Source of the DNA: Helicobacteraceae bacterium
Lineage (GTDB): Bacteria; Campylobacterota; Campylobacteria; Campylobacterales; Sulfurimonadaceae
DNA: 55,786 bases
NCBI GenBank assembly: GCA_947498025.1
Contig: CANMJR010000018.1
Location: 1 to 55,786 of the forward strand
Reading direction: 5' to 3'
Under the pieces are notes generated by a model that searched no databases, was not told the DNA's origin, and saw nothing but the letters and a program-made list of their open reading frames with translations. Below are positions 1-55,786 of the stretch, one piece after another. The translations under genes and the position numbers were made by a program. Within the stretch, counting starts at the first letter, position 1. Each line of letters starts with the position of its first letter.

Positions 1-138
1 GGCAATGCCCCGACTAATTTTTCGATTGTTAGAAATATTGCAATGAATGTGCTTAGAAGAGAAAACTTTATTAATTTTCCTCAAGCTATTCGTATGATTG
101 GCGGAAATATTCAGAAGTTATGTAATATTTTAGTATGA
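1..138 (+). pseudogene. ISAs1-family-like transposase, C-terminal end (cut by window edge)
   Basis: Frame 1 is open from the first base to a TGA at 136-138 and reads as the last 45 residues of a transposase. The stretch beginning GNAPTNFSIVRNIAMNVLRR resembles the C-terminal helix of ISAs1-family DDE transposases, which typically carry a GNAP(E/Q)N...LR..ALNLLR pattern. The catalytic region would lie upstream of the window, so whether the element is intact cannot be judged. Its last codons overlap the stop of the opposite-strand gene that begins at 130, and I see no recognisable right-end inverted repeat just after it. This suggests an old or truncated insertion. The family assignment rests on remembered motif similarity. 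Confidence 0.6.
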
Positions 139-1053
139 AACAGCCGTGAGCGGTTGGTACTCTTTTAAATCATAATTACTTAAAAATGATACACCTACGC
201 CAACATGAATCTTTGGTTTGCCAAAAGGCAAGAATTCTATTTGAGGTGTTATGTAACCGGCACTTCCACTGAATGCTTTAAATGGAAGCATGGATCTTAG
301 CTGTGCATTTGTATCACTTCCCATGTCTGTGGTGGAATTATTTTTAAAGTTGTATTCAATACCAAGATTTATCTGGTTTGTAATAGCTTTTACAGTAGAT
401 ACATCTAAACTTATTTCATTCCCAAAATCATAATCATTGTGTGCTTTTGGTCTGTATGTGTACATGGCATGCGTATCAACTCTCCAACTCTCATCAAACA
501 TATATGAGAGCCCGGTACCAAGCATATACTCAAACTCTCCTGTTCCCATTTGTGTGGGCATGGGAGTATTGACTCCCGAAGCAAATGCGGGTGCTTTTTT
601 AAAATTGTTATCCGTAGAACCAGTTGGAAGTTTGATTCCACCATCAAGCGAGAGTTGAAATTCATAATCACTCATAGGTAAAATAACATGCCTTGCGATG
701 ACAATTAAATCACCAATACCGCTATTATCTATGGATACATTATTTGGTCCAAGTTTTGCTGTTGCTTCTATATTTTTATATGGAAGAATAACGCCGACAC
801 TTGTTATATCACTTAAACCATACATAAGCTCAAGCATAGTTATCTTTGCTGAAGCATCCAAGTTTTCTTTATTTTTTACCTCGTCTTTTCCGTCAAACAT
901 ACTGTCTCTATCAAATTCAATATATTTCAAACCCATTTTTAATTTTCCCTCAGGCAGTACCGTTGCGCCACCTTTAGAGTTTATTGCAGGAATTACATCT
1001 GCATTAAGTAAAATAGGAGCTATCAGAAGTGAAGTTAATATAATCTTTTTCAT
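130..1053 (-). CDS. Outer-membrane beta-barrel protein (phenol MetA-pathway/transporter-like)
   Basis: This 307-residue protein starts with a Sec signal peptide (MKKIILTSLLIAPILLNADV, cleavage probably after NA). The rest is a glycine- and aromatic-rich pattern of alternating hydrophobic strands ending in a beta-signal-like tail, as expected for an outer-membrane barrel. The segments around GIGDLIVIARHVI and KLPTG resemble the 'Putative MetA-pathway of phenol degradation' family, whose members are thought to be outer-membrane channels. The substrate is unknown. It is a single gene on the minus strand whose stop overlaps the 3' end of the transposase fragment. The upstream 240 bases contain a degenerate copy of the dispersed hairpin element (1081-1130). 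Family is inferred; secretion is well supported. Confidence 0.7.
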   Translation of the reverse strand: MKKIILTSLLIAPILLNADVIPAINSKGGATVLPEGKLKMGLKYIEFDRDSMFDGKDEVKNKENLDASAKITMLELMYGLSDITSVGVILPYKNIEATAKLGPNNVSIDNSGIGDLIVIARHVILPMSDYEFQLSLDGGIKLPTGSTDNNFKKAPAFASGVNTPMPTQMGTGEFEYMLGTGLSYMFDESWRVDTHAMYTYRPKAHNDYDFGNEISLDVSTVKAITNQINLGIEYNFKNNSTTDMGSDTNAQLRSMLPFKAFSGSAGYITPQIEFLPFGKPKIHVGVGVSFLSNYDLKEYQPLTAVSY

Positions 1054-1080
1054 TTTATTTTCTCATTTGGTTTATTTTTT

Positions 1081-1130
1081 GATATTACGCATCCCCCTAA
1101 AGCTACGAAAAATAAATTTTTCGAGAATTA
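1081..1130 (-). repeat. Dispersed hairpin element, copy A (shortest form)
   Basis: The plus strand reads GATATTACGCATCCCCCTAA, then AGCTACGAAAAATAAATTTT, then TCGAGAAT. This equals the terminus GATnTTACGCA joined directly to the CCCCCTAAAGCTACGAAA...TTTCGAGAAT block seen in copies B-E. The two middle hairpins (AGGGACA...TGTCCCT and ACTAAAACG...CGTTTTAGT) are missing, so it is an internally deleted copy. It lies about 28 bases upstream of the barrel-protein gene. Confidence 0.6.
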
Positions 1131-1294
1131 AAGGGCTAGTTTTTTTAAGAGTCTAAAGAAATTTTTAATTGCTGTTTAGGAGAATAAATAGCCAATCGTT
1201 TTTTTTATATATAAGTGTCCATAAGTACACTCTTCATTTATATATAATTGTTTTTGTACAATGCCTGAGGCATCTTCATATGTACATTTTGCTT

Positions 1295-1789
1295 TTAATG
1301 TATTGTGATGTTGCCTATTTCTCTATCTATCATAAAGAGACCACGACCGTCTAAGCCAATTATTTCTATTTTGTCTAAAATAGATTTAAATAGTTTTTCT
1401 TCTTCATGTTGTTCCGCTACATACCACTGTAAAAAATTGAATGTAGAAAAATCTTTTTCATTTAACGCAGTAGCAACAATTTCATTAATCTTTGCCGTTA
1501 TCATTTTTTCATGATCATATGTTTTAGTAAAAACATCTTGTATATTTTCAAATTGCATTTCTGGTTTTTTTATAGTATCTATGACAGCCAGTGCACCTGT
1601 ATCTTGAATATAACTAAATATTTTTTGCATATGTGACATTTCATCGGCAGCATGATCTCTCAAAAACTTCGCTGAGCCATTTAAGCCTTTGTGATTACAC
1701 CAAGCACTCATTTGTAAGTATAAATTTGAGGCGTAAAATTCCTGTGTAACCTGTTCATTTAATTTTTGTAATAAATTTTCACTTAACAT
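1295..1789 (-). CDS. ftn: Non-haem bacterial ferritin
   Basis: The 164-residue product is a full-length bacterial ferritin, which stores iron as a ferric mineral inside a 24-subunit shell in the cytoplasm. The ferroxidase ligands are visible at the expected places: Glu17 in QEFYASNLYLQM, then Glu50 and His53 in DEMSHMQ, with further acidic residues in AEQHEEEK near residue 130. Length fits the family (about 165). The start is supported by a purine-rich AAAGGAAAGAAG just upstream on the minus strand. It is monocistronic; the next gene upstream on this strand lies more than 700 bases away, with only very small ORFs between. Regulation by iron (Fur) is typical of the family, but I cannot show a convincing box at the promoter. 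Confidence 0.93.
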   Translation of the reverse strand: MLSENLLQKLNEQVTQEFYASNLYLQMSAWCNHKGLNGSAKFLRDHAADEMSHMQKIFSYIQDTGALAVIDTIKKPEMQFENIQDVFTKTYDHEKMITAKINEIVATALNEKDFSTFNFLQWYVAEQHEEEKLFKSILDKIEIIGLDGRGLFMIDREIGNITIH

Positions 1790-1824
1790 CTTCTTTCCTT
1801 TATTTTTTAAAACCTATATACGGT

Positions 1825-1899
1825 CTAGTTTATTAATTTCAAACTGAAACTCACTTCCTTAAAACTTACTGGGACTGCTAATATTGCTTTTTTTGGCAT
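1825..1899 (-). CDS. Possible 24-residue peptide upstream of ferritin
   Basis: A minus-strand ORF of 24 codons beginning MPKKAILAVP is preceded by AAGGAGAAA, a very good ribosome binding site, about 5 bases before the ATG. It ends 35 bases upstream of the ferritin start. It may be a leader peptide or the remains of a longer gene. Only the strong ribosome binding site supports it, and I recognise no homologue. Confidence 0.25.
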   Translation of the reverse strand: MPKKAILAVPVSFKEVSFSLKLIN

Positions 1900-1957
1900 T
1901 TTTCTCCTTATTATGTATATTTGTTCATATATAAAGTACAAAGCATTTATTTTTGAA

Positions 1958-2172
1958 CTATTTTGTAGAATAACTATTAATATATTCAATAAATCTGACA
2001 TCTCCTCCTTTTAAAGCATAGAATTTGTTACTCTCAATAGTTGCTGTTGGGATATATTTATATACCTCATTGAGACTATTCTCATGATAGGGCACAGCAT
2101 TTTTTTTGATTTGCTATATCCAGACTTTTTGATTATGTTGTGTATTTCTGATTGGAGTTGTATATCTGACAT
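1958..2172 (-). pseudogene. Frameshifted small gene (about 72 codons)
   Basis: A minus-strand ATG at 2170-2172 sits behind an AAGGAG ribosome binding site and reads MSDIQLQSEIHNIIKKSGYS. The reading frame then reaches a run of eight A residues (T at 2100-2107). If one base is added in the run, translation continues in a protein-like frame (AVPYHENSLNEVYKYIPTAT, later FYALKGGDVRFIEYINSYST) to a TAG at 1958-1960. The two halves together give about 71 residues. It could be a true frameshift mutation, phase variation by slippage, or a sequencing error in the homopolymer. I do not recognise the family. Confidence 0.4.
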
Positions 2173-2226
2173 CTTCTATCTCCTTGTATTGATAATAACT
2201 TTCAATTGCAAAATTTTACTATTCTT

Positions 2227-2287
2227 TTTCTTTAGAATAGATTAAATTGATAATCAATCTCATTTGTTGAGATTTCTTTAGAATAGA
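2227..2287. repeat. 15-bp direct repeats flanking a palindrome
   Basis: TTTCTTTAGAATAGA occurs at 2227-2241 and again at 2273-2287. Between them, at 2246-2258, is ATTGAT-A-ATCAAT, a perfect 13-base palindrome. The block sits in the AT-rich non-coding space between the small frameshifted gene (minus) and the tiny plus-strand ORF at 2380. It could be an operator. The palindrome is faintly Fur-box-like, but the match is too short to name a regulator. Confidence 0.35.
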
Positions 2288-2379
2288 ATAATAATTGTAG
2301 ATTTTATAAGTAAGGATTTATATTTTATATAAAGAGTTTTGAGGAATGACACAGAAGATACTTTTTGGAGGATTTTATA

Positions 2380-2466
2380 ATGTGTCGCTTAACTCATCAA
2401 ATGGGTAGTCGAACATATAGTACAAAAATGTTAGGCAAAGAGAAGCTCTATAAATGGTGGAAATAA
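2380..2466 (+). CDS. Possible 28-residue basic peptide
   Basis: The ORF begins with ATG at 2380 behind TTTGGAGGATTT, a strong ribosome binding site (GGAGG, 7 bases away). It encodes 28 residues starting MCRLTHQMGSRTY and ending LYKWWK, rich in Lys/Arg and Trp. It is isolated between divergent minus-strand genes. I recognise no homologue, and the ribosome binding site is the only positive evidence. Confidence 0.3.
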   Translation: MCRLTHQMGSRTYSTKMLGKEKLYKWWK

Positions 2467-2488
2467 AACTAGGGGAGAATTTTCAGAC

Positions 2489-2506
2489 GCGAGGGCTCAC
2501 CCTCGC
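2489..2506. other. Perfect hairpin GCGAGGG-CTCA-CCCTCGC
   Basis: A perfect 7-bp GC-rich stem with a 4-base loop lies 29 bases beyond the stop codon of the TPR gene. On the minus strand no T tract follows, so it is not a textbook intrinsic terminator, but its position suggests a 3'-end or stabilising structure for the TPR transcript. Confidence 0.4.
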
Positions 2507-2534
2507 TCAAGGGATGGCAAAAAAACATGGGTAG

Positions 2535-4904
2535 TTAAAGATTTTTAGCATCTTTTGCCAGCTTTGCCCATGCTGAGGTCGGATCTGCATCTATCACCTC
2601 TTGATATGCATTCTTTGCATCTTCTGTTCGCATGAGCTTTGAGTAAACTGTTCCCAGCAGATATTTTTGTCTTGCTCTTTGAGGATTTGTCAATTCAACA
2701 GAATCGAGCGATTTTATTATCTCAAGCGCTTTTTCAAGATTCTCTTTATTGATATAAGATTGGTAGAGTGTGAACTCTACAAACGGACTTTGGGCATACG
2801 ATTTTGATCTGTTTTGCACATTAACGACTTCATTCCCGTATTTGATTACCATATTGTCATCTTTGTTGGCGCTACCGATGCTCATCACTGCCACATATCT
2901 GTCTATATCTTTATAATCTATACCGTACACTTGCTCTATGGCAACGATAGCTTCTATCTGCTTGCTCTTTTGTTCAAGCCTCTGGTATGTATCAAAGAGA
3001 TACCTGTGAACATCTTTGTACTCTGACTCTTTATCATCTTGAATGAGAGTAATAAGCTCTTTAGACGCCTCAATCACATCGCTGTAATTTCCGGTTGCGA
3101 AATCAACTTTTATATATCTGTAGAGCCATTTTTTTCGTAACTCTAAATCTTTCGATTTTAAGTTTTTACTTGCAATATTTTTGGAGAGCAGATAATCTCC
3201 ACCTTTCATGGCACAATCATAAATCCCCTCATCCCACTCGGCTGAGAGAGTAATGTTGTAGTCTGCCGAGAGGTTTAGTACTTCTGCGCACTCTTTATTT
3301 TCTAAATAGAGCTCCATTGCCCCTATTGCAGATTTTTTTACAATTTCCTCTGTATCTTTATAGAGTTCACTGTCCAGTGCTAATATCGACTCTTTAAATG
3401 CCAAAACATCTCTAAACATGCCATTTTCTAAAAGAACTTTAGCTTTTTCGTAGGTCGCGCGAGAGCCGATTGTGTCATCTTTATATGTTTCTATTAATTC
3501 ATCATATTGACTCAGTCGTGCTGAGACATTACTGTCGGTCGTATCAAAAAAAAGTGAATCTTTTGCTATTTTTATCTCTTTTACAAACTCTCCATCCGGA
3601 TATTTTTTCAGATACTCATTTAATGATTCGAGAGCCTCTTTTTTTTTATTTGTTTGTGCAAGCCACACGCCTCTATTTTTTAGGAGCTTCTCATACTCAT
3701 CGTATGTTTCATCTATCTGGTCTAAGATTACTTTTGCAAGTGCAGCGGCGGTTATATTATCACCATCCTCCTGAACCGAATACATCATCTCCAAAGATGT
3801 TTTTAAATCATTCATAAAAAAGTTAGGTTTTACATTTATTATTTTCATAATATACTCTGCACCCTCTCTCTTTTGAGACATTAAAATTTTAAAATGAGCC
3901 AACTTATATGCTGCGGTTGATGCTATCTCCACATCGCTTGTATCACTCAATGCTTTTTCATAATAATAGGCTACTTTAGTTATAGCTCCGGCAGCCTCTA
4001 GCATCTCCCCTTTATATATATACCCCCACTGGACAAAGGGTGAAGTGTCATGTTCACTAAATAATCTGTCAAAAAAGTAATCGGCATCGCTATTGAGTCC
4101 CGCAAGAGCATTTGCTCTTGCCATAAGCGATAAAACTTCAGGAATATTCTCATCGGACGAGTACTCTTGCAGATAGAGTTTTGATAATTTTATTACACTG
4201 TCAACATCTTTTAGCGCATTAAAAGCTTTGATTTTGTAATAAACGAGTTCCGCATTAAAGAGTGAATTAGGGTACTGGAGTTGAATATTATTTATTAAAT
4301 CTAAGCATAAATCATACTCTTGATTTTTATAGGCCTCTTTAATTTTTAGATAATCTGAAACATCTTGAGCCTTTTTAATATGAACAGGTTTTCCGTCAAT
4401 ATCCAATCCCCCTACAAATGGGAGTTTATCTCTGGATAAATAAAAGGGAAAGTTAATTCCGGAATCTGAAGCCTTACCGCTTTTTATATAGGGTAATTTA
4501 TCTTTATAACCTATCATCATCCAGTGTTTAGAAAGTTTTACATCCGCCTGATAAACAGAGTCATCTTTGCTGATATCAAAAACCATAGGGTATTGTTTAA
4601 GCTTGAAAAAAGGGGTGATTACTAAAAAAAAGGTATTCTTTTTGGTTTGGGATTCTATTTTAAAAAAATCATTTTGTAAAGTTTTTAATTTCTTGTTTGG
4701 CTGTTTTGAGAAAGCGCAAACAACTTGTACTACTTCTTCAAAATCATTTTTCATCTCTTGACATAAAAAATCATCTGAATCTTTGACATGAAGCGTTGAG
4801 TAGTTTTGGAAGTTCTCTTTTGCACCTGAGAGTGAAACTTCAAGAGCAAAGAGTGTCGTTGGTATGCTACCAAGTAACAGGAGGAAGAATATCGATTTTA
4901 ACAA
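2535..4904 (-). CDS. Periplasmic tetratricopeptide-repeat protein
   Basis: This 789-residue protein begins with a Sec signal (MLKSIFFLLLLGSIPTTLFA) and then has no further membrane segment, so it is probably periplasmic. From about residue 190 onward it is built of helical TPR-like units: the pattern A..AL..Y......A..A....... recurs, and the last unit near the C-terminus (LGTVYSKLMRTEDAKNAYQE, then DADPTSAWAKLA) is a clear TPR. The N-terminal 180 residues are a separate domain that I do not recognise. TPR proteins act as scaffolds or adaptors; the partner here is unknown. The start codon is TTG at 4902-4904, behind GAGGAAAGGA. It is monocistronic, and the hairpin element copy B lies upstream, between it and nuoN. 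Confidence 0.75.
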   Translation of the reverse strand: MLKSIFFLLLLGSIPTTLFALEVSLSGAKENFQNYSTLHVKDSDDFLCQEMKNDFEEVVQVVCAFSKQPNKKLKTLQNDFFKIESQTKKNTFFLVITPFFKLKQYPMVFDISKDDSVYQADVKLSKHWMMIGYKDKLPYIKSGKASDSGINFPFYLSRDKLPFVGGLDIDGKPVHIKKAQDVSDYLKIKEAYKNQEYDLCLDLINNIQLQYPNSLFNAELVYYKIKAFNALKDVDSVIKLSKLYLQEYSSDENIPEVLSLMARANALAGLNSDADYFFDRLFSEHDTSPFVQWGYIYKGEMLEAAGAITKVAYYYEKALSDTSDVEIASTAAYKLAHFKILMSQKREGAEYIMKIINVKPNFFMNDLKTSLEMMYSVQEDGDNITAAALAKVILDQIDETYDEYEKLLKNRGVWLAQTNKKKEALESLNEYLKKYPDGEFVKEIKIAKDSLFFDTTDSNVSARLSQYDELIETYKDDTIGSRATYEKAKVLLENGMFRDVLAFKESILALDSELYKDTEEIVKKSAIGAMELYLENKECAEVLNLSADYNITLSAEWDEGIYDCAMKGGDYLLSKNIASKNLKSKDLELRKKWLYRYIKVDFATGNYSDVIEASKELITLIQDDKESEYKDVHRYLFDTYQRLEQKSKQIEAIVAIEQVYGIDYKDIDRYVAVMSIGSANKDDNMVIKYGNEVVNVQNRSKSYAQSPFVEFTLYQSYINKENLEKALEIIKSLDSVELTNPQRARQKYLLGTVYSKLMRTEDAKNAYQEVIDADPTSAWAKLAKDAKNL

Positions 4905-4938
4905 ATTCCTTTCCTCTGAATGTTTATGTATAGTAACT

Positions 4939-5075
4939 GACCTTATACACTTTTTAAAAAAGCGTATAAGACTCTTTAAAATTCTCGAAAAACAGAGTTT
5001 TTCGTAGCTTTAGGGGGTTGTAGGGACATCTGTCCCTGCCACTAAAACGGACGTGTTCGTTTTAGTGTGTAACAC
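4939..5075 (+). repeat. Dispersed hairpin element, copy B (short form)
   Basis: The element runs from GACCTTATACAC to GTGTGTAACAC. Its terminal 8-mers TTATACAC (4943-4950) and GTGTGTAA (5065-5072) are inverted with one mismatch. Inside are three hairpins: TCGAAAAAC..GTTTTTCG, AGGGACA-TC-TGTCCCT, and ACTAAAACG..CGTTTTAGT. The right end abuts the nuoN stop codon (5077-5079), so for the nuo transcript this element is the first sequence after the operon and could act as its terminator. Confidence 0.7.
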
Positions 5076-5076
5076 A

Positions 5077-6585
5077 TTAGTACCCACTGTTATATACAAA
5101 AGCTGTAATTAACTCTAAAAGCGGGTTTAGTGCAACAAAAGCAAATATAGTTCCTATTGCTGCAAATCCGATGATAGATTTGAGTGCAATTGTTGCATTT
5201 GAAACATAAACATGTCCATCATTCCCCATTACAGGCTCTTTCATAAACATATAAACTATTAGTTTTAGGTAGTAGTATCCGGCAATTGCTGAGTTGAGTG
5301 CCATAATAAAGGCCAAAATTGTGTAACCGCCTGTAACAGCCGATGAAATCAAATAGAGTTTACCCCAAAAGAGCGCAAACGGCGGAACCCCTGCCAAGCT
5401 AAGCATGAACAGACCCATGATAGAAGCTGCAACCGGTGATGTTTGAACCATGCCTGCAAATTTATCGTAAGAGTGGTCTGACATTTGGTGTAGTGGAAGG
5501 TGTTTTTGACGAGAAATCCAAAGCATACTGAATGAACCAAGATTTGTAAAACTAAAAAGTATCCAGTATAAAAAGAGGGCACTATTTGACTGCGTTGTGC
5601 CGATTAGAATAGCTGCCATTACAAAGCCTGCATGTGAAACTGAGCTGTACGCTAGCATTCTCTTAACATCTGTTTGAACTAATGCCCAGATATTTGCAGC
5701 CGTCATTGTTAGAATAACAAAGGAGTAGAGTACAATCTCCAGCCATACAACACCGCTGTGAATTAAGAATTCAAAGAGTCTCATCGCAACCACAAAAGCT
5801 GCAATTTTTGGCACAATAGACATAAATCCTGCCATTGAAGCACTTGCACCCTCATAGACATCCGGTGCCCATGTGTGAAACGGAACGAGAGAGAGTTTAA
5901 ATCCAAATGATGCTAGCATAAATACTACACCGACTAAAACATAGGCAATATCAACATACTTATTTGCTGCCAATACCGCAGCTATCTGGCTGATTTCAAC
6001 TGATCCCGTAAGTGCATAAAATATCATGGCTCCAAAGCTGAAAAAGCCGGCTGCTAAAGCACCCATAGTAAAATATTTAACCGCAGCTTCAAATGATTTG
6101 TCACGGTTGTGCATAGCTACGAGTGTGTAAAGCGCTAAAGAGGAAGTCTCAAGCCCGACAAACACAAGAATTAAGTTATCTGTTGCAACCATAAACTGGA
6201 AGCCTGCAATCATAAATAAAAAGAGTGCAAAGAACTCCGGATAGGAAAACTCATGGAATCTTTTATGCGTTAATGCAAGCGGTATGAAAAGCATTGAAGC
6301 CCCAACAATGATAAATTGAGACAAAATAGCTAAACCGTCTATGAGCATAACATTAAACACGCCCATCATTATGCCGTCTTGGGTGAAAACACCTGCTGAG
6401 CCTAGCAAAGCACTAAAATCCATCAATAAGAAAAGAAGACTTATAGAAACATAGAGAGTTTTATCTAAGCCCACTTTGAAAATATCAATAACTAGAATTA
6501 AGAGTGCTCCAACTATCGGAATCAACATAGGTGCTAGCGTCATTAAGTTTAATGACGCTAAAGAAACATTTACCGGCTCTATCAT
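5077..6585 (-). CDS. nuoN: Complex I antiporter-like subunit NuoN
   Basis: NuoN (502 residues) is one of three Mrp-antiporter-like proton-pumping subunits in the membrane arm of complex I. The protein is almost entirely transmembrane helices and has the family signature LVPFHTWAPDVYEGASASMA near residues 230-250, with the conserved Lys and Glu positions of the channel (for example FVGLETSSLALY near residue 145). It is the last gene of the nuo operon, and its start overlaps the nuoM stop by one base. Directly downstream lies hairpin element copy B, which touches the stop codon. Confidence 0.96.
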   Translation of the reverse strand: MIEPVNVSLASLNLMTLAPMLIPIVGALLILVIDIFKVGLDKTLYVSISLLFLLMDFSALLGSAGVFTQDGIMMGVFNVMLIDGLAILSQFIIVGASMLFIPLALTHKRFHEFSYPEFFALFLFMIAGFQFMVATDNLILVFVGLETSSLALYTLVAMHNRDKSFEAAVKYFTMGALAAGFFSFGAMIFYALTGSVEISQIAAVLAANKYVDIAYVLVGVVFMLASFGFKLSLVPFHTWAPDVYEGASASMAGFMSIVPKIAAFVVAMRLFEFLIHSGVVWLEIVLYSFVILTMTAANIWALVQTDVKRMLAYSSVSHAGFVMAAILIGTTQSNSALFLYWILFSFTNLGSFSMLWISRQKHLPLHQMSDHSYDKFAGMVQTSPVAASIMGLFMLSLAGVPPFALFWGKLYLISSAVTGGYTILAFIMALNSAIAGYYYLKLIVYMFMKEPVMGNDGHVYVSNATIALKSIIGFAAIGTIFAFVALNPLLELITAFVYNSGY

Positions 6586-8138
6586 TAGTGTGCCCCCTGC
6601 TCAGAAGTTTTAGCTATTTCTGCACCTTTAACAAGGTTTGGAATTCTAGTTTTTGCTTCATTTGTTATAGATTTGTCATGCATTAATTGAACTATTGACT
6701 CTACGCTATTGTTGATTGGTGCTAAAATCGGTTTAGGGTAGATGCCTAACCAAATTGTTATAATCGACAAAGGGATAAGTGCCAAAAGTTCTCTTTTGCT
6801 TACATCCGGAAGATTTTTATTCTTCTCATTTGTAACTTCACCAAAGAACATTTTTTTATACGCCGCTAACATGTAGATTGCTCCAACTATAATTGCTGTT
6901 CCGGCAAGGAGAGTTAATATATGAGACTGTTTATAAAATCCAAGTAAACTTAAAAACTCACCGACAAAGTTGATTGTGAGCGGCATCCCAACAGAAGCCA
7001 TCAGCATAAGTCCAAAGATAGTTGCATATCGTGGCATAACATGTGCCAGTCCACCAAACTCACTCATCATTTTCGTATGTCTTCTGTCATAGATAACACC
7101 GACAAGTAAGAAGAGTGCACCTGAAACAACACCGTGCGCAATCATTAAAAAGATAGAACCCGTAATACCCTCCACATTGAGTGCAAAAGTACCAAGAATG
7201 ATAATACCCATGTGCGATACCGAACTGTAGGCTACAACCTGCTTAACATCCTCTTGTGCATATGCAACCATGGCTGTATAGATAACCATAATAATGGCTA
7301 ACACAGCTATCGGAAACATAAAAAATACAGAAGCATCAGGAAACATAGGTAGTGAAAAACGGATAAATGCATATGTACCCATTTTTAGTAAAATTGCCGC
7401 CAGTATCACAGAACCTATTGTTGGTGCTTGACCATGTGCATAAGGTAACCATGTATGAAATGGAAACATAGGAACCTTTATAGCAAAGCCTATAAAAAAT
7501 GCTGCAAATAACCAAAGTTGGAAACTCTCAGGTAAAATCAAACGATACCAGTCAAGAATAGCAAAACTCCAAGCTCCCGTCGCCTGATAGTAAAAATACG
7601 CCATAAAGAGCATACCGACTAACATGACAAGTGAACCTGTAAATGTATATAAGAAAAATTTAACCGAAGCATAAATTCTCAGAGGTCCGCCCCATGCACC
7701 GATAATATAGAGCATCGGTACAAGTGAAAGTTCCCAGAATATGTAAAACACGATTCCATCAAGGGCCGCAAAAACACCCGCCATTGTCATCTGTAAAAAC
7801 AGAAGTGTAACAATCATATTTTTTTCATTTTTAGTATCAGTTAAAGATGCGATACCAATCATAGTAAAAAATGATGCCAATATAATGATAAAGAGTGAAA
7901 TTCCATCCACTCCTAAAATATAGTTGATTCCAAATGCGGGAACCAAAGGAAGATTCTCCATAAATTGCATTCCCGATGCACTTGAATCAAAAGAGAACCA
8001 AAGCCATAAAGAGAGTGCAAACTCTATCGCAGCTATTGCTACACCATAAGCACGAATGCTATCTTTGTGAATAATAAATCCAAGCATCGCTGCCAATGCC
8101 GGAAAGAAAATTAAAATTGATAAGATATGATTTAACAT
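6585..8138 (-). CDS. nuoM: Complex I antiporter-like subunit NuoM
   Basis: NuoM (517 residues) is a second proton-pumping antiporter-like membrane subunit. The signature MFPFHTWLPYAHGQAPTIGS and the following ILLKMGTYAFIRF are intact, as is the buried glutamate in FYIFWELSLVPMLYIIGAWG near residue 140. The C-terminus extends past the last helix as a charged cytoplasmic tail. Three bases separate it from nuoL, and it shares one base with nuoN, consistent with translational coupling in one operon. Confidence 0.96.
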   Translation of the reverse strand: MLNHILSILIFFPALAAMLGFIIHKDSIRAYGVAIAAIEFALSLWLWFSFDSSASGMQFMENLPLVPAFGINYILGVDGISLFIIILASFFTMIGIASLTDTKNEKNMIVTLLFLQMTMAGVFAALDGIVFYIFWELSLVPMLYIIGAWGGPLRIYASVKFFLYTFTGSLVMLVGMLFMAYFYYQATGAWSFAILDWYRLILPESFQLWLFAAFFIGFAIKVPMFPFHTWLPYAHGQAPTIGSVILAAILLKMGTYAFIRFSLPMFPDASVFFMFPIAVLAIIMVIYTAMVAYAQEDVKQVVAYSSVSHMGIIILGTFALNVEGITGSIFLMIAHGVVSGALFLLVGVIYDRRHTKMMSEFGGLAHVMPRYATIFGLMLMASVGMPLTINFVGEFLSLLGFYKQSHILTLLAGTAIIVGAIYMLAAYKKMFFGEVTNEKNKNLPDVSKRELLALIPLSIITIWLGIYPKPILAPINNSVESIVQLMHDKSITNEAKTRIPNLVKGAEIAKTSEQGAH

Positions 8139-8141
8139 CTA

Positions 8142-10064
8142 CTAAACTCCTAAACCTGATAAAATTATTTTAATTTCACCAGAATATCTAACTGCCAGTC
8201 CAAAAACTACAGCGAATGATAACAAACCTATAGTACCTGCAACCATCCACTTAAGCATAGTTGAGAGATTTCCGCTCTGCATTACTCTTGTTTTTTCGCC
8301 ACCTGCGTAAATTATGCCGGCTATGCCGTCGACTGTTGCATCCACAACTTTCATATCTACCTGTTTCCAAAATACCGATGAAAGTTCTCGATATGGCTTA
8401 ACTAAATACTCTTCATAAATATATGGAATATAGTATTGATTGCTCAAAGTTTTGTAACATAGGTTGTTTTCCATTTTAGATGTACCGTCTGGAACTTTCA
8501 CTTTGTTATTTGCATATTTTTTGTATGCAAAAGCTATTGCTAAAATAACAAAGAGTTGTGTTCCTATGGTCATTATCCAATATGCGATTGCACTATGAAC
8601 ATGGTACTCGGTTGCAGGAAGTACTGCTGTTACCATCTCGAAGTATGTCATTTTAAATGAACCCGCAATGATTGCTAACAACAGGAGTGGACTCATAGCA
8701 ACTAACATAAATTTATATGCTTCATGTGGATGGATACCAAAGAGTTTATATCTCTCTTCACCATGAAAAATAAGTGCCACTAATCTAAATGAGTAGAACG
8801 CTGTTAAACCTGCTGTAAATAGTAGTACTGTGTAGATAATATAGTGATTCTCTACAAATCCGACTTCTAGGATTAAATCTTTTGAGAAAAATCCTGCGAA
8901 TGGATAGATTCCGGCAAGCGCAACTGAAGCAAGAGTCATCATAATAAATGTACCCTTCATCACTTTGCGTAAACCGCCCATTTTAAACGGGTCAAGTTCA
9001 TTGTGCATAGCATGCATAACATTACCTGCACCCAAGAAAAGAAGTGCTTTGAAGAAAGCGTGTGCCATTAAGTGAAACAGTGCAACCCAGTAAGCACCCA
9101 AACCGGCAGCGACAAACATGTAGCCCAGTTGTGAAAGTGTAGAGTATGCAATAATTCTCTTCATATCACGATTTACTAACGCCATAGAAGCTGCAAATAG
9201 TGCCACAAATGCTCCTAGCGAAGCGATAAAGAGACCGACATTCGGGATTAAATCATATAAAGGATTTGCACGAACAACCAAATATACACCGGCCGTTACC
9301 ATAGTCGCAGCATGGATGAGGGCAGAAACAGGAGTTGGACCCTCCATGGCATCTGCAAGCCATGTATGAAGTGGAAACTGAGCTGATTTACCCATGGCAC
9401 CGATAAATAGAAAGATTCCCATCCATGTTAATACCTCTTTATCTAGACTGCCCACTGTAGCAAATACTTGGTCATATTGAAGTGAACCTGTGTTCCAATA
9501 CACTAAGAATATGCCTATTAACATTCCAAGGTCGGCTATACGATTCATAATAAACGCTTCATTCGCTGCCCAAGTTGCACTCTCTTTATGGTACCAAAAC
9601 CCGATAAGTAGCCATGAACAAAGACCTACTCCTTCCCAACCTATAAATAGACCTGCAAAGTTATCACTCATAACAAGAATCATCATTGAAAAAACGAATG
9701 CTGAAAGGTAAGAGAAAAATCTGTTGAAACCTTTGTCGTGATCCATGTATCCGATTGAGTAGAAATGAACAACTGTTGATACCAAAGTTACAACCATCAT
9801 CATAGTCACAGAAACCTGGTCTACAATAAAACCAAAAGGAATATACAAATCGCCTGTTGCCATCCATGTCATCATCTCAACATGTACTTTTTCGCCGCCA
9901 CTGAGTATGTAAATTAAAAGAACAGTGCTACTCACAAAAGATAATAAAAGCAACAAGCTCGGAACAACACCGGCGATTTTAGTTCTAGGAGACGCACCGA
10001 AGAGTCCGGCAAAGAGCGAACCGGCGAGCGGTGAAAATAGTGCTAGATATAAATACAGTTCCAT
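8142..10064 (-). CDS. nuoL: Complex I antiporter-like subunit NuoL
   Basis: NuoL (640 residues) is the distal proton-pumping subunit, which carries the long lateral helix running along the membrane arm. The family motif FPLHTWLADAMEGPTPVSAL is present near residues 230-255, and the buried glutamate is in FIGWEGVGLCSWLLIGFWYH near residue 145. Length (about 610-660 is usual) and the C-terminal hydrophobic segment fit. It follows nuoK by 4 bases in the operon. No odd features were seen. Confidence 0.96.
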   Translation of the reverse strand: MELYLYLALFSPLAGSLFAGLFGASPRTKIAGVVPSLLLLLSFVSSTVLLIYILSGGEKVHVEMMTWMATGDLYIPFGFIVDQVSVTMMMVVTLVSTVVHFYSIGYMDHDKGFNRFFSYLSAFVFSMMILVMSDNFAGLFIGWEGVGLCSWLLIGFWYHKESATWAANEAFIMNRIADLGMLIGIFLVYWNTGSLQYDQVFATVGSLDKEVLTWMGIFLFIGAMGKSAQFPLHTWLADAMEGPTPVSALIHAATMVTAGVYLVVRANPLYDLIPNVGLFIASLGAFVALFAASMALVNRDMKRIIAYSTLSQLGYMFVAAGLGAYWVALFHLMAHAFFKALLFLGAGNVMHAMHNELDPFKMGGLRKVMKGTFIMMTLASVALAGIYPFAGFFSKDLILEVGFVENHYIIYTVLLFTAGLTAFYSFRLVALIFHGEERYKLFGIHPHEAYKFMLVAMSPLLLLAIIAGSFKMTYFEMVTAVLPATEYHVHSAIAYWIMTIGTQLFVILAIAFAYKKYANNKVKVPDGTSKMENNLCYKTLSNQYYIPYIYEEYLVKPYRELSSVFWKQVDMKVVDATVDGIAGIIYAGGEKTRVMQSGNLSTMLKWMVAGTIGLLSFAVVFGLAVRYSGEIKIILSGLGV

Positions 10065-10068
10065 ACTT

Positions 10069-10377
10069 CTATCCTCTCATCGTTGACATGTGATCTAAGT
10101 CGATATTGCCATGGCGTTTGTGCCAAACAATCAATAGACCAAGTCCTACGGCTACTTCTGATGCAGCAATTGCAATTACAAAGAATACAAAAAGTTGACC
10201 GGTTAAATCACCGTAGTAGTGTGAAATCGCAGCAAAGGCAATATTTACAGAGTTGAGTAATATTTCAGTTGCGAAAAACAGTAAAAGAAGGTTTTTTCTA
10301 CGCATAACCCCAATCAATCCAATAGCAAAAAGGAGTGTTGAGAGTACAAGGTAGTGGTTCAGTCCTATTTCCATCAT
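10069..10377 (-). CDS. nuoK: Complex I membrane subunit NuoK
   Basis: NuoK (102 residues) has three transmembrane helices with the two conserved membrane glutamates that belong to the proton-translocation axis (FFATEILLNSVNIAF near residue 36 and AIAASEVAVGLGLLI near residue 72). Length matches the family. Its ATG overlaps the nuoJ stop by one base (TAATG), a typical coupling arrangement in nuo operons. Confidence 0.96.
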   Translation of the reverse strand: MMEIGLNHYLVLSTLLFAIGLIGVMRRKNLLLLFFATEILLNSVNIAFAAISHYYGDLTGQLFVFFVIAIAASEVAVGLGLLIVWHKRHGNIDLDHMSTMRG

Positions 10378-10949
10378 TAGAGCACCTTTTTGTGTTGTTC
10401 TTTTTTAGCATCGATTATCTCTGCATCATTCATAAGAGTAAGAGATAGATCCATTTTTTTACCGGCTAAAACAATTCCCGCAACCATTGCAACAAGGAGC
10501 ATTACGGCAGCAACTTCAAATGGAACCAGATATTTGGTAAAAAGAACCATACCAAGCTCTTGTGTATTTCCTGCGCCCTCAATCATAGGATGTAGCGCTA
10601 CAATATTTGTTGAAACCATTGGAGCAGCAAATATAACAACAATTAAAACTGCAGCTATAATGCTTAAACCAAAAACAATAAACTTGTTTCCATTCTTCTC
10701 TTTCACATCTCTTGTCGTATCAAAAAACATCATACCAAAAGCGTAAAGTGCCATAACCGCACCGGAATAAACAACGATTTGAATCGCACCTAAAAAGTCA
10801 GCACCTAGAATAAAGAAAAATGCTGATATAAATATCATTCCTGCCGCTAACGCCGTAAGTGCGTGCAACGCCTGTGTTGTTGTTACTGTTATAAAAAACA
10901 TCACAGTTGTCAAAAAAGCAAACAGATAAAAAGCAATCGCTTCAAACAT
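10377..10949 (-). CDS. nuoJ: Complex I membrane subunit NuoJ
   Basis: NuoJ (190 residues) is a five-helix membrane subunit next to the quinone module. The recognisable core is LGADFLGAIQIVVYSGAVMA, the conserved NuoJ helix that contains the pi-bulge seen in complex I structures. The C-terminus is a charged cytoplasmic tail (IIDAKKEQHKK). It lies 11 bases after nuoI and overlaps nuoK by one base. Confidence 0.95.
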   Translation of the reverse strand: MFEAIAFYLFAFLTTVMFFITVTTTQALHALTALAAGMIFISAFFFILGADFLGAIQIVVYSGAVMALYAFGMMFFDTTRDVKEKNGNKFIVFGLSIIAAVLIVVIFAAPMVSTNIVALHPMIEGAGNTQELGMVLFTKYLVPFEVAAVMLLVAMVAGIVLAGKKMDLSLTLMNDAEIIDAKKEQHKKVL

Positions 10950-10960
10950 AACTAAACTCC

Positions 10961-11581
10961 TTAATATGAGAGAGGTGTTTTTTTAACACGCTCATCTTCA
11001 TGTGGTGTGATAGCACCAAAACCTTCAAACTCTAGCTGTTTACCAGCCTTCAGCGCATCGATTGGTGTTAACATATCTTCAAACATTACAAAGTGTTCTC
11101 TCTGCTCGCTCGCATTTTCATAGCGTCCGCCATGTGTGATAGCAAGTTCGGGACAAACTTCAGCACAGTAGCCACAGAAAATACAGCGACCAAGATTGAT
11201 ACTGTACTCCGTAACTTCTTTGCGAGAGTTTTCATCCACTCTAGTGTCCATTCTGATACAGTCTGAGATACAAATCTTCTCGCAAAGACCACAACCTATA
11301 CATCTTTCAGTCCCTGATTCCCAGAGTCTCTTCATTTCGTGAACAGCTCGGTATCTTGGACCAATCGGCATTTTCTCTTGTGGATATTGGACAGTGTGAA
11401 TATCAAACTTAATCATCTCACGAAGAACGACCCATAAGCCAACAAAAAGTTCGCCCCTGAATGTTCTTTTTACAACTCTTTTAAATTTACCCCAGCCATC
11501 AGTAGGATAATCTTCTATATCTACTAAATAGTAGGTCTCGCTAACATTTCTGTTATTAAATTGCTCATGATTCATTCGCAT
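10961..11581 (-). CDS. nuoI: Complex I 2x[4Fe-4S] ferredoxin subunit NuoI
   Basis: NuoI (206 residues) carries the last two [4Fe-4S] clusters (N6a/N6b) that pass electrons toward NuoB and quinone. Two ferredoxin motifs are intact: CIGCGLCEKICISDC and CIFCGYCAEVCPE. The N-terminal part (WGKFKRVVKRTFRGELF, HTVQYPQEK) matches the amphipathic anchor to the membrane arm. It follows nuoH by 6 bases. Slightly longer than the smallest NuoI proteins, otherwise ordinary. Confidence 0.96.
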   Translation of the reverse strand: MRMNHEQFNNRNVSETYYLVDIEDYPTDGWGKFKRVVKRTFRGELFVGLWVVLREMIKFDIHTVQYPQEKMPIGPRYRAVHEMKRLWESGTERCIGCGLCEKICISDCIRMDTRVDENSRKEVTEYSINLGRCIFCGYCAEVCPELAITHGGRYENASEQREHFVMFEDMLTPIDALKAGKQLEFEGFGAITPHEDERVKKTPLSY

Positions 11582-11587
11582 CCCCTT

Positions 11588-12577
11588 CTAAAACATCATT
11601 ACTAAAGCAGTGATTACAATATTAATCACGGCAATCGGCATAAGCACTTTCCAGCACAGCCACATTAATTGGTCTGGTCTTATATCTGGCCAAGCGGCTC
11701 TTGTCCATAAGAAAAAGAAGAAGAAAAATGCCATTTTTCCAAGTAATCCTAAAGCACCAAGAAAACTTCCGTCTCCATATCCACCTAAGAAAAGGAGTGG
11801 TATTACAAATGAGATAAAGAACATATTCGCATATTCACCTATAAAGAAAAGACCCCATCGCATACCTGAGTATTCTGTACCGAATCCATCAATTATCTCA
11901 TGGTCATTTGCAATAAGGTGAAATGGTGTTCGTCCTGTCTCGGCAAAAGCAGCTATCCAAAAAAGTACAAATGCAACAGGTTGAGACCACACTAGCCAAT
12001 GAGTAATGCCTCCAGATTGATAAGCATTAAAATCAACAAGAGAGAGTGAACCGACAATCATAATCGGAGCTAGTATTGAAAGACCCGTTACAACCTCATA
12101 GGAGATAAACACTGCAGCACCCCTTGCAGCCGAGAGCAAAGAGAACTTATTAGCAGATGCCATACCGCCAAGAAGAGGTCCATACAAGCCAACGCCCATC
12201 ATGCCGAGGACATATAAAATACCTATGTTAATATCAGCAACTATCGGATGAACCGTGTAACCAAAGAGTGTAAATTGTGGCAAAAAAGGTATTGCAGCAG
12301 CAGCCATAAATGCTGTAGCCGCGGTGATAACCGGTGCAATTTTAAAGATATTAGGCACAACATTACTTGGGATAATATCTTCTTTTGTAAAAAGTTTTAC
12401 ACCGTCGGCTGCAACTTGCAATAAACCGTAGGGTCCAACATTCATAGGTCCCAGACGACGCTGCATAAAAGCAAGAACTTTTCTCTCAAAATAGGTTCCA
12501 ATCCCCGCCAAAGCAGAGAATATAAGTAAAACAACAACGACCTTAATAACCGTTTCTATTAAATACGCTACATCCAT
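11588..12577 (-). CDS. nuoH: Complex I quinone-site membrane subunit NuoH
   Basis: NuoH (329 residues) joins the hydrophilic and membrane arms and forms part of the quinone chamber. Family signatures are intact: FERKVLAFMQRRLGPMNVGP near the N-terminus and FAETGRTPFHLIANDHEII near residues 210-230. There are eight predicted helices. It lies one base after nuoG2 and six before nuoI. Confidence 0.96.
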   Translation of the reverse strand: MDVAYLIETVIKVVVVLLIFSALAGIGTYFERKVLAFMQRRLGPMNVGPYGLLQVAADGVKLFTKEDIIPSNVVPNIFKIAPVITAATAFMAAAAIPFLPQFTLFGYTVHPIVADINIGILYVLGMMGVGLYGPLLGGMASANKFSLLSAARGAAVFISYEVVTGLSILAPIMIVGSLSLVDFNAYQSGGITHWLVWSQPVAFVLFWIAAFAETGRTPFHLIANDHEIIDGFGTEYSGMRWGLFFIGEYANMFFISFVIPLLFLGGYGDGSFLGALGLLGKMAFFFFFFLWTRAAWPDIRPDQLMWLCWKVLMPIAVINIVITALVMMF

Positions 12578-12578
12578 A

Positions 12579-15068
12579 TTACACCCTTTCTATCGAAGCT
12601 GAATTAAAACGGTAACCGCCAAAGAGAGCCTCTGAATTTAATTTACTATCAAAAGTCGGCAGACATAGTATGCTGCCGCCTATTTTGTTGTCACTCACGA
12701 TTTTAGCAACTATTTCGCCTTTGTCGCTTTTGATACGCACACTCTCGCCCTCATTGAACTCAGATTTTGCCAAATACTCAGCACTCATGTAAACACCGCT
12801 TACCTCATCAAGGTTCGTAGATTTATTTGTAAATTCACTGAATTGTCTTACAGGATTTACTAAATAAATCAAACTCTCTCCAAGAGATAATACAGTGTCT
12901 ATTTTTTCTACACTTTCATTTTCGGCATGTGAAACGGCTACATTTTTTAGTTTATAACCGCGAACCTCTTCGCCTGCATTCGTATAGTGGTTTGGCAACA
13001 AGTCAAACTTTTCAGACTTAAAGCCCTTTGACAAAGGAAGACATGGCGTATAGCTGATTGTGTTTTCAGCGCTCAGCCCAAGTGCATTTGCAATGTCATT
13101 CAGCTCATAACCGCCATAAGAGAGTGCCGCATTCGTAGGATTTACTCTTTTGTTAATTGAAGTTAAAGTTCCTTCTTGCTGATTCATGCTCGGCATGTCT
13201 AAATCGCCATCGCCTAGAGCTGAGAGCGTAAAGTCACCCTTTGTATTGTACCCTATAGAGTATTTGCCGATTTCACTTGAGAGTTCATTGATAAGAGCAA
13301 CCCCTAAGCTATTTGTCAAAGATGGAATCATAACAAGTTGAAATGCACTGTATTTTTCAATAAGAGCGACTAGACGAGCCAAGTTTTTAGCATGTGGATG
13401 CGCATATAAATCTGCTCCCACAACCAAAGAGAAAGTCTCTTTTTTAGCAAGCAGTTTCTCTAAAGTATCGCTAAAATCTTTCGATGCTCCGACAAGCTCA
13501 AAGAGTCTGTTGTCATCAACTTCAACCTCTTTGGAGATTTTTTTAGGAACTATTTTAGATACTTTTTCTTCTACCTCTTCTTCTATGCCTGTTTCTTCAT
13601 TCATTTTCATACTTTTTACAACTTCTACTATCGTCTCTTTGATAGTCTCTTCAATAGTTATAGTTTTAGTAGAGTGAAATGATGCCAAATAGGCAGCAAT
13701 CTTCGCCGGCAACTTCTCTTTGTCTGCAAACAAATCAAGAAGAAGGTATAAAATAGTCTCTTCTTGAAGTGGTTTATGCTTGATGCTTACGATGCTTTTG
13801 CCTAAACCGTCAATAATCGGGTCACTCAGCGGGTGGAAATAGAGCGCCGCACCTTTATTGACTGTCAGTGAGTTATTGAGTGCATATCTTGCATTTGGAT
13901 TGTCGCTTTTCATCGCTGTTCCAACGGAAACTATAAAATTGCTCTGGGCAACTTCCTGAAGAGTACCACTGTAAAGAGTTGTACCACTAATTTCTGAATA
14001 ATTTTTCAAAAATGTTTGAAACGCTAAAGCTTCATTGTTTACAAGTTTATAACCAAATTTCTCTTTGAGCTTTTCTAAAATCAATGCTTCTTCATTTGTA
14101 ATCGTTGAAGTGAACTTAATAGTGTCCGCTTTTTTAAATGCTTCAACTGCTTTATTAAATGCTGCTTCATCTTTTGTTACATTGGCATTTTGGTAATCAA
14201 ATCCATATCTGCCGGCTCCACAAAGTGAAACATAGTTCCACTCATTCATAACACGATAGATTTTATCTTCCGGATTTGCAATGCTTTCATGTTTTACATC
14301 GTAAGAAATTTGACATCCTGCGCTACAGTGTCCGCATGTCGCTGGAATTTGTTTGAGCTCCCATGCGTTTGATTTATAAATAAAATGGGTGTCCGTAAGT
14401 GCTCCAACAGGGCAAACAGCAGCGCACTCTCCACAAGAGGTACAATCAAGCACATCCGTGCCGTTTGTAAGACCGATGATGGATTTGTTGAGTTTATTCC
14501 ACATGCTGTATGCATCTTTCGGCATACTCTCTTTATACTCTGCAGCAAGTGCATCACCGCCCCTTGCAACTGTTTTGAGAGAGTTGTCGCCAATCATATC
14601 TTTACAAACAGTGACACATCGCTCACAAACAATACACAAGCCGGCGTCATAGTGAATATGACCCCAATCTTTAGAAGGTCTTGCAACATCTTTTACAGAG
14701 TAGCTTTGGGCATCCACGCCCATTTCTAAAGTGTAATTTTGCAGTTCGCATTCGCCTGATTGGTCGCAAACACCGCACTGAAGAGGATGATTGACATCAT
14801 AAACTTCCATGATTGCACGACGCTCTTGTTTAATAGCATCCGTAGTTGTCGTGATGTTCATTCCATCTTTAGCTTTTGCATTACATGCATAGACCTGTTT
14901 CCCGTCCGCTTCGACAAGACAAATACGACAAGCTAATGTTGGACTGCATCTTGTTAAATAACATATTGCAGGAATAAAAACACCATTCGCACGAGCAGCG
15001 CTTAAGAGATACTCGCCCTCTTGCGTATGAATTGTTTTTCCGTCAATATTTATAGTAATTTCACTCAT
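12579..15068 (-). CDS. nuoG: Complex I NuoG paralogue 2
   Basis: This 829-residue protein is a second NuoG-type subunit directly behind the first. In order it has a [2Fe-2S] domain (CYLTRCSPTLACRICLVEA, then YACNAK), the His-Cys [4Fe-4S] motif HPLQCGVCDQSGEC, two ferredoxin clusters (CIVCERCVTVC and CTSCGECAAVCPVGA), a further CGHCSAGC cluster motif, and a molybdopterin-oxidoreductase-like C-terminal half that probably binds no cofactor. A charged insertion with many Glu and Lys residues (about residues 465-520, around VEVVKSMKMNEETGIEEEVE) is absent from the upstream paralogue. The start overlaps the preceding gene's stop by 8 bases. The pair may form one complex or alternative complexes; the sequence cannot tell which. 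Confidence 0.92.
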   Translation of the reverse strand: MSEITINIDGKTIHTQEGEYLLSAARANGVFIPAICYLTRCSPTLACRICLVEADGKQVYACNAKAKDGMNITTTTDAIKQERRAIMEVYDVNHPLQCGVCDQSGECELQNYTLEMGVDAQSYSVKDVARPSKDWGHIHYDAGLCIVCERCVTVCKDMIGDNSLKTVARGGDALAAEYKESMPKDAYSMWNKLNKSIIGLTNGTDVLDCTSCGECAAVCPVGALTDTHFIYKSNAWELKQIPATCGHCSAGCQISYDVKHESIANPEDKIYRVMNEWNYVSLCGAGRYGFDYQNANVTKDEAAFNKAVEAFKKADTIKFTSTITNEEALILEKLKEKFGYKLVNNEALAFQTFLKNYSEISGTTLYSGTLQEVAQSNFIVSVGTAMKSDNPNARYALNNSLTVNKGAALYFHPLSDPIIDGLGKSIVSIKHKPLQEETILYLLLDLFADKEKLPAKIAAYLASFHSTKTITIEETIKETIVEVVKSMKMNEETGIEEEVEEKVSKIVPKKISKEVEVDDNRLFELVGASKDFSDTLEKLLAKKETFSLVVGADLYAHPHAKNLARLVALIEKYSAFQLVMIPSLTNSLGVALINELSSEIGKYSIGYNTKGDFTLSALGDGDLDMPSMNQQEGTLTSINKRVNPTNAALSYGGYELNDIANALGLSAENTISYTPCLPLSKGFKSEKFDLLPNHYTNAGEEVRGYKLKNVAVSHAENESVEKIDTVLSLGESLIYLVNPVRQFSEFTNKSTNLDEVSGVYMSAEYLAKSEFNEGESVRIKSDKGEIVAKIVSDNKIGGSILCLPTFDSKLNSEALFGGYRFNSASIERV

Positions 15069-17310
15069 GTGATACTCTCATTATTTTAGATTTTTCAAAC
15101 TTATATCTGCTTGCATCTGCGACATTATCAAACATAGGATTGAGCGCTATCGTTCCCTTGAGGGTGTTATCAAGCTTAAACTCTCTAATAATCATTTGAG
15201 TGCCAAATCGTATCTCAACTCTGTCTCCATCCGAAATTCTGGCTGCCGTTGCAAATTGAGCCGAACCTCGTAGAGTATTGTCTTTTTCAAGCTGTTTTGT
15301 TATATTTGTATAGCCGTTAAACTGTAAAACCGGGTTAGAGTTATAAATGACTGTACCGTTAAACTCCGGTAAATCACTTACTGTTTCAAGTTTACCGTTC
15401 ATCTCACATGCCACTTCATCAAGCAGATAGCCTCGAGTATCCTTGCCCAATGGAGATAAAAAGTTTGACAAAGAGTCAAAATTAATATTTTTAAACCCTG
15501 ATTTAGGATTTAAGTTAGCTGTATAATCTACCGTATTTTTACTCTCAACTCCGCATGCAGATGCTAAGTCACTCAGGGTATAGCCATCAAATTTTACTGC
15601 AACATTTGTAGGAAGAACTCTGTTGTCGATATTTACAAAAGTTCCCTCCTGTTGGTTGAGTGCGCCAACCGATAAATTTGCAAATTTAAGTGATGAGATT
15701 AGGAAATTACCTTTGGCGTTGTATCCAACTACATCAATGCAATCTTCATCTTCATCTAAATCGGCAATAAGTGAAACACCGAGTGTATTTACTTCGTTTG
15801 GCACAATTATTAAAGAGAAGTCACTGTGTTTTTCAATCAGAGCTGCCAATTTAGCGATATTCAGAGCTCTTTCATGCGCTATCAAATCATTTCCGATTAT
15901 CAGAACATGATTTTTTGTTCTTGAAAATGACTTAATCATCTCTGAAATCTCTTCATGTCCGATGTTACTCTCAGCTTCAAGATAGCCTAAATCAAGTGCA
16001 TCAAAAAATGCTCTTTCATCCTCTCCTAGGTCAGCATCTTTAAGTAGGGCATTCGCCAAAAGTGCTAGTACGCCCTCTTCAGTGCCAACCTCATACTTCA
16101 TAAACTGCGTCACTGTATTTTGCATTAAAGCATCTTCTATTGGATGTGCATAGACTATTTTCGCACCGTTATGTTTTGAAGCGGTTGTCAGAGCATATCT
16201 CAGTGCCGGATTATCAGTTGCTACTCTTGTGCCTATTACAATCGCTGCATCTGAGAGTTTTATTGCATCAAGTGAACCGCTGTGGTGTTTTTTACCGCTT
16301 ATGGAGCTGTATGCTTTCATAAATTCTTGATATTTTCTAGCATCTTCATTGAAGAGTTTAATACCTAGTTTCTCTTTGAGAAGTTGTAAAATATGCGTCT
16401 CTTCGTTAGTAATCATAGATGAAAAACGGATAACTTTTGCACCTTGAACGGCTTCAACAGCTTTGTGAAACGCCGTTTCATCACTTGTATCTCTATTCTC
16501 AAAGTCAAAACCGAAACGACCTGCGCCGCACAGAGATGCAAATTCAAAATTGTTTTTTACTCTATAGATGGATGCATCGCCGTTAATTCCTACATGACGC
16601 GTCTCGTATTCTAAAGAACAGCCTGCCGAACAGTGCACACATGTCGCAGGTACCCTCTCTAGTTCCCAAGCATTCGCACTGTATTTAAAGTCAGAGCTGA
16701 CAAGTGCGCCAACAGGACAGACAGCAATACACTCTCCACAAAAAGTACAATCAAGAGTCTCACTGTTTTTAGGAATAATAGTCGAACTGTATCCGCCAAA
16801 TTTAACCTCAATTGCATCATCACCGATTACTTCATTACATACATGAACACACTTTTCACATAAGATGCACAGAGACGGGTCATAATTAATTAAGCCCCAA
16901 TTCTCAATCTTTCGAGCTTGGTCTCTTGCACTGAAGTTTTGAGTAGATACCCCAAACTCAAGTGTTTTGTTTTGCAAATCACATTCGCCTGATTTATCGC
17001 AAACACCGCACTCTAGTGGGTGGTTTACATCATAAAGCTTCATGATGTTTGTTCGCTCATGCTCAAGCTCTTTTGTGTTTGTTGTAATCTCTATGCCCTC
17101 AGTTGGAGGAGTGTTGCAGCTTAATACAAACCCCTCAACCCCTTTAGCTTCAACAACACACATGCGGCAAGAGGCACATGGAGTTGTTTTTGAGATATAG
17201 CACATAGTAGGAATGTAGATGCCATTTTTGCGAGCCACGTTTAAAATCGTCTCGCCTTTTTTAGCCTCAACAGAGATACCGTCAATTTTAAAATTTATTA
17301 ATTTTTCCAT
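15061..17310 (-). CDS. nuoG: Complex I NuoG paralogue 1
   Basis: This 749-residue NuoG subunit carries the Fe-S chain of the peripheral arm. Motifs in order are the [2Fe-2S] cysteines in CYISKTTPCASCRMCVVEA and LSCNTPP, HPLECGVCDKSGEC, CILCEKCVHVC, CTFCGECIAVCPVGA and CVHCSAGC, then a long molybdopterin-oxidoreductase-like region. I chose the ATG at 17310 (MEKLINFKIDGIS): AGGAGG at 17318-17323 (minus strand) lies 7 bases upstream, whereas an upstream in-frame start at 17361 would sit inside the previous gene and add 17 residues before the conserved ferredoxin fold. The ribosome binding site overlaps the stop codon of the FAD protein gene, suggesting coupling. Confidence 0.93.
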   Translation of the reverse strand: MEKLINFKIDGISVEAKKGETILNVARKNGIYIPTMCYISKTTPCASCRMCVVEAKGVEGFVLSCNTPPTEGIEITTNTKELEHERTNIMKLYDVNHPLECGVCDKSGECDLQNKTLEFGVSTQNFSARDQARKIENWGLINYDPSLCILCEKCVHVCNEVIGDDAIEVKFGGYSSTIIPKNSETLDCTFCGECIAVCPVGALVSSDFKYSANAWELERVPATCVHCSAGCSLEYETRHVGINGDASIYRVKNNFEFASLCGAGRFGFDFENRDTSDETAFHKAVEAVQGAKVIRFSSMITNEETHILQLLKEKLGIKLFNEDARKYQEFMKAYSSISGKKHHSGSLDAIKLSDAAIVIGTRVATDNPALRYALTTASKHNGAKIVYAHPIEDALMQNTVTQFMKYEVGTEEGVLALLANALLKDADLGEDERAFFDALDLGYLEAESNIGHEEISEMIKSFSRTKNHVLIIGNDLIAHERALNIAKLAALIEKHSDFSLIIVPNEVNTLGVSLIADLDEDEDCIDVVGYNAKGNFLISSLKFANLSVGALNQQEGTFVNIDNRVLPTNVAVKFDGYTLSDLASACGVESKNTVDYTANLNPKSGFKNINFDSLSNFLSPLGKDTRGYLLDEVACEMNGKLETVSDLPEFNGTVIYNSNPVLQFNGYTNITKQLEKDNTLRGSAQFATAARISDGDRVEIRFGTQMIIREFKLDNTLKGTIALNPMFDNVADASRYKFEKSKIMRVSHE

Positions 17311-17321
17311 AACCATACCTC

Positions 17322-19322
17322 CTAAACCGCTACCATAGCGATGTAATAACAACGCATGCAACGCTCAGCCTCACTGAGTGCCTGTTCTTGTGTAAAGCCC
17401 AAATTAACCTCTTTATTGTTGTCTTTTCGTACATCTACATCAAGAACTTCACTATATTCTCTCGGCAAGCCTGGTAACCAACCTTTTATTTTCTCTTTTT
17501 TATTGTAAACATGCAGTTTACGAAGATGGTCTTCCATAATCTCATCGTCACTGAGAGTTATCTCTCCGTTGTGTAAATATCTGCTCATAACGGAAGAAGC
17601 TCTTTTTGCCTGCCCGACTGCATTGACGATAGTCATAGGTCCATATTCGCAATCTCCTGAAGTAAAGATACCTTTCTTTGAAGTCATGTAATCTTTACCG
17701 TTTGTTTTGATAGTTCCCCATGAGGTTTTTTCTATCTCCCACTCTTCCGGCAAAAGCTTTAAATCTGCTGCTTGGGATACCGCAGGAATTAAGAAATCAG
17801 TCTCAATTACATAAGATTCGCCCTCAACTTTAACAAGCTCTGCTCGACCGCCATTTGGATCTGGAACTAGCTCAAACTTATCTACTAAAAGAGATTTCAG
17901 CACATCCTCTTCATCATTCATTTTTGCGACAGCCGAGTGAAATAAAAACTCAACTCCCTCTTCTACCGCTTCATGGTACTCTTCATAGGTCGTATTTCGG
18001 ATGATTGTTTTTTCGTCACGGCGATAAATCATATACACTTTTTTTGCATTTGCTCGGATTGCACATCGCACAACATCCATGGAAGTAAAACCGCCGCCGA
18101 CACAAACAACTGTTTTGCCGGTTAAATCAACCGCTTCGCCGATGCCGTACTTATCCCAAAGATTAATCTGATCAAGCATCTCAATAGCAGACCAATACCC
18201 TTTAATCTCAAATCTTTCGTTATCACAGTAAACTTTTTTGGAGATACGCGTTCCGGTTGCAACCATAGTTGCGTCATATTCGCTCTCAAATTTTCGCATG
18301 TCATCGGCAGTGATTTTTCTGTTCACTAAAAAATTAACACCCATATCTCGAACACACTCAATATCTTGATTGTATTTGCCTATCGGCATACGGTACTCAG
18401 GAACGCCAACTGCAACTTCGCCACCTAATACCGGAAGCTCTTCATAAACATCTACTTCTACGCCTTCAGCTGCTAAATAGTAGGCTGTTGTAAGTCCGGC
18501 AGGGCCTGCGCCGATTACTGCTACTTTTTTCCCAGTACTTGGTTTTTTCTCCATGGGATGAAAAAAGCCGTATCCGTGGTCAGTCTCCCAATCCGCACCG
18601 AGCCTCTTGAGTGCCATGATAGAAATAGGTTCATCAAGGTTTGTTCTTCTGCAAGCCTCTTCACATGGATGCGGACAAACACGACCGCAAACATGCGCAA
18701 GTGGCATAGTTTGACGTGTAGCAAGAAGCGAATCATCAAATCTTAAATCTCTTACACCCTCAATATACGCGGGAATGTCAACATGTGCAGGACAAGCATC
18801 TGTACATGGAGCCGTAATTTTTGCAATGTAACCAACACTTTGATGGTAATGCTTTGAAGGTTTCTGCTCATTGATACATGCCATAAACTCATCTTCAAAA
18901 TGGTGCATTAAATCTAAAATAGGATTTGGAACGGTTTTTCCAATCTCGCATTTAGAGGTGATTTGCATACTCTTGCCAATCTCTTTTAAGTGATTTAAAT
19001 CAGAAACAGACCCTTCACCGCGAGCAATTTTATCGAGTTGGTCATACAGAATTCTGCCGCCCCATCTTCCGGGTGCGCATCTTCCACATGCCTCAGAGTA
19101 CTCTTGGTATTGTGCAGCATACTCCATCGCAAGACGAATTACATCTACATCATCACTAAATAATGAAACCCCGTCCCAGCCTATAAAAGCTTTTGAGTCA
19201 CGGTGGCTGTCATATTGTGCAGGTAGGTTATAGGCTGATTCTTGCCACTCATCATGCGGCTTATTGACATTGTTTACCAACTCACCATTCCAAGTAGAAA
19301 AATAGACTTTACTCAAAATCAA
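17322..19322 (-). CDS. NuoF-position hybrid: NuoF-like Fe-S domain fused to GltD-like FAD oxidoreductase
   Basis: This 666-residue protein sits where nuoF should be. Residues about 60-150 resemble the C-terminal Fe-S domain of NuoF (EACGRCAPGRWGG, later SKCEIGKTVPNPILDLMHHF), but the usual third cysteine of CxxCxxC is glycine (C79, C82, G85, with C125 further on). From residue about 170 it is GltD-like: CTDACPAHVDIP and CGRVCPHPCEEAC for Fe-S clusters, GAGPAG at 271-276 for FAD, and VCVGGGFTSMD for a second Rossmann fold, ending in AERCMRCYY. There is no FMN/NADH-binding NuoF domain. By position it probably feeds electrons from NAD(P)H, ferredoxin or another donor into complex I. Donor and direction are inferred. 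It lies 7 bases after the nuoE-like gene. Confidence 0.85.
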   Translation of the reverse strand: MILSKVYFSTWNGELVNNVNKPHDEWQESAYNLPAQYDSHRDSKAFIGWDGVSLFSDDVDVIRLAMEYAAQYQEYSEACGRCAPGRWGGRILYDQLDKIARGEGSVSDLNHLKEIGKSMQITSKCEIGKTVPNPILDLMHHFEDEFMACINEQKPSKHYHQSVGYIAKITAPCTDACPAHVDIPAYIEGVRDLRFDDSLLATRQTMPLAHVCGRVCPHPCEEACRRTNLDEPISIMALKRLGADWETDHGYGFFHPMEKKPSTGKKVAVIGAGPAGLTTAYYLAAEGVEVDVYEELPVLGGEVAVGVPEYRMPIGKYNQDIECVRDMGVNFLVNRKITADDMRKFESEYDATMVATGTRISKKVYCDNERFEIKGYWSAIEMLDQINLWDKYGIGEAVDLTGKTVVCVGGGFTSMDVVRCAIRANAKKVYMIYRRDEKTIIRNTTYEEYHEAVEEGVEFLFHSAVAKMNDEEDVLKSLLVDKFELVPDPNGGRAELVKVEGESYVIETDFLIPAVSQAADLKLLPEEWEIEKTSWGTIKTNGKDYMTSKKGIFTSGDCEYGPMTIVNAVGQAKRASSVMSRYLHNGEITLSDDEIMEDHLRKLHVYNKKEKIKGWLPGLPREYSEVLDVDVRKDNNKEVNLGFTQEQALSEAERCMRCYYIAMVAV

Positions 19323-19329
19323 ACCCCAC

Positions 19330-19551
19330 CTATTTTTTTGCTACGATAGTCCAATCGACTTCGTTAAACTTTAAAGAGTTCATCAACTCATAACCGCACT
19401 CTTTTACTAAATCTGCAGATCTTTGAATCGGTGAAAAATCACCGATTTCAAATAAAAAGATTGCCACTTCACCCGCTTTATGCGTTCCTAAAATCTCTTT
19501 CATTCGAGGTTCAAATTCATTTTTTAAATGTCTTAAATCATATCTTTTCAT
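19330..19551 (-). CDS. Small NuoE-position protein (Campylobacterota type)
   Basis: This 73-residue protein (starting [19 protein letters not shown]) sits between nuoD and the FAD protein, the place of nuoE. It has no thioredoxin-fold [2Fe-2S] cysteines: the only Cys is in KECGYELM, so it cannot hold the N1a cluster of classical NuoE. Campylobacter and Helicobacter nuo operons also have a small non-classical protein here (Cj1575c/HP1264), and this appears to be its counterpart. Its ATG overlaps the nuoD stop (TAATG). It is probably a structural adaptor between the flavoprotein and NuoG; that role is inferred. Confidence 0.8.
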   Translation of the reverse strand: MKRYDLRHLKNEFEPRMKEILGTHKAGEVAIFLFEIGDFSPIQRSADLVKECGYELMNSLKFNEVDWTIVAKK

Positions 19552-20792
19552 TATCTGTCAACCTCACCAAATACGATGTTAGTTGTCCCAATGATAGAAA
19601 CAACATCCGGAATATAATGTCCAGGCAAAAGGTCAGTTAAAATCCCTGTGTGCCAAAAAGAGGGTGCACGAAGCTTGAGTCTATATGGGTACGGTCCGCC
19701 TTGAGAGTTGATGTAAAAACCAAGTTCTCCTTTTGGCGATTCAGTAGCCACATAAACCTCTCCCACAGGAGGTCTCATCCCTTGCGTTACAAGTACAAAG
19801 TGCTGCATCAAAGAGTAGTTCTGCGTCATAATATCCAGCTTAGAAGCTGAAATATATTTTGGAGCATGCGCCATTAACTCTGTTTGATTGTTTTTTACGC
19901 AAGCCCCGTACATATCCATTGTTTGATAAAGAATTTTTGCAGACTCTCTCATCTCTTCCATGTAAATGCGGTATCTTGCAAAGTTATCGCCCTTATCAGA
20001 GAATGGAACTTTAAACTCTACTTCGTCATAAAGCTCATATGGTTCTTCTTTACGGATATCCCATGCTGTTCCGCTTGCTCGAAGCATTGGACCGCTGCAG
20101 CCCCATGAGAGTGAAAGTTCCTTAGAAATATGTCCAACCTCTTCCATTCTCATAAGCCAAATACGGTTCGTGTCGAGTAAATCCTCATAATCTTTAATAT
20201 TTTGAGGCAATTTGTCTAAAAAAGTTTTTAATTGAACTAAAAAACTATCCTGAATATCTAGGGGAACACCGCCGATACGGATAGCGGAGTGCGTAAGTCT
20301 CGCTCCGCAATATCCCTCGATAATGTCCATCAGATACTCTCTCTCACGGAATGCAAAAAGGAACACCGTCATAGCCCCGATGTCAAGCGCAGTTGTAGCT
20401 AACCAGAAAAGGTGAGACATTATGCGGTTAATTTCAAGTAACATCATGCGGATAACTTTTGCGCGGCGAGGAACTTCTAAACCGATAAGTTTTTCAACTG
20501 CTAATGCAAAACCGTAGTTGTTCGAGCTTGATGCAATATAGTCCATACGGTCAGTTGTCGGCATGAATTCATTGTAAATCATGTTCTCTGCCATCTTCTC
20601 CATCCCGCGGTGAAGATATCCTATATCCGGGTGCGCTTTTACAATCTGTTCCTGCTGGAGATGAAGCATCAGACGAAGCTGTCCATGCGCCGATGGATGC
20701 TGAGGACCAAAGTTTAGAATAAGCTCATTATCATCTCTATCGAATGTGATATTTTCAAAAAATGGTGTTAATCTATTTGTTATTTGTGCCAT
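19551..20792 (-). CDS. nuoD: Complex I quinone-site subunit NuoD
   Basis: NuoD (413 residues) is the 49-kDa-type subunit that forms the quinone site with NuoB. The hallmark loop [18 protein letters not shown], with the quinone-binding His, is present near residue 30, and the family segments [10 protein letters not shown] and [16 protein letters not shown] are intact. It ends in the conserved [14 protein letters not shown]. It lies 11 bases after nuoC and is translationally coupled to the nuoE-like gene by a one-base overlap. It is separate from nuoC, unlike the fused NuoCD of enterobacteria. Confidence 0.96.
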
Positions 20793-20803
20793 ATTTTACC
20801 ACC

Positions 20804-21610
20804 CTATCTTTGTGGGTCGTCAATAACTACTGACGACTTTTTATCAAATTTTTTAATCATGAATACACCACCTTCTTCCTGATAGCTCTGCTCAATTTTT
20901 GGCTCATGTCCTGTAATTACTGTACCTTTAGGAACTTCATGTCCCAGTCTTGCAAATCTATCTGAGTCATATCTATCAACCTTTGCAGGATCACGAAGTT
21001 CAGGTCCGATAATATCTCTTGCCTCTTTTCCATAAATCTTATCTACTTCATACCATGCAGCAAACTCATCGCCCTCTAGTGGGTAAGTTTTAAGAAGTGG
21101 ATGTCCTTGCCAGTCGTACGGCAAAAGAATTCTTTTCATAAACGGGTGTCCATTTGCCTCAATGCCGAACATGTCAAACATTTCTCTCTCAGACCAATCG
21201 GCAGAACGGAAAAGTTCGTTCACCGAATTTACTGCCTGTCCATTTTCTATAAACATTTTTATACGAACTCTTTTGCGTTTGTTCATGCTCAGCATCTGAT
21301 AAAAAATCTCAAATTTATTCTCTTTAGCTAACCAGTCTATTGCACTCATTTCCGTTAATTGTGTATATTCAAGTTCATCTCTCAGAAGTTCAAGAACTCC
21401 ATAGTTGTCTTTTGCATGAATGTAAACAACCATCTGCCCAACTTGAATATAAGCATCACTCACTTCAAATTTTGCTTTTATAGCTGCTAAATCTGCTGCA
21501 AAAACTGCATCGTTTTCAACAGCTTCTTTAGGTACTTGCGGAGAGACATAAAATCTATCTGTATAGTACGGTTTTGCTTGAACATCATCTTTAGGTGTAT
21601 AGGCTCTCAT
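20804..21610 (-). CDS. nuoC: Complex I subunit NuoC
   Basis: NuoC (268 residues) is the 30-kDa-type peripheral subunit. The conserved core is visible: SAIDWLAKENKFEIFYQMLS, then SADWSEREMFDMFGIEANGHP and RILLPYDWQGHPLLKTYPLEG. The protein is longer than the core family at the C-terminus, with an extra 60 or so residues after the conserved domain (KVDRYDSDRFARLGHEVPKG onward), a feature seen in Campylobacterota-type NuoC. Its start ATG overlaps the nuoB stop by one base. Confidence 0.94.
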   Translation of the reverse strand: MRAYTPKDDVQAKPYYTDRFYVSPQVPKEAVENDAVFAADLAAIKAKFEVSDAYIQVGQMVVYIHAKDNYGVLELLRDELEYTQLTEMSAIDWLAKENKFEIFYQMLSMNKRKRVRIKMFIENGQAVNSVNELFRSADWSEREMFDMFGIEANGHPFMKRILLPYDWQGHPLLKTYPLEGDEFAAWYEVDKIYGKEARDIIGPELRDPAKVDRYDSDRFARLGHEVPKGTVITGHEPKIEQSYQEEGGVFMIKKFDKKSSVVIDDPQR

Positions 21611-22119
21611 TACATCAACCTTTTTGGTTTTTGTGCATTGCCGGCTTTGTTCGCACGAATTTTTTTCTGAAGCAACATGACACCATACTGAAGTGTTTCG
21701 GGTCTAGGAGCGCATCCCGGCAGATACAGATCGACCGGGATAATTCTATCAACACCCTGAACAGTTGCATAAGTGTTAAACATACCGCCTGTATTTGCGC
21801 AAGAACCCATTGAAATAACCCATCTAGGCTCCGTCATCTGGTCATAAAGTCTTTTAATAAACTCAGCATGTTTTTTTGTAAGCGTTCCTGCAACTATCAT
21901 AACATCCGCTTGACGAGGAGAAGCTCTAAAAATAGTGCCGTAACGGTCAAAGTCAAATCTTGATGCACCCGATGCCATCATCTCAATACCACAGCAAGCC
22001 AAACCGTAAGTAAGTGCCCAAAGAGAGTTTGAGCGACCCCAGTTCACGATTTTGTCAATACTTGTAAGTGCGACCGGTAAACCAGCGTCCTGCGTATAAT
22101 TTATTTTATGTTGTGCCAT
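21610..22119 (-). CDS. nuoB: Complex I [4Fe-4S] subunit NuoB
   Basis: NuoB (169 residues) binds the terminal cluster N2 that reduces quinone. All four ligands are visible: the tandem cysteines in [14 protein letters not shown], the cysteine in [11 protein letters not shown] and the one in [11 protein letters not shown]. Length matches the family. Its start lies inside the end of nuoA (19-base overlap), and its stop overlaps the nuoC start, so the three genes are tightly coupled. Confidence 0.96.
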
Positions 22120-22490
22120 TCAAGCGCTCCTTTTTTCCATGCATATACAAAACCAATTGCAAGCAGTAAGATAAACATTAACATCTCAGCAAAACCGAAC
22201 CAGCCAAGTGCCTTGAAATCAACCGCCCAAGGGAACATAAAGACAATCTCTACATCAAACAATAAGAAAAGAAGAGCAAAAAGGTAAAACTGAGGCGAAA
22301 TTCTATTCGGTTGTTTCGTAATCTCCGGTCCACACTCATAAACTGATAACCTAATTTTTTCGCTATCTTTGCGTGCGAGTGCACGAGAGGCGAGACGAGC
22401 AATTATCGTTGTCGCTGTAAATGCACCGAATGTTATTACAAAAAGTACAAATACCCCAAAATACGGATTTGCTGTAGCAATATGTTCCAT
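22101..22490 (-). CDS. nuoA: Complex I membrane subunit NuoA (first gene of the operon)
   Basis: NuoA (129 residues from the chosen start) is a three-helix membrane subunit at the hinge between the arms. It has the conserved segment [32 protein letters not shown], with the membrane glutamate/aspartate pair. I chose the ATG at 22490 ([12 protein letters not shown]) because AAAGGTAGG lies 5 bases upstream. An in-frame ATG at 22520 has AAGG only one base away and would add ten non-conserved residues. This is the promoter-proximal gene of the 15-gene operon that runs to nuoN. Confidence 0.94.
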
Positions 22491-22590
22491 ATAACCTACC
22501 TTTAAATTTAACAGCTGCATTCCTTAAAATGCAACTGTTTAATATATTTGTTTTCAAATACCAAAAAGTATCAGAAAAAACAGTTGGTGC

Positions 22591-22596
22591 ACTATA
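22591..22596 (-). promoter_or_regulatory. Candidate -10 box for the nuo operon
   Basis: On the minus strand TATAGT lies about 100 bases upstream of the nuoA start. No good -35 hexamer is seen, which is usual for Campylobacterota sigma70 promoters. The assignment rests on the hexamer alone. Confidence 0.25.
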
Positions 22597-22640
22597 ACAA
22601 AAAGAGTATTAAATATAAGAGTTACGGATATTAAGAAATA

Positions 22641-22710
22641 AAAGAGTGTCACAAATTGCAACACTATATTTGACATGAAAAAGTGAATGTGCACAATGGT
22701 GACACTTTTA
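22641..22710. promoter_or_regulatory. Interrupted inverted repeat in the divergent nuo/porin promoter region
   Basis: AAAGAGTGTCACAAATTG on the left and CAATGGTGACACTTTTA on the right form an imperfect inverted repeat (GTGTCAC/GTGACAC arms) separated by about 30 bases, between the nuoA and porin genes. It could be a paired operator for a regulator acting on one or both transcripts. No named regulator can be assigned. Confidence 0.3.
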
Positions 22711-22742
22711 TTGAGCGTAATCCACTCGTAATCAAACTCATT

Positions 22743-22748
22743 TATACT
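22743..22748 (+). promoter_or_regulatory. Candidate -10 box of the porin gene
   Basis: TATACT, close to the TATAAT consensus, lies 30 bases upstream of the porin start codon and just upstream of its AAGGAAAT ribosome binding site. There is no recognisable -35 at normal spacing. Confidence 0.3.
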
Positions 22749-22777
22749 TTCACCAAACAAAAACAAGGAAATCAAAA

Positions 22778-24178
22778 ATGAATAAAATCGTTTTATCAGC
22801 TTTAGCTGCTTTGACTATCGGTACAGTTGCTGCATCTGCAAGTGATGTTAAATTATACTCAGACGCAAACGGTCAACTGTTTAATGCTCCGGCTGAAGGT
22901 CGTACAGAAGTTGTAAGTAAAGAGAGTTCGGTGTTTTCAAAAGCACCAAAGCTTGAGTTTAGCGGTACGCATTACTTTGGTTTGACATCTGCGAGCCCTA
23001 CAACAGACACATCTGTAGCAGGTGGCGACCAGTCAAAATTCCCTGCATCTTCAACAGGTTTTGAAATGCGTCGTAACTATGTGCAAGTAAAAGCATTTTT
23101 GAATGAAAAAGACTATTTCCGTGTGACATTGGATGCAACGAAAGAGTTGGGATCTTCTGAAACGGCAACTTCAACATCAACAATTAAGACAGATGCCGTA
23201 ACTGCCACAGGAACTCCTGCAACAGAAACAGTTACAACAAGCACAACTGTTCCACGCAACGGCTATGCAAATGCTTTTGTAAAATACGCTTACCTTTACA
23301 TGGATAAAGTACTTCCGGCTACAGGCGTTGAAGTTGGTATCGTTCACCGTCCATGGATAGATTACGAAGAGCATAATGGATGGTTCTACCGTTCGTTTAA
23401 CAAAGTATTTGTTGAAGAGAAAGGAACTGCAACGGAATCTGGAGTGGATCTTGTAAACTCTGCAGACCTAGGATTTAACCTTCAAACTAAAACACAATTC
23501 TTCAGCTCTGAAATTGGTATGTTTAACGGTGAGGGTTACCATGCGGACAAAGCAGCAGCAAACCAAAAAAACAGCGGAGATGTATCTCTTGAGTGGCGTT
23601 TAACAGGTCATATTTTGGGTGAAGGTACAAAAGTCGGTAAAAACGATAGAACAAAAGATACATTTGCGAACCTTTCAACTTATGGGTTGATGTCTAAAAA
23701 TCATAAAGATGACAGCGCTACATTAGATCAAGCAAATGCAAGTGCATTGAAGAGTGAGTATGATCGTTCAATATTCGGTCTTCATGCAGTGTACAATCAG
23801 CCGTTATTCTTAGTTGCTGCACAATACTTTAAAGCAACTGACGGTGCTCAAGAAGCTCAATTGGCTGCGAGTTGGGATAAAAGAGATTACACGGGTTTAT
23901 CACTCAACGGCGAGATTCGTCCATTTAAAGACTGGACTGTTATCGGTCGTTATGATAACTATGTAATGGATGATAGTTCTGTAAATGGCGCAGACATGAG
24001 TTCAAGTGTTAAAGGTACTAAAATGATTGCAGCTTTAGCATACAAACTAAGTAAAAATGTAAACTTTATCGGCTCAGGTAAATTCATTAATGAAGAATTT
24101 ACAGTGGCTGCCAAAGATGGTTTTGACACCGGCGAATCTAAAAATGTTTACATGTTAACTACTGAAGTTAAATGGTAA
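22778..24178 (+). CDS. Outer-membrane porin
   Basis: This 466-residue protein has a Sec signal peptide (MNKIVLSALAALTIGTVAAS, cleavage near ASASD), followed by a long alternating polar/aromatic sequence typical of a 16- to 18-strand porin. It ends in a C-terminal aromatic residue (TTEVKW), the outer-membrane insertion signal. It resembles the major porins of Sulfurimonas-type bacteria. A Thr-rich low-complexity loop (residues about 125-160) is probably surface-exposed. It is monocistronic, divergent from nuo, has a good AAGGAAAT ribosome binding site, and is followed by a strong terminator, all consistent with a highly expressed gene. Substrate unknown. Confidence 0.8.
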   Translation: MNKIVLSALAALTIGTVAASASDVKLYSDANGQLFNAPAEGRTEVVSKESSVFSKAPKLEFSGTHYFGLTSASPTTDTSVAGGDQSKFPASSTGFEMRRNYVQVKAFLNEKDYFRVTLDATKELGSSETATSTSTIKTDAVTATGTPATETVTTSTTVPRNGYANAFVKYAYLYMDKVLPATGVEVGIVHRPWIDYEEHNGWFYRSFNKVFVEEKGTATESGVDLVNSADLGFNLQTKTQFFSSEIGMFNGEGYHADKAAANQKNSGDVSLEWRLTGHILGEGTKVGKNDRTKDTFANLSTYGLMSKNHKDDSATLDQANASALKSEYDRSIFGLHAVYNQPLFLVAAQYFKATDGAQEAQLAASWDKRDYTGLSLNGEIRPFKDWTVIGRYDNYVMDDSSVNGADMSSSVKGTKMIAALAYKLSKNVNFIGSGKFINEEFTVAAKDGFDTGESKNVYMLTTEVKW

Positions 24179-24219
24179 TCTTTACAAAAAAACTCTAAAA
24201 ATTCATTTTCCCCCTGTTT

Positions 24220-24245
24220 ATATAAAGCCTCTTTAGGCTTTATAT
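24220..24245 (+). terminator. Intrinsic terminator after the porin gene
   Basis: A perfect 10-bp stem ATATAAAGCC / GGCTTTATAT with loop TCTTTA is followed by the T-rich TTACTTCTTTTT. It lies 42 bases after the porin stop codon. Confidence 0.85.
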
Positions 24246-24284
24246 TTACTTCTTTTTATAAATCTGCATCTCTATGTTTTAAGA

Positions 24285-24458
24285 CAAACGTACCATATAA
24301 AGCTGAAAAACTTCTTCGCAATACTAAAAAAAAACAAAGATGTAAAAAGTGCATATGAAGAGTGTGTTACACCTATTTTTAGTTTATTCCATGACATAAT
24401 CGGATTGGCGATGGGTGAGAATGTAGCAGAGATTTCTGAAGATGTGATTTATGATTGA
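24285..24458 (+). pseudogene. C-terminal remnant of an unknown gene
   Basis: Between the porin terminator and the GTPase gene, one frame is open without a start codon and reads protein-like to a TGA at 24456-24458 (NKDVKSAYEECVTPIFSLFH, then DIIGLAMGENVAEISEDVIY). An A9 run sits at 24326-24334, and reading upstream of it in another frame is also open, so the gene may have been frameshifted there. No family is recognised. The rest of the 24179-24532 gap is AT-rich with no other gene. Confidence 0.3.
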
Positions 24459-24532
24459 TTTCAGGTATATTTTATATTTGAAAGAGATACAATATTTAGC
24501 AAAAAGCGTTAAAATGAATTTAAGGTAATGTA

Positions 24533-25651
24533 ATGAAAGAGGAAAAAATGAATATTCAAGAACTAGTAGCGGAAGAATTTGAAAAAATGAAAGCTGAATT
24601 TTCAAGTGCTAATGTTTTAATTGCAGGGAAAACAGGTTCAGGAAAAAGTACTTTAATAAATGCAGTATTTCATGGAGAGCTTGCGAAAACAGGATGTGGT
24701 GAGCCAGTAACTCAAGATATTACAAAGTTTTCAAAATTTGGAATGCCTATTAATATTTATGATACCAAGGGTCTTGAATTAGACATATATCAAGAAACAT
24801 TAAAACAGCTGAAAAATCATATTGAAAAACTTCGGCAAGGAGATTCTGAAGAACATATTCATTTAGCATGGATTTGCATAGCAGAGGATTTTGCACGTAT
24901 TGAAGAAGGAGAAATCAAGCTTCTCGATATGTTGAATGAGTACAAAATACCTGTAATAGTGGTGATTACAAAGGCTAAAAAGAAGGATCCAGAACTAAAA
25001 AGAAAGATAGAAGAGATTGTAGGTGATAAAGTTAAAAATATCATTGCAGTTCGAGCAATAGGGGAAGAAACTGAAGACGATGACGGACAAGTAATTTCAG
25101 CATCAAAACCAATGGGTCTTAAAGATTTGATTGAAGCTTCCTATAAATTGATTCCCGAGGGAAAGCGGTCAGCCTTTGTATCAGCTCAAAAAATTTCTCT
25201 TGATTTAAAGAAAGCAGGAGTTGGGAAAATAATTAAAATAACAGCAGCAGCAGCTGGTGTTGCAGCTACATCACCAATTCCATTCAGTGATAGTGCGATT
25301 ATCATTCCTATTCAGGTCGCTATGATTGTTAAAATTACTATCTTGTATGGAATTCCATTGGGAGAAGGTGCTATGACTGCATTGGCAAGTAGTGTTGTTG
25401 GTTGTACAGCTGCAACAACTGTGGGTCGCAGTATTGTCGGAAATTTATTGAAACTAACAGGTGTTGGCATGTTAGCAGGAGATATGATTAATGCTACTGT
25501 AGCAAGCTCTCTTACTTATGCACTTGGAGAATTGTACAATAAAATTATTCTTGAACTATATGGCAAAGCTCTGGATGCGGGTTCTACTGAAATAGATGTG
25601 GATGATGTTGTTAATAGAATGCAGCAAGAGTGGAAAATAGATAAAATTTAA
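24533..25651 (+). CDS. Membrane-associated GTPase with DUF697-like C-terminal domain
   Basis: The 372-residue protein has an N-terminal Era/YcjF-type GTPase domain: the P-loop GKTGSGKST near residue 33, the G3 motif DTKG in YDTKGLELD near residue 79, and a G4-like motif in VVITKAKKKD. The second half (residues about 210-340) is rich in Ala, Gly and Ile, with hydrophobic helices (ITAAAAGVAATSPIPFSDSA, then IIIPIQVAMIVKI) as in DUF697 proteins. The start could also be the ATG at 24548, which has AGAGGA 5 bases upstream. The DUF1232 gene follows 130 bases downstream. The physiological role is unknown. Confidence 0.8.
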   Translation: MKEEKMNIQELVAEEFEKMKAEFSSANVLIAGKTGSGKSTLINAVFHGELAKTGCGEPVTQDITKFSKFGMPINIYDTKGLELDIYQETLKQLKNHIEKLRQGDSEEHIHLAWICIAEDFARIEEGEIKLLDMLNEYKIPVIVVITKAKKKDPELKRKIEEIVGDKVKNIIAVRAIGEETEDDDGQVISASKPMGLKDLIEASYKLIPEGKRSAFVSAQKISLDLKKAGVGKIIKITAAAAGVAATSPIPFSDSAIIIPIQVAMIVKITILYGIPLGEGAMTALASSVVGCTAATTVGRSIVGNLLKLTGVGMLAGDMINATVASSLTYALGELYNKIILELYGKALDAGSTEIDVDDVVNRMQQEWKIDKI

Positions 25652-25703
25652 GTTCTTAATTCAGTGAATGGGAGATTAAATTTTAAAAAGATAGGTGAAA
25701 AAG

Positions 25704-25723
25704 ATAGGTGTCACACACACTTT
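25704..25723 (+). repeat. 20-bp dispersed repeat, copy 1
   Basis: ATAGGTGTCACACACACTTT is found here, between the GTPase and DUF1232 genes, and again in the same orientation at 34864-34883, upstream of the vapB-like gene. An exact 20-base match about 9 kb apart in intergenic DNA is unlikely by chance and marks a dispersed element of unknown kind. Confidence 0.6.
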
Positions 25724-25781
25724 TATACATTTTGGAATATCACAAATATATATGTAGAAATTAAATTTAAAAGGATTAGAA

Positions 25782-26129
25782 ATGGAGCAAGAAAAACAAG
25801 GTTTCGAAAAAGATTATTCAGAGGATAGTTTTTGGGGAAAAATGAAAAAGTACGCAAAAGCAGCAGGTTCAGAGGTAGTAGAAAAAGCTCTTCAGCTTTA
25901 TTATGCTCTTCAAGATTCAAATACACCTGCATGGGCGAAAACTGTTATTATAGGAGCACTCGGATATTTTATTTCTCCTATTGATGCGATACCTGATATT
26001 ATCCCTGTAGTAGGATATGCTGATGATCTTGGTGTAATAGCAGCTGCATTGGCCGCGGTGGCTATATATATCACTGACGACATTAAAGCTAAAGCAAAAC
26101 AGAAATTAAAAGAGTGGTTCGGCGAGTAA
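25782..26129 (+). CDS. DUF1232 (YkvA-type) membrane protein
   Basis: This 115-residue protein carries the DUF1232 core: WAKTVIIGALGYFISPIDAI, followed by PDIIPVVGYADDLGVIAAAL. The conserved SP(I/L)D.IPD..P..G..DD signature is complete. It has about two transmembrane helices, a charged N-terminus and a Lys-rich C-terminal tail (KAKAKQKLKEWFGE). The function of the family is not established. The GTPase upstream has a DUF697 membrane domain, so the pair may share a membrane-associated role; this is inference. The ribosome binding site AAAAGGA lies 8 bases before the ATG. Confidence 0.85.
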   Translation: MEQEKQGFEKDYSEDSFWGKMKKYAKAAGSEVVEKALQLYYALQDSNTPAWAKTVIIGALGYFISPIDAIPDIIPVVGYADDLGVIAAALAAVAIYITDDIKAKAKQKLKEWFGE

Positions 26130-26146
26130 TGGGTCATGTAAAAAGT

Positions 26147-27106
26147 CTAATATTTAAGTCCTACCTCTTTTAAAGCTCTGTTTATACTTTTTATCTGACT
26201 ATTTTTATCTCTGCACCACTCCGGTGCAAGCAGCGAACTGTCATTAATTCCGGCAGTAACCCTTTGAACCGAGACACTCTTGGGCTTCATCTGAATCGAT
26301 TTTACCAATACATCCAGATACTTCTCTTCGCTGATAGGCGTAAAACTACCGCTAACAAAATCGTTTGCAAGAGCAGTCTTTTTTACAACATAGAGAGGAT
26401 GGTATTTGACGGAGTCGATTCCCCACTCATAGGCTTGTTTAGCGGTTTCAAGCATCATCTCTTTCGTCTCGTCAGGCAGACCGAAGATGAGATGCCCGCA
26501 AACATTGAGACCCTTTGCTTTTGTTTTTGTAATCCACTTTTTCACATTGGCACTGTCATGTCCGCGGTTGATTTTTTTGAGGGTCTCATCATAAACGGAT
26601 TGTATTCCAAACTCTATCCAAATCTCTCTCTCTTCACTCAGTTTTGCAAGATAATCAAGCGTCTCCTCTGTAATGCTGTCGGAGCGTGTTCCAATGCTAA
26701 GACCCACAACGTCATCAAACGAGAGGGCTTTTTCGTAGAGGGCTTTCAGCGTCTCAAATGGGGCATAGGTGTTTGTAAAAGATTGAAAATAGACAATAAA
26801 TTTTTGAGCGCCATACTCACTTTTTTGTCGTTTGCTGATTGCATTAAATTGAATTTCCAGTTGTTGCAGCTGTTTTTTAAGGAATGGATTTTCTGTTGAA
26901 TTAAGGTTAAGATGAAACCCTTTTAGCTCTTGAATTTGATTCGTGCTTGCACTGAAAGAGTCGTTTTCGCAAAATGTACATCCGCCATAAGCCGCCGTGC
27001 CATCTATGTTGGGGCAGGTAAAACCGGAGATATTTATACCTACTTTATAAACTTTGCAACCAAATTTTTTACTAAGATAGTTGCCGTAAGTATATATCTG
27101 CTCCAT
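26147..27106 (-). CDS. TIGR01212-type radical SAM protein
   Basis: From the chosen start (MEQIYTYGNYLSKKFGCKVY) the protein has 319 residues. It has the radical SAM iron-sulfur motif in FTCPNIDGTAAYGGCTFC, followed by the family pattern IGTRSDSITEETLDYLAKL, EFGIQSVYDETLKKINRGHD and GLPDETKEMM. These fit the TIGR01212/YhcC family. The upstream ATG at 27136 would overlap the end of purF and add ten residues outside the conserved domain. The function of the family is not well defined. It overlaps no other gene after this correction; purF ends 3 bases upstream. Confidence 0.88.
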   Translation of the reverse strand: MEQIYTYGNYLSKKFGCKVYKVGINISGFTCPNIDGTAAYGGCTFCENDSFSASTNQIQELKGFHLNLNSTENPFLKKQLQQLEIQFNAISKRQKSEYGAQKFIVYFQSFTNTYAPFETLKALYEKALSFDDVVGLSIGTRSDSITEETLDYLAKLSEEREIWIEFGIQSVYDETLKKINRGHDSANVKKWITKTKAKGLNVCGHLIFGLPDETKEMMLETAKQAYEWGIDSVKYHPLYVVKKTALANDFVSGSFTPISEEKYLDVLVKSIQMKPKSVSVQRVTAGINDSSLLAPEWCRDKNSQIKSINRALKEVGLKY

Positions 27107-27108
27107 AT

Positions 27109-28452
27109 TTAAACTATATATTCGCCTGTAAAACAAGCTGTACAGTAGTCATTAGATGTGTTGTTGACGCTTCTGAGCAGGGCAGCAGAATCAAGATATG
27201 CCAAAGAGTCAGCTTCAATAAAGTCGCATATCTCTTGAATAGTCATGTTTGCTGCAATTAACTTCTCTTTGTCCGGAGTATCAACCCCGTAAAAACATGG
27301 GTCTGTTGTCGGAGGGCTGGAGATTCGCATGTGAACTTCACTCGCCCCTGCCTCTTTTAACATTTTTACGATTCTTCTTGAGGTAGTTCCACGAACAATC
27401 GAATCATCTATTACGATAATCTTTTTGCCCTTTATGGTATCTGTCATAGGGGAGAGTTTCATTTTTACTTTCAGGTCTCTCATCTCTTGCGTAGGCTCTA
27501 TAAAAGTTCTGCCGATGTAGTGGTTTCTCATAATTCCCATCTCATAAGGAATTCCACTCGCTTGAGAGTAACCAATCGCCGCAGGAACTCCGCCATCAGG
27601 AACAGGAATTACCATGTCTGCTTCAACAGGTTGTATTTTTGCAAGCTCAATACCCATGTTTTTTCTCATCTGATACACACTTTGACCAAACACTTTTGAA
27701 TCCGGTCTGGCAAAATAAACATACTCAAAAATACATTTTTTTGGAGTAGGCTCGAAAACTTTTATAGAGATAGGCGCTTTATCCTCTTCAAAAATAAGAA
27801 GTTCCCCCGGTTCTACATCACGAATAAAGGTAGCCCCGATTAAATCAAACGCACATGTCTCACTTGCTACAACATAGCCGCCGTTTGCTATGCGACCAAG
27901 GCTGAGCGGGCGAAAACCGTGTCGGTCTCGCATGGCAAACATTTTTGTTCTGCTCAAAAAGACTAAAGAAAAAGCACCCTCTATTTTGTTTACGGCATCT
28001 ATAATTCTGTCAATCAGTTTTTCTTTTTCACTCTTTGCAATGAGGTGAATAAGGTTTTCGGTGTCCATAAAAGTTTGAAAAATTGCACCTTTTTTAATAA
28101 GTGCTTCACGAATTTCCTGAGCATTTGTGAGGTTTCCGTTGTGTACTATTGCCATTTCGCCTAAATCATATCTAGCAAAAACCGGCTGGGCATCAAGAAT
28201 GGAGTCATCACCCGCAGTTGAGTAGCGAGTATGTCCGATGGCACTGGTTCCGCTGAGTGTTTTAAGTTTCTCTTCATTAAAAACACTCATAACCAAACCA
28301 CGGTCTTTAATTGTATGAAGTTTTACACCATCTGAGGAGCTTATTCCAGCTGCTTCTTGACCGCGATGTTGCAAAGAGTGAAGAGAAAAGTAAGCAAGTT
28401 TAGAAGCTTCCGTATGACCAAATATACCAACAACCGCACACTTTTCATTCAT
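27109..28452 (-). CDS. purF: Amidophosphoribosyltransferase PurF
   Basis: PurF catalyses the first committed step of purine synthesis, transferring ammonia from glutamine to PRPP. From the ATG at 28452 the product is 447 residues, beginning MNEKCAVVGIFGH. The catalytic nucleophile is Cys5, so the N-terminal propeptide to be removed is only four residues. The PRPP-binding motif VIDDSIVRGTT is present, and cysteines in KKCIFEYVY and YCTACFTGEY match the Fe-S cluster ligands of the Bacillus-type enzyme. An upstream ATG at 28518 would add 22 residues and bury the catalytic cysteine, so I rejected it. It is followed 3 bases later by the radical SAM gene. Confidence 0.95.
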   Translation of the reverse strand: MNEKCAVVGIFGHTEASKLAYFSLHSLQHRGQEAAGISSSDGVKLHTIKDRGLVMSVFNEEKLKTLSGTSAIGHTRYSTAGDDSILDAQPVFARYDLGEMAIVHNGNLTNAQEIREALIKKGAIFQTFMDTENLIHLIAKSEKEKLIDRIIDAVNKIEGAFSLVFLSRTKMFAMRDRHGFRPLSLGRIANGGYVVASETCAFDLIGATFIRDVEPGELLIFEEDKAPISIKVFEPTPKKCIFEYVYFARPDSKVFGQSVYQMRKNMGIELAKIQPVEADMVIPVPDGGVPAAIGYSQASGIPYEMGIMRNHYIGRTFIEPTQEMRDLKVKMKLSPMTDTIKGKKIIVIDDSIVRGTTSRRIVKMLKEAGASEVHMRISSPPTTDPCFYGVDTPDKEKLIAANMTIQEICDFIEADSLAYLDSAALLRSVNNTSNDYCTACFTGEYIV

Positions 28453-28610
28453 ATTTTCAAGCAAATTGTATATCCTTAGAAGAGATAAGTAAGTAAAATA
28501 ATTCGCAATTATACTCACTAAAACCTATATAAAACTTATGATATTTATTTGAATAAGAAAAGTAATAATCCTCCTCAAAGCAAAAAAAGTGGAACTCATT
28601 TTGCTTAATA

Positions 28611-28753
28611 CCTTAAATACAATGCACTTCTTCATAAAGTCTGTAATACTCCATTAAAATCTCGAAAAACAAAGTTTTTCGTAGCTTTAGGGGGTTGTAG
28701 GGACATCTGTCCCTGCCACTAAAACGGACGCGTTCGTTTTAGTGTGTAACATC
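28611..28753 (+). repeat. Dispersed hairpin element, copy C (short form)
   Basis: The core from TCTCGAAAAACAAAG (about 28660) to GTGTGTAACATC is nearly identical to copy B. It has the hairpins CGAAAAAC..GTTTTTCG, AGGGACA-TC-TGTCCCT and ACTAAAACGgacgcgttCGTTTTAGT. The left boundary is uncertain (CCTTA at 28611 is the best match to the element's GACCTTA end). The right end lies 17 bases before the start codon of the J-domain gene, within the likely 5' leader. Confidence 0.6.
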
Positions 28754-28770
28754 AAAAAAAGGTAGGAGAT

Positions 28771-29574
28771 ATGGACATTGTTTTACGCAATAATCTTATT
28801 CTTATCACTACGGGATTCGATACGCTCAATGCGAAGTGGATGACTAATTTCTTAAATCATCATGCCCGTGGTATGCTTTTTTTACCAAAAGCAGTTTTAG
28901 TCTTTAGAAATGAAACATTAAGAGAAATAAGAGAAGAGTTTTTACATGAGCTCAGTGCTTTCCATGCCAGAACACATGATTTTTCACACGAGTTCTTTTT
29001 GCGTTCCATGTTGCGATACGGTGCACAGCCTATAAAGATTGAACTAGATAAATTAGAAGAGCCGGAGAAGGTAAAGGTAAATCTTTACGCTTATGACAGA
29101 GATACTGTTTTGATATCGCTCAGTGTACCGAATATGTGGGTTCTCAATTATCTTCGCTCGCAGCTTGAAGTTTATGTAGAGCGAGGCACCGACCAATCTT
29201 TGGTGATTGATGTCTCAGATTACAAGGCCAAAGCAAGACTTGAGAGGGCGTTAAACAAGCGACATATTTTGCACTATCAGATTCAATACACCTACGACAA
29301 CCATTTTATGAGTAAACTCTACTCAGATTTTGCAAGTTTCAGTTTTGGCAATTTATGCAAAGACGAAGAGGAGGATGAGACGGTGCAGTTTTACACCGTC
29401 TTGGAGTGTCCGGTAGGGGCAAGTCAGGATGCACTCAAAAAAAGCTACAAAAAGCTTACAAAAGTGTATCATCCCGATAAAATATTTAATGAAAAACCTC
29501 ACATGATTCAGCATTACACCCAGAAATTTCAGCTCTTGCAAGAGGCATATACGGCACTTCGCATAGTCTCTTAG
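28771..29574 (+). CDS. J-domain (DnaJ-like) protein
   Basis: The 267-residue protein ends with a J domain (residues about 200-265): YTVLECPVGASQDALKKSYK, then LTKVYHPDKIF with the invariant His-Pro-Asp, and QKFQLLQEAYTALR. J domains stimulate the ATPase of Hsp70 (DnaK). The first 190 residues are a separate helical domain that I do not recognise and may bind the client. The domain order (J domain last) is unlike DnaJ itself, which has it first. It stands alone, with hairpin element copy C immediately upstream. Confidence 0.85.
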   Translation: MDIVLRNNLILITTGFDTLNAKWMTNFLNHHARGMLFLPKAVLVFRNETLREIREEFLHELSAFHARTHDFSHEFFLRSMLRYGAQPIKIELDKLEEPEKVKVNLYAYDRDTVLISLSVPNMWVLNYLRSQLEVYVERGTDQSLVIDVSDYKAKARLERALNKRHILHYQIQYTYDNHFMSKLYSDFASFSFGNLCKDEEEDETVQFYTVLECPVGASQDALKKSYKKLTKVYHPDKIFNEKPHMIQHYTQKFQLLQEAYTALRIVS

Positions 29575-30515
29575 AGAGCCAGAAAGTTTTCTTCTTGCTC
29601 CTCTTTTGAGCTCTGTTTTACGAGTGCCTCAAACTCCTTTGCGCTGTAGAGCGCCAACTTTTTTCCTTGCATGCTCTCAAGCTCTTTAGAAAAACCCCTT
29701 TTTGAAAAGAGTATAACTTGTGTTGGTTTAATCTCTAAACTCTCACATTTTTGCATGAGTTTGTGCAACTCTTTTTTGTTTACTCTATGATTTGTCCATT
29801 TGCACTCCGCAATATATATCTTCTCGTCGCTTGTAATCGTCAGAATATCTATCTCGACTTTTGCGTCCCAGTAGCTTCCGGAGCTTACAATCTGAGAATC
29901 TCTAAGGTGATAGTTGAGCAGAACCTCTGAGAGCTCTTCAAAAACCAGACTTGTATAAGCGTGCTGTTTTATCAGAAAATTGTTTATACAATTTTCAAAC
30001 TTTCTCTCCCCTATCTCTTTATTAAAGGGAGCTATAAAGTAAAACCAGAATCTTATAAATGGGTGAACAAAGAGAACTTTGTGAGAGATTCTATGTCTTG
30101 CAATCTCTCGTTTGAGTTTGCCATGCGGATTGAGGCTTCGAGCAGGCTCTTCCCTTGAGAACTCTATTTGAATAAGACCCTTTTCTTGCAAAAAGTTGAG
30201 CGCAGAGCCTCCGTTTGCATTATTGAGACCCGCCCTGTTAAAAGATGAAAATATCTTTCTATCGCCAATAGCCAAGGCTCTCAAAAGTCTTTTATTATTT
30301 TTATCTCCAAGGGTGAGCTCTTCTATCCTCTCATTTAAAGTATCAAATTTTTTTAAAATCAGTTCCTCAATAAGAAGCTCAAGGGGTTTGCTCGTATCTA
30401 TCTCCCAACCGAGACCGCCGAAGACAGAAAAATACTCAATTTGGAGCTCCATGTCCTCAGGATAGTTCCTAAAATAGAAGGAGCGGAATTGATTGATAAG
30501 TTTGTTATTTGTCAT
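29571..30515 (-). CDS. DUF234-type nuclease-like protein without its usual ATPase domain
   Basis: In many archaea and bacteria DUF234 follows an AAA-type ATPase domain in one polypeptide. Here the 314-residue protein has no P-loop. The DUF234/PD-(D/E)XK-like core is visible in the second half: VEIDILTITSDEKIYIAECKW carries the Asp...Glu-x-Lys arrangement of restriction-type nucleases. The first 150 residues may be a winged-helix region (RALAIGDRKIFSSFNRAGLN). It overlaps the end of the J-domain gene by 4 bases on the opposite strand. A nuclease role is plausible but unproven. Confidence 0.65.
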   Translation of the reverse strand: MTNNKLINQFRSFYFRNYPEDMELQIEYFSVFGGLGWEIDTSKPLELLIEELILKKFDTLNERIEELTLGDKNNKRLLRALAIGDRKIFSSFNRAGLNNANGGSALNFLQEKGLIQIEFSREEPARSLNPHGKLKREIARHRISHKVLFVHPFIRFWFYFIAPFNKEIGERKFENCINNFLIKQHAYTSLVFEELSEVLLNYHLRDSQIVSSGSYWDAKVEIDILTITSDEKIYIAECKWTNHRVNKKELHKLMQKCESLEIKPTQVILFSKRGFSKELESMQGKKLALYSAKEFEALVKQSSKEEQEENFLAL

Positions 30516-30524
30516 GTGGAGATT

Positions 30525-31799
30525 CTAGCATAATTCGCTTCCCCATTTCAATGTGTCGATGCCATACTTTTCTCTTAGATTTTGAGAAGAGTCTGTCAAC
30601 TTTTTCATCTTCTGCTCCTCCGCAAAACCTATGAGGGAAAGCTCTTTTTTGGAGTCTCGTGTGAAACTTGAGCAGTTTATGCTCAATCTGATTGCATGAA
30701 GCCTTCTCTGATTATCGGCTTCATTAAAAAGAGCTAAACAGAGGGAGTCAAACTTTTTTTCCGTAAATATTTCACAAAGAGAGATGTTTTTGTGGGATTT
30801 TTGATTCATCTCATAGTTTATGCTCAGATGAAAAACAGTCGGAATCACTTCAAGTTTTAGGATAGCAAAACTAAGATGGCGTGCCAAAACATGCACTCTC
30901 CTTCTCAGTTCCGCCCTATCGTAAAGTGGGTCGAATGTACGGGAGATTCCAATCGATTTTCTTTTGTGCGAGGTTTGAATGGGTGCATCACTCTCTCCGC
31001 TTACTCTTTTGTAGAGCTCTTTTGCATAGGGTCCCCATGACTCAACCGTTCCTCTTCTTGCTTTTAAATCTCCAAGCGTATGGATTTGAGCAGATTTCAG
31101 TCTCTCGCTCATGCTTCTGCCAATCCCTGCAAAACTATCCACTTTTATGGGATTTACAAATCTATTCTCATCATGCGGATAGATAGTTTTGCACCCAAAG
31201 GGTTTGGCGTAGGTGGTTGCCAGTTTTGCAATGTAGCGGGTATTTGCCGCACCGATGGAGACGGGGAGTTTTAGCTCTTTTTTTATCTCATGGCGGAGCG
31301 AATCTATAAACTGTGGAATATCATCGTCGTTTATCCAACCGCTCAAATCGCCGTAAAACTCATCAATGCTTGCCTGCTCAATCAGTGGAATTCTGCTCTG
31401 CAAAAACGCATGAAGTTCATGGGAGAGCTTTTGGTAGAGTGACATGTTGGGAGCTTTTATGATGAGCTTCGGGCACAAACCAAGAGCCTCTTTAATGCTC
31501 ATAGCGGTTTTTACGCCATAGGCTCTTGCCTCGTAACTGGAGGTGGTCAGAATCCCTCGAATCCGCCCATCTGCATCTTTAAAAGCGTCTCTATCATCAT
31601 CTCTCTCCTCGTAACTTTTAAAAAAGGTAGGAACAAAAGAGCCTGAATTCTCTAGATTTACACTCTGGTTTTTAGCGTTACTATCAAAAATTTGCGTATC
31701 GCTTCTGCCGCCAATGGCGACGGGTTTGTGTTCGAGAGAAGGGTCTGAAATTCTTGAACAAGAGACAAAAAAGCAATCGATATCTATATGTATTTTCAT
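30525..31799 (-). CDS. dinB: Y-family DNA polymerase (DinB/UmuC type)
   Basis: From the ATG at 31799 the product is 424 residues beginning MKIHIDIDCFFVSCSRI, the catalytic start of Y-family translesion polymerases. The second catalytic motif ASIDEFYGDL near residue 140 holds the paired acidic residues, and the helix-hairpin-helix FAGIGRSMSERLKSAQIHTL is intact. Between VAIGG and GILTTSSYEARA there is an acidic insertion of about 45 residues (around KSYEERDDDRDAFKDADGR) absent from typical DinB. A longer start at 31823 was rejected because a TATAAT box lies between it and the chosen ATG. There is no Shine-Dalgarno, so the transcript may be leaderless. Confidence 0.88.
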   Translation of the reverse strand: MKIHIDIDCFFVSCSRISDPSLEHKPVAIGGRSDTQIFDSNAKNQSVNLENSGSFVPTFFKSYEERDDDRDAFKDADGRIRGILTTSSYEARAYGVKTAMSIKEALGLCPKLIIKAPNMSLYQKLSHELHAFLQSRIPLIEQASIDEFYGDLSGWINDDDIPQFIDSLRHEIKKELKLPVSIGAANTRYIAKLATTYAKPFGCKTIYPHDENRFVNPIKVDSFAGIGRSMSERLKSAQIHTLGDLKARRGTVESWGPYAKELYKRVSGESDAPIQTSHKRKSIGISRTFDPLYDRAELRRRVHVLARHLSFAILKLEVIPTVFHLSINYEMNQKSHKNISLCEIFTEKKFDSLCLALFNEADNQRRLHAIRLSINCSSFTRDSKKELSLIGFAEEQKMKKLTDSSQNLREKYGIDTLKWGSELC

Positions 31800-31806
31800 A
31801 GTTTGG

Positions 31807-31812
31807 ATTATA
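31807..31812 (-). promoter_or_regulatory. Candidate -10 box placing the polymerase start codon at +1
   Basis: On the minus strand a consensus TATAAT ends only 7 bases before the ATG of the Y-family polymerase gene. If used, transcription would begin at or beside the A of the start codon, giving a leaderless message. The lack of a ribosome binding site fits this. Confidence 0.4.
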
Positions 31813-31961
31813 CATAGTTCCACATGCCGAACTTAAAAATTTGGCAAATTGCAATAAAAATATACGGGCGTAGAGTGTGGGAACCGATGTTTCAGCTTCG
31901 GAGAAAAGTCTTGAGTGTTGCAGCTTATTTAACATCCACTTGCAACCTTATAGGCTCGTGT

Positions 31962-32225
31962 TTACACAAGTTCTACTCTAAGCTCTTTTCCTAAAATATG
32001 TGCAAAGTTCTGTAGAGTTGAGAGTTTTATATCTTGTGCGTGGTTTTCTATTCGTGATATTGCTGACTTTTTTGTGTGCAGTTTCTGCGCTATCTCCTCT
32101 TGCGTAAGCCCGACTTCGACTCTTGCTTGTTTTAGCATCTCGCCTATTTTAAACTCTTCATACCCGGAGTCAAAATCGGCATCCTCTTTTTTTCTCTTTT
32201 GAATATATGTTTTTAAATCACTCAT
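31962..32225 (-). CDS. HigA-like XRE-family antitoxin
   Basis: This 87-residue helix-turn-helix protein has a central [23 protein letters not shown], followed by [20 protein letters not shown]. It is followed by [20 protein letters not shown], the usual end of XRE/HigA antitoxins. Its start overlaps the stop of the HigB-type toxin frame by 8 bases (ATGAGTGA), the classical toxin-first arrangement of higBA. The antitoxin normally binds and neutralises the toxin and represses the operon. Here the toxin frame is interrupted, so the antitoxin may be an orphan. Confidence 0.82.
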
Positions 32226-32538
32226 AACTTAGGTACTCCTTTTTTCTTTTTTGGGCTAAAGCTATCTCTTTTTTTGGAATTTTTTGGTCTTTTTTTCTAA
32301 AAGCGTTTGTCAAAACTACAAAAGTTCCATTGCTCTCAAAGCCTAGCAATCTTATATGATTAGTTCCATGTTGCACCCTTACTTCAACAATGCCGTCAGA
32401 ACCGATTAAGTTTTTATAGAATTTAGTAGATACAGCGTCTGCTTTGGATGGATTTGGCTGAAAGCCAACAAGTTAGTTAGCTTTCAGCAATCTAAATTTT
32501 AATTTAGATTGTTTTTGCAGAGATGAAGATTCACTCAT
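32218..32538 (-). pseudogene. HigB/Gp49-type toxin with an in-frame stop
   Basis: A 107-codon frame on the minus strand starts with ATG at 32538 (MSESSSLQKQSKLKFRLLKA) and is broken by TAA at 32473-32475. After the stop it continues with a clear HigB/RelE-type C-terminal half: GIVEVRVQHGTNHIRLLGFE, then FVVLTNAFRKKDQKIPKKEI. The KKxxKxP signature of Gp49-like toxins is kept. The N-terminal part has no toxin features and coincides with two abutting hairpins (32457-32511), as if a hairpin-forming piece replaced the original start. The remaining fragment is probably inactive. It is the first gene of a higBA pair with the XRE antitoxin. Confidence 0.65.
32457..32511. repeat. Two abutting hairpins inside the toxin pseudogene
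   Basis: Hairpin 1 (32457-32488) pairs GCTGAAAGCCAAC with GTTAGCTTTCAGC (12 of 13 bp). Hairpin 2 (32488-32511) pairs CAATCTAAAT with ATTTAGATTG perfectly around TTTA and is followed by TTTTT on the plus strand, so it also looks like an intrinsic terminator in that direction. Both lie exactly where the toxin gene loses its N-terminal coding sense. Confidence 0.6.
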
Positions 32539-32554
32539 AAAAATATTCTAACTA

Positions 32555-33625
32555 TTAAGTAAGAAGTCTCTCTACTGTCGCTATTAGCTGTGTTTTATAT
32601 TTATAAATATCTTCAACCATCTTTATATCAAATCTCTCTTCTTCTTTCTCTACTGTATGGATGCCTATGTACATATTAGTTTTTGAATTAAAGTGCAGTC
32701 TACATATCCATTTGCGATTATTGTCATTTAAAAGTATTCCAAAATAGCTTTTAGTATCTCTACCAGATACATTACTTAAAGGTACTATCTCGGCTAAAAT
32801 CGATTTAACCATAAAGAAGCCTTCTAACTCTTCTTCTGTAGTGACAATACCATTATTTTCATCCTTACTTGATTCATCTTCTTCGGCAATTAAAGATGGA
32901 TTATTTTCTTCGGCAATCTTAGTTTTAATAGAGTTTATTCTATCATTTACCATATCATTCACAATCTCTGCAAATGCTTGTTTAGTGTATGTTTTAAACT
33001 CGTCTATTGTATTTTGCATAAGTCTTTTATCCGTCAGACGTGACGCGTAAAACTTCGCCATTTCGTCGCTGGGGTCAATAGCCTCTTTTTTAAATATATC
33101 TTTTATACCGTTAACATATTTTTTACTACCAGCCATACTTAATATATTTTCAATATCCAATGACTCACTTGAAAATTTTTCAAGTTGCTTAATGTCTCTA
33201 TCTTTTAAATTTAATATGTCAATAATTAGAAATGGGGCTTGATCCATGACATTTGGTTTTTCAATGTCTGAAAAAAATCTATATTCAATTCCGTTTGTTA
33301 ATATACCGAACTTACTATCCGTAACAGTAAAGTATCTTTCAAGTTGTGTTTTATGACGGTCAAGTTTTTCGGTGTGAGGTTTAGCTTCTATAAGAATTAT
33401 AGGTTTGTCGTCTTTCATAATTGCATAGTCTACTTTTTCACCTTTCTTTTTGCCAATATCTGCTGTAAACTCTGGTATTACTACGGTAGGGTCAAATATA
33501 TCATAACCTAAAGCACTTAGCATAGGTAATATGAACGATGTTTTTGTCGCTTCTTCAGTAATAACTCTATCTTTTAATGTTTCAACTCGTTCAACTAACT
33601 TTAAAATTGCATTATGAAATTCCAT
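32555..33625 (-). CDS. Orphan HsdR N-terminal-type nuclease domain protein
   Basis: This 356-residue protein resembles the N-terminal nuclease domain of type I restriction R subunits. The sequence FILPMLSALGYDIFDPTVVI, then KVDYAIMKDDKPIILIEAKP carries the Asp...Glu-x-Lys catalytic pattern, and LERYFTVTDSKFGILTNGIE is typical of HSDR_N. There is no helicase/translocase part and no hsdM or hsdS nearby, so it is not a complete restriction system. Such stand-alone proteins are common near phage and accessory genes. The C-terminal part (residues 250-356) is a separate domain that I do not recognise. Confidence 0.8.
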   Translation of the reverse strand: MEFHNAILKLVERVETLKDRVITEEATKTSFILPMLSALGYDIFDPTVVIPEFTADIGKKKGEKVDYAIMKDDKPIILIEAKPHTEKLDRHKTQLERYFTVTDSKFGILTNGIEYRFFSDIEKPNVMDQAPFLIIDILNLKDRDIKQLEKFSSESLDIENILSMAGSKKYVNGIKDIFKKEAIDPSDEMAKFYASRLTDKRLMQNTIDEFKTYTKQAFAEIVNDMVNDRINSIKTKIAEENNPSLIAEEDESSKDENNGIVTTEEELEGFFMVKSILAEIVPLSNVSGRDTKSYFGILLNDNNRKWICRLHFNSKTNMYIGIHTVEKEEERFDIKMVEDIYKYKTQLIATVERLLT

Positions 33626-33813
33626 ATTTACAAACCTTTTATATTATTTTCAAATATTATAACTAAACAACTACAAGTTGCAGACTATTATTAATGAAAA
33701 TTACAGCCTTGTGAAAAATGGCACTAACTTAAACAAAGATACCTACATAAATTACATCACTGAGAATGAATCACCACTTTTGTGATACACTTTTTGCCTC
33801 ATCCAAACTCCCA

Positions 33814-34734
33814 TCACCCCTCCAACCTACTCAAAATATCAAAACTCTCCATCTCAAACTTAGAAAAAGCGAACCATTTTTTGCCTAAATCTTTTAGACT
33901 TGCTCCTATGTGGTAGAGTTCTTTGGCGTCAAGGATGAGAAATCTGTCATGCGAGGCGTCGAACTTTTTGAGGGTGATTTTTGGGTATTGGGCGTTGTGT
34001 TTTTTGATGTCGAGTTCTAGCTGTGCGGTGATGTTTTTGGTGTAGAGGGTGGCGGTTACATTTTTTTCTCTTTTGGAGAGCATGGTTAAAACGCTCTCAT
34101 CGAGGTAGTTGTCTATCAGCACTATGCTTTTCTTGGCACTTTTGATAAGATTTGAGACAAAGAGATAAGCATCGTAAACTTCTCCATCGTAAAAGATGCC
34201 CTGTGTCGGTTGGATGGATTTTGCTTCTATGGCTTCAAAAATTTTGTTGAATTTCTCATCGTTTGAGAATTGTTTTTGCTCTAGGGTTTCGAGTCTTTGA
34301 AATACGAGAGCGTTGTTTGAGATGAACTTTCGCATGTTTACAAAGCTTCTGATGATTTTTACACTTATGTCCACGGCAATATCGCTTTTTAAAACCGCAC
34401 TCAGCATGGAGACGCCTTGTTCGGTGAAAGCGTAAGGTAAATATTTTGTGTGTTTACCTCTGTTGCTCTCTATGGTCACAGATTGTGACCTTAAAGAATT
34501 TTGTTCGTTTGAAGTCACAAATTGTGACCTCAAGTTTTGATACTCCGCTTCCGTTAGCTGAAATCTAAAATCATCAGGAAATCTGCTCTCATTTCTTTTG
34601 ACTGCTTGATTAAAAACTTTTGTCTCAACCTCATAAAGCTCTGCCAAATCTCTGTCGAGCATTACTTGCAAACCTCTTATGGTGAAGATTTTATCTTTTA
34701 TACTCTCTTCGTTTATAATTGATATTTCACTCAT
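33814..34734 (-). CDS. ORF6N-domain protein with PLD-like C-terminal domain
   Basis: The 306-residue product has an N-terminal ORF6N DNA-binding domain: FTIRGLQVMLDRDLAELYEV, later YLPYAFTEQGVSMLSAVLKS, the hallmark TEQGV...LSxVL segment. After a coiled linker (FQRLETLEQKQFSNDEKF), the C-terminal 120 residues resemble a phospholipase-D-like fold (KSAKKSIVLIDNYLDESVLT, HDRFLILDAKELYHIGASLK). The usual HxK is HDR here, so catalysis is doubtful. The N-terminal domain contains a short duplication, LRSQFVTS and LRSQSVTI, encoded by two near-identical DNA palindromes (about 34476-34531). ORF6N proteins are typical of phages and mobile DNA; the function here is unknown. Confidence 0.82.
   Translation of the reverse strand: MSEISIINEESIKDKIFTIRGLQVMLDRDLAELYEVETKVFNQAVKRNESRFPDDFRFQLTEAEYQNLRSQFVTSNEQNSLRSQSVTIESNRGKHTKYLPYAFTEQGVSMLSAVLKSDIAVDISVKIIRSFVNMRKFISNNALVFQRLETLEQKQFSNDEKFNKIFEAIEAKSIQPTQGIFYDGEVYDAYLFVSNLIKSAKKSIVLIDNYLDESVLTMLSKREKNVTATLYTKNITAQLELDIKKHNAQYPKITLKKFDASHDRFLILDAKELYHIGASLKDLGKKWFAFSKFEMESFDILSRLEG
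34476..34531. repeat. Two GTCACAnnnTGTGAC palindromes within the ORF6N gene
   Basis: GTCACAGATTGTGACCTTAA and GTCACAAATTGTGACCTCAA occur about 35 bases apart in the coding region. Each core is a 15-base palindrome with a 3-base centre, and they encode the duplicated LRSQ.VT peptide. The duplication may have arisen by slippage; the palindromes could also be regulatory binding sites. Confidence 0.55.
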
Positions 34735-34954
34735 ATTTACAACTCCACTCTATTTTCAAACATCTCTTTAATCTCTGCCCATCATGACTTGCAAACATTT
34801 CACTGAAATTAAATATAAAACAACTTAAACTGAGGTCTAATTTATAGCTTAAATAAACTTAAAATAGGTGTCACACACACTTTCAGTAGATATTCTAAAA
34901 GGTATGTATCAAAAAATATGTATGCTATAATACTCATCAATCAAGGAGTATGAC
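34735..34954. other. Gap with a possible gene remnant and the 20-bp repeat
   Basis: On the minus strand just upstream of the ORF6N gene, one frame reads WAEIKEMFENRVEL and stops. This resembles the C-terminal end of some larger protein but is too short to assign. The 20-bp dispersed repeat lies at 34864-34883. Nothing else was seen. Confidence 0.2.
34864..34883 (+). repeat. 20-bp dispersed repeat, copy 2
   Basis: This is an exact match in the same orientation to the repeat at 25704-25723. It lies 72 bases upstream of the vapB-like start codon. Confidence 0.6.
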
Positions 34955-35188
34955 ATGACAATCAGAAAAAACTTTTTATTCGATGAAGAGATTGCAGAGC
35001 ATTTGGAAAAGATGGCAAAACAAAAAGGCATCACGCAGACTGAGGTCGTAAAAAATCTTATAGAACAAGAGTATGAAGAGTATTCCAAAGAGGAAAAAAT
35101 TGCTGCATTTTACGAATTTGCAGGAAGTGGTTCCGGACTTTGGGGTGATTTAACCATCCAAGAAGTCAAGGCAAATTGGGATGTATAA
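34955..35188 (+). CDS. Ribbon-helix-helix antitoxin (VapB-like)
   Basis: This 77-residue protein starts MTIRKNFLFDEEIAEHLEKM, followed by AKQKGITQTEVVKNLIEQEY, a ribbon-helix-helix DNA-binding fold with the beta strand at the start and two helices after. The C-terminal part (FAGSGSGLWGDLTIQEVKAN) would wrap the toxin. Its stop overlaps the start of the PIN-domain toxin by 8 bases, so the two are translationally coupled. Antitoxins of this kind repress their own promoter; an operator was not identified. The ribosome binding site is AAGGAG, 8 bases upstream. Confidence 0.82.
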   Translation: MTIRKNFLFDEEIAEHLEKMAKQKGITQTEVVKNLIEQEYEEYSKEEKIAAFYEFAGSGSGLWGDLTIQEVKANWDV

Positions 35189-35621
35189 GAGTGTTTTTTT
35201 GGACGCAAATATTTTTATAGATGCAAATGACAATAGCAGAGCAACTTATGAACAAAGTTTTAAAATAGTTCCCTTTTTGCTGAGTAAAAATATCAAAATT
35301 TACACAAGCTGCGACCTCATAACTACAATTTACTACATTCTTTCAAAAAAAGATAAACAAAAAGCACTGAGCAGTATTGAACAGATAAACAAATTTTGCA
35401 AGGTTATAGAGTTCTCGAACAAAGAGATTGAAAAAACTTGTTCACTCATGAGAGAAAACTTCAAATACAGTGATTTTGAAGACACTTTGCAATATGTTTT
35501 GGCTAAAAAACAAAATTGCGAACTTATTATCTCAAATGACAAAAATTTTTACAGTGATGATTTAGCTATTTTAAGCAGTGAAGATTTTTATAAGAGTGAG
35601 ATAGAAGGAAAGAAAGGATGA
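35181..35621 (+). CDS. PIN-domain ribonuclease toxin (VapC-like)
   Basis: The 146-residue product is a PIN-domain protein, the toxin of VapBC-type modules, which cleaves RNA. The conserved first acidic residue is in VFLDANIFID near residue 8, followed by the central acidic cluster in FKYSDFEDTLQYVLA and the last in IISNDKNFYSDD. Length is near the family norm (about 130-145). It is translated from a start inside the antitoxin gene, and its own end overlaps the start of the lipoprotein gene by 4 bases, so all three are probably one transcript. Confidence 0.85.
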   Translation: MYKSVFLDANIFIDANDNSRATYEQSFKIVPFLLSKNIKIYTSCDLITTIYYILSKKDKQKALSSIEQINKFCKVIEFSNKEIEKTCSLMRENFKYSDFEDTLQYVLAKKQNCELIISNDKNFYSDDLAILSSEDFYKSEIEGKKG

Positions 35622-36091
35622 TTAAAATATCTTATTTACTCGTTTTAATGCTTCTCTTTAGTGCATGTAGTGTAAAAAATTACGAGCAGACCAAAACAAA
35701 AGTTCTCATTATAAAATCGCCAAAAATCAAGTTTGCGGATATCGGTTACATACGAAACAGCAACGAAAAAATTGAGCTTGAACTCTTTATTGCCGGAAAG
35801 TGTATAGATAGAATAAGTGTAAATACTCTTATCTGTGTGAGCGACGGATGCATGAGTAAAAGCAGTTTTAATAAGGATTATTTGAGTGCTTTTTATGATG
35901 AGGATGTTTTGCAAAATATACTCCTAGGCGCACCGATTTTTGGCGGTAAGAACAGAGTGAAAACCGAAGATGGTTTTGAACAAAATATAAGTGACGTAAA
36001 TATGGAGATAAGCTACAAAGTGACTTTGCATGCAGTCTCATTTAAAGATAAAAAAAACAATATTATTTTTAATATAAAAGATACAGAATAA
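35618..36091 (+). CDS. Small lipoprotein in the VapBC transcript
   Basis: The 157-residue product begins MIKISYLLVLMLLFSACSVK with a lipobox (LFSAC), so Cys17 is probably lipidated. The mature part is mixed alpha/beta with two further cysteines (Cys near residue 68 and 73 in NTLICVSDGCMSK) that could form a disulfide. Its ATG overlaps the PIN-toxin stop (ATGA). The family is not recognised. Co-transcription with a toxin-antitoxin pair may be accidental; the downstream nfo gene is on the same strand 53 bases away. Confidence 0.7.
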   Translation: MIKISYLLVLMLLFSACSVKNYEQTKTKVLIIKSPKIKFADIGYIRNSNEKIELELFIAGKCIDRISVNTLICVSDGCMSKSSFNKDYLSAFYDEDVLQNILLGAPIFGGKNRVKTEDGFEQNISDVNMEISYKVTLHAVSFKDKKNNIIFNIKDTE

Positions 36092-36101
36092 GGAAATAAC
36101 A

Positions 36102-36158
36102 GTGAGTAATATAAGAATTAAAATTCAATGCAGCGAGGCACTAAATGCCGAGTCGTAA
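36102..36158 (+). CDS. Possible 18-codon leader overlapping the nfo start
   Basis: A GTG start at 36102 behind AAGGAA (6 bases away) opens an 18-codon frame ([18 protein letters not shown]) whose TAA at 36156-36158 lies 11 bases inside the nfo coding region. The nfo ATG itself has only a weak ribosome binding site. This could couple nfo translation to a leader peptide. The evidence is limited to position and ribosome binding site strength. Confidence 0.3.
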
Positions 36159-36996
36159 ATTTGTAGGAGCACATGTAAGTGCGAGTGGCGGGGTTTTTAA
36201 TGCGGTTACAAATGCAGTGGCAATCGGTGCAAAGGCGTTTGCACTTTTTACAAAAAACCAGAGACAGTGGAACGCGAAGCCGCTTGATGCAGAGACAATA
36301 GATAAATTTAAGAAGGCTTTGGCAGAGAGTGGGATTTTGCCTCGTCATATACTTCCACATGACAGCTATTTGATAAATTTAGGGCATCCTGAGGATGAGG
36401 CAAGAGAAAAATCTATGGAGGCTTTTTTGGATGAGGTGCAGAGATGTGAGCTTTTGGGGCTTGACAGACTCAACTTTCATCCGGGAAGTCATCTCAAAAA
36501 AATAAGTGAAGAGGCATGTTTGAGTAAAATTGCAGAGGCTATGAATTTTACCCTTGATAAAACAAGCGGAGTTTCTCTTGTGCTTGAAAACACCGCAGGG
36601 CAGGGAAGCAATCTTGGCTGGAGATTTGAGCATTTGGCACAAATCATTGATAAAATCGAAGACAAATCTCGTGTGGGTGTCTGCATCGATACCTGCCATA
36701 TGTTCACCGCAGGGTACGATATACGAACAAAAGAGGCTTACGACAGAACATGGGCTGAGTTTGAAAAAGTGGTTGGTTTTAAGTATCTTATGGGAATGCA
36801 CATAAACGACTCAAAACCGGATTTGGGGAGCCATGTGGACAGACACCATTCGTTAGGTCAAGGGAAAATCGGCTTGGATGCTTTTAAATTTATTATGAAC
36901 GATGATCGAATGAACAACATTCCTCTGATACTTGAGACGATTGATGAGACGCTTTGGAGCGAGGAGATAAAACTTTTGTACTCTTTTGAAAATTAA
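36145..36996 (+). CDS. nfo: Endonuclease IV (AP endonuclease)
   Basis: Nfo (283 residues) cuts DNA at abasic sites and 3'-blocked ends in base-excision repair, using three zinc ions. The zinc-binding residues are seen in the family motifs: [12 protein letters not shown] (His near residue 10), the histidine-rich [23 protein letters not shown] with the metal Glu, [15 protein letters not shown], and [20 protein letters not shown]. Length matches the family (280-290). An apparent short leader overlaps its start. Confidence 0.95.
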
Positions 36997-37043
36997 GTCT
37001 ATCTTGTGTAGTATGAGCAAATAAAAAAAAATAAGGGTATTCA

Positions 37044-38321
37044 TTGACAAAAATTAAAAATCAGTACAGTAAATCACTCAATGATTTATGTAAAAAATTA
37101 GTGTTGCTCTCTGTGGCTAGTTCTTCTGTTTTAATGGCAGGCGGATATAAAATACCGGATACTTCTCTGGACGGAATTGCACTCTGCGCGGCAAATGTAG
37201 CCCATGCAAGCGGAGCCGATGCAGCCTACTATAATCCTGCAAACATGAATTTTATGCATGATGAGAACACTTTGGAAGTTGATGTCATGAGTATTGCTCT
37301 GAGCGATATTAATTATCAAGGTTCCTACACGAGCAGTGCAGGTGCGACCACAACCGGACACAATTTGGATTCCCAAAAAGAGCATTTTTTTATTCCCTCG
37401 CTTCACTATGTTTCAGCCAACATGAGCGGTACCCGTTTTGGATTGAGTATATTATCTCCTGCCGGTCTCTCCAAAAGATGGGAGACTCAACCGGCAAAGA
37501 GCAGTGCAGAGGAGTTTACACTTAAAGTTGTTGAGATAAATCCGAGCGTCTCCTTTTTGGTCAGTAACAAAGTTTCTGTCGGGTTGGGATTTAGAGCACT
37601 CTACTCTGAGGGTGCGGTAAAAGCTTCTTACCCTACCGTTTACTCGCAAGACATGAAGGGAGATTCTATTGATTACGGATACAACGCAGCACTCTCCTAT
37701 AAACCGACATCGGAGCTGGATATAGCTTTCACATACAGATCACAGGTGAATTTAACGGAGGAAGGAAAAGCGACTCTCTTTTATGATGCAAACGGTCCTG
37801 CTGCCGGAGGCGTTGCGCTGAACAGCAAATATGATACAGGCGTTACAATCCCGATTCCTGCGACCATGTCATTAGCAGCGGCATATACATTTCCAACTAA
37901 AACAACCCTTGAGTTAGTCTATGAGAGAAACATCTGGTCTGCTTACAGCGAGCTTGATTTTAATTATGCAAACCCGACTGCTGAAGCTGTTTTTGGAAGC
38001 GTAAAACAAAAAAACTGGAATGACACAAACACATTCCGTCTGGGCATCACACAAGAGTTGGAGAACTTCACGCTTATGGCGGGTGCCGTTTTAGACAAGA
38101 CCCCCGTTCCTGTTGAAACAATCGGTTTTGAACTTCCTGATTCAAACTCTCTCTCTGTATCACTCGGCGGTAGATACCAGATTACCCAGAAGGTAAACAT
38201 AGGTTTAGCAGCACTCTACTCTATGCGGGAAGATAGAGAGGTCGCCAATGCAAGCCTGTCGGGCGAATTTACAAACTCAAAAGTACTCGCCCTATCCACT
38301 GGGTTAGAATATAAATTTTAA
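37044..38321 (+). CDS. FadL/OmpP1/TodX-family outer-membrane transporter
   Basis: The 425-residue protein starts with TTG at 37044 behind AAGGG, followed by a signal peptide (KLVLLSVASSSVLMA). The mature N-terminus GGYKIPDTSLDGIALCAANV, then AHASGADAAYYNPANMNFM is the classical FadL hatch region (NPA motif). The rest is a 14-strand barrel ending in a C-terminal Phe (GLEYKF). FadL proteins carry hydrophobic molecules across the outer membrane. The substrate is unknown here. The AAA+ ATPase gene follows 8 bases later, suggesting one operon. Confidence 0.9.
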   Translation: MTKIKNQYSKSLNDLCKKLVLLSVASSSVLMAGGYKIPDTSLDGIALCAANVAHASGADAAYYNPANMNFMHDENTLEVDVMSIALSDINYQGSYTSSAGATTTGHNLDSQKEHFFIPSLHYVSANMSGTRFGLSILSPAGLSKRWETQPAKSSAEEFTLKVVEINPSVSFLVSNKVSVGLGFRALYSEGAVKASYPTVYSQDMKGDSIDYGYNAALSYKPTSELDIAFTYRSQVNLTEEGKATLFYDANGPAAGGVALNSKYDTGVTIPIPATMSLAAAYTFPTKTTLELVYERNIWSAYSELDFNYANPTAEAVFGSVKQKNWNDTNTFRLGITQELENFTLMAGAVLDKTPVPVETIGFELPDSNSLSVSLGGRYQITQKVNIGLAALYSMREDREVANASLSGEFTNSKVLALSTGLEYKF

Positions 38322-38329
38322 GGATTTTT

Positions 38330-40066
38330 TTGAAAATATTAGTTGATTTTTTATCGCAAAAGAAGATTGAAGAGTCTGAAATATTTGCGCATCTTAAGTG
38401 TAGTCATGACGAGGCTCTGATGCTTCAGAATTTGACTAAAAAATATGTTGAGGGTCAGGATGATATTTTGATTCTGGAACTTTTGCAAGATTTGTATCCG
38501 ACGGAAAAATATAAGCATTTGAGCCATCTAAAAGAGTTGAAAAATCTCTTGGAACTCGGTTGGCTGCATCAGCAGAGTTTTACTCCCATGAAGATGTCGG
38601 AGGTTACTCCGCTGGAGCTTTTAAATACCGCGATAGGACTTACTCCGTCGTTTTTAAAACTTCTTCAAGACGGAACCTTAGAGAGTGAACTACCAGATAT
38701 TAAGCCCTACGGCGATCATTTGGAGTATCTGCAAGACCAGTTTTTTAGAATTGAGCTGTACCAAAAAATGAGTGTGATTCGTCAAAATACGCATGAACAC
38801 TCTCTTGGAATTGATAGAATTCAAAATAAACTCAAACTTCTAGAAAAACGCATTGAAGACCGTATTAAACAAACTTCAGAGAGTTTGGTTTTGGACAAAT
38901 TTTTTAAACAGAAGAAGATGACAAATTACGAGCAGGTGCTGTTTATAGCTCTTCTTCGTGAGGAGTACAGCTCAACCGATTCTTCCCTCCGAGAGATGAA
39001 TACCCTGATAGATTTAATCTCTTTTGATGAGTATGAACGCATAAAAAACCGCTCACTATTGGAAGACGGCTCAAACCTTATTAGTTCCGGAATTATTGAT
39101 TATGAGGAGATGTTAAACCCTTTTGGCGGAATATCAAGAGCATTTTACATAGTGGATGAGGTGCTTCAGAGCATAATACATCCGCAAAAAAATAAAAAAG
39201 TCCGCCGTTTAAAGCTCAATGCAATTATGGATGAGCAGGATATTTTTGAGCTTATAGAGCCTGAGACTTCGCTCTCTGATGTAGTTTTAAACAAAAAAAC
39301 AGAAGAGACTCTGCAAAACCTGATGAGACAAGTGGACAAAGAGGTTATAAACCGCCTTGTTGAGTGGGGCGTAAAAGACAAAAAAAGCGGAATTGACGCA
39401 AGGATTATCTTTTACGGAGCCGCCGGAACAGGAAAAACCATGACGGCTTATTCGCTGGCAAAGTCTCTAAAAAGACAGGTTTTAGCCTTTGATTGTTCAA
39501 AAATTCTCTCCATGTATGTGGGCGAGAGCGAAAAAAATGTAAGAAAAATCTTCGATACATTTTACGATTTATGCGAAAAAACAAAATCAGAGCCGATACT
39601 GCTCTTAAATGAAGCAGACCAGTTCTTAAGTTCCCGTTCTAGCGGCATAAGTTCAAGTGCCGACCAGATGCACAATCAGATGCAAAATATTTTTTTAGAG
39701 CAGATTGAGAAGTTTAAAGGGATGCTTATCGCTACGACAAATCTGCTTGAAAACATAGACAAAGCCTTCTCAAGAAGATTTAACTACAAGATAGAGTTTA
39801 AGAAGCCGGATGAAGCACAAAGGGCGGAGCTATGGAGAAAAATGCTGCCGATTGACGCTCCGTACGAAAAAGATTTTGACGGGGCACCTTTATCGAAATA
39901 CTCTCTCACCGGCGGGCAGATAAATCTTATCATAAAAAACACAGCTTATAAAGTGGCTGTGAGAAAAAAGCCTATTTTCACACTTGCCGATTTCGTAGAA
40001 GAGATTAACAGAGAAAAAGATGCAAATTTCGACAGCGAAAAATCGATGGGATTTTTGAACCACTGA
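38330..40066 (+). CDS. AAA+ ATPase
   Basis: The 578-residue protein has a C-terminal AAA+ domain (residues about 340-520): Walker A GAAGTGKTMTAYSLAKSL, then LSMYVGESEKNVRKIF, Walker B-like LLLNEADQFLSSRSSG (Asn-Glu-Ala-Asp rather than the usual Asp-Glu-Ala-Asp), sensor 1 GMLIATTNLLENIDKAFSRR and sensor 2. The first 330 residues are helical and unrecognised and may be a substrate-binding part. The replaced first acidic residue in Walker B may weaken ATP hydrolysis. The start is TTG at 38330 behind AAGGA. It is linked to the FadL gene by an 8-base gap and ends exactly where hairpin element copy D begins. Confidence 0.82.
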   Translation: MKILVDFLSQKKIEESEIFAHLKCSHDEALMLQNLTKKYVEGQDDILILELLQDLYPTEKYKHLSHLKELKNLLELGWLHQQSFTPMKMSEVTPLELLNTAIGLTPSFLKLLQDGTLESELPDIKPYGDHLEYLQDQFFRIELYQKMSVIRQNTHEHSLGIDRIQNKLKLLEKRIEDRIKQTSESLVLDKFFKQKKMTNYEQVLFIALLREEYSSTDSSLREMNTLIDLISFDEYERIKNRSLLEDGSNLISSGIIDYEEMLNPFGGISRAFYIVDEVLQSIIHPQKNKKVRRLKLNAIMDEQDIFELIEPETSLSDVVLNKKTEETLQNLMRQVDKEVINRLVEWGVKDKKSGIDARIIFYGAAGTGKTMTAYSLAKSLKRQVLAFDCSKILSMYVGESEKNVRKIFDTFYDLCEKTKSEPILLLNEADQFLSSRSSGISSSADQMHNQMQNIFLEQIEKFKGMLIATTNLLENIDKAFSRRFNYKIEFKKPDEAQRAELWRKMLPIDAPYEKDFDGAPLSKYSLTGGQINLIIKNTAYKVAVRKKPIFTLADFVEEINREKDANFDSEKSMGFLNH

Positions 40067-40247
40067 TGTTACGCACCTAAACGAACGCGTCCGTTTAGGT
40101 GGCAGGGACAAATTGTCCCTTGCATCCCCCTAAAGCTACAAAACAAGAGAATCGTTTTTCGCATAGCGAAAATGTTTCTTTAGAAAAAACTTTGTTTTTC
40201 GAGAATAATAAGGTTTTTGTGCACTTTTTCGTTTAAGTGCGTAACGT
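40065..40247 (-). repeat. Dispersed hairpin element, copy D (long form)
   Basis: On the plus strand it runs from GATGTTACGCAC, which overlaps the TGA stop of the AAA+ gene, to GTGCGTAACGT. The GTTACGCAC and GTGCGTAAC termini are perfect inverted repeats. It contains ACCTAAACG..CGTTTAGGT, AGGGACAAATTGTCCCT, and the long-form block with TTTTCGC-tat-GCGAAAA. The first stem has two base pairs changed on both arms relative to copies B, C and E. It lies between the AAA+ gene and glnA. Confidence 0.7.
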
Positions 40248-40330
40248 ATTAGTGTATAACTTAACGAAACATTATGGCAAGATGATTATTTTTTAGGCAT
40301 CATTAATTATTTTATTGAAAAAAAATCAGA

Positions 40331-40336
40331 TATACT
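40331..40336 (+). promoter_or_regulatory. Candidate -10 box of glnA
   Basis: TATACT lies 31 bases before the glnA start codon, followed by a good ribosome binding site (AGGAGA). A -35 hexamer is not evident. Confidence 0.4.
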
Positions 40337-40366
40337 AAATGCCAGATTTAAATCAGGAGAAAATAC

Positions 40367-41797
40367 ATGGGAAAATTTGTTAATAGTGTAGAAGAGTTCT
40401 TTTCGTTTTGTGAAGACAATGATGTTCAGTTTGTAGATTTTAGATTTACAGACATTAAGGGTACATGGCACCATGTTACTTACAGAATGAGTGCTGTAAC
40501 TGCTGGTCATTTTGAAGGCGGTTTACCGTTTGACGGTTCTTCGATTGATGCATGGCAACCAATTAACAAATCTGACATGCTTCTAAAGCCTGATGCCGGT
40601 TCTGCATTTATGGATCCATTCACTGCTGATCCAACTATCATCGTTTTCTGTGATGTTTATGATATTTACAAAAAACAAGCTTATGAGAGATGTCCACGTT
40701 CAATCGCAAAAGCTGCTCTAAAACATGCTGAGTCTTTGGGGATTGCAGATGCTGCATACTTTGGACCTGAGAATGAGTTCTTTGTATTTGATGACGTAAA
40801 ATTTATTGACAATATCAACGAAGCCGGTTACAAAATCGATACGGAAGAGGGTGGATGGAATTCTAACACTACTTATCCGGATAGCTACAATAATGCACAC
40901 CGTCCAGGAACAAAGGGCGGTTACTTCCCGGTAGCTCCAACAGATACAGGCGTAGATATGCGTGCTGAGATGATGATGATTATGGAACAAATCGGTCTTG
41001 AAGTTGTTCTTGGTCACCACGAAGTTGCACAAGGTCAACACGAAATTGGTGTCGTTTTCTCTGACATCATCGGTGCAGCGGATAATGTTCAAAAATATAA
41101 ATATGTTGTAAAAATGGTAGCTCACCTAAACGGTAAAACAGCTACATTTATGCCAAAGCCAATGTTTGGTGACAACGGTAACGGTATGCATGTACACCAA
41201 TCACTGTGGAAAGAGGGTAAAAACCTTTTCTATAAAGAAGGGAACTATGCAAACATCTCTGAAATGGGTCTTAACTATGTTGGCGGTATTTTTAAACATG
41301 CGCGTTCAGTTGCAGCGTTTACAAATCCTACAACTAACTCATATAAAAGATTATTACCGGGGTTTGAGGCTCCAAGCGTATTAACTTACTCTTCTCAAAA
41401 CCGTTCTGCATCTTGCCGTATTCCTTATGGTGCCGGTGAAAAAGCAACTCGTATTGAGATGAGATTCCCAGATTCTACAGCTTGCCCTTACCTTGCATTT
41501 GCAGTTATGATGATGGCTGGACTTGACGGTATCCAAAGCAAAGAGATTCCAATCGGTCCAATGGATGAAGATTTATATGAATTATCTCTTGATGAAATTC
41601 GTGAAAGAGGTATTCCTCAAATGCCACATACACTTCGCGGTTCATTAGAGTCACTTTTCCGTGATAATGACTACTTAAAACCTGTTTTCACAGATGAGTT
41701 TTTAGAAGCATACAGACACTACAGATTTGAGAGAGATGTATGGCCGGATGAAGGTCGTCCAACTGCGTACGAGTTTAAAACTACTTACCAGTGCTAG
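40367..41797 (+). CDS. glnA: Glutamine synthetase, type I
   Basis: GlnA (476 residues) makes glutamine from glutamate, ammonia and ATP as a cytoplasmic dodecamer. Motifs are intact: the N-terminal latch region ([20 protein letters not shown]), FDGSSIDAW, the [10 protein letters not shown] catalytic glutamate, [10 protein letters not shown] with the glutamate/ATP-binding loop, [17 protein letters not shown] and NRSASCRIP. The tyrosine that is adenylylated in enteric enzymes is present in DEDLYELS. It is monocistronic, with a likely -10 box upstream and a strong terminator downstream. Confidence 0.97.
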
Positions 41798-41815
41798 GCA
41801 CACTTTTATTTAAAT

Positions 41816-41839
41816 GCTAAAGGAATTTATTCCTTTAGC
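41816..41839 (+). terminator. Intrinsic terminator after glnA
   Basis: A perfect 10-bp stem GCTAAAGGAA / TTCCTTTAGC with a 4-base loop TTTA lies 18 bases after the glnA stop codon, followed by TGCCACTCTTCTTTT, which is T-rich. Confidence 0.8.
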
Positions 41840-41917
41840 TGCCACTCTTCTTTTAGAATAATCTTACAACAACCAACTATTTATCAATCTCATTCATTTC
41901 TGTAATTTTAAATTTGA

Positions 41918-41923
41918 TATAAT
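41918..41923 (+). promoter_or_regulatory. -10 box of leuA
   Basis: A perfect TATAAT lies 60 bases before the leuA start, after the glnA terminator. A leader of about 50 bases would result. There is no clear -35. Confidence 0.45.
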
Positions 41924-41982
41924 TCCGTTTAAGGTAGTTATGTAAGAGTGTACTATCAAATTTCAAGTTTAAAGGATTCAAA

Positions 41983-43641
41983 ATGAATCAAACAATGCAA
42001 GGTAAATATAAACCTTACCCTCAAATAGATTTGCCAAATCGTATATGGCCGACAAAAACGATAACAACTGCTCCCGTATGGTGTAGTGTTGATTTAAGAG
42101 ACGGAAATCAGGCTCTTATCAACCCTATGAATATGGAAAAAAAACTTGAACTTTTTACACTCTTACTCAAACTCGGTTTCAAAGAGATAGAGGTTGGTTT
42201 TCCATCCGCTTCCAAAGTAGAGTTTGACTTTTTACGCCGCCTTGTGGATGATAAACTTATTCCTGAGGATGTGACAATTCAGGTTTTGGTTCAGGCAAGA
42301 GAACACCTTATTGCTAAAACTTTTGAAGCATTAAAAGGTGTTAAAAAAGCGACTGTTCATTTGTATAACTCCACCTCGGTAGCCCAAAGAAAGATAGTTT
42401 TCGGCATGTCAAAAGAGGAGATTATCTCCCTTGCGATGGAGGGTGTTGACTTAGTGAAGAAGTATGAAAAAGAGCATGAGGGCAAAATTTTCTTAGAGTA
42501 TTCACCTGAAAGTTTTACGGGAACCGAGTTGGAGTTTGCAGCGGAAATTTCAAATGCCGTAACGCACAGATGGGGAATTTCACCGACAAGAAAAGTTATT
42601 ATTAACTTGCCGGCAACGGTTGAGATGGCAACGCCGAATATTTATGCTGATCAAATAGAGTGGATGGCAAGACATTTGGATAACCGTGAAAATGTCATTA
42701 TTTCAACACACACGCATAATGACAGAGGGACATCAATTGCAGCGACTGAGTTGGCTCTTTTGGCGGGCGCGGACAGAGTGGAGGGAACACTTTTGAGCAA
42801 CGGCGAGAGAACCGGAAATGTGGACATTATAACTCTAGCACTCAACTTGACAACCCAAGGCGTTGACTCTAAACTAAACTTTACAGATATAAATGAAGTT
42901 TTGGATGTAGTTGAGAGATGTACAGAGTTGCCAACACACCCTCGTCATCCCTATGTTGGCGAATTGGTTTATACGGCGTTTTCGGGCTCACACCAAGATG
43001 CCATAAACAAGGGACTTGCATACCAAAAAAACAAAGAGGACAACTTCTGGGAAGTTCCCTACCTTCCAATCGACCCTACGGATTTGGGAAGAACTTATGA
43101 GAGCATCATCCGTATAAATTCTCAATCCGGCAAGGGTGGAATCGCCTACATTTTGGAAAAAAACTACGGCTATCAGCTTCCAAAAGCGATGCATCCGGAG
43201 ATCGGTCGCACAGTTCAGGGGGTAACCGATGAGAAGGGGAGAGAGTTAGAGCCGCAGGAGATTTTAAAAATATTTGATGATAGCTACTTCAACATGAAAG
43301 AGCATATCTCTTTGATAGACATAACGCTCTCTTCGGGCAAAAAAGTTTCAACATGCTCTTTGACATACGGCTATAACGGGGAAACTATAACGGCAAACGG
43401 AGAGGGAAACGGTCCGATAGATGCATGTAAAAATGCTCTCATGAAGGATTACAAAAACGAGTTTACAATCAACTCCTACTTTGAGCACTCCCGCGGCGAC
43501 AAAAGCTCTGCGGAAGCCGTTGCATACATAGAGATACAGAGCAAAAACATACTCTCATGCTTTGGCGTAGGTGTTGACAGCGACATAACAACAGCTTCTA
43601 TTAAAGCCATGTTCTCAGCACTCAACAGAGCATTTCACTAA
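41983..43641 (+). CDS. leuA: 2-isopropylmalate synthase (long LeuA type)
   Basis: LeuA (552 residues) condenses acetyl-CoA with 2-oxoisovalerate in leucine synthesis. Its start (NRIWPTKTITTAPVWCSVDL, then RDGNQALINPM) matches the longer TIGR00970-like group, also found in fungi and actinobacteria, rather than the shorter typical bacterial LeuA. Catalytic metal-binding residues appear in SVDLRDGNQ and in STHTHNDRGTSI. The C-terminal 130 residues (ISLIDITLSSGKKVSTCSLT onward) are the leucine-sensing regulatory domain, so feedback inhibition is likely. Confidence 0.93.
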   Translation: MNQTMQGKYKPYPQIDLPNRIWPTKTITTAPVWCSVDLRDGNQALINPMNMEKKLELFTLLLKLGFKEIEVGFPSASKVEFDFLRRLVDDKLIPEDVTIQVLVQAREHLIAKTFEALKGVKKATVHLYNSTSVAQRKIVFGMSKEEIISLAMEGVDLVKKYEKEHEGKIFLEYSPESFTGTELEFAAEISNAVTHRWGISPTRKVIINLPATVEMATPNIYADQIEWMARHLDNRENVIISTHTHNDRGTSIAATELALLAGADRVEGTLLSNGERTGNVDIITLALNLTTQGVDSKLNFTDINEVLDVVERCTELPTHPRHPYVGELVYTAFSGSHQDAINKGLAYQKNKEDNFWEVPYLPIDPTDLGRTYESIIRINSQSGKGGIAYILEKNYGYQLPKAMHPEIGRTVQGVTDEKGRELEPQEILKIFDDSYFNMKEHISLIDITLSSGKKVSTCSLTYGYNGETITANGEGNGPIDACKNALMKDYKNEFTINSYFEHSRGDKSSAEAVAYIEIQSKNILSCFGVGVDSDITTASIKAMFSALNRAFH

Positions 43642-43647
43642 AATATT

Positions 43648-43676
43648 GAAGCAAAAGAAACTTCTTCTTTTGCTTC
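43648..43676. terminator. Bidirectional terminator between leuA and the zinc-ribbon gene
   Basis: A perfect 12-bp stem GAAGCAAAAGAA / TTCTTTTGCTTC with loop ACTTC lies 6 bases after the leuA stop and 22 bases beyond the stop of the opposite-strand gene. With convergent genes on both sides it can serve both. Confidence 0.7.
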
Positions 43677-43698
43677 TCGCAACTCTGGCTTCTCTATC

Positions 43699-44043
43699 TC
43701 AATCCCACAAAATCGTTACGCCATACTCTTCATGAAGTGCTATAAATTTGTTGTAGTGTATTTTTTTGCCGTATTTTTTACTCAAAAATTCTACCTCAAC
43801 CTCTTCGCCCAAGAGCAACTCTCTCACCTCTTTATAGGAGAGCCACTTTCCATATTTTGCAAGTGCATTCTGCCAGATTTTAAAGTGGCATGTAGCGTTC
43901 TCGGTGAGTTCATACATCTCACCGTCTTCACTCTTCCATGAAGCATTTGAACAGGCGTAGAGTTTTACCTTTTTTCCTCGAACCTCCTTTTCTCTCACCT
44001 CAATATTTCCATCGCTGCAATAGGGGCATTTTCCTAAAATCAT
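43699..44043 (-). CDS. Small zinc-ribbon protein
   Basis: From the ATG at 44043 (MILGKCPYCSDGNIEVREKE) the product is 114 residues. CPYC near the start and later C...C residues (LYACSNASW, ENATCHFKIW) form a four-cysteine zinc-ribbon pattern similar to the topoisomerase-I C-terminal zinc fingers. The upstream ATG at 44094 was not used because GAGGAAGAG lies just before the 44043 ATG and the zinc-binding domain begins there. The function is unknown. It is convergent with leuA. Confidence 0.7.
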   Translation of the reverse strand: MILGKCPYCSDGNIEVREKEVRGKKVKLYACSNASWKSEDGEMYELTENATCHFKIWQNALAKYGKWLSYKEVRELLLGEEVEVEFLSKKYGKKIHYNKFIALHEEYGVTILWD

Positions 44044-44139
44044 CTCTTCCTCATCTTTTTTATTACTTCTATAGTACAAAATAAATCTCTTCAATCAAAA
44101 AAAAATGGCAGATTGTCATCTTTTTGCTAAAATTCGCAC

Positions 44140-45417
44140 ATGAATTCATATACAGATAAATTTAACAACGTAACCAAAAATACACTTTTTGAAAAACTCC
44201 CGCATGCAGAGCAGGCGTTTATAAAAGAGAAGGCACACCAACTCAAGTTTTCCCACCAAGAGCTCAAACAGATAATTGACATGGCAAGAGACCTCGGCAT
44301 GTGGAATGAGAAAAGTATTAGAGAGATATTTCCAGAGCATGAACAAAAGAAGGTTGTTTTTACAAGACTCAGACTTAGTTATGAAGAGATACGGAATAGA
44401 CCAAACTCTTATAATAATTTTGAATTAAAAAATATTCCGCTAGAACAAAAATACAGTTTCAAAACAGAAGAAAAAGAGGGCTTCGGTCTGGGTCTTTGCC
44501 CAGTTGCAAGCGAAAAAACAAGATGCTGCAATCTTCTCACTTTGGATGCTGTTGAGAGTTGCGGATTTGACTGCTCCTACTGTTCCATACAGAGTTTTTA
44601 CAAGCAAAATACCATCACTTTTGACAGCGGGTTTAAAGAAAAACTTCTCAATCTCAATCTTGATAAAAACAAGAGTTACCACATCGGAACAGGGCAGAGT
44701 TCGGATTCGCTCATGTGGGGAAACCGTGAGGGAATTTTGGATGCTCTTTTTGATTTTGCCCGTAAATATCCAAATGTGATTTTGGAGTTTAAGACAAAAT
44801 CAGACAATATAAAATATTTTCTCGAAAATGAAGTGCCAAAAAATATCCTATGCACATGGAGCCTGAACACCCCTACTATTATAAAAAATGAGGAGCATCT
44901 TACCGCTTCGCTACAAAAACGGATAGATGCAGCAAGAACTTTGGCAGACAAAGGGGTAAAAGTAGGCTTTCATTTTCATCCGATAGTGGAGTATGAAAAC
45001 TATCTTGACGAGTATCAAGAAGTTTACAAAAAACTCCTACTAAAATTCGAACCTAATGAGGTTGCCCTTGTGAGTTTTGGAACACTCACCTTTATAAAGC
45101 CTGTAATTAAAAAGCTTCGTGAACGAGAGTTTAAAACAAAAATTACGCAGATTCCACATGCTGATGCAAGCGGAAAAAGCTCATATGGGCATGCCACAAA
45201 ACTAGAGATGTTTAAGCATGCTTATGAGAGTTTTGCACCTTGGTACCGTAAAGGCACTTCCCATGAGGAGAATAGAGATGTTTTTTTCTATCTCTGCATG
45301 GAGGAGCACGGCATGTGGAAAGAAGCATTTGGGTATGAGTACGCAACAAACAACGATTTTGAGCAAGCCATGCTGGGTGCATATTGCAAAAAAATAGGCA
45401 TAGATTATTTATTATAA
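44140..45417 (+). CDS. Spore photoproduct lyase-like radical SAM protein
   Basis: The 425-residue protein has a central radical SAM motif CGFDCSYCSIQ (CxxxCxxC) near residue 145, preceded by LTLDAVESCG. It then follows the SPL-family pattern with SYHIGTGQSSDSLMWG and GVKVGFHFHPIVEYE. SPL proteins repair thymine photoproducts in spores; homologues in non-sporulating bacteria have unknown roles. It overlaps the NnrS gene region by position only: NnrS starts 8 bases after this stop when the internal ATG is used. Confidence 0.85.
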   Translation: MNSYTDKFNNVTKNTLFEKLPHAEQAFIKEKAHQLKFSHQELKQIIDMARDLGMWNEKSIREIFPEHEQKKVVFTRLRLSYEEIRNRPNSYNNFELKNIPLEQKYSFKTEEKEGFGLGLCPVASEKTRCCNLLTLDAVESCGFDCSYCSIQSFYKQNTITFDSGFKEKLLNLNLDKNKSYHIGTGQSSDSLMWGNREGILDALFDFARKYPNVILEFKTKSDNIKYFLENEVPKNILCTWSLNTPTIIKNEEHLTASLQKRIDAARTLADKGVKVGFHFHPIVEYENYLDEYQEVYKKLLLKFEPNEVALVSFGTLTFIKPVIKKLREREFKTKITQIPHADASGKSSYGHATKLEMFKHAYESFAPWYRKGTSHEENRDVFFYLCMEEHGMWKEAFGYEYATNNDFEQAMLGAYCKKIGIDYLL

Positions 45418-45425
45418 GGCATACA

Positions 45426-46628
45426 ATGAAATTTCAAGCAAAAACAGAAAAGCAAAACTATTTTTTATCTCAACCGCATCAACCATTTTTTATTTTAGGA
45501 ATAGTTACTTCAATAATTATGATGCTGATTTTTGCACTTAGCTATAAAGGTGTAATTTCGCTTCAAATGGAGAATTTAAACTTCCATGTCTATTCTCTTA
45601 TATTTATAGTTCTTACAAATGTTTTTACGGGCTTTTTATTTACAACATTTCCAAGATTTTGCCAATCTGAGATAATCAGTAAAAGATACTACACAAATGT
45701 TTTTTACCTCAATATTGTTGGTTCACTCTTTTTTCTGTTAGGTGCATTTATGAGTCATGCTCTTTTAGTTATAGGAATGGCAACTCTTCTTTTATCTCAA
45801 ATTTTTATAGTCTTAAAACTCCAGAATATTTATAAAACAGGCATTATGCCTATGAAAGAAGATCCATTCTGGATTCTGACTGCTCAATATTTCGGGCTTT
45901 TAGGACATGTGTTATTCATATTTATTGAGATAAATAGATATCTGGCAGTAGAGATAAACCTGTTCAATATTGCAGTAAATCTCTCTTTTTACATGTACAT
46001 TGTTTTTTTGGGATTCAGCGTAGCTCAAAGAATGATTCCATTTTTTTCCCACTCACATGCGGCTAAAAATGAGCAGTTTATTAAAATAGTATTTGCACTT
46101 TTTTTACTGAAAACATTGTTGAGTGCTTATGAGATAAAAATTGCTGAGATTATTATAGATATTTTGCTGGCTTCATACATGTTAAAAGAGTTCCTAAGAT
46201 GGAAGCTCTCTCCATTCAACTCGCCGGCGATTTTATGGGTACTTCACTTAGCACTCTTTTGGCTTCCTGCCGCACTCTTCTTATCCGCACTCAGTTTAAC
46301 AGCAGAACTTTTTTTGAACACAAGTTTTTACTTTTTAAACATTCACCTTATTGCTATAGGTTTCATAACTACGATTTTAATTGGCTTTGGAACAAGGGTC
46401 ACACTCGGTCATTCGGGGCAGAGTCCACATGCCGATAAATTTGCAACAAATATATTTTGGTCTATTCAGGTAGTGGTATTGCTTAGAGCATTATACAGCC
46501 TCAATATGGCTTTTGGATGGGGTCTTAATTTTCTGTTTGACATCTCTTTTACGGCGTGGACAGTTCTCTTTCTTGTTTGGGGAGGAAGATATGCGAAGGT
46601 ACTGATCTTTGGAAGTAAAATAGTATAA
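45426..46628 (+). CDS. nnrS: NnrS-family membrane protein
   Basis: NnrS is a haem- and copper-containing membrane protein linked to nitrosative-stress resistance in denitrifiers. The 400-residue protein from the ATG at 45426 (AAGG ribosome binding site) has about 12 transmembrane helices. The histidines expected for metal binding are in YFLSQPHQPFFILGI near the N-terminus and in MIPFFSHSHAA, and the family segments FSHSHAAKNE and GTRVTLGHSGQ are present. The upstream start at 45384 would overlap the SPL-like gene and add 14 unrelated residues. It is probably co-transcribed with the SPL-like gene. Confidence 0.9.
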   Translation: MKFQAKTEKQNYFLSQPHQPFFILGIVTSIIMMLIFALSYKGVISLQMENLNFHVYSLIFIVLTNVFTGFLFTTFPRFCQSEIISKRYYTNVFYLNIVGSLFFLLGAFMSHALLVIGMATLLLSQIFIVLKLQNIYKTGIMPMKEDPFWILTAQYFGLLGHVLFIFIEINRYLAVEINLFNIAVNLSFYMYIVFLGFSVAQRMIPFFSHSHAAKNEQFIKIVFALFLLKTLLSAYEIKIAEIIIDILLASYMLKEFLRWKLSPFNSPAILWVLHLALFWLPAALFLSALSLTAELFLNTSFYFLNIHLIAIGFITTILIGFGTRVTLGHSGQSPHADKFATNIFWSIQVVVLLRALYSLNMAFGWGLNFLFDISFTAWTVLFLVWGGRYAKVLIFGSKIV

Positions 46629-46634
46629 GAGCTT

Positions 46635-46859
46635 TTAACTCGCTCTAAGATAGCCTATATTTTTTTTATCAAGTGCAATGTCAAGCATCAATAAAAGAGC
46701 TTCTTTGCTACTACCTGCATACTGCTTAATAATATTTGTGGGGTTTTTATGGTGCGTAGCGCCATACTCTTTTTGGATTAAAAAATCTCCAAAAAGAGTT
46801 GGATAAATATTGATTTTGTAGTAACTCACTCTATCTTTTGCATTTTTAAATAAAATCAT
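46635..46859 (-). CDS. Small WGR-like protein
   Basis: The 74-residue product (MILFKNAKDRVSYYKINIYP, then TLFGDFLIQKEYGATHHKNP) resembles the WGR fold: a compact beta-rich domain with the pattern YYKI.IYP.LFG..L..E(Y/W)G. The WGR tryptophan is replaced by Tyr. It is convergent with nnrS, 6 bases apart. Function unknown. Confidence 0.6.
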   Translation of the reverse strand: MILFKNAKDRVSYYKINIYPTLFGDFLIQKEYGATHHKNPTNIIKQYAGSSKEALLLMLDIALDKKNIGYLRAS

Positions 46860-46922
46860 ACGCTTCCCACAATCTTCAATTATTATTTAAAGATTAGCAA
46901 AAACTATTCCTAGTTGTTAACC

Positions 46923-47106
46923 GACCTTACGCATTTTTACAAAAAAAAGCACAAAATACTCCGTAATTCTCGAAAAACAAGTTTTACTAAAGAAACATTT
47001 TCACTTTGCGAAAAGCGCTCCGCTTGTTTTCGTAGCTTTAGGGGGTTGGAAGGGACGGTGAGTCCCGCCCACTAAAACGGACTTGTTCGTTTTAGTGCGT
47101 AACATC
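46923..47106 (+). repeat. Dispersed hairpin element, copy E (long form)
   Basis: The element runs from GACCTTACGCA to GTGCGTAACATC. It has the long-form block with TTTTCACTTTGCGAAAA (a hairpin with one mismatch), then CGTAGCTTTAGGGGG, GGGAC..GTCCC and ACTAAAACG..CGTTTTAGT. The right end overlaps the stop codon of the MGQ-repeat gene. Confidence 0.75.
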
Positions 47107-47470
47107 AGTTACTAAGCTGATTTCCTTTTTTACTCTTTCTACTAGGTACACACTCTACAAGTTGCTCTTTTGTCGTTGCCTTGTTTACGCATTCCTGTGC
47201 CGTTTTTATTGTTACTGTTCTTTTTTCAAGATTAGTAGTCATCTTAGTTTTCATCTGCTCAAAAGTCATGTTATCTCGCATCGTTTGTCTTTTTCCACTT
47301 TGACCTTGACCCATTTGACCCATTTGACCTTGACCCATTTGACTTTGACCCATTTGACCCATTTGACTTTGACCCATTGGAACCACAGTTGCATTAACAT
47401 CAGCTGCCTGAGCAAACGCAGCCGTCATAACAGTTGTAACCAATGCCATAGTAATTTTTTTCATCTTCAT
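47105..47470 (-). CDS. Secreted MGQ-repeat protein
   Basis: From the ATG at 47470 (AAGGA ribosome binding site, 8 bases away) the product is 121 residues. It begins with a signal peptide (MKMKKITMALVTTVMTAAFA, then QAA). Residues about 32-60 are a low-complexity tract of MGQ/SQMGQ/GQMGQ units encoded by an imperfect tandem repeat. The C-terminal part has two cysteines (TAQECVNKA and LVECVPS). The function is unknown; the tract is likely to vary in length between strains. It ends in hairpin element copy E. Confidence 0.6.
   Translation of the reverse strand: MKMKKITMALVTTVMTAAFAQAADVNATVVPMGQSQMGQMGQSQMGQGQMGQMGQGQSGKRQTMRDNMTFEQMKTKMTTNLEKRTVTIKTAQECVNKATTKEQLVECVPSRKSKKGNQLSN
47290..47380 (-). 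repeat. Tandem repeat tract encoding (S/G)QMGQ
   Basis: On the plus strand, TTTGACCCA, TTTGACCTTGACCCA and TTTGACTTTGACCCA units repeat several times (about 9- and 15-base periods). They encode MGQ, GQMGQ and SQMGQ. The imperfect units keep the frame, so expansion or contraction would change the length of the protein. Confidence 0.65.
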
Positions 47471-47572
47471 TTCGTAATCCTTTTTTTGATTTGCAAAAAT
47501 TATACACAAAGTTTGGAAACTTCGGACACTATATTTAATTAAAATTAGTGAAATTTGAATACTACCTATGAA

Positions 47573-48640
47573 TCACTGTATTGAACCCAGAATTTTTGTT
47601 AAATTTATCTTTCCATAGCCATAATAATCATTTCTTTCATCTCTGTCATAGCTTAGAGTGCCTATCTTGTCACTGGTACTTTTTAATAGATTATCTACTT
47701 GAACTCTTGTTAAATTAGGGTTTTTCTCAAGCATAAGAGCAATAACTCCACTCACTATAGGAGCGGATGCAGAGGTGCCGATAAATGAGTTATTATCGTT
47801 ATACAGAATATAATTTTCGTCCAGAGTTGCGGCACCGTCACTCCCCATTTCGTCAAGGGTTGTTATACCTATATCGTATCCACCGGGAGCAACAACATCA
47901 AGATTCGAGCCATAATTGCTATACCAAGCTCTTAAATTATCTTTTTCGGTTGCGCCGATTGCTATTACCTCGGGGATTGCCGATTCATCATTTCCCATGT
48001 CTTGATCATCATTTCCGGACGCAAAAACTATAATAATCCCTTTGCCGTCTCTGCCATTGATGCTCAAATCTTGAATCTTAGCTTTTACGGCGTCTGAAAC
48101 ATCATAAGTACCCCAACTGCAGTTTATTATATCGGCATCAAACTCCTCGGCTTTGCTAAAAAGTTCCACGGTTTCACTGTCGCTCATGCTCTCTTTATAC
48201 TTTAAAAATATAATTTCGCTGCTGCTTGCTACACCTTTGATGCCTTTATTATTTACTCTTGCTCCAATGATTCCCGTGACCGCCGTCCCATGACTCTCCA
48301 CTTGATTTGTTTGCGATACATCCGTGCTTTTTGTTTGGCTATCATAAGTATGAATGATTGCACCCTCTAAATCTTCATGCGTAACATCCAAGCCATCATC
48401 AATAACTGCTATCTTTACTTTTTTACCACTATAAATTTTCAATAAATTATCTGCATGTATATTGGCATTCGCATCTATGCCGTTTTGAGCATAAAATGTT
48501 TCGTTTTTATCTAAGTACCATTGCTGATAATAATAGGGCTCTTGAGATGCTGTTACATCCGCTGTGTTATTGGTACTACTGCTTTCTCCGCCACAGCCGA
48601 TAAAAAAGAGTAAAAATATAAAAAGGAGTATTTGAGTCAA
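47573..48640 (-). CDS. S8-family (subtilisin-like) lipoprotein protease, catalytic part
   Basis: The 355-residue product is a subtilase. The catalytic Asp is in KIAVIDDGLDVTHEDLEG, His in VESHGTAVTGIIGA and Ser in GTSASAPIVSGVIA. The N-terminus TQILLFIFLLFFIGCGG has a lipobox, so the protease is probably anchored in a membrane facing the periplasm or cell surface. The start codon is TTG at 48638-48640 without a good ribosome binding site, and it lies only 4 bases after the propeptide-like gene. Normally the propeptide is fused to the catalytic part. Here the two are separate but adjacent, suggesting coupled translation. Confidence 0.9.
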   Translation of the reverse strand: MTQILLFIFLLFFIGCGGESSSTNNTADVTASQEPYYYQQWYLDKNETFYAQNGIDANANIHADNLLKIYSGKKVKIAVIDDGLDVTHEDLEGAIIHTYDSQTKSTDVSQTNQVESHGTAVTGIIGARVNNKGIKGVASSSEIIFLKYKESMSDSETVELFSKAEEFDADIINCSWGTYDVSDAVKAKIQDLSINGRDGKGIIIVFASGNDDQDMGNDESAIPEVIAIGATEKDNLRAWYSNYGSNLDVVAPGGYDIGITTLDEMGSDGAATLDENYILYNDNNSFIGTSASAPIVSGVIALMLEKNPNLTRVQVDNLLKSTSDKIGTLSYDRDERNDYYGYGKINLTKILGSIQ

Positions 48641-48644
48641 AATA

Positions 48645-49037
48645 TTATCTACTTACTCTTTTTTTAATGAAATCAGGATGAGCATATTCTATATCATCTT
48701 TTTCACTGAGTCTATTTGATATGTCTATAGTTAGGTTTTTATTTTCTGCTTTTAAAAGATAAAGATTTTTACCTAACTCTTTTTCAATGGTTAAATTGAA
48801 CGCATTGAGATATTTTCTTATATCAGAATCACTACTCACTTTTACGATAATTTTGTCAGTAATGCCAACAGTAACTCCATTGTCAGTCTTATAATAATCT
48901 ATAGTAGAATAGTCTCTGTACATATCTGTACTCGGAATCTTGGTAATCGTTACTTGTTGATTGTTTTTGTAATAATAAGTATCATCCGCACTGCCATATT
49001 GAAACAACAGCATAAAAAGAATCACAAAAAATTTCAT
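48645..49037 (-). CDS. Separate propeptide-like protein for the adjacent subtilase
   Basis: The 130-residue product has a Sec signal (MKFFVILFMLLFQYGSA) and then a domain resembling the N-terminal propeptide of S8 proteases: ITDKIIVKVSSDSDIRKYLN, then AFNLTIEKELGKNLYLLKA and ends IEYAHPDFIKKRVSR. In fused enzymes the YA(H/N)PD(F/Y) pattern lies just before the catalytic domain. The basic C-terminus (KKRVSR) is where processing would occur. It ends 4 bases before the catalytic gene starts. It probably acts as a foldase and inhibitor in trans; this is inferred. Confidence 0.75.
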   Translation of the reverse strand: MKFFVILFMLLFQYGSADDTYYYKNNQQVTITKIPSTDMYRDYSTIDYYKTDNGVTVGITDKIIVKVSSDSDIRKYLNAFNLTIEKELGKNLYLLKAENKNLTIDISNRLSEKDDIEYAHPDFIKKRVSR

Positions 49038-49275
49038 CTATTCTCACTTCTTTGCACCGACAGGTGACATTAAATTATCTATGAAACGCAATTATATTAT
49101 TATTTTTAGTAAGTTTCTATTTTTCTACAATAAACTGTGTTTGTGTTATTATGTTTTAGTAAGTTGTAATAAAAATTTCAGCTTGTTTGATATACAATCT
49201 TGAATTGGCACAAGTTGTAAAACTTCTTATGAGATGCCGGTTTTGTTGAAAATATTTATAAAAGAAGGGGTTGCT

Positions 49276-52200
49276 ATGAAAGTGGTACATACGGTTTTAT
49301 CCATAGTTTTTTTTATGTTTATTGGTTGTAGCGGTGGAGGAGGCGGTGGCGGTAGCACACCGCAAGATGCTAACGATACAAATACTACCCCTATTGTGGT
49401 TTCATCTCAAATGCCTGTTGCTAATGCCGGAGTGGATAGGATAGGTATGGTTTCTAAGAACATAAATTCTCCGGCTACGCAAGAGATTCTTTATCTTGAT
49501 GGTTCGTCGAGTTATGGAAGTGAATTTACTTGGGAGGTTGTTTCAAAGCCTTCAACTACGGCACAGTTGATTTTAACTTCATCAAAAACCAAAGTAACGG
49601 GTGTGTATGGAAACAGTGCCGGAACATATATAATTAAGCTAACAGTGAAAGATGCTCAAAGTACAACTGTTATAGATAATATTACTGTTACATTGTTAGA
49701 AGATGATGACGGCGATGGAATTCTAAATGCAGATGATTTAGATAGTGACGGTGATGGATTTTTAAATACAAATGATTTGTTTCCAAACAGCATAGCTTCA
49801 CATGGCGACTTTGATGGAGACGGTGTTTCTAATTATTTAACGCCAGATACGGATAAGGATGGGGTGCTGGATTATAATGATAATTTTCCGCTTGATAGCA
49901 ACAAATCAAGCTATACTTTGTATTCTGAGACAAAAGAGACAAGTACAACTTTTAATGCTAATGACGGTATCTCTCTTGCAGAAGTAACAAGTTCAGTTCC
50001 GCTTGCAATATCAGGAACTATCTACTCTTCATCTTATGGAAATAATGGATCTGACTTAGATTACTTTAAAGCAAACTTTTCTGCAGGTGTATATTCTGTA
50101 TGGCTTAAAGAAAATAATAGTTCCATGCAACCAATTATTTCTGTTGTAAATGCAGCAGGGCAGAGTGTTTCAAGTAAAAGTACGGATTTATCGTCGGTCG
50201 GGTATGCATTAACATCTGTTCTTATCCCTAGCGATGGAGATTACTATATTATGATTACCGATGCATCGGGAACAAGTGATTTGGACTGGAGCTACGCAGT
50301 TAAAGTTTTTTCTGATTCAGATATGGATGGACTACCGGATGATTTGGAGATTGCTATTGACAGCAACCAAAACAATGCAGACAGTGACAGCGATGGGATT
50401 AGTGACTTTATAGAGGTTTACTATGCCTACGAGAAGGGACTAGGTGATGTCGATGGTGATGGCATTCCAAATTGGTGGGACTATGATAGTGAGAATGACG
50501 GAATTCCTGATAGTGTCGAATACTTTTCAAGTAAAAATAACCCTGACATGTCAGCTTCAAGCCTCAATGCTCTCAACGACATTGACCAAGATTTGATACC
50601 TAATTTCTTGGATACGGATAGTGACCAAAACGGTATCCTAGATAAAAATGAAGCCGGAGTGGATTATACAAATCCGGTAGATACCGATGGAGATTTGGTT
50701 CCTGATTATCTTGATGAAGACAATGACAACGATGGAATACAAGATACAAATGAGGCATCATTATCGGACATGAATACTCCTATTGCTTTAGCCGGTGAAA
50801 GCAGAAGTTTGGCAACAAGTGTAATGATTCAATCATTGGTGAATGATACTTTGGATGTAAATAACATCTGTATGGATGATACTAATGTTACAATTAAATT
50901 GTCCAATATTCCGACAACTACAGCGAGTGCACTTTTAACATTTAAAGGAACTCAAAGCAGCATAAATCAAACTGTATCTATTCAAAATGGTGATACTATT
51001 GTGTTTGGCTGCCCTAAAAATGTAAATAAAGGACTTGTAGAATTTTTTGTTACTCTAAACGGCAATGAAAGAACACTCAGTGAGGAAATTTTATTCATTG
51101 AGAATACGACGCCTGTCATTAAGAGCGTTACCTATGACTCCTACTACAATAGGCTAGCTATAACAGGGTTAAATTTAAACAGTGATTTGACTGTCACTTT
51201 AAACGGCAAAAGCTATAGCTACAACAACTCGTATGGAAGCAGCAGCACGCTTAACTTTTCAACCTATGAAACATTGGAGAGCGGCATGCTCTATTTGAGC
51301 AACAGCAGTGGCTCATCCAACCCGGTATGGACCGCAATAACGCATGATTTATATGTTGCTGTAACTATGCCTGATAGTACAATTGATGTCACTAGTTTAG
51401 AATTAAGCATCAATGATGTAGAGTATAAACCAAATAGCTATGGATATGTCAGCATTCCCGTTAACCTCTACTCACCTGCAATCGTGACTGCTTTTATAGT
51501 TGATACGACAACAAGTACTGAGAATCCTGATTATATTCCATATCTCTATGCCGTTGCCTTACCTAGTGCAACAACAGTTACACTAGATACGAATTCAACT
51601 GCCATGGCAATGCTGTGGAGTGGATTAGGAGTGGCTTCCATGGTGAGTGATAATGATTTGCAGCTTGTCATGAATGATTTGGCAAATCTAACGAGTGTGG
51701 CAAATTTTAAAACTGTTTTTAAACAAGAGCTTATAAAAAACAACAAAGTGCTTATATCGCCTTCAACAGCATATACGAACGCGTCTAAGCAGGCTCTCCT
51801 TGATGGAGCTACACTGTTAAATCAAAAATTAACAAGCGGTACATACACAAAAAGATCCCTAAAATCCCTTGTTCATAAGAAAGGAATTTATGGTGATGAT
51901 GCCACTGTAACTCCAGCATCGGCTGATGGGATAAGTGTATATGAGAGAGACGATACGGGAAACCTGAATATCTATAACGATACCCAGATGTATCTATCTG
52001 CCAGAGTTACAGACACGAAAGGAAATGTATTGCAAGACCATGTGAGCAGTTATTTCTCCTCAGATTTAGTAGGACCGCAAGATTATGGACTTTTATTCTG
52101 GGCATCCACAACAGAACTGAAGATACCTACCGGAAAAAATTGTAATGTTGAGATTGTTACACCGGGAATTGACAAAGAGTTTGATCCAAAGATAACAGCC

Positions 52201-53670
52201 TTAAGTTCATTTAACCCGTCAACAAGGGCTGTATTTAAATATCTAGCTTTTAGAACTTTGGTAGAAAGGGTTACATGGCCGGTTTTATCGGAAATATTTG
52301 GTGATTATATGAGTAAAAATACATTTATTAATATAATCTATAGCTCTGCGCCTACACTTGTTGATGCCGTAGTCATTGATATATCTAAAGGAGACACGAC
52401 CGGTGCCGCTAAAAGAATGTTAGACCTACTATGGAAAGATTTCTTCACTGCACCTCCCGGACCAATAACAACTGCCATTGCTACAAAAATTCTTGGCAAA
52501 GCAGCAGATAATGTTGCAAAAGAAGTTGCAGAAAAATTACTGGTAAAAATTGGAAAAAAACTTGGAATGAAAGCGGTGCCTGTTCTAGGTCAGATTTCGG
52601 CTGCATATGAAGTTGCGGGTCATTTAAACAATGGGTTAGCTGCTGCTGCTACAGTCTATGATTTAAGCAGTAAAGATTCTGTTATAGATTTTTCTGTTGT
52701 TTTCCCTGTTACTGTAACTTCTATATCACCAAGCAAAATAATACCGGATGGTTCAAATAGATTGATTAAAATTGATGGCACAGGTTTTTCGCCTATAAAA
52801 GAACATTTTTATAGTTCAGCCACTCAGCCGGAGATTACAATTATCGATGCAAAAGGCAACGAGATAGTTTTATCTCCAAAATATATTAAACCTGACGGTA
52901 CGACTATGACTGTGGAAGTTCCCGGCACATTCTTAACCAAAGATATAGAAGGTCCACTTGATGTCATTGTGCATCATCCGACTTTTAACACAGATGGAAA
53001 AATTACAAAAAATGATGCGATTGCAATTGTGAATGATGTAACATTGACATCTGTAACTCCTTCAAGCGGAGCTTCAGGCATTGAGGTGACTTTATATGGC
53101 TCCGGATTTGCTCCGGAATCAAACGATAATGAAGTGACTTTTGATGGAAAAAAAGTTCTTATAGTATCTGCTTCGCAAGATAGCCTTTCTATCATGATTC
53201 CGCCATCTTTAGACCCGGCTGATTATGCTATTAGAGCAAAAGCTAAACATAGCGATCAATGGACAGAATGGTCCAATAGCATAACTTACACAGTTGAAGC
53301 CGGCAATTTAACGATAACGGTGTGTGATGATGGAGGGTTAAAAGATGATGCATTTGCTTTATATGTGGATAATCAATACCTAGGGAGTATGTTTGCAACG
53401 GATTCAAATTATTGCAAAAGTTTTAAACCAAATGTAACAATTGGTTCTCACACTGCAATGCTTCAAGGTATAGAAGCACCTGACGGCGTTGGAACATACA
53501 GTATTGACTTTGGAAGCGCAAGCGTAAGCGGTGCAAGTTTATCTGGAAGCGACTTGAGCCCGGGTGTTGTTAAAAACTATACATTTGATATTACCGGTAT
53601 AGTCAGCAAGGTATTGAAAAGAAATTTAGTAACAATACCTTATCATCCGTTAAGCACGATTAAAGAGTAA
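49276..53670 (+). CDS. Giant calcium-repeat and IPT/TIG-domain surface lipoprotein
   Basis: From the ATG at 49276 (AAGAAGGGG ribosome binding site, 5 bases away) the product is 1464 residues. Cys18 in a lipobox (MFIGCSGGGGGGGS) is probably lipidated, with a flexible Gly-rich linker. Next come a PKD-like domain (about 40-140), aspartate-rich thrombospondin-type-3 calcium repeats (143-212: DDDGDGILN, DSDGDGFLN), a PPC-like domain (about 213-343), more Asp-rich repeats (345-495), beta-rich regions, and two IPT/TIG-like domains (about 1141-1251 and 1253-1341). This is a likely surface adhesin or scaffold. The upstream ATG at 49234 lacks a ribosome binding site. It is divergent from the protease/propeptide pair. 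Confidence 0.82.
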   Translation: MKVVHTVLSIVFFMFIGCSGGGGGGGSTPQDANDTNTTPIVVSSQMPVANAGVDRIGMVSKNINSPATQEILYLDGSSSYGSEFTWEVVSKPSTTAQLILTSSKTKVTGVYGNSAGTYIIKLTVKDAQSTTVIDNITVTLLEDDDGDGILNADDLDSDGDGFLNTNDLFPNSIASHGDFDGDGVSNYLTPDTDKDGVLDYNDNFPLDSNKSSYTLYSETKETSTTFNANDGISLAEVTSSVPLAISGTIYSSSYGNNGSDLDYFKANFSAGVYSVWLKENNSSMQPIISVVNAAGQSVSSKSTDLSSVGYALTSVLIPSDGDYYIMITDASGTSDLDWSYAVKVFSDSDMDGLPDDLEIAIDSNQNNADSDSDGISDFIEVYYAYEKGLGDVDGDGIPNWWDYDSENDGIPDSVEYFSSKNNPDMSASSLNALNDIDQDLIPNFLDTDSDQNGILDKNEAGVDYTNPVDTDGDLVPDYLDEDNDNDGIQDTNEASLSDMNTPIALAGESRSLATSVMIQSLVNDTLDVNNICMDDTNVTIKLSNIPTTTASALLTFKGTQSSINQTVSIQNGDTIVFGCPKNVNKGLVEFFVTLNGNERTLSEEILFIENTTPVIKSVTYDSYYNRLAITGLNLNSDLTVTLNGKSYSYNNSYGSSSTLNFSTYETLESGMLYLSNSSGSSNPVWTAITHDLYVAVTMPDSTIDVTSLELSINDVEYKPNSYGYVSIPVNLYSPAIVTAFIVDTTTSTENPDYIPYLYAVALPSATTVTLDTNSTAMAMLWSGLGVASMVSDNDLQLVMNDLANLTSVANFKTVFKQELIKNNKVLISPSTAYTNASKQALLDGATLLNQKLTSGTYTKRSLKSLVHKKGIYGDDATVTPASADGISVYERDDTGNLNIYNDTQMYLSARVTDTKGNVLQDHVSSYFSSDLVGPQDYGLLFWASTTELKIPTGKNCNVEIVTPGIDKEFDPKITALSSFNPSTRAVFKYLAFRTLVERVTWPVLSEIFGDYMSKNTFINIIYSSAPTLVDAVVIDISKGDTTGAAKRMLDLLWKDFFTAPPGPITTAIATKILGKAADNVAKEVAEKLLVKIGKKLGMKAVPVLGQISAAYEVAGHLNNGLAAAATVYDLSSKDSVIDFSVVFPVTVTSISPSKIIPDGSNRLIKIDGTGFSPIKEHFYSSATQPEITIIDAKGNEIVLSPKYIKPDGTTMTVEVPGTFLTKDIEGPLDVIVHHPTFNTDGKITKNDAIAIVNDVTLTSVTPSSGASGIEVTLYGSGFAPESNDNEVTFDGKKVLIVSASQDSLSIMIPPSLDPADYAIRAKAKHSDQWTEWSNSITYTVEAGNLTITVCDDGGLKDDAFALYVDNQYLGSMFATDSNYCKSFKPNVTIGSHTAMLQGIEAPDGVGTYSIDFGSASVSGASLSGSDLSPGVVKNYTFDITGIVSKVLKRNLVTIPYHPLSTIKE

Positions 53671-53672
53671 GA

Positions 53673-53885
53673 ATGAAAAATATGCTTGAGCAGATAGGTT
53701 TTATTTTTCTTGGGATATTATTTATCTTGGGTGGTCTTCAGGTGATATTTTACGGTGCACTTGAAAGCGCTTCTGCGTCTCACAGCGTGTATCAGTTTAA
53801 TGGGATAGAAAGACTCATGGGTCTTCTTCCCATTATATTTGGTTCCGTGGTCGCCTATGTCAGTTTTTTAAAATTAAAAAAATAG
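53673..53885 (+). CDS. Small two-helix membrane protein
   Basis: The 70-residue product has two hydrophobic helices (GFIFLGILFILGGLQVIFYG and LLPIIFGSVVAYVSFL) and a Lys-rich end. Its ATG lies 2 bases after the giant lipoprotein stop, so it is in the same operon. No family is recognised. It could help in transport or anchoring of the lipoprotein; this is inference. Its last 12 bases overlap an eroded gene on the other strand. Confidence 0.6.
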   Translation: MKNMLEQIGFIFLGILFILGGLQVIFYGALESASASHSVYQFNGIERLMGLLPIIFGSVVAYVSFLKLKK

Positions 53886-54022
53886 TTTAGTTGCAAAAAA
53901 CTCATTATTCATGTAGTTTCTCATCTCAATTGACCTTATAAGTGCCTCATCTTTTGATGCAATTTCTAAATCATTTTTTTTGAAACATACCCACACACTT
54001 TTTCTATAACTACTTTAAACAT
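53874..54022 (-). pseudogene. Frameshifted small gene (about 49 codons)
   Basis: On the minus strand an ATG at 54020-54022 behind AAAGGATG reads MFKVVIEKVCG. After two extra bases the sequence continues in another frame as CFKKNDLEIASKDEALIRSI and EMRNYMNNEFFATKLFF to a TAA at 53874-53876. Removing two bases restores one open frame. The motif VEK.CGCFKK..., followed by a helix ending MNE.F, resembles a small conserved Campylobacterota protein of unknown function. The C-terminus looks truncated. Confidence 0.4.
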
Positions 54023-54118
54023 ACTCATCCTTTAAAAAATTCGTAATATTATCGTAATGTACTTTTTGTATATTTACGGGTTTTATACAAAATATATTTT
54101 AAGAATTAGGTAGTATCG

Positions 54119-54157
54119 ATGAAAAAAGTTTTAATTTTTATGCACAAAAAGTTGTGA
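54119..54157 (+). CDS. Possible 12-residue leader before the permease
   Basis: A 12-codon ORF (MKKVLIFMHKKL) starts at 54119 and stops 6 bases before the permease ATG at 54164, which itself lacks a ribosome binding site. The arrangement suggests coupled translation, or the stub of a decayed gene. Evidence is weak. Confidence 0.2.
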   Translation: MKKVLIFMHKKL

Positions 54158-54163
54158 TTATAG

Positions 54164-55417
54164 ATGATTTTAGCTTCTACAATTTTTTTAATCACTCTTA
54201 TCTTAATTATCTGGCAGCCTCGCGGCATTCAAATAGGCACAACAGCAATTGTCGGTGCATTAGTTGCTCTTTTGACCGGAGTTGTAACTCTTAATGATGT
54301 CGGCATTGTTTTTAACATTATCTGGGACGCTACTCTTGCTTTCATAGGGATTATAATTTTTTCAATGGTTTTAGAAGAAATAGGCTTTTTTGAGTGGGCA
54401 GCACTAAAAATGGCGAAACTTTCACGCGGTAGCGGGCATCTTATGTTTGTTTACTCCATCCTTCTCGGTGCGGTCGTCTCGGCACTTTTTGCAAATGATG
54501 GGGCGGTACTTATTTTAACCCCTATCTTACTTGCAAAAATGAATATTTTAAAGCTTAACACAAAAACAATTTTGGCATTTTTGCTCGCAGGCGGCTTTAT
54601 AAGCGATAGTGCTTCTTTACCGTTTGTCTTTTCTAACCTTACAAATATAGTCACGGCAAACTATTTTGAGATTGGTTTTGAGCAGTTTTTCGCGCATATG
54701 ATTGTTCCGTTTATTGTAAGCGTTGTTGCTAGCATGGTTGTTTTGTGGTTAGTTTTACGTAAAGAGATACCTTGGCATGTGGATATAAATCTTTTAAAAA
54801 ATCCTGACTCTGCTATAAAAAACAGAGCCCTATTTAATTTTAGCTGGCTCTTTTTGGCTCTTCTATTAGTAGGATATTTTATAGGGGATGCGTATAATAT
54901 TCCAATCTCCGTTTTTGCTCTTGGCGGCGGAGTGCTCTTTTTGGCTATTGCTTCATTTAGCAAAACAGTCGAGCCAGCTTACATCATAAAAAATGCACCT
55001 TGGCAGGTTGTCTGGTTTTCTCTGGGGCTTTACATTGTGGTTTATGGGCTTAAAAATGCCGGATTAACAGACTACATAACAGAGATATTACTCTACCTGA
55101 GTACAAAGGGCGATGCAGCAAGCATCATAGGAACAGGCTTTTTGTCGGCATTTTTGAGCGCATTTATGAACAACATGCCAACAATTATGGTTATGGATAT
55201 CGCCATAGAACCCATTGCAAACGAAGCTATGATTTATGCAAATATCATTGGCTGTAATCTGGGACCGAAAATGACACCTTTCGGCTCACTTGCAACTCTT
55301 ATCTGGCTGCATACGCTCGAGAAGAAAGGGGTGAAAATAAACTTCTGGGCATACACAAAATTTGGACTTATCGTTACTCCTCCCGTACTTTTGATGGTAC
55401 TTTTATCGCTTACATAA
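54164..55417 (+). CDS. ArsB/SLC13-type membrane permease
   Basis: The 417-residue product is an integral membrane protein of the ArsB/CitM/NhaD-like superfamily. Family segments are the SALFANDGAVLILTPILLA hairpin loop region, the second repeat SAFLSAFMNNMPTIMVMDIA and the later NIIGCNLGPKMTPFGSLATL. ArsB proteins export arsenite; related members carry other anions. The substrate cannot be decided from the sequence, and no arsR or arsC lies nearby. Eleven or so helices are predicted, and the repeat structure of two inverted halves is visible. Confidence 0.85.
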   Translation: MILASTIFLITLILIIWQPRGIQIGTTAIVGALVALLTGVVTLNDVGIVFNIIWDATLAFIGIIIFSMVLEEIGFFEWAALKMAKLSRGSGHLMFVYSILLGAVVSALFANDGAVLILTPILLAKMNILKLNTKTILAFLLAGGFISDSASLPFVFSNLTNIVTANYFEIGFEQFFAHMIVPFIVSVVASMVVLWLVLRKEIPWHVDINLLKNPDSAIKNRALFNFSWLFLALLLVGYFIGDAYNIPISVFALGGGVLFLAIASFSKTVEPAYIIKNAPWQVVWFSLGLYIVVYGLKNAGLTDYITEILLYLSTKGDAASIIGTGFLSAFLSAFMNNMPTIMVMDIAIEPIANEAMIYANIIGCNLGPKMTPFGSLATLIWLHTLEKKGVKINFWAYTKFGLIVTPPVLLMVLLSLT

Positions 55418-55679
55418 GAAGAAATTAAGCGTTTAAAATTGCCGCTTAACCCACGGTCGTAGTATCGCAAGTATGTTGCAAAAAGTTTTATCGTGTAATT
55501 GTCAATACTCTGAAGAGGCAAAGCGTCAGAATTTTGTTATCTTGTGTAAACCCCTTGGCGGTGTTTGGGAAGAGTAGAGGAACATGTTGCGATAAGGAAA
55601 AACCAAGAAAATGCACCGAAGAATGTCTTACTAACTTATGCTACATACTTTTATAAAATTTGTATATGAAATACTATTT
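55418..55679. other. Non-coding stretch after the permease gene
   Basis: No convincing ORF is seen on either strand. A weak hairpin TTAAGCG / CGCTTAA (55425-55449, 11-base loop) follows the permease stop and may be its terminator. The rest has a base composition unlike coding DNA and no recognisable RNA gene. Confidence 0.3.
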
Positions 55680-55769
55680 TTGGAAGTGAGGCTTTAGCCT
55701 CGCCTAGTTGCTTTGGTGGAATCATCAACTTAAACGAAGCTTTTGGTGCGGCTCAAGTCGCACTTCCAA
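55680..55769. repeat. Three-way stem structure near the window end
   Basis: TTGGAAGTG (55680-55688) and CACTTCCAA (55761-55769) form a 9-bp outer stem. Inside it are the hairpins GAGGC-TTTA-GCCTC (55688-55701) and GTGCG-n8-CGCAC (55746-55763). The two inner stems each share bases with an end of the outer stem, so the forms compete or stack. GTGCGTAACATCA follows directly. Confidence 0.55.
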
Positions 55770-55773
55770 TGAG

Positions 55774-55786
55774 GTGCGTAACATCA
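55774..55786 (+). repeat. Terminus of a further dispersed hairpin element (copy F)
   Basis: GTGCGTAACATCA equals the right end of copies C and E and the complement of copy D's end. The sequence before it differs from the usual hairpins, so this is either a variant element or one continuing past the window. Confidence 0.5.

What the first reader, a model, noticed from the sequence alone, without database searches (positions are those of the whole stretch)
4939..5075. Family of short inverted-terminus elements with stacked hairpins (MITE- or terminator-like), here in five copies
Copies at 1081-1130, 4939-5075, 28611-28753, 40065-40247 and 46923-47106 share the ends TTACGCAC / GTGCGTAA and the cores CGAAAAAC..GTTTTTCG, CGTAGCTTTAGGGGG, AGGGACA..TGTCCCT and ACTAAAACG..CGTTTTAGT. 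They occur in both orientations and only between genes. They resemble miniature inverted-repeat elements or REP-like elements, yet no transposase with such ends is in the window. I know of no named family that they match.
Basis: partly seen in the sequence, partly recalled or inferred. Interest (0 to 1): 0.7.

Follow-up and report, generated by a model that had tools for sequence, protein, structure and literature searches.

The report
Hairpin-rich mini-transposons in Sulfurimonas relatives
These short folded repeats are mini-transposons, most likely moved by a transposase that related genomes carry; they sit between genes, often directly behind a gene's stop codon, and have a conserved folded middle part whose role is unknown.

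Summary
The five window copies belong to a family with about 110 core-bearing copies in this 2.93-Mb genome (118 core hits against 7 for the control) and matches in 121 of 200 genomes of its taxonomic family. It is a MITE: 14-bp terminal inverted repeats (CTGACC/TG-TTACGCAC), no gene, and a 7-bp target duplication in 35 of 72 two-ended copies (shuffled pairing: mean 3.6, maximum 11). Targets resemble TTANTAA. Empty sites exist. No transposase of the matching kind was found in this genome, but relatives carry one: an IS of about 1.1 kb whose end equals the MITE's left end over 21 bp in some copies, with a YREK-type DDE transposase and mostly 7-8-bp duplications in its kin. By those features it is ISPepr1-like (IS4 family), although NCBIfam names it IS701. 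Of 42 genes pointing at an element's right end, 34 stop within -25 to +20 bp of it. The interior has a conserved core between strongly covarying stems. No published description was found in the library searched. New family of a known kind.

The parts
4937..5078 (+). MITE copy 2 (142-bp form), the copy of the finding
   Evidence: right end decayed (GTGTGTAACACATT), no intact target duplication
4937..4950 (+). left terminal inverted repeat, CTGACCTTATACAC
5065..5078 (+). right terminal inverted repeat (decayed)
4986..5004 (+). stem A, CGAAAAAC-n3-GTTTTTCG
5007..5027 (+). conserved core GCTTTAGGGGGTTGTAGGGAC
5020..5039 (+). middle hairpin GTAGGGAC-n4-GTCCCTGC
5040..5067 (+). stem B, 12-bp covarying hairpin CACTAAAACGGA...TTCGTTTTAGTG
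1080..1139 (-). MITE copy 1, partial: right end joined directly to the core, left part lost (outer limit approximate)
28606..28755 (+). MITE copy 3, decayed left end (left limit approximate)
40063..40250 (-). MITE copy 4, 188-bp long form with extended stem A
40064..40066 (+). TGA stop codon of ORF 38330-40066, supplied by the element's end
46921..47108 (+). MITE copy 5, 188-bp long form
55774..55786 (-). exact copy of the terminal repeat at which the contig (window) ends

Best explanation
The element is a non-autonomous DNA transposon (MITE). A DDE transposase of an IS4-type, ISPepr1-like insertion sequence, carried today by some related genomes and presumably by this lineage in the past, recognises the 14-bp ends CTGA(CC/TG)TTACGCAC, moves the element in trans and inserts it at AT-rich 7-bp sites resembling TTANTAA, which become duplicated. 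Such sites can contain TAA stop codons, and the element's ends themselves offer TGA and TAA, so insertions right behind genes do little harm and are kept. Shown by sequence: ends, copy number, 7-bp duplications, target preference, empty sites, and an IS in relatives with the same ends and mostly the same duplication length. Inferred: that this transposase does the moving, why gene ends are favoured, and that movement in this genome is past or rare (no transposase found here, duplications decayed in most copies).
For: About 111 core copies above control in the genome. Duplication of 7 bp: exact matches of length 4, 5, 6, 7, 8 in 2, 0, 1, 18, 2 of 72 two-ended elements; at least 6/7 in 35 of 72 against a permuted mean of 3.57, maximum 11 in 5000 (24 of 47 in the earlier). 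Target consensus W-W-A-N-T-A-A. Empty sites: the L093 element is absent in this genome at L085, where one TTAGTCA is left, flanks 88% identical over 500 bp; the site of L048 is spanned without insertion by one match in 16 of the 59 other genomes searched. IS in L268: ends CTGACCTTACGCA/TGCGTAAGGTCAG around a 353-aa transposase; its end equals the left end of MITE copies L002 and L007 over 21 bp (E 1.5e-7). Of 14 two-ended IS of this group and its distant kin, 5 have exact 7-bp duplications (L273, L278, L283, L293, L297), 1 has 6 of 7 (L275) and 2 have exact 8-bp ones (L272, L298). Catalytic D-D-E and Y-2-R-3-E-6-K present in the L268 protein.
Against: No match to this transposase in the window's genome; it has 2 DDE_Tnp_1 matches, of which one locus was read and lacks the ends (L250) and the other was not read. 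Only 8 of its 28 two-ended copies still show a duplication of at least 6/7. Of the 14 IS, 6 do not fit 7-8 bp: L296 has 6 bp, L271 5 of 7, and L268, L277, L285, L295 none. Beyond the ends (up to 21-24 bp) four MITE copies compared with five IS share only short matches of 8-12 bases. The MITE is far commoner (121 of 200 genomes) than IS relatives of at least 49% identity over at least 230 aa (7 of 200). No movement was observed.
Confidence: 0.85

Rival explanations
1. REP/REPIN-type element moved by a Y1 (RAYT) transposase, recognised by GTAG and a hairpin.
For: Interspersed intergenic hairpins, GTAG tetranucleotides beside hairpins, and 10 Y1_Tnp matches in the genome.
Against: 7-bp target duplications and 14-bp inverted ends, which Y1 transposition does not make (recalled knowledge). 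In the 8 of 10 Y1 loci examined no copy flanks the gene; a one-mismatch core lies about 1.1 kb away in L015, and single short motif matches occur in some others.
Confidence: 0.04
2. Transcription terminator or mRNA 3'-end element that is kept and multiplied by selection at gene ends rather than by transposition.
For: 34 of 42 genes pointing at the right end stop within -25 to +20 bp of it; more right ends face a gene's 3' end than a 5' end (42 to 19, p 0.004), while left ends show no bias (16 to 14); strong hairpins.
Against: The terminator scan finds no more sites than shuffles (15 against 12.9, and 15 against 14.4); three weak ones lie inside elements (28663-28681, 40156-40172, 47013-47025), none in copies 1 and 2. 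Duplications and empty sites show insertion. A secondary role after insertion remains possible.
Confidence: 0.05
3. MITE moved by another transposase, for example one with CTGATGTTACGATAATC ends (L277, L278, L285), or by cross-mobilisation between several IS.
For: The right end CTGATGTTACGCAC shares its first 11 bp with those ends, and L278 has a 7-bp duplication.
Against: The left end of several copies matches the L268 group over all 14 bp and up to 21 bp.
Confidence: 0.1

Closest known systems
RUP of Streptococcus pneumoniae, a MITE of IS630-Spn1 (PMC2229807: outline, section 4 and the first part of section 5 read)
   Same: 107 bp, 108 intergenic copies, ends matching an IS that probably moves it in trans.
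   Different: RUP inserts at TA and pairs with an IS630 element; here the duplication is 7 bp and the partner is IS4-type; the interior here has several covarying stems around a conserved core.
Correia/NEMIS elements of Neisseria (same source)
   Same: Two length forms (107 and 155 bp there; about 142 and 186-188 bp here), folded; the long form there is almost only intergenic.
   Different: Other ends, other insertion site, other host.
IS4 family, subgroup ISPepr1 (PMC2266710: abstract, outline, passages and summary table seen)
   Same: Partner IS: 5'-CT ends, YREK motif, 7-8 bp duplications, AT-rich targets.
   Different: Partner IS is about 1.1 kb against 1.5-1.6 kb, fits the end consensus only in part, and matches an NCBIfam model named IS701.
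REP/REPIN elements with RAYT transposases (recalled)
   Same: Interspersed intergenic hairpins.
   Different: Here inverted ends and 7-bp duplications; no link to a RAYT gene found.

Membership tests
MITE | Short, no transposase gene | tested here: met
   72 two-ended copies fall in size bins from 115 to 189 bp, too short for a transposase
MITE | Terminal inverted repeats | tested here: met
   CTGA..TTACGCAC / GTGCGTAA..TCAG, 14 bp; many copies have a decayed or missing left end
MITE | Target-site duplication of fixed length | tested here: met
   7 bp; 35 of 72 at 6/7 or better, 37 of 72 not
MITE | High copy number, empty sites in relatives | tested here: met
MITE | Ends match an autonomous element | tested here: met
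   IS of L268 and kin in other genomes of the family; none found in the own genome
MITE | Actually moved by that transposase | not testable with these tools
   needs an assay
Partner IS as IS4/ISPepr1 | YREK motif | tested here: met
   Y273-R276-E280-K287 in L268; all four kept in 6 of 8 aligned proteins
Partner IS as IS4/ISPepr1 | 7-8 bp duplication | tested here: met
   of 14 two-ended copies 5 exact 7 bp, 1 with 6 of 7, 2 exact 8 bp; 6 do not fit, L268 itself among them
Partner IS as IS4/ISPepr1 | Ends YT-AA-YTT---A | tested here: inconclusive
   distant kin CTCAACTTTCGCA fits all 8 fixed positions; the L268 end CTGACCTTACGCA fits 6 of 8 (counted by eye)
Partner IS as IS4/ISPepr1 | Length 1500-1600 bp | tested here: not met
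   about 1.1 kb in L268; the distant kin with CTCAAC ends are about 1.49 kb
Partner IS as IS701 | Family model | tested here: met
   NF049921 333 bits, cut-off 250; 3 kin checked, L273, L276, L278, also pass, L297 does not
Partner IS as IS701 | 4-bp duplication, YREK incomplete | tested here: not met
   mostly 7-8 bp and complete YREK
REP/REPIN | Accompanies a RAYT gene, no duplication | tested here: not met
   8 of 10 Y1 loci examined
Intrinsic terminator | GC stem followed by T-run | tested here: not met
   no match at stem B, only weak matches at stem A and the long-form module in three of five copies
Known Rfam RNA family | Match to a covariance model | tested here: not met
   0 in the window at gathering score, 0 at E up to 1 in ten element loci

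The most novel reading that the evidence does not exclude
The interior is itself a selected folded nucleic acid, not just filler: a 21-nt core kept across several families of the order while the stems around it change completely but stay paired, with G-T pairs seen more often than A-C mismatches on one strand of stem B. It would be an RNA or single-stranded DNA structure read by a host or transposition factor, spread by a MITE to gene 3' ends.
Probability: 0.3. Interest if true: 0.72.

Novelty: new member of a known kind. Interest (0 to 1): 0.5.

Why it matters
It explains a repeat present in about 110 core-bearing copies in one genome and found through much of the Sulfurimonas-Sulfuricurvum group (environmentally important sulfur oxidisers, recalled). 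It links a MITE family to an ISPepr1-like transposase, shows a target preference that coincides with stop codons, and offers a natural set of covarying hairpins in which to ask whether the interior of a MITE is under selection, a question that can be tested directly.

Tried and rejected
Autonomous copy in the own genome: one search listed 100 of 168 terminal-repeat sites (all 50 exact ones); 40 stretches around such sites were read, and no kilobase-sized pair with a duplication appeared in the 219 loci held. The closest facing pair (C8, 1.6 kb apart) proved to be the ends of two separate elements with other genes between.

Y1 transposases: no link. Plasmids, phages, viral contigs: no match. 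Other terminal-repeat types carrying the same core: an unconstrained search found 79 of 194 cores with some repeat-plus-duplication solution against 32 of 194 with shuffled flanks; nearly all of the best-scoring solutions have the CTGA..TTAC ends, and I judged the rest chance, so the core does not seem to be shared with other transposon types.

Truncated left ends first suggested insertion by target-primed copying; rejected because short forms such as L025 and L026 keep ends or 7-bp repeats.

Empty sites: of 77 elements tested, four gave a match across the joined flanks: one clean (L093 to L085), one uninterrupted at 70% identity (L028 to L172), two gapped and unclear. A comparison of L031 with L160 also lacks the element in the relative at 80% identity, but its end is too decayed to place exactly.

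Strand test: in stem B, G-T mismatches exceed A-C (38 to 12 over 74 distinct arm pairs), but relatedness is not corrected, the filter counted G-T as paired, the own genome alone gives 7 to 3 (not significant), and the middle hairpin gives 12 to 11. The orientation bias in tandem contexts (26 to 11, p 0.02) points to transcription of the other strand, so the two hints do not agree.

Full report
What is there. They are members of a large family. In the genome that holds the window (2.93 Mb, 102 contigs) the 14-base core GCTTTAGGGGGTTG occurs 118 times with up to two mismatches, against 7 for the reversed control pattern, and the terminal repeat TGATGTTACGCAC 168 times against 36. A BLAST search scored only 40 of its 137 candidates, so its 42 listed matches are a lower bound.

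Anatomy. In the orientation of the core a full copy reads: left end CTGACCTTACGCAC or CTGATGTTACGCAC; a small hairpin made of the end and a partly inverted copy of it; stem A (CGAAAAAC...GTTTTTCG); the core GTAGCTTTAGGGGGTTGTAGGGAC; a hairpin GGGAC...GTCCC; stem B (CACTAAAACGG...CGTTTTAGTG); right end GTGCGTAACATCAG. Folding one copy as RNA gives a z-score of -7.5, window copy 5 -3.4. A long form of 186-188 bp has about 44 extra bases in stem A; the motif of that module occurs 31 times (one mismatch allowed) against 0 for the control. Many copies have lost part of the left end.

Mobility. Of all held elements with both ends, 72, 35 have flanking 7-mers that match at 6 or 7 positions directly outside the 14-bp ends; random pairing of the same flanks gives a mean of 3.57 and at most 11 in 5000 trials. 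Exact repeats are of length 7 in 18 cases and of length 4, 5, 6 or 8 in 2, 0, 1 and 2. In the own genome 8 of 28 pass, so most copies there are old or altered. The duplicated site is AT-rich with consensus W-W-A-N-T-A-A. One clean empty site was found among 77 elements tested: the element of L093 (a relative) is missing from the matching stretch of this genome (L085), which keeps one TTAGTCA; flanks are 88% identical over 500 bp. Conversely, the site of the own-genome element L048 is spanned without insertion by a single match in 16 of the 59 other genomes searched, at 63-72% identity (counted from its rows). Three sites are shared and filled, at 92, 94 and 90% identity, with the core at the matching position in both (L036/L099, L028/L193, L045/L181). 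The window copy at 4937 and a copy in Sulfurimonas sp. Kmv11 (L180) lie in the same gap between matching genes but in opposite orientation, probably two independent insertions.

The transposase. A search of 200 family genomes with Pfam DDE_Tnp_1 gave 75 genomes with matches. I scanned 50 loci for the ends (30 given with the search, 20 fetched; many listed matches were not read), and one, L268, has CTGACCTTACGCA and TGCGTAAGGTCAG on either side of a 353-aa transposase gene, about 1.1 kb in all. A protein search found kin in 35 of 200 genomes, many of them fragments or distant, and none in the own genome. L272, L273, L274, L281, L282 and L287 have the end CTGACCTTACGCAC, identical to the left end of MITE copies such as L002 and L007; the L268 end itself is identical to these two copies over 21 bp (E 1.5e-7), and beyond the ends no more than short 8-12-base matches are shared in the four MITE and five IS compared. 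Of 14 two-ended IS, including distant kin, duplications are exact over 7 bp in L273, L278, L283 (a 364-bp internally shortened IS), L293 and L297, 6 of 7 in L275, exact over 8 bp in L272 and L298, 6 bp in L296, 5 of 7 in L271, and absent in L268, L277, L285 and L295 (in one search the right limit of L268 was set one base too far, and I count 3 of 7 for it). NCBIfam names the L268 protein IS701 (333 bits, cut-off 250). By De Palmenaer et al. 2008 (PMC2266710; abstract, passages and table seen), almost all IS701 members have 4-bp duplications and lack a complete YREK motif, whereas ISPepr1 of the IS4 family has 7-8 bp, AT-rich targets, 5'-CT ends and a full motif. The L268 protein has the full motif. 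I therefore call it ISPepr1-like; its length does not fit that subgroup. Another paper reports 4-9 bp for two IS701 members (PMC8024623, passages seen), so duplication length is not a strict divider.

Where it sits. Of 65 own-genome elements with a recognisable core and right end, none is spanned by an ORF of 100 codons or more. Of 42 genes whose 3' end faces the right end of an element, 34 stop between -25 and +20 bp from its boundary; 15 stop exactly at -4 or -17, where the consensus element gives TGA and TAA; on the left side 11 of 16 lie in that range. For genes whose 5' end faces the element the numbers are 6 of 19 and 2 of 14. The simplest reading is a target that resembles stop codons plus loss of harmful insertions. 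Gene ends here are ORF calls, not annotation.

The interior. In a draw of 397 genomes of the phylum, 43 match the element at E <= 1e-5; 12 of them lie in three other families of the same order, several weakly. I fetched 20 stretches; the core was found with up to 5 mismatches in 17, that is in 7 of 8 from the other families (L316 with 5 mismatches) and 10 of 12 from the own family. There, stems A and B often have quite different sequences yet remain paired. For stem B, 83 distinct arm pairs (from 203 cores, those with both anchors) make on average 10.94 of 12 pairs within an element but 8.41 when arms are exchanged between elements (maximum 8.82 in 1000); 9 of 83 pair at 7 or fewer positions, and 10 of 12 positions have five or more double changes. 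This is strong covariation, though related copies are not independent. It shows that pairing was maintained in the lineages that spread; it does not show at what level. No Rfam family matches.

Spread. 121 of 200 genomes of the family match at E <= 0.001, the own genome among them. An exact 24-base core was found in 98 stretches of named genomes, where the scan stopped at its limit; the 80 listed records are all Campylobacterota by title, mostly Sulfurimonas and Sulfuricurvum. No match in viral contigs (exact 21-mer), plasmids or phages.

Literature. Searches for Sulfurimonas or Campylobacterota with miniature inverted-repeat terms, palindromic repeats and MITEs found no description; I saw listings only. 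A REP survey mentions Sulfurimonas once, in a count table (PMC12306157, one passage). The library lacks most subscription papers, and ISfinder was not available.

Verdict. A new MITE family with a probable ISPepr1-like driver; an ordinary kind of element with an unusually well conserved and covarying interior.

Noticed in passing
L059, L060, L082, L088 (own genome): A 40-50 base hairpin module (TCTAAAGA..ACATCGC...ATTCTCTTGTTTT) sits in the loop of stem B and resembles the module that lengthens stem A in the long form, as if copied within the element.
   Followed up: partly
window 55774-55786: The window and its contig end exactly in a copy of the terminal repeat, preceded by another hairpin-like repeat (GAGGCTTTAGCCTC); such repeats may break the assembly.
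   Followed up: no
L077 (own genome, contig C100): An element remnant adjoins a different repeat with CTCGTTCCCACG and CGTGGGAGCGAG arms; the genome also has 10 Y1 transposase matches, so REP-type repeats may coexist.
   Followed up: no
L086, about 950-1000 (own genome): A 50-bp element made only of the two ends and the stem B hairpin, flanked by near-repeats TTAAGAA/TTACGAA; possibly the smallest mobile form.
   Followed up: partly
L283, about 1490-1855 (relative G148): A 364-bp internally shortened IS of the L268 group with an exact 7-bp duplication TTAATAA, a possible step from IS to MITE, in a genome that shares a filled MITE site with this one.
   Followed up: partly
L300 and L306 (relatives G038, G333): Core-bearing units repeated in tandem (92 and 164 bp apart), with stems unlike those of the window family.
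   Followed up: no
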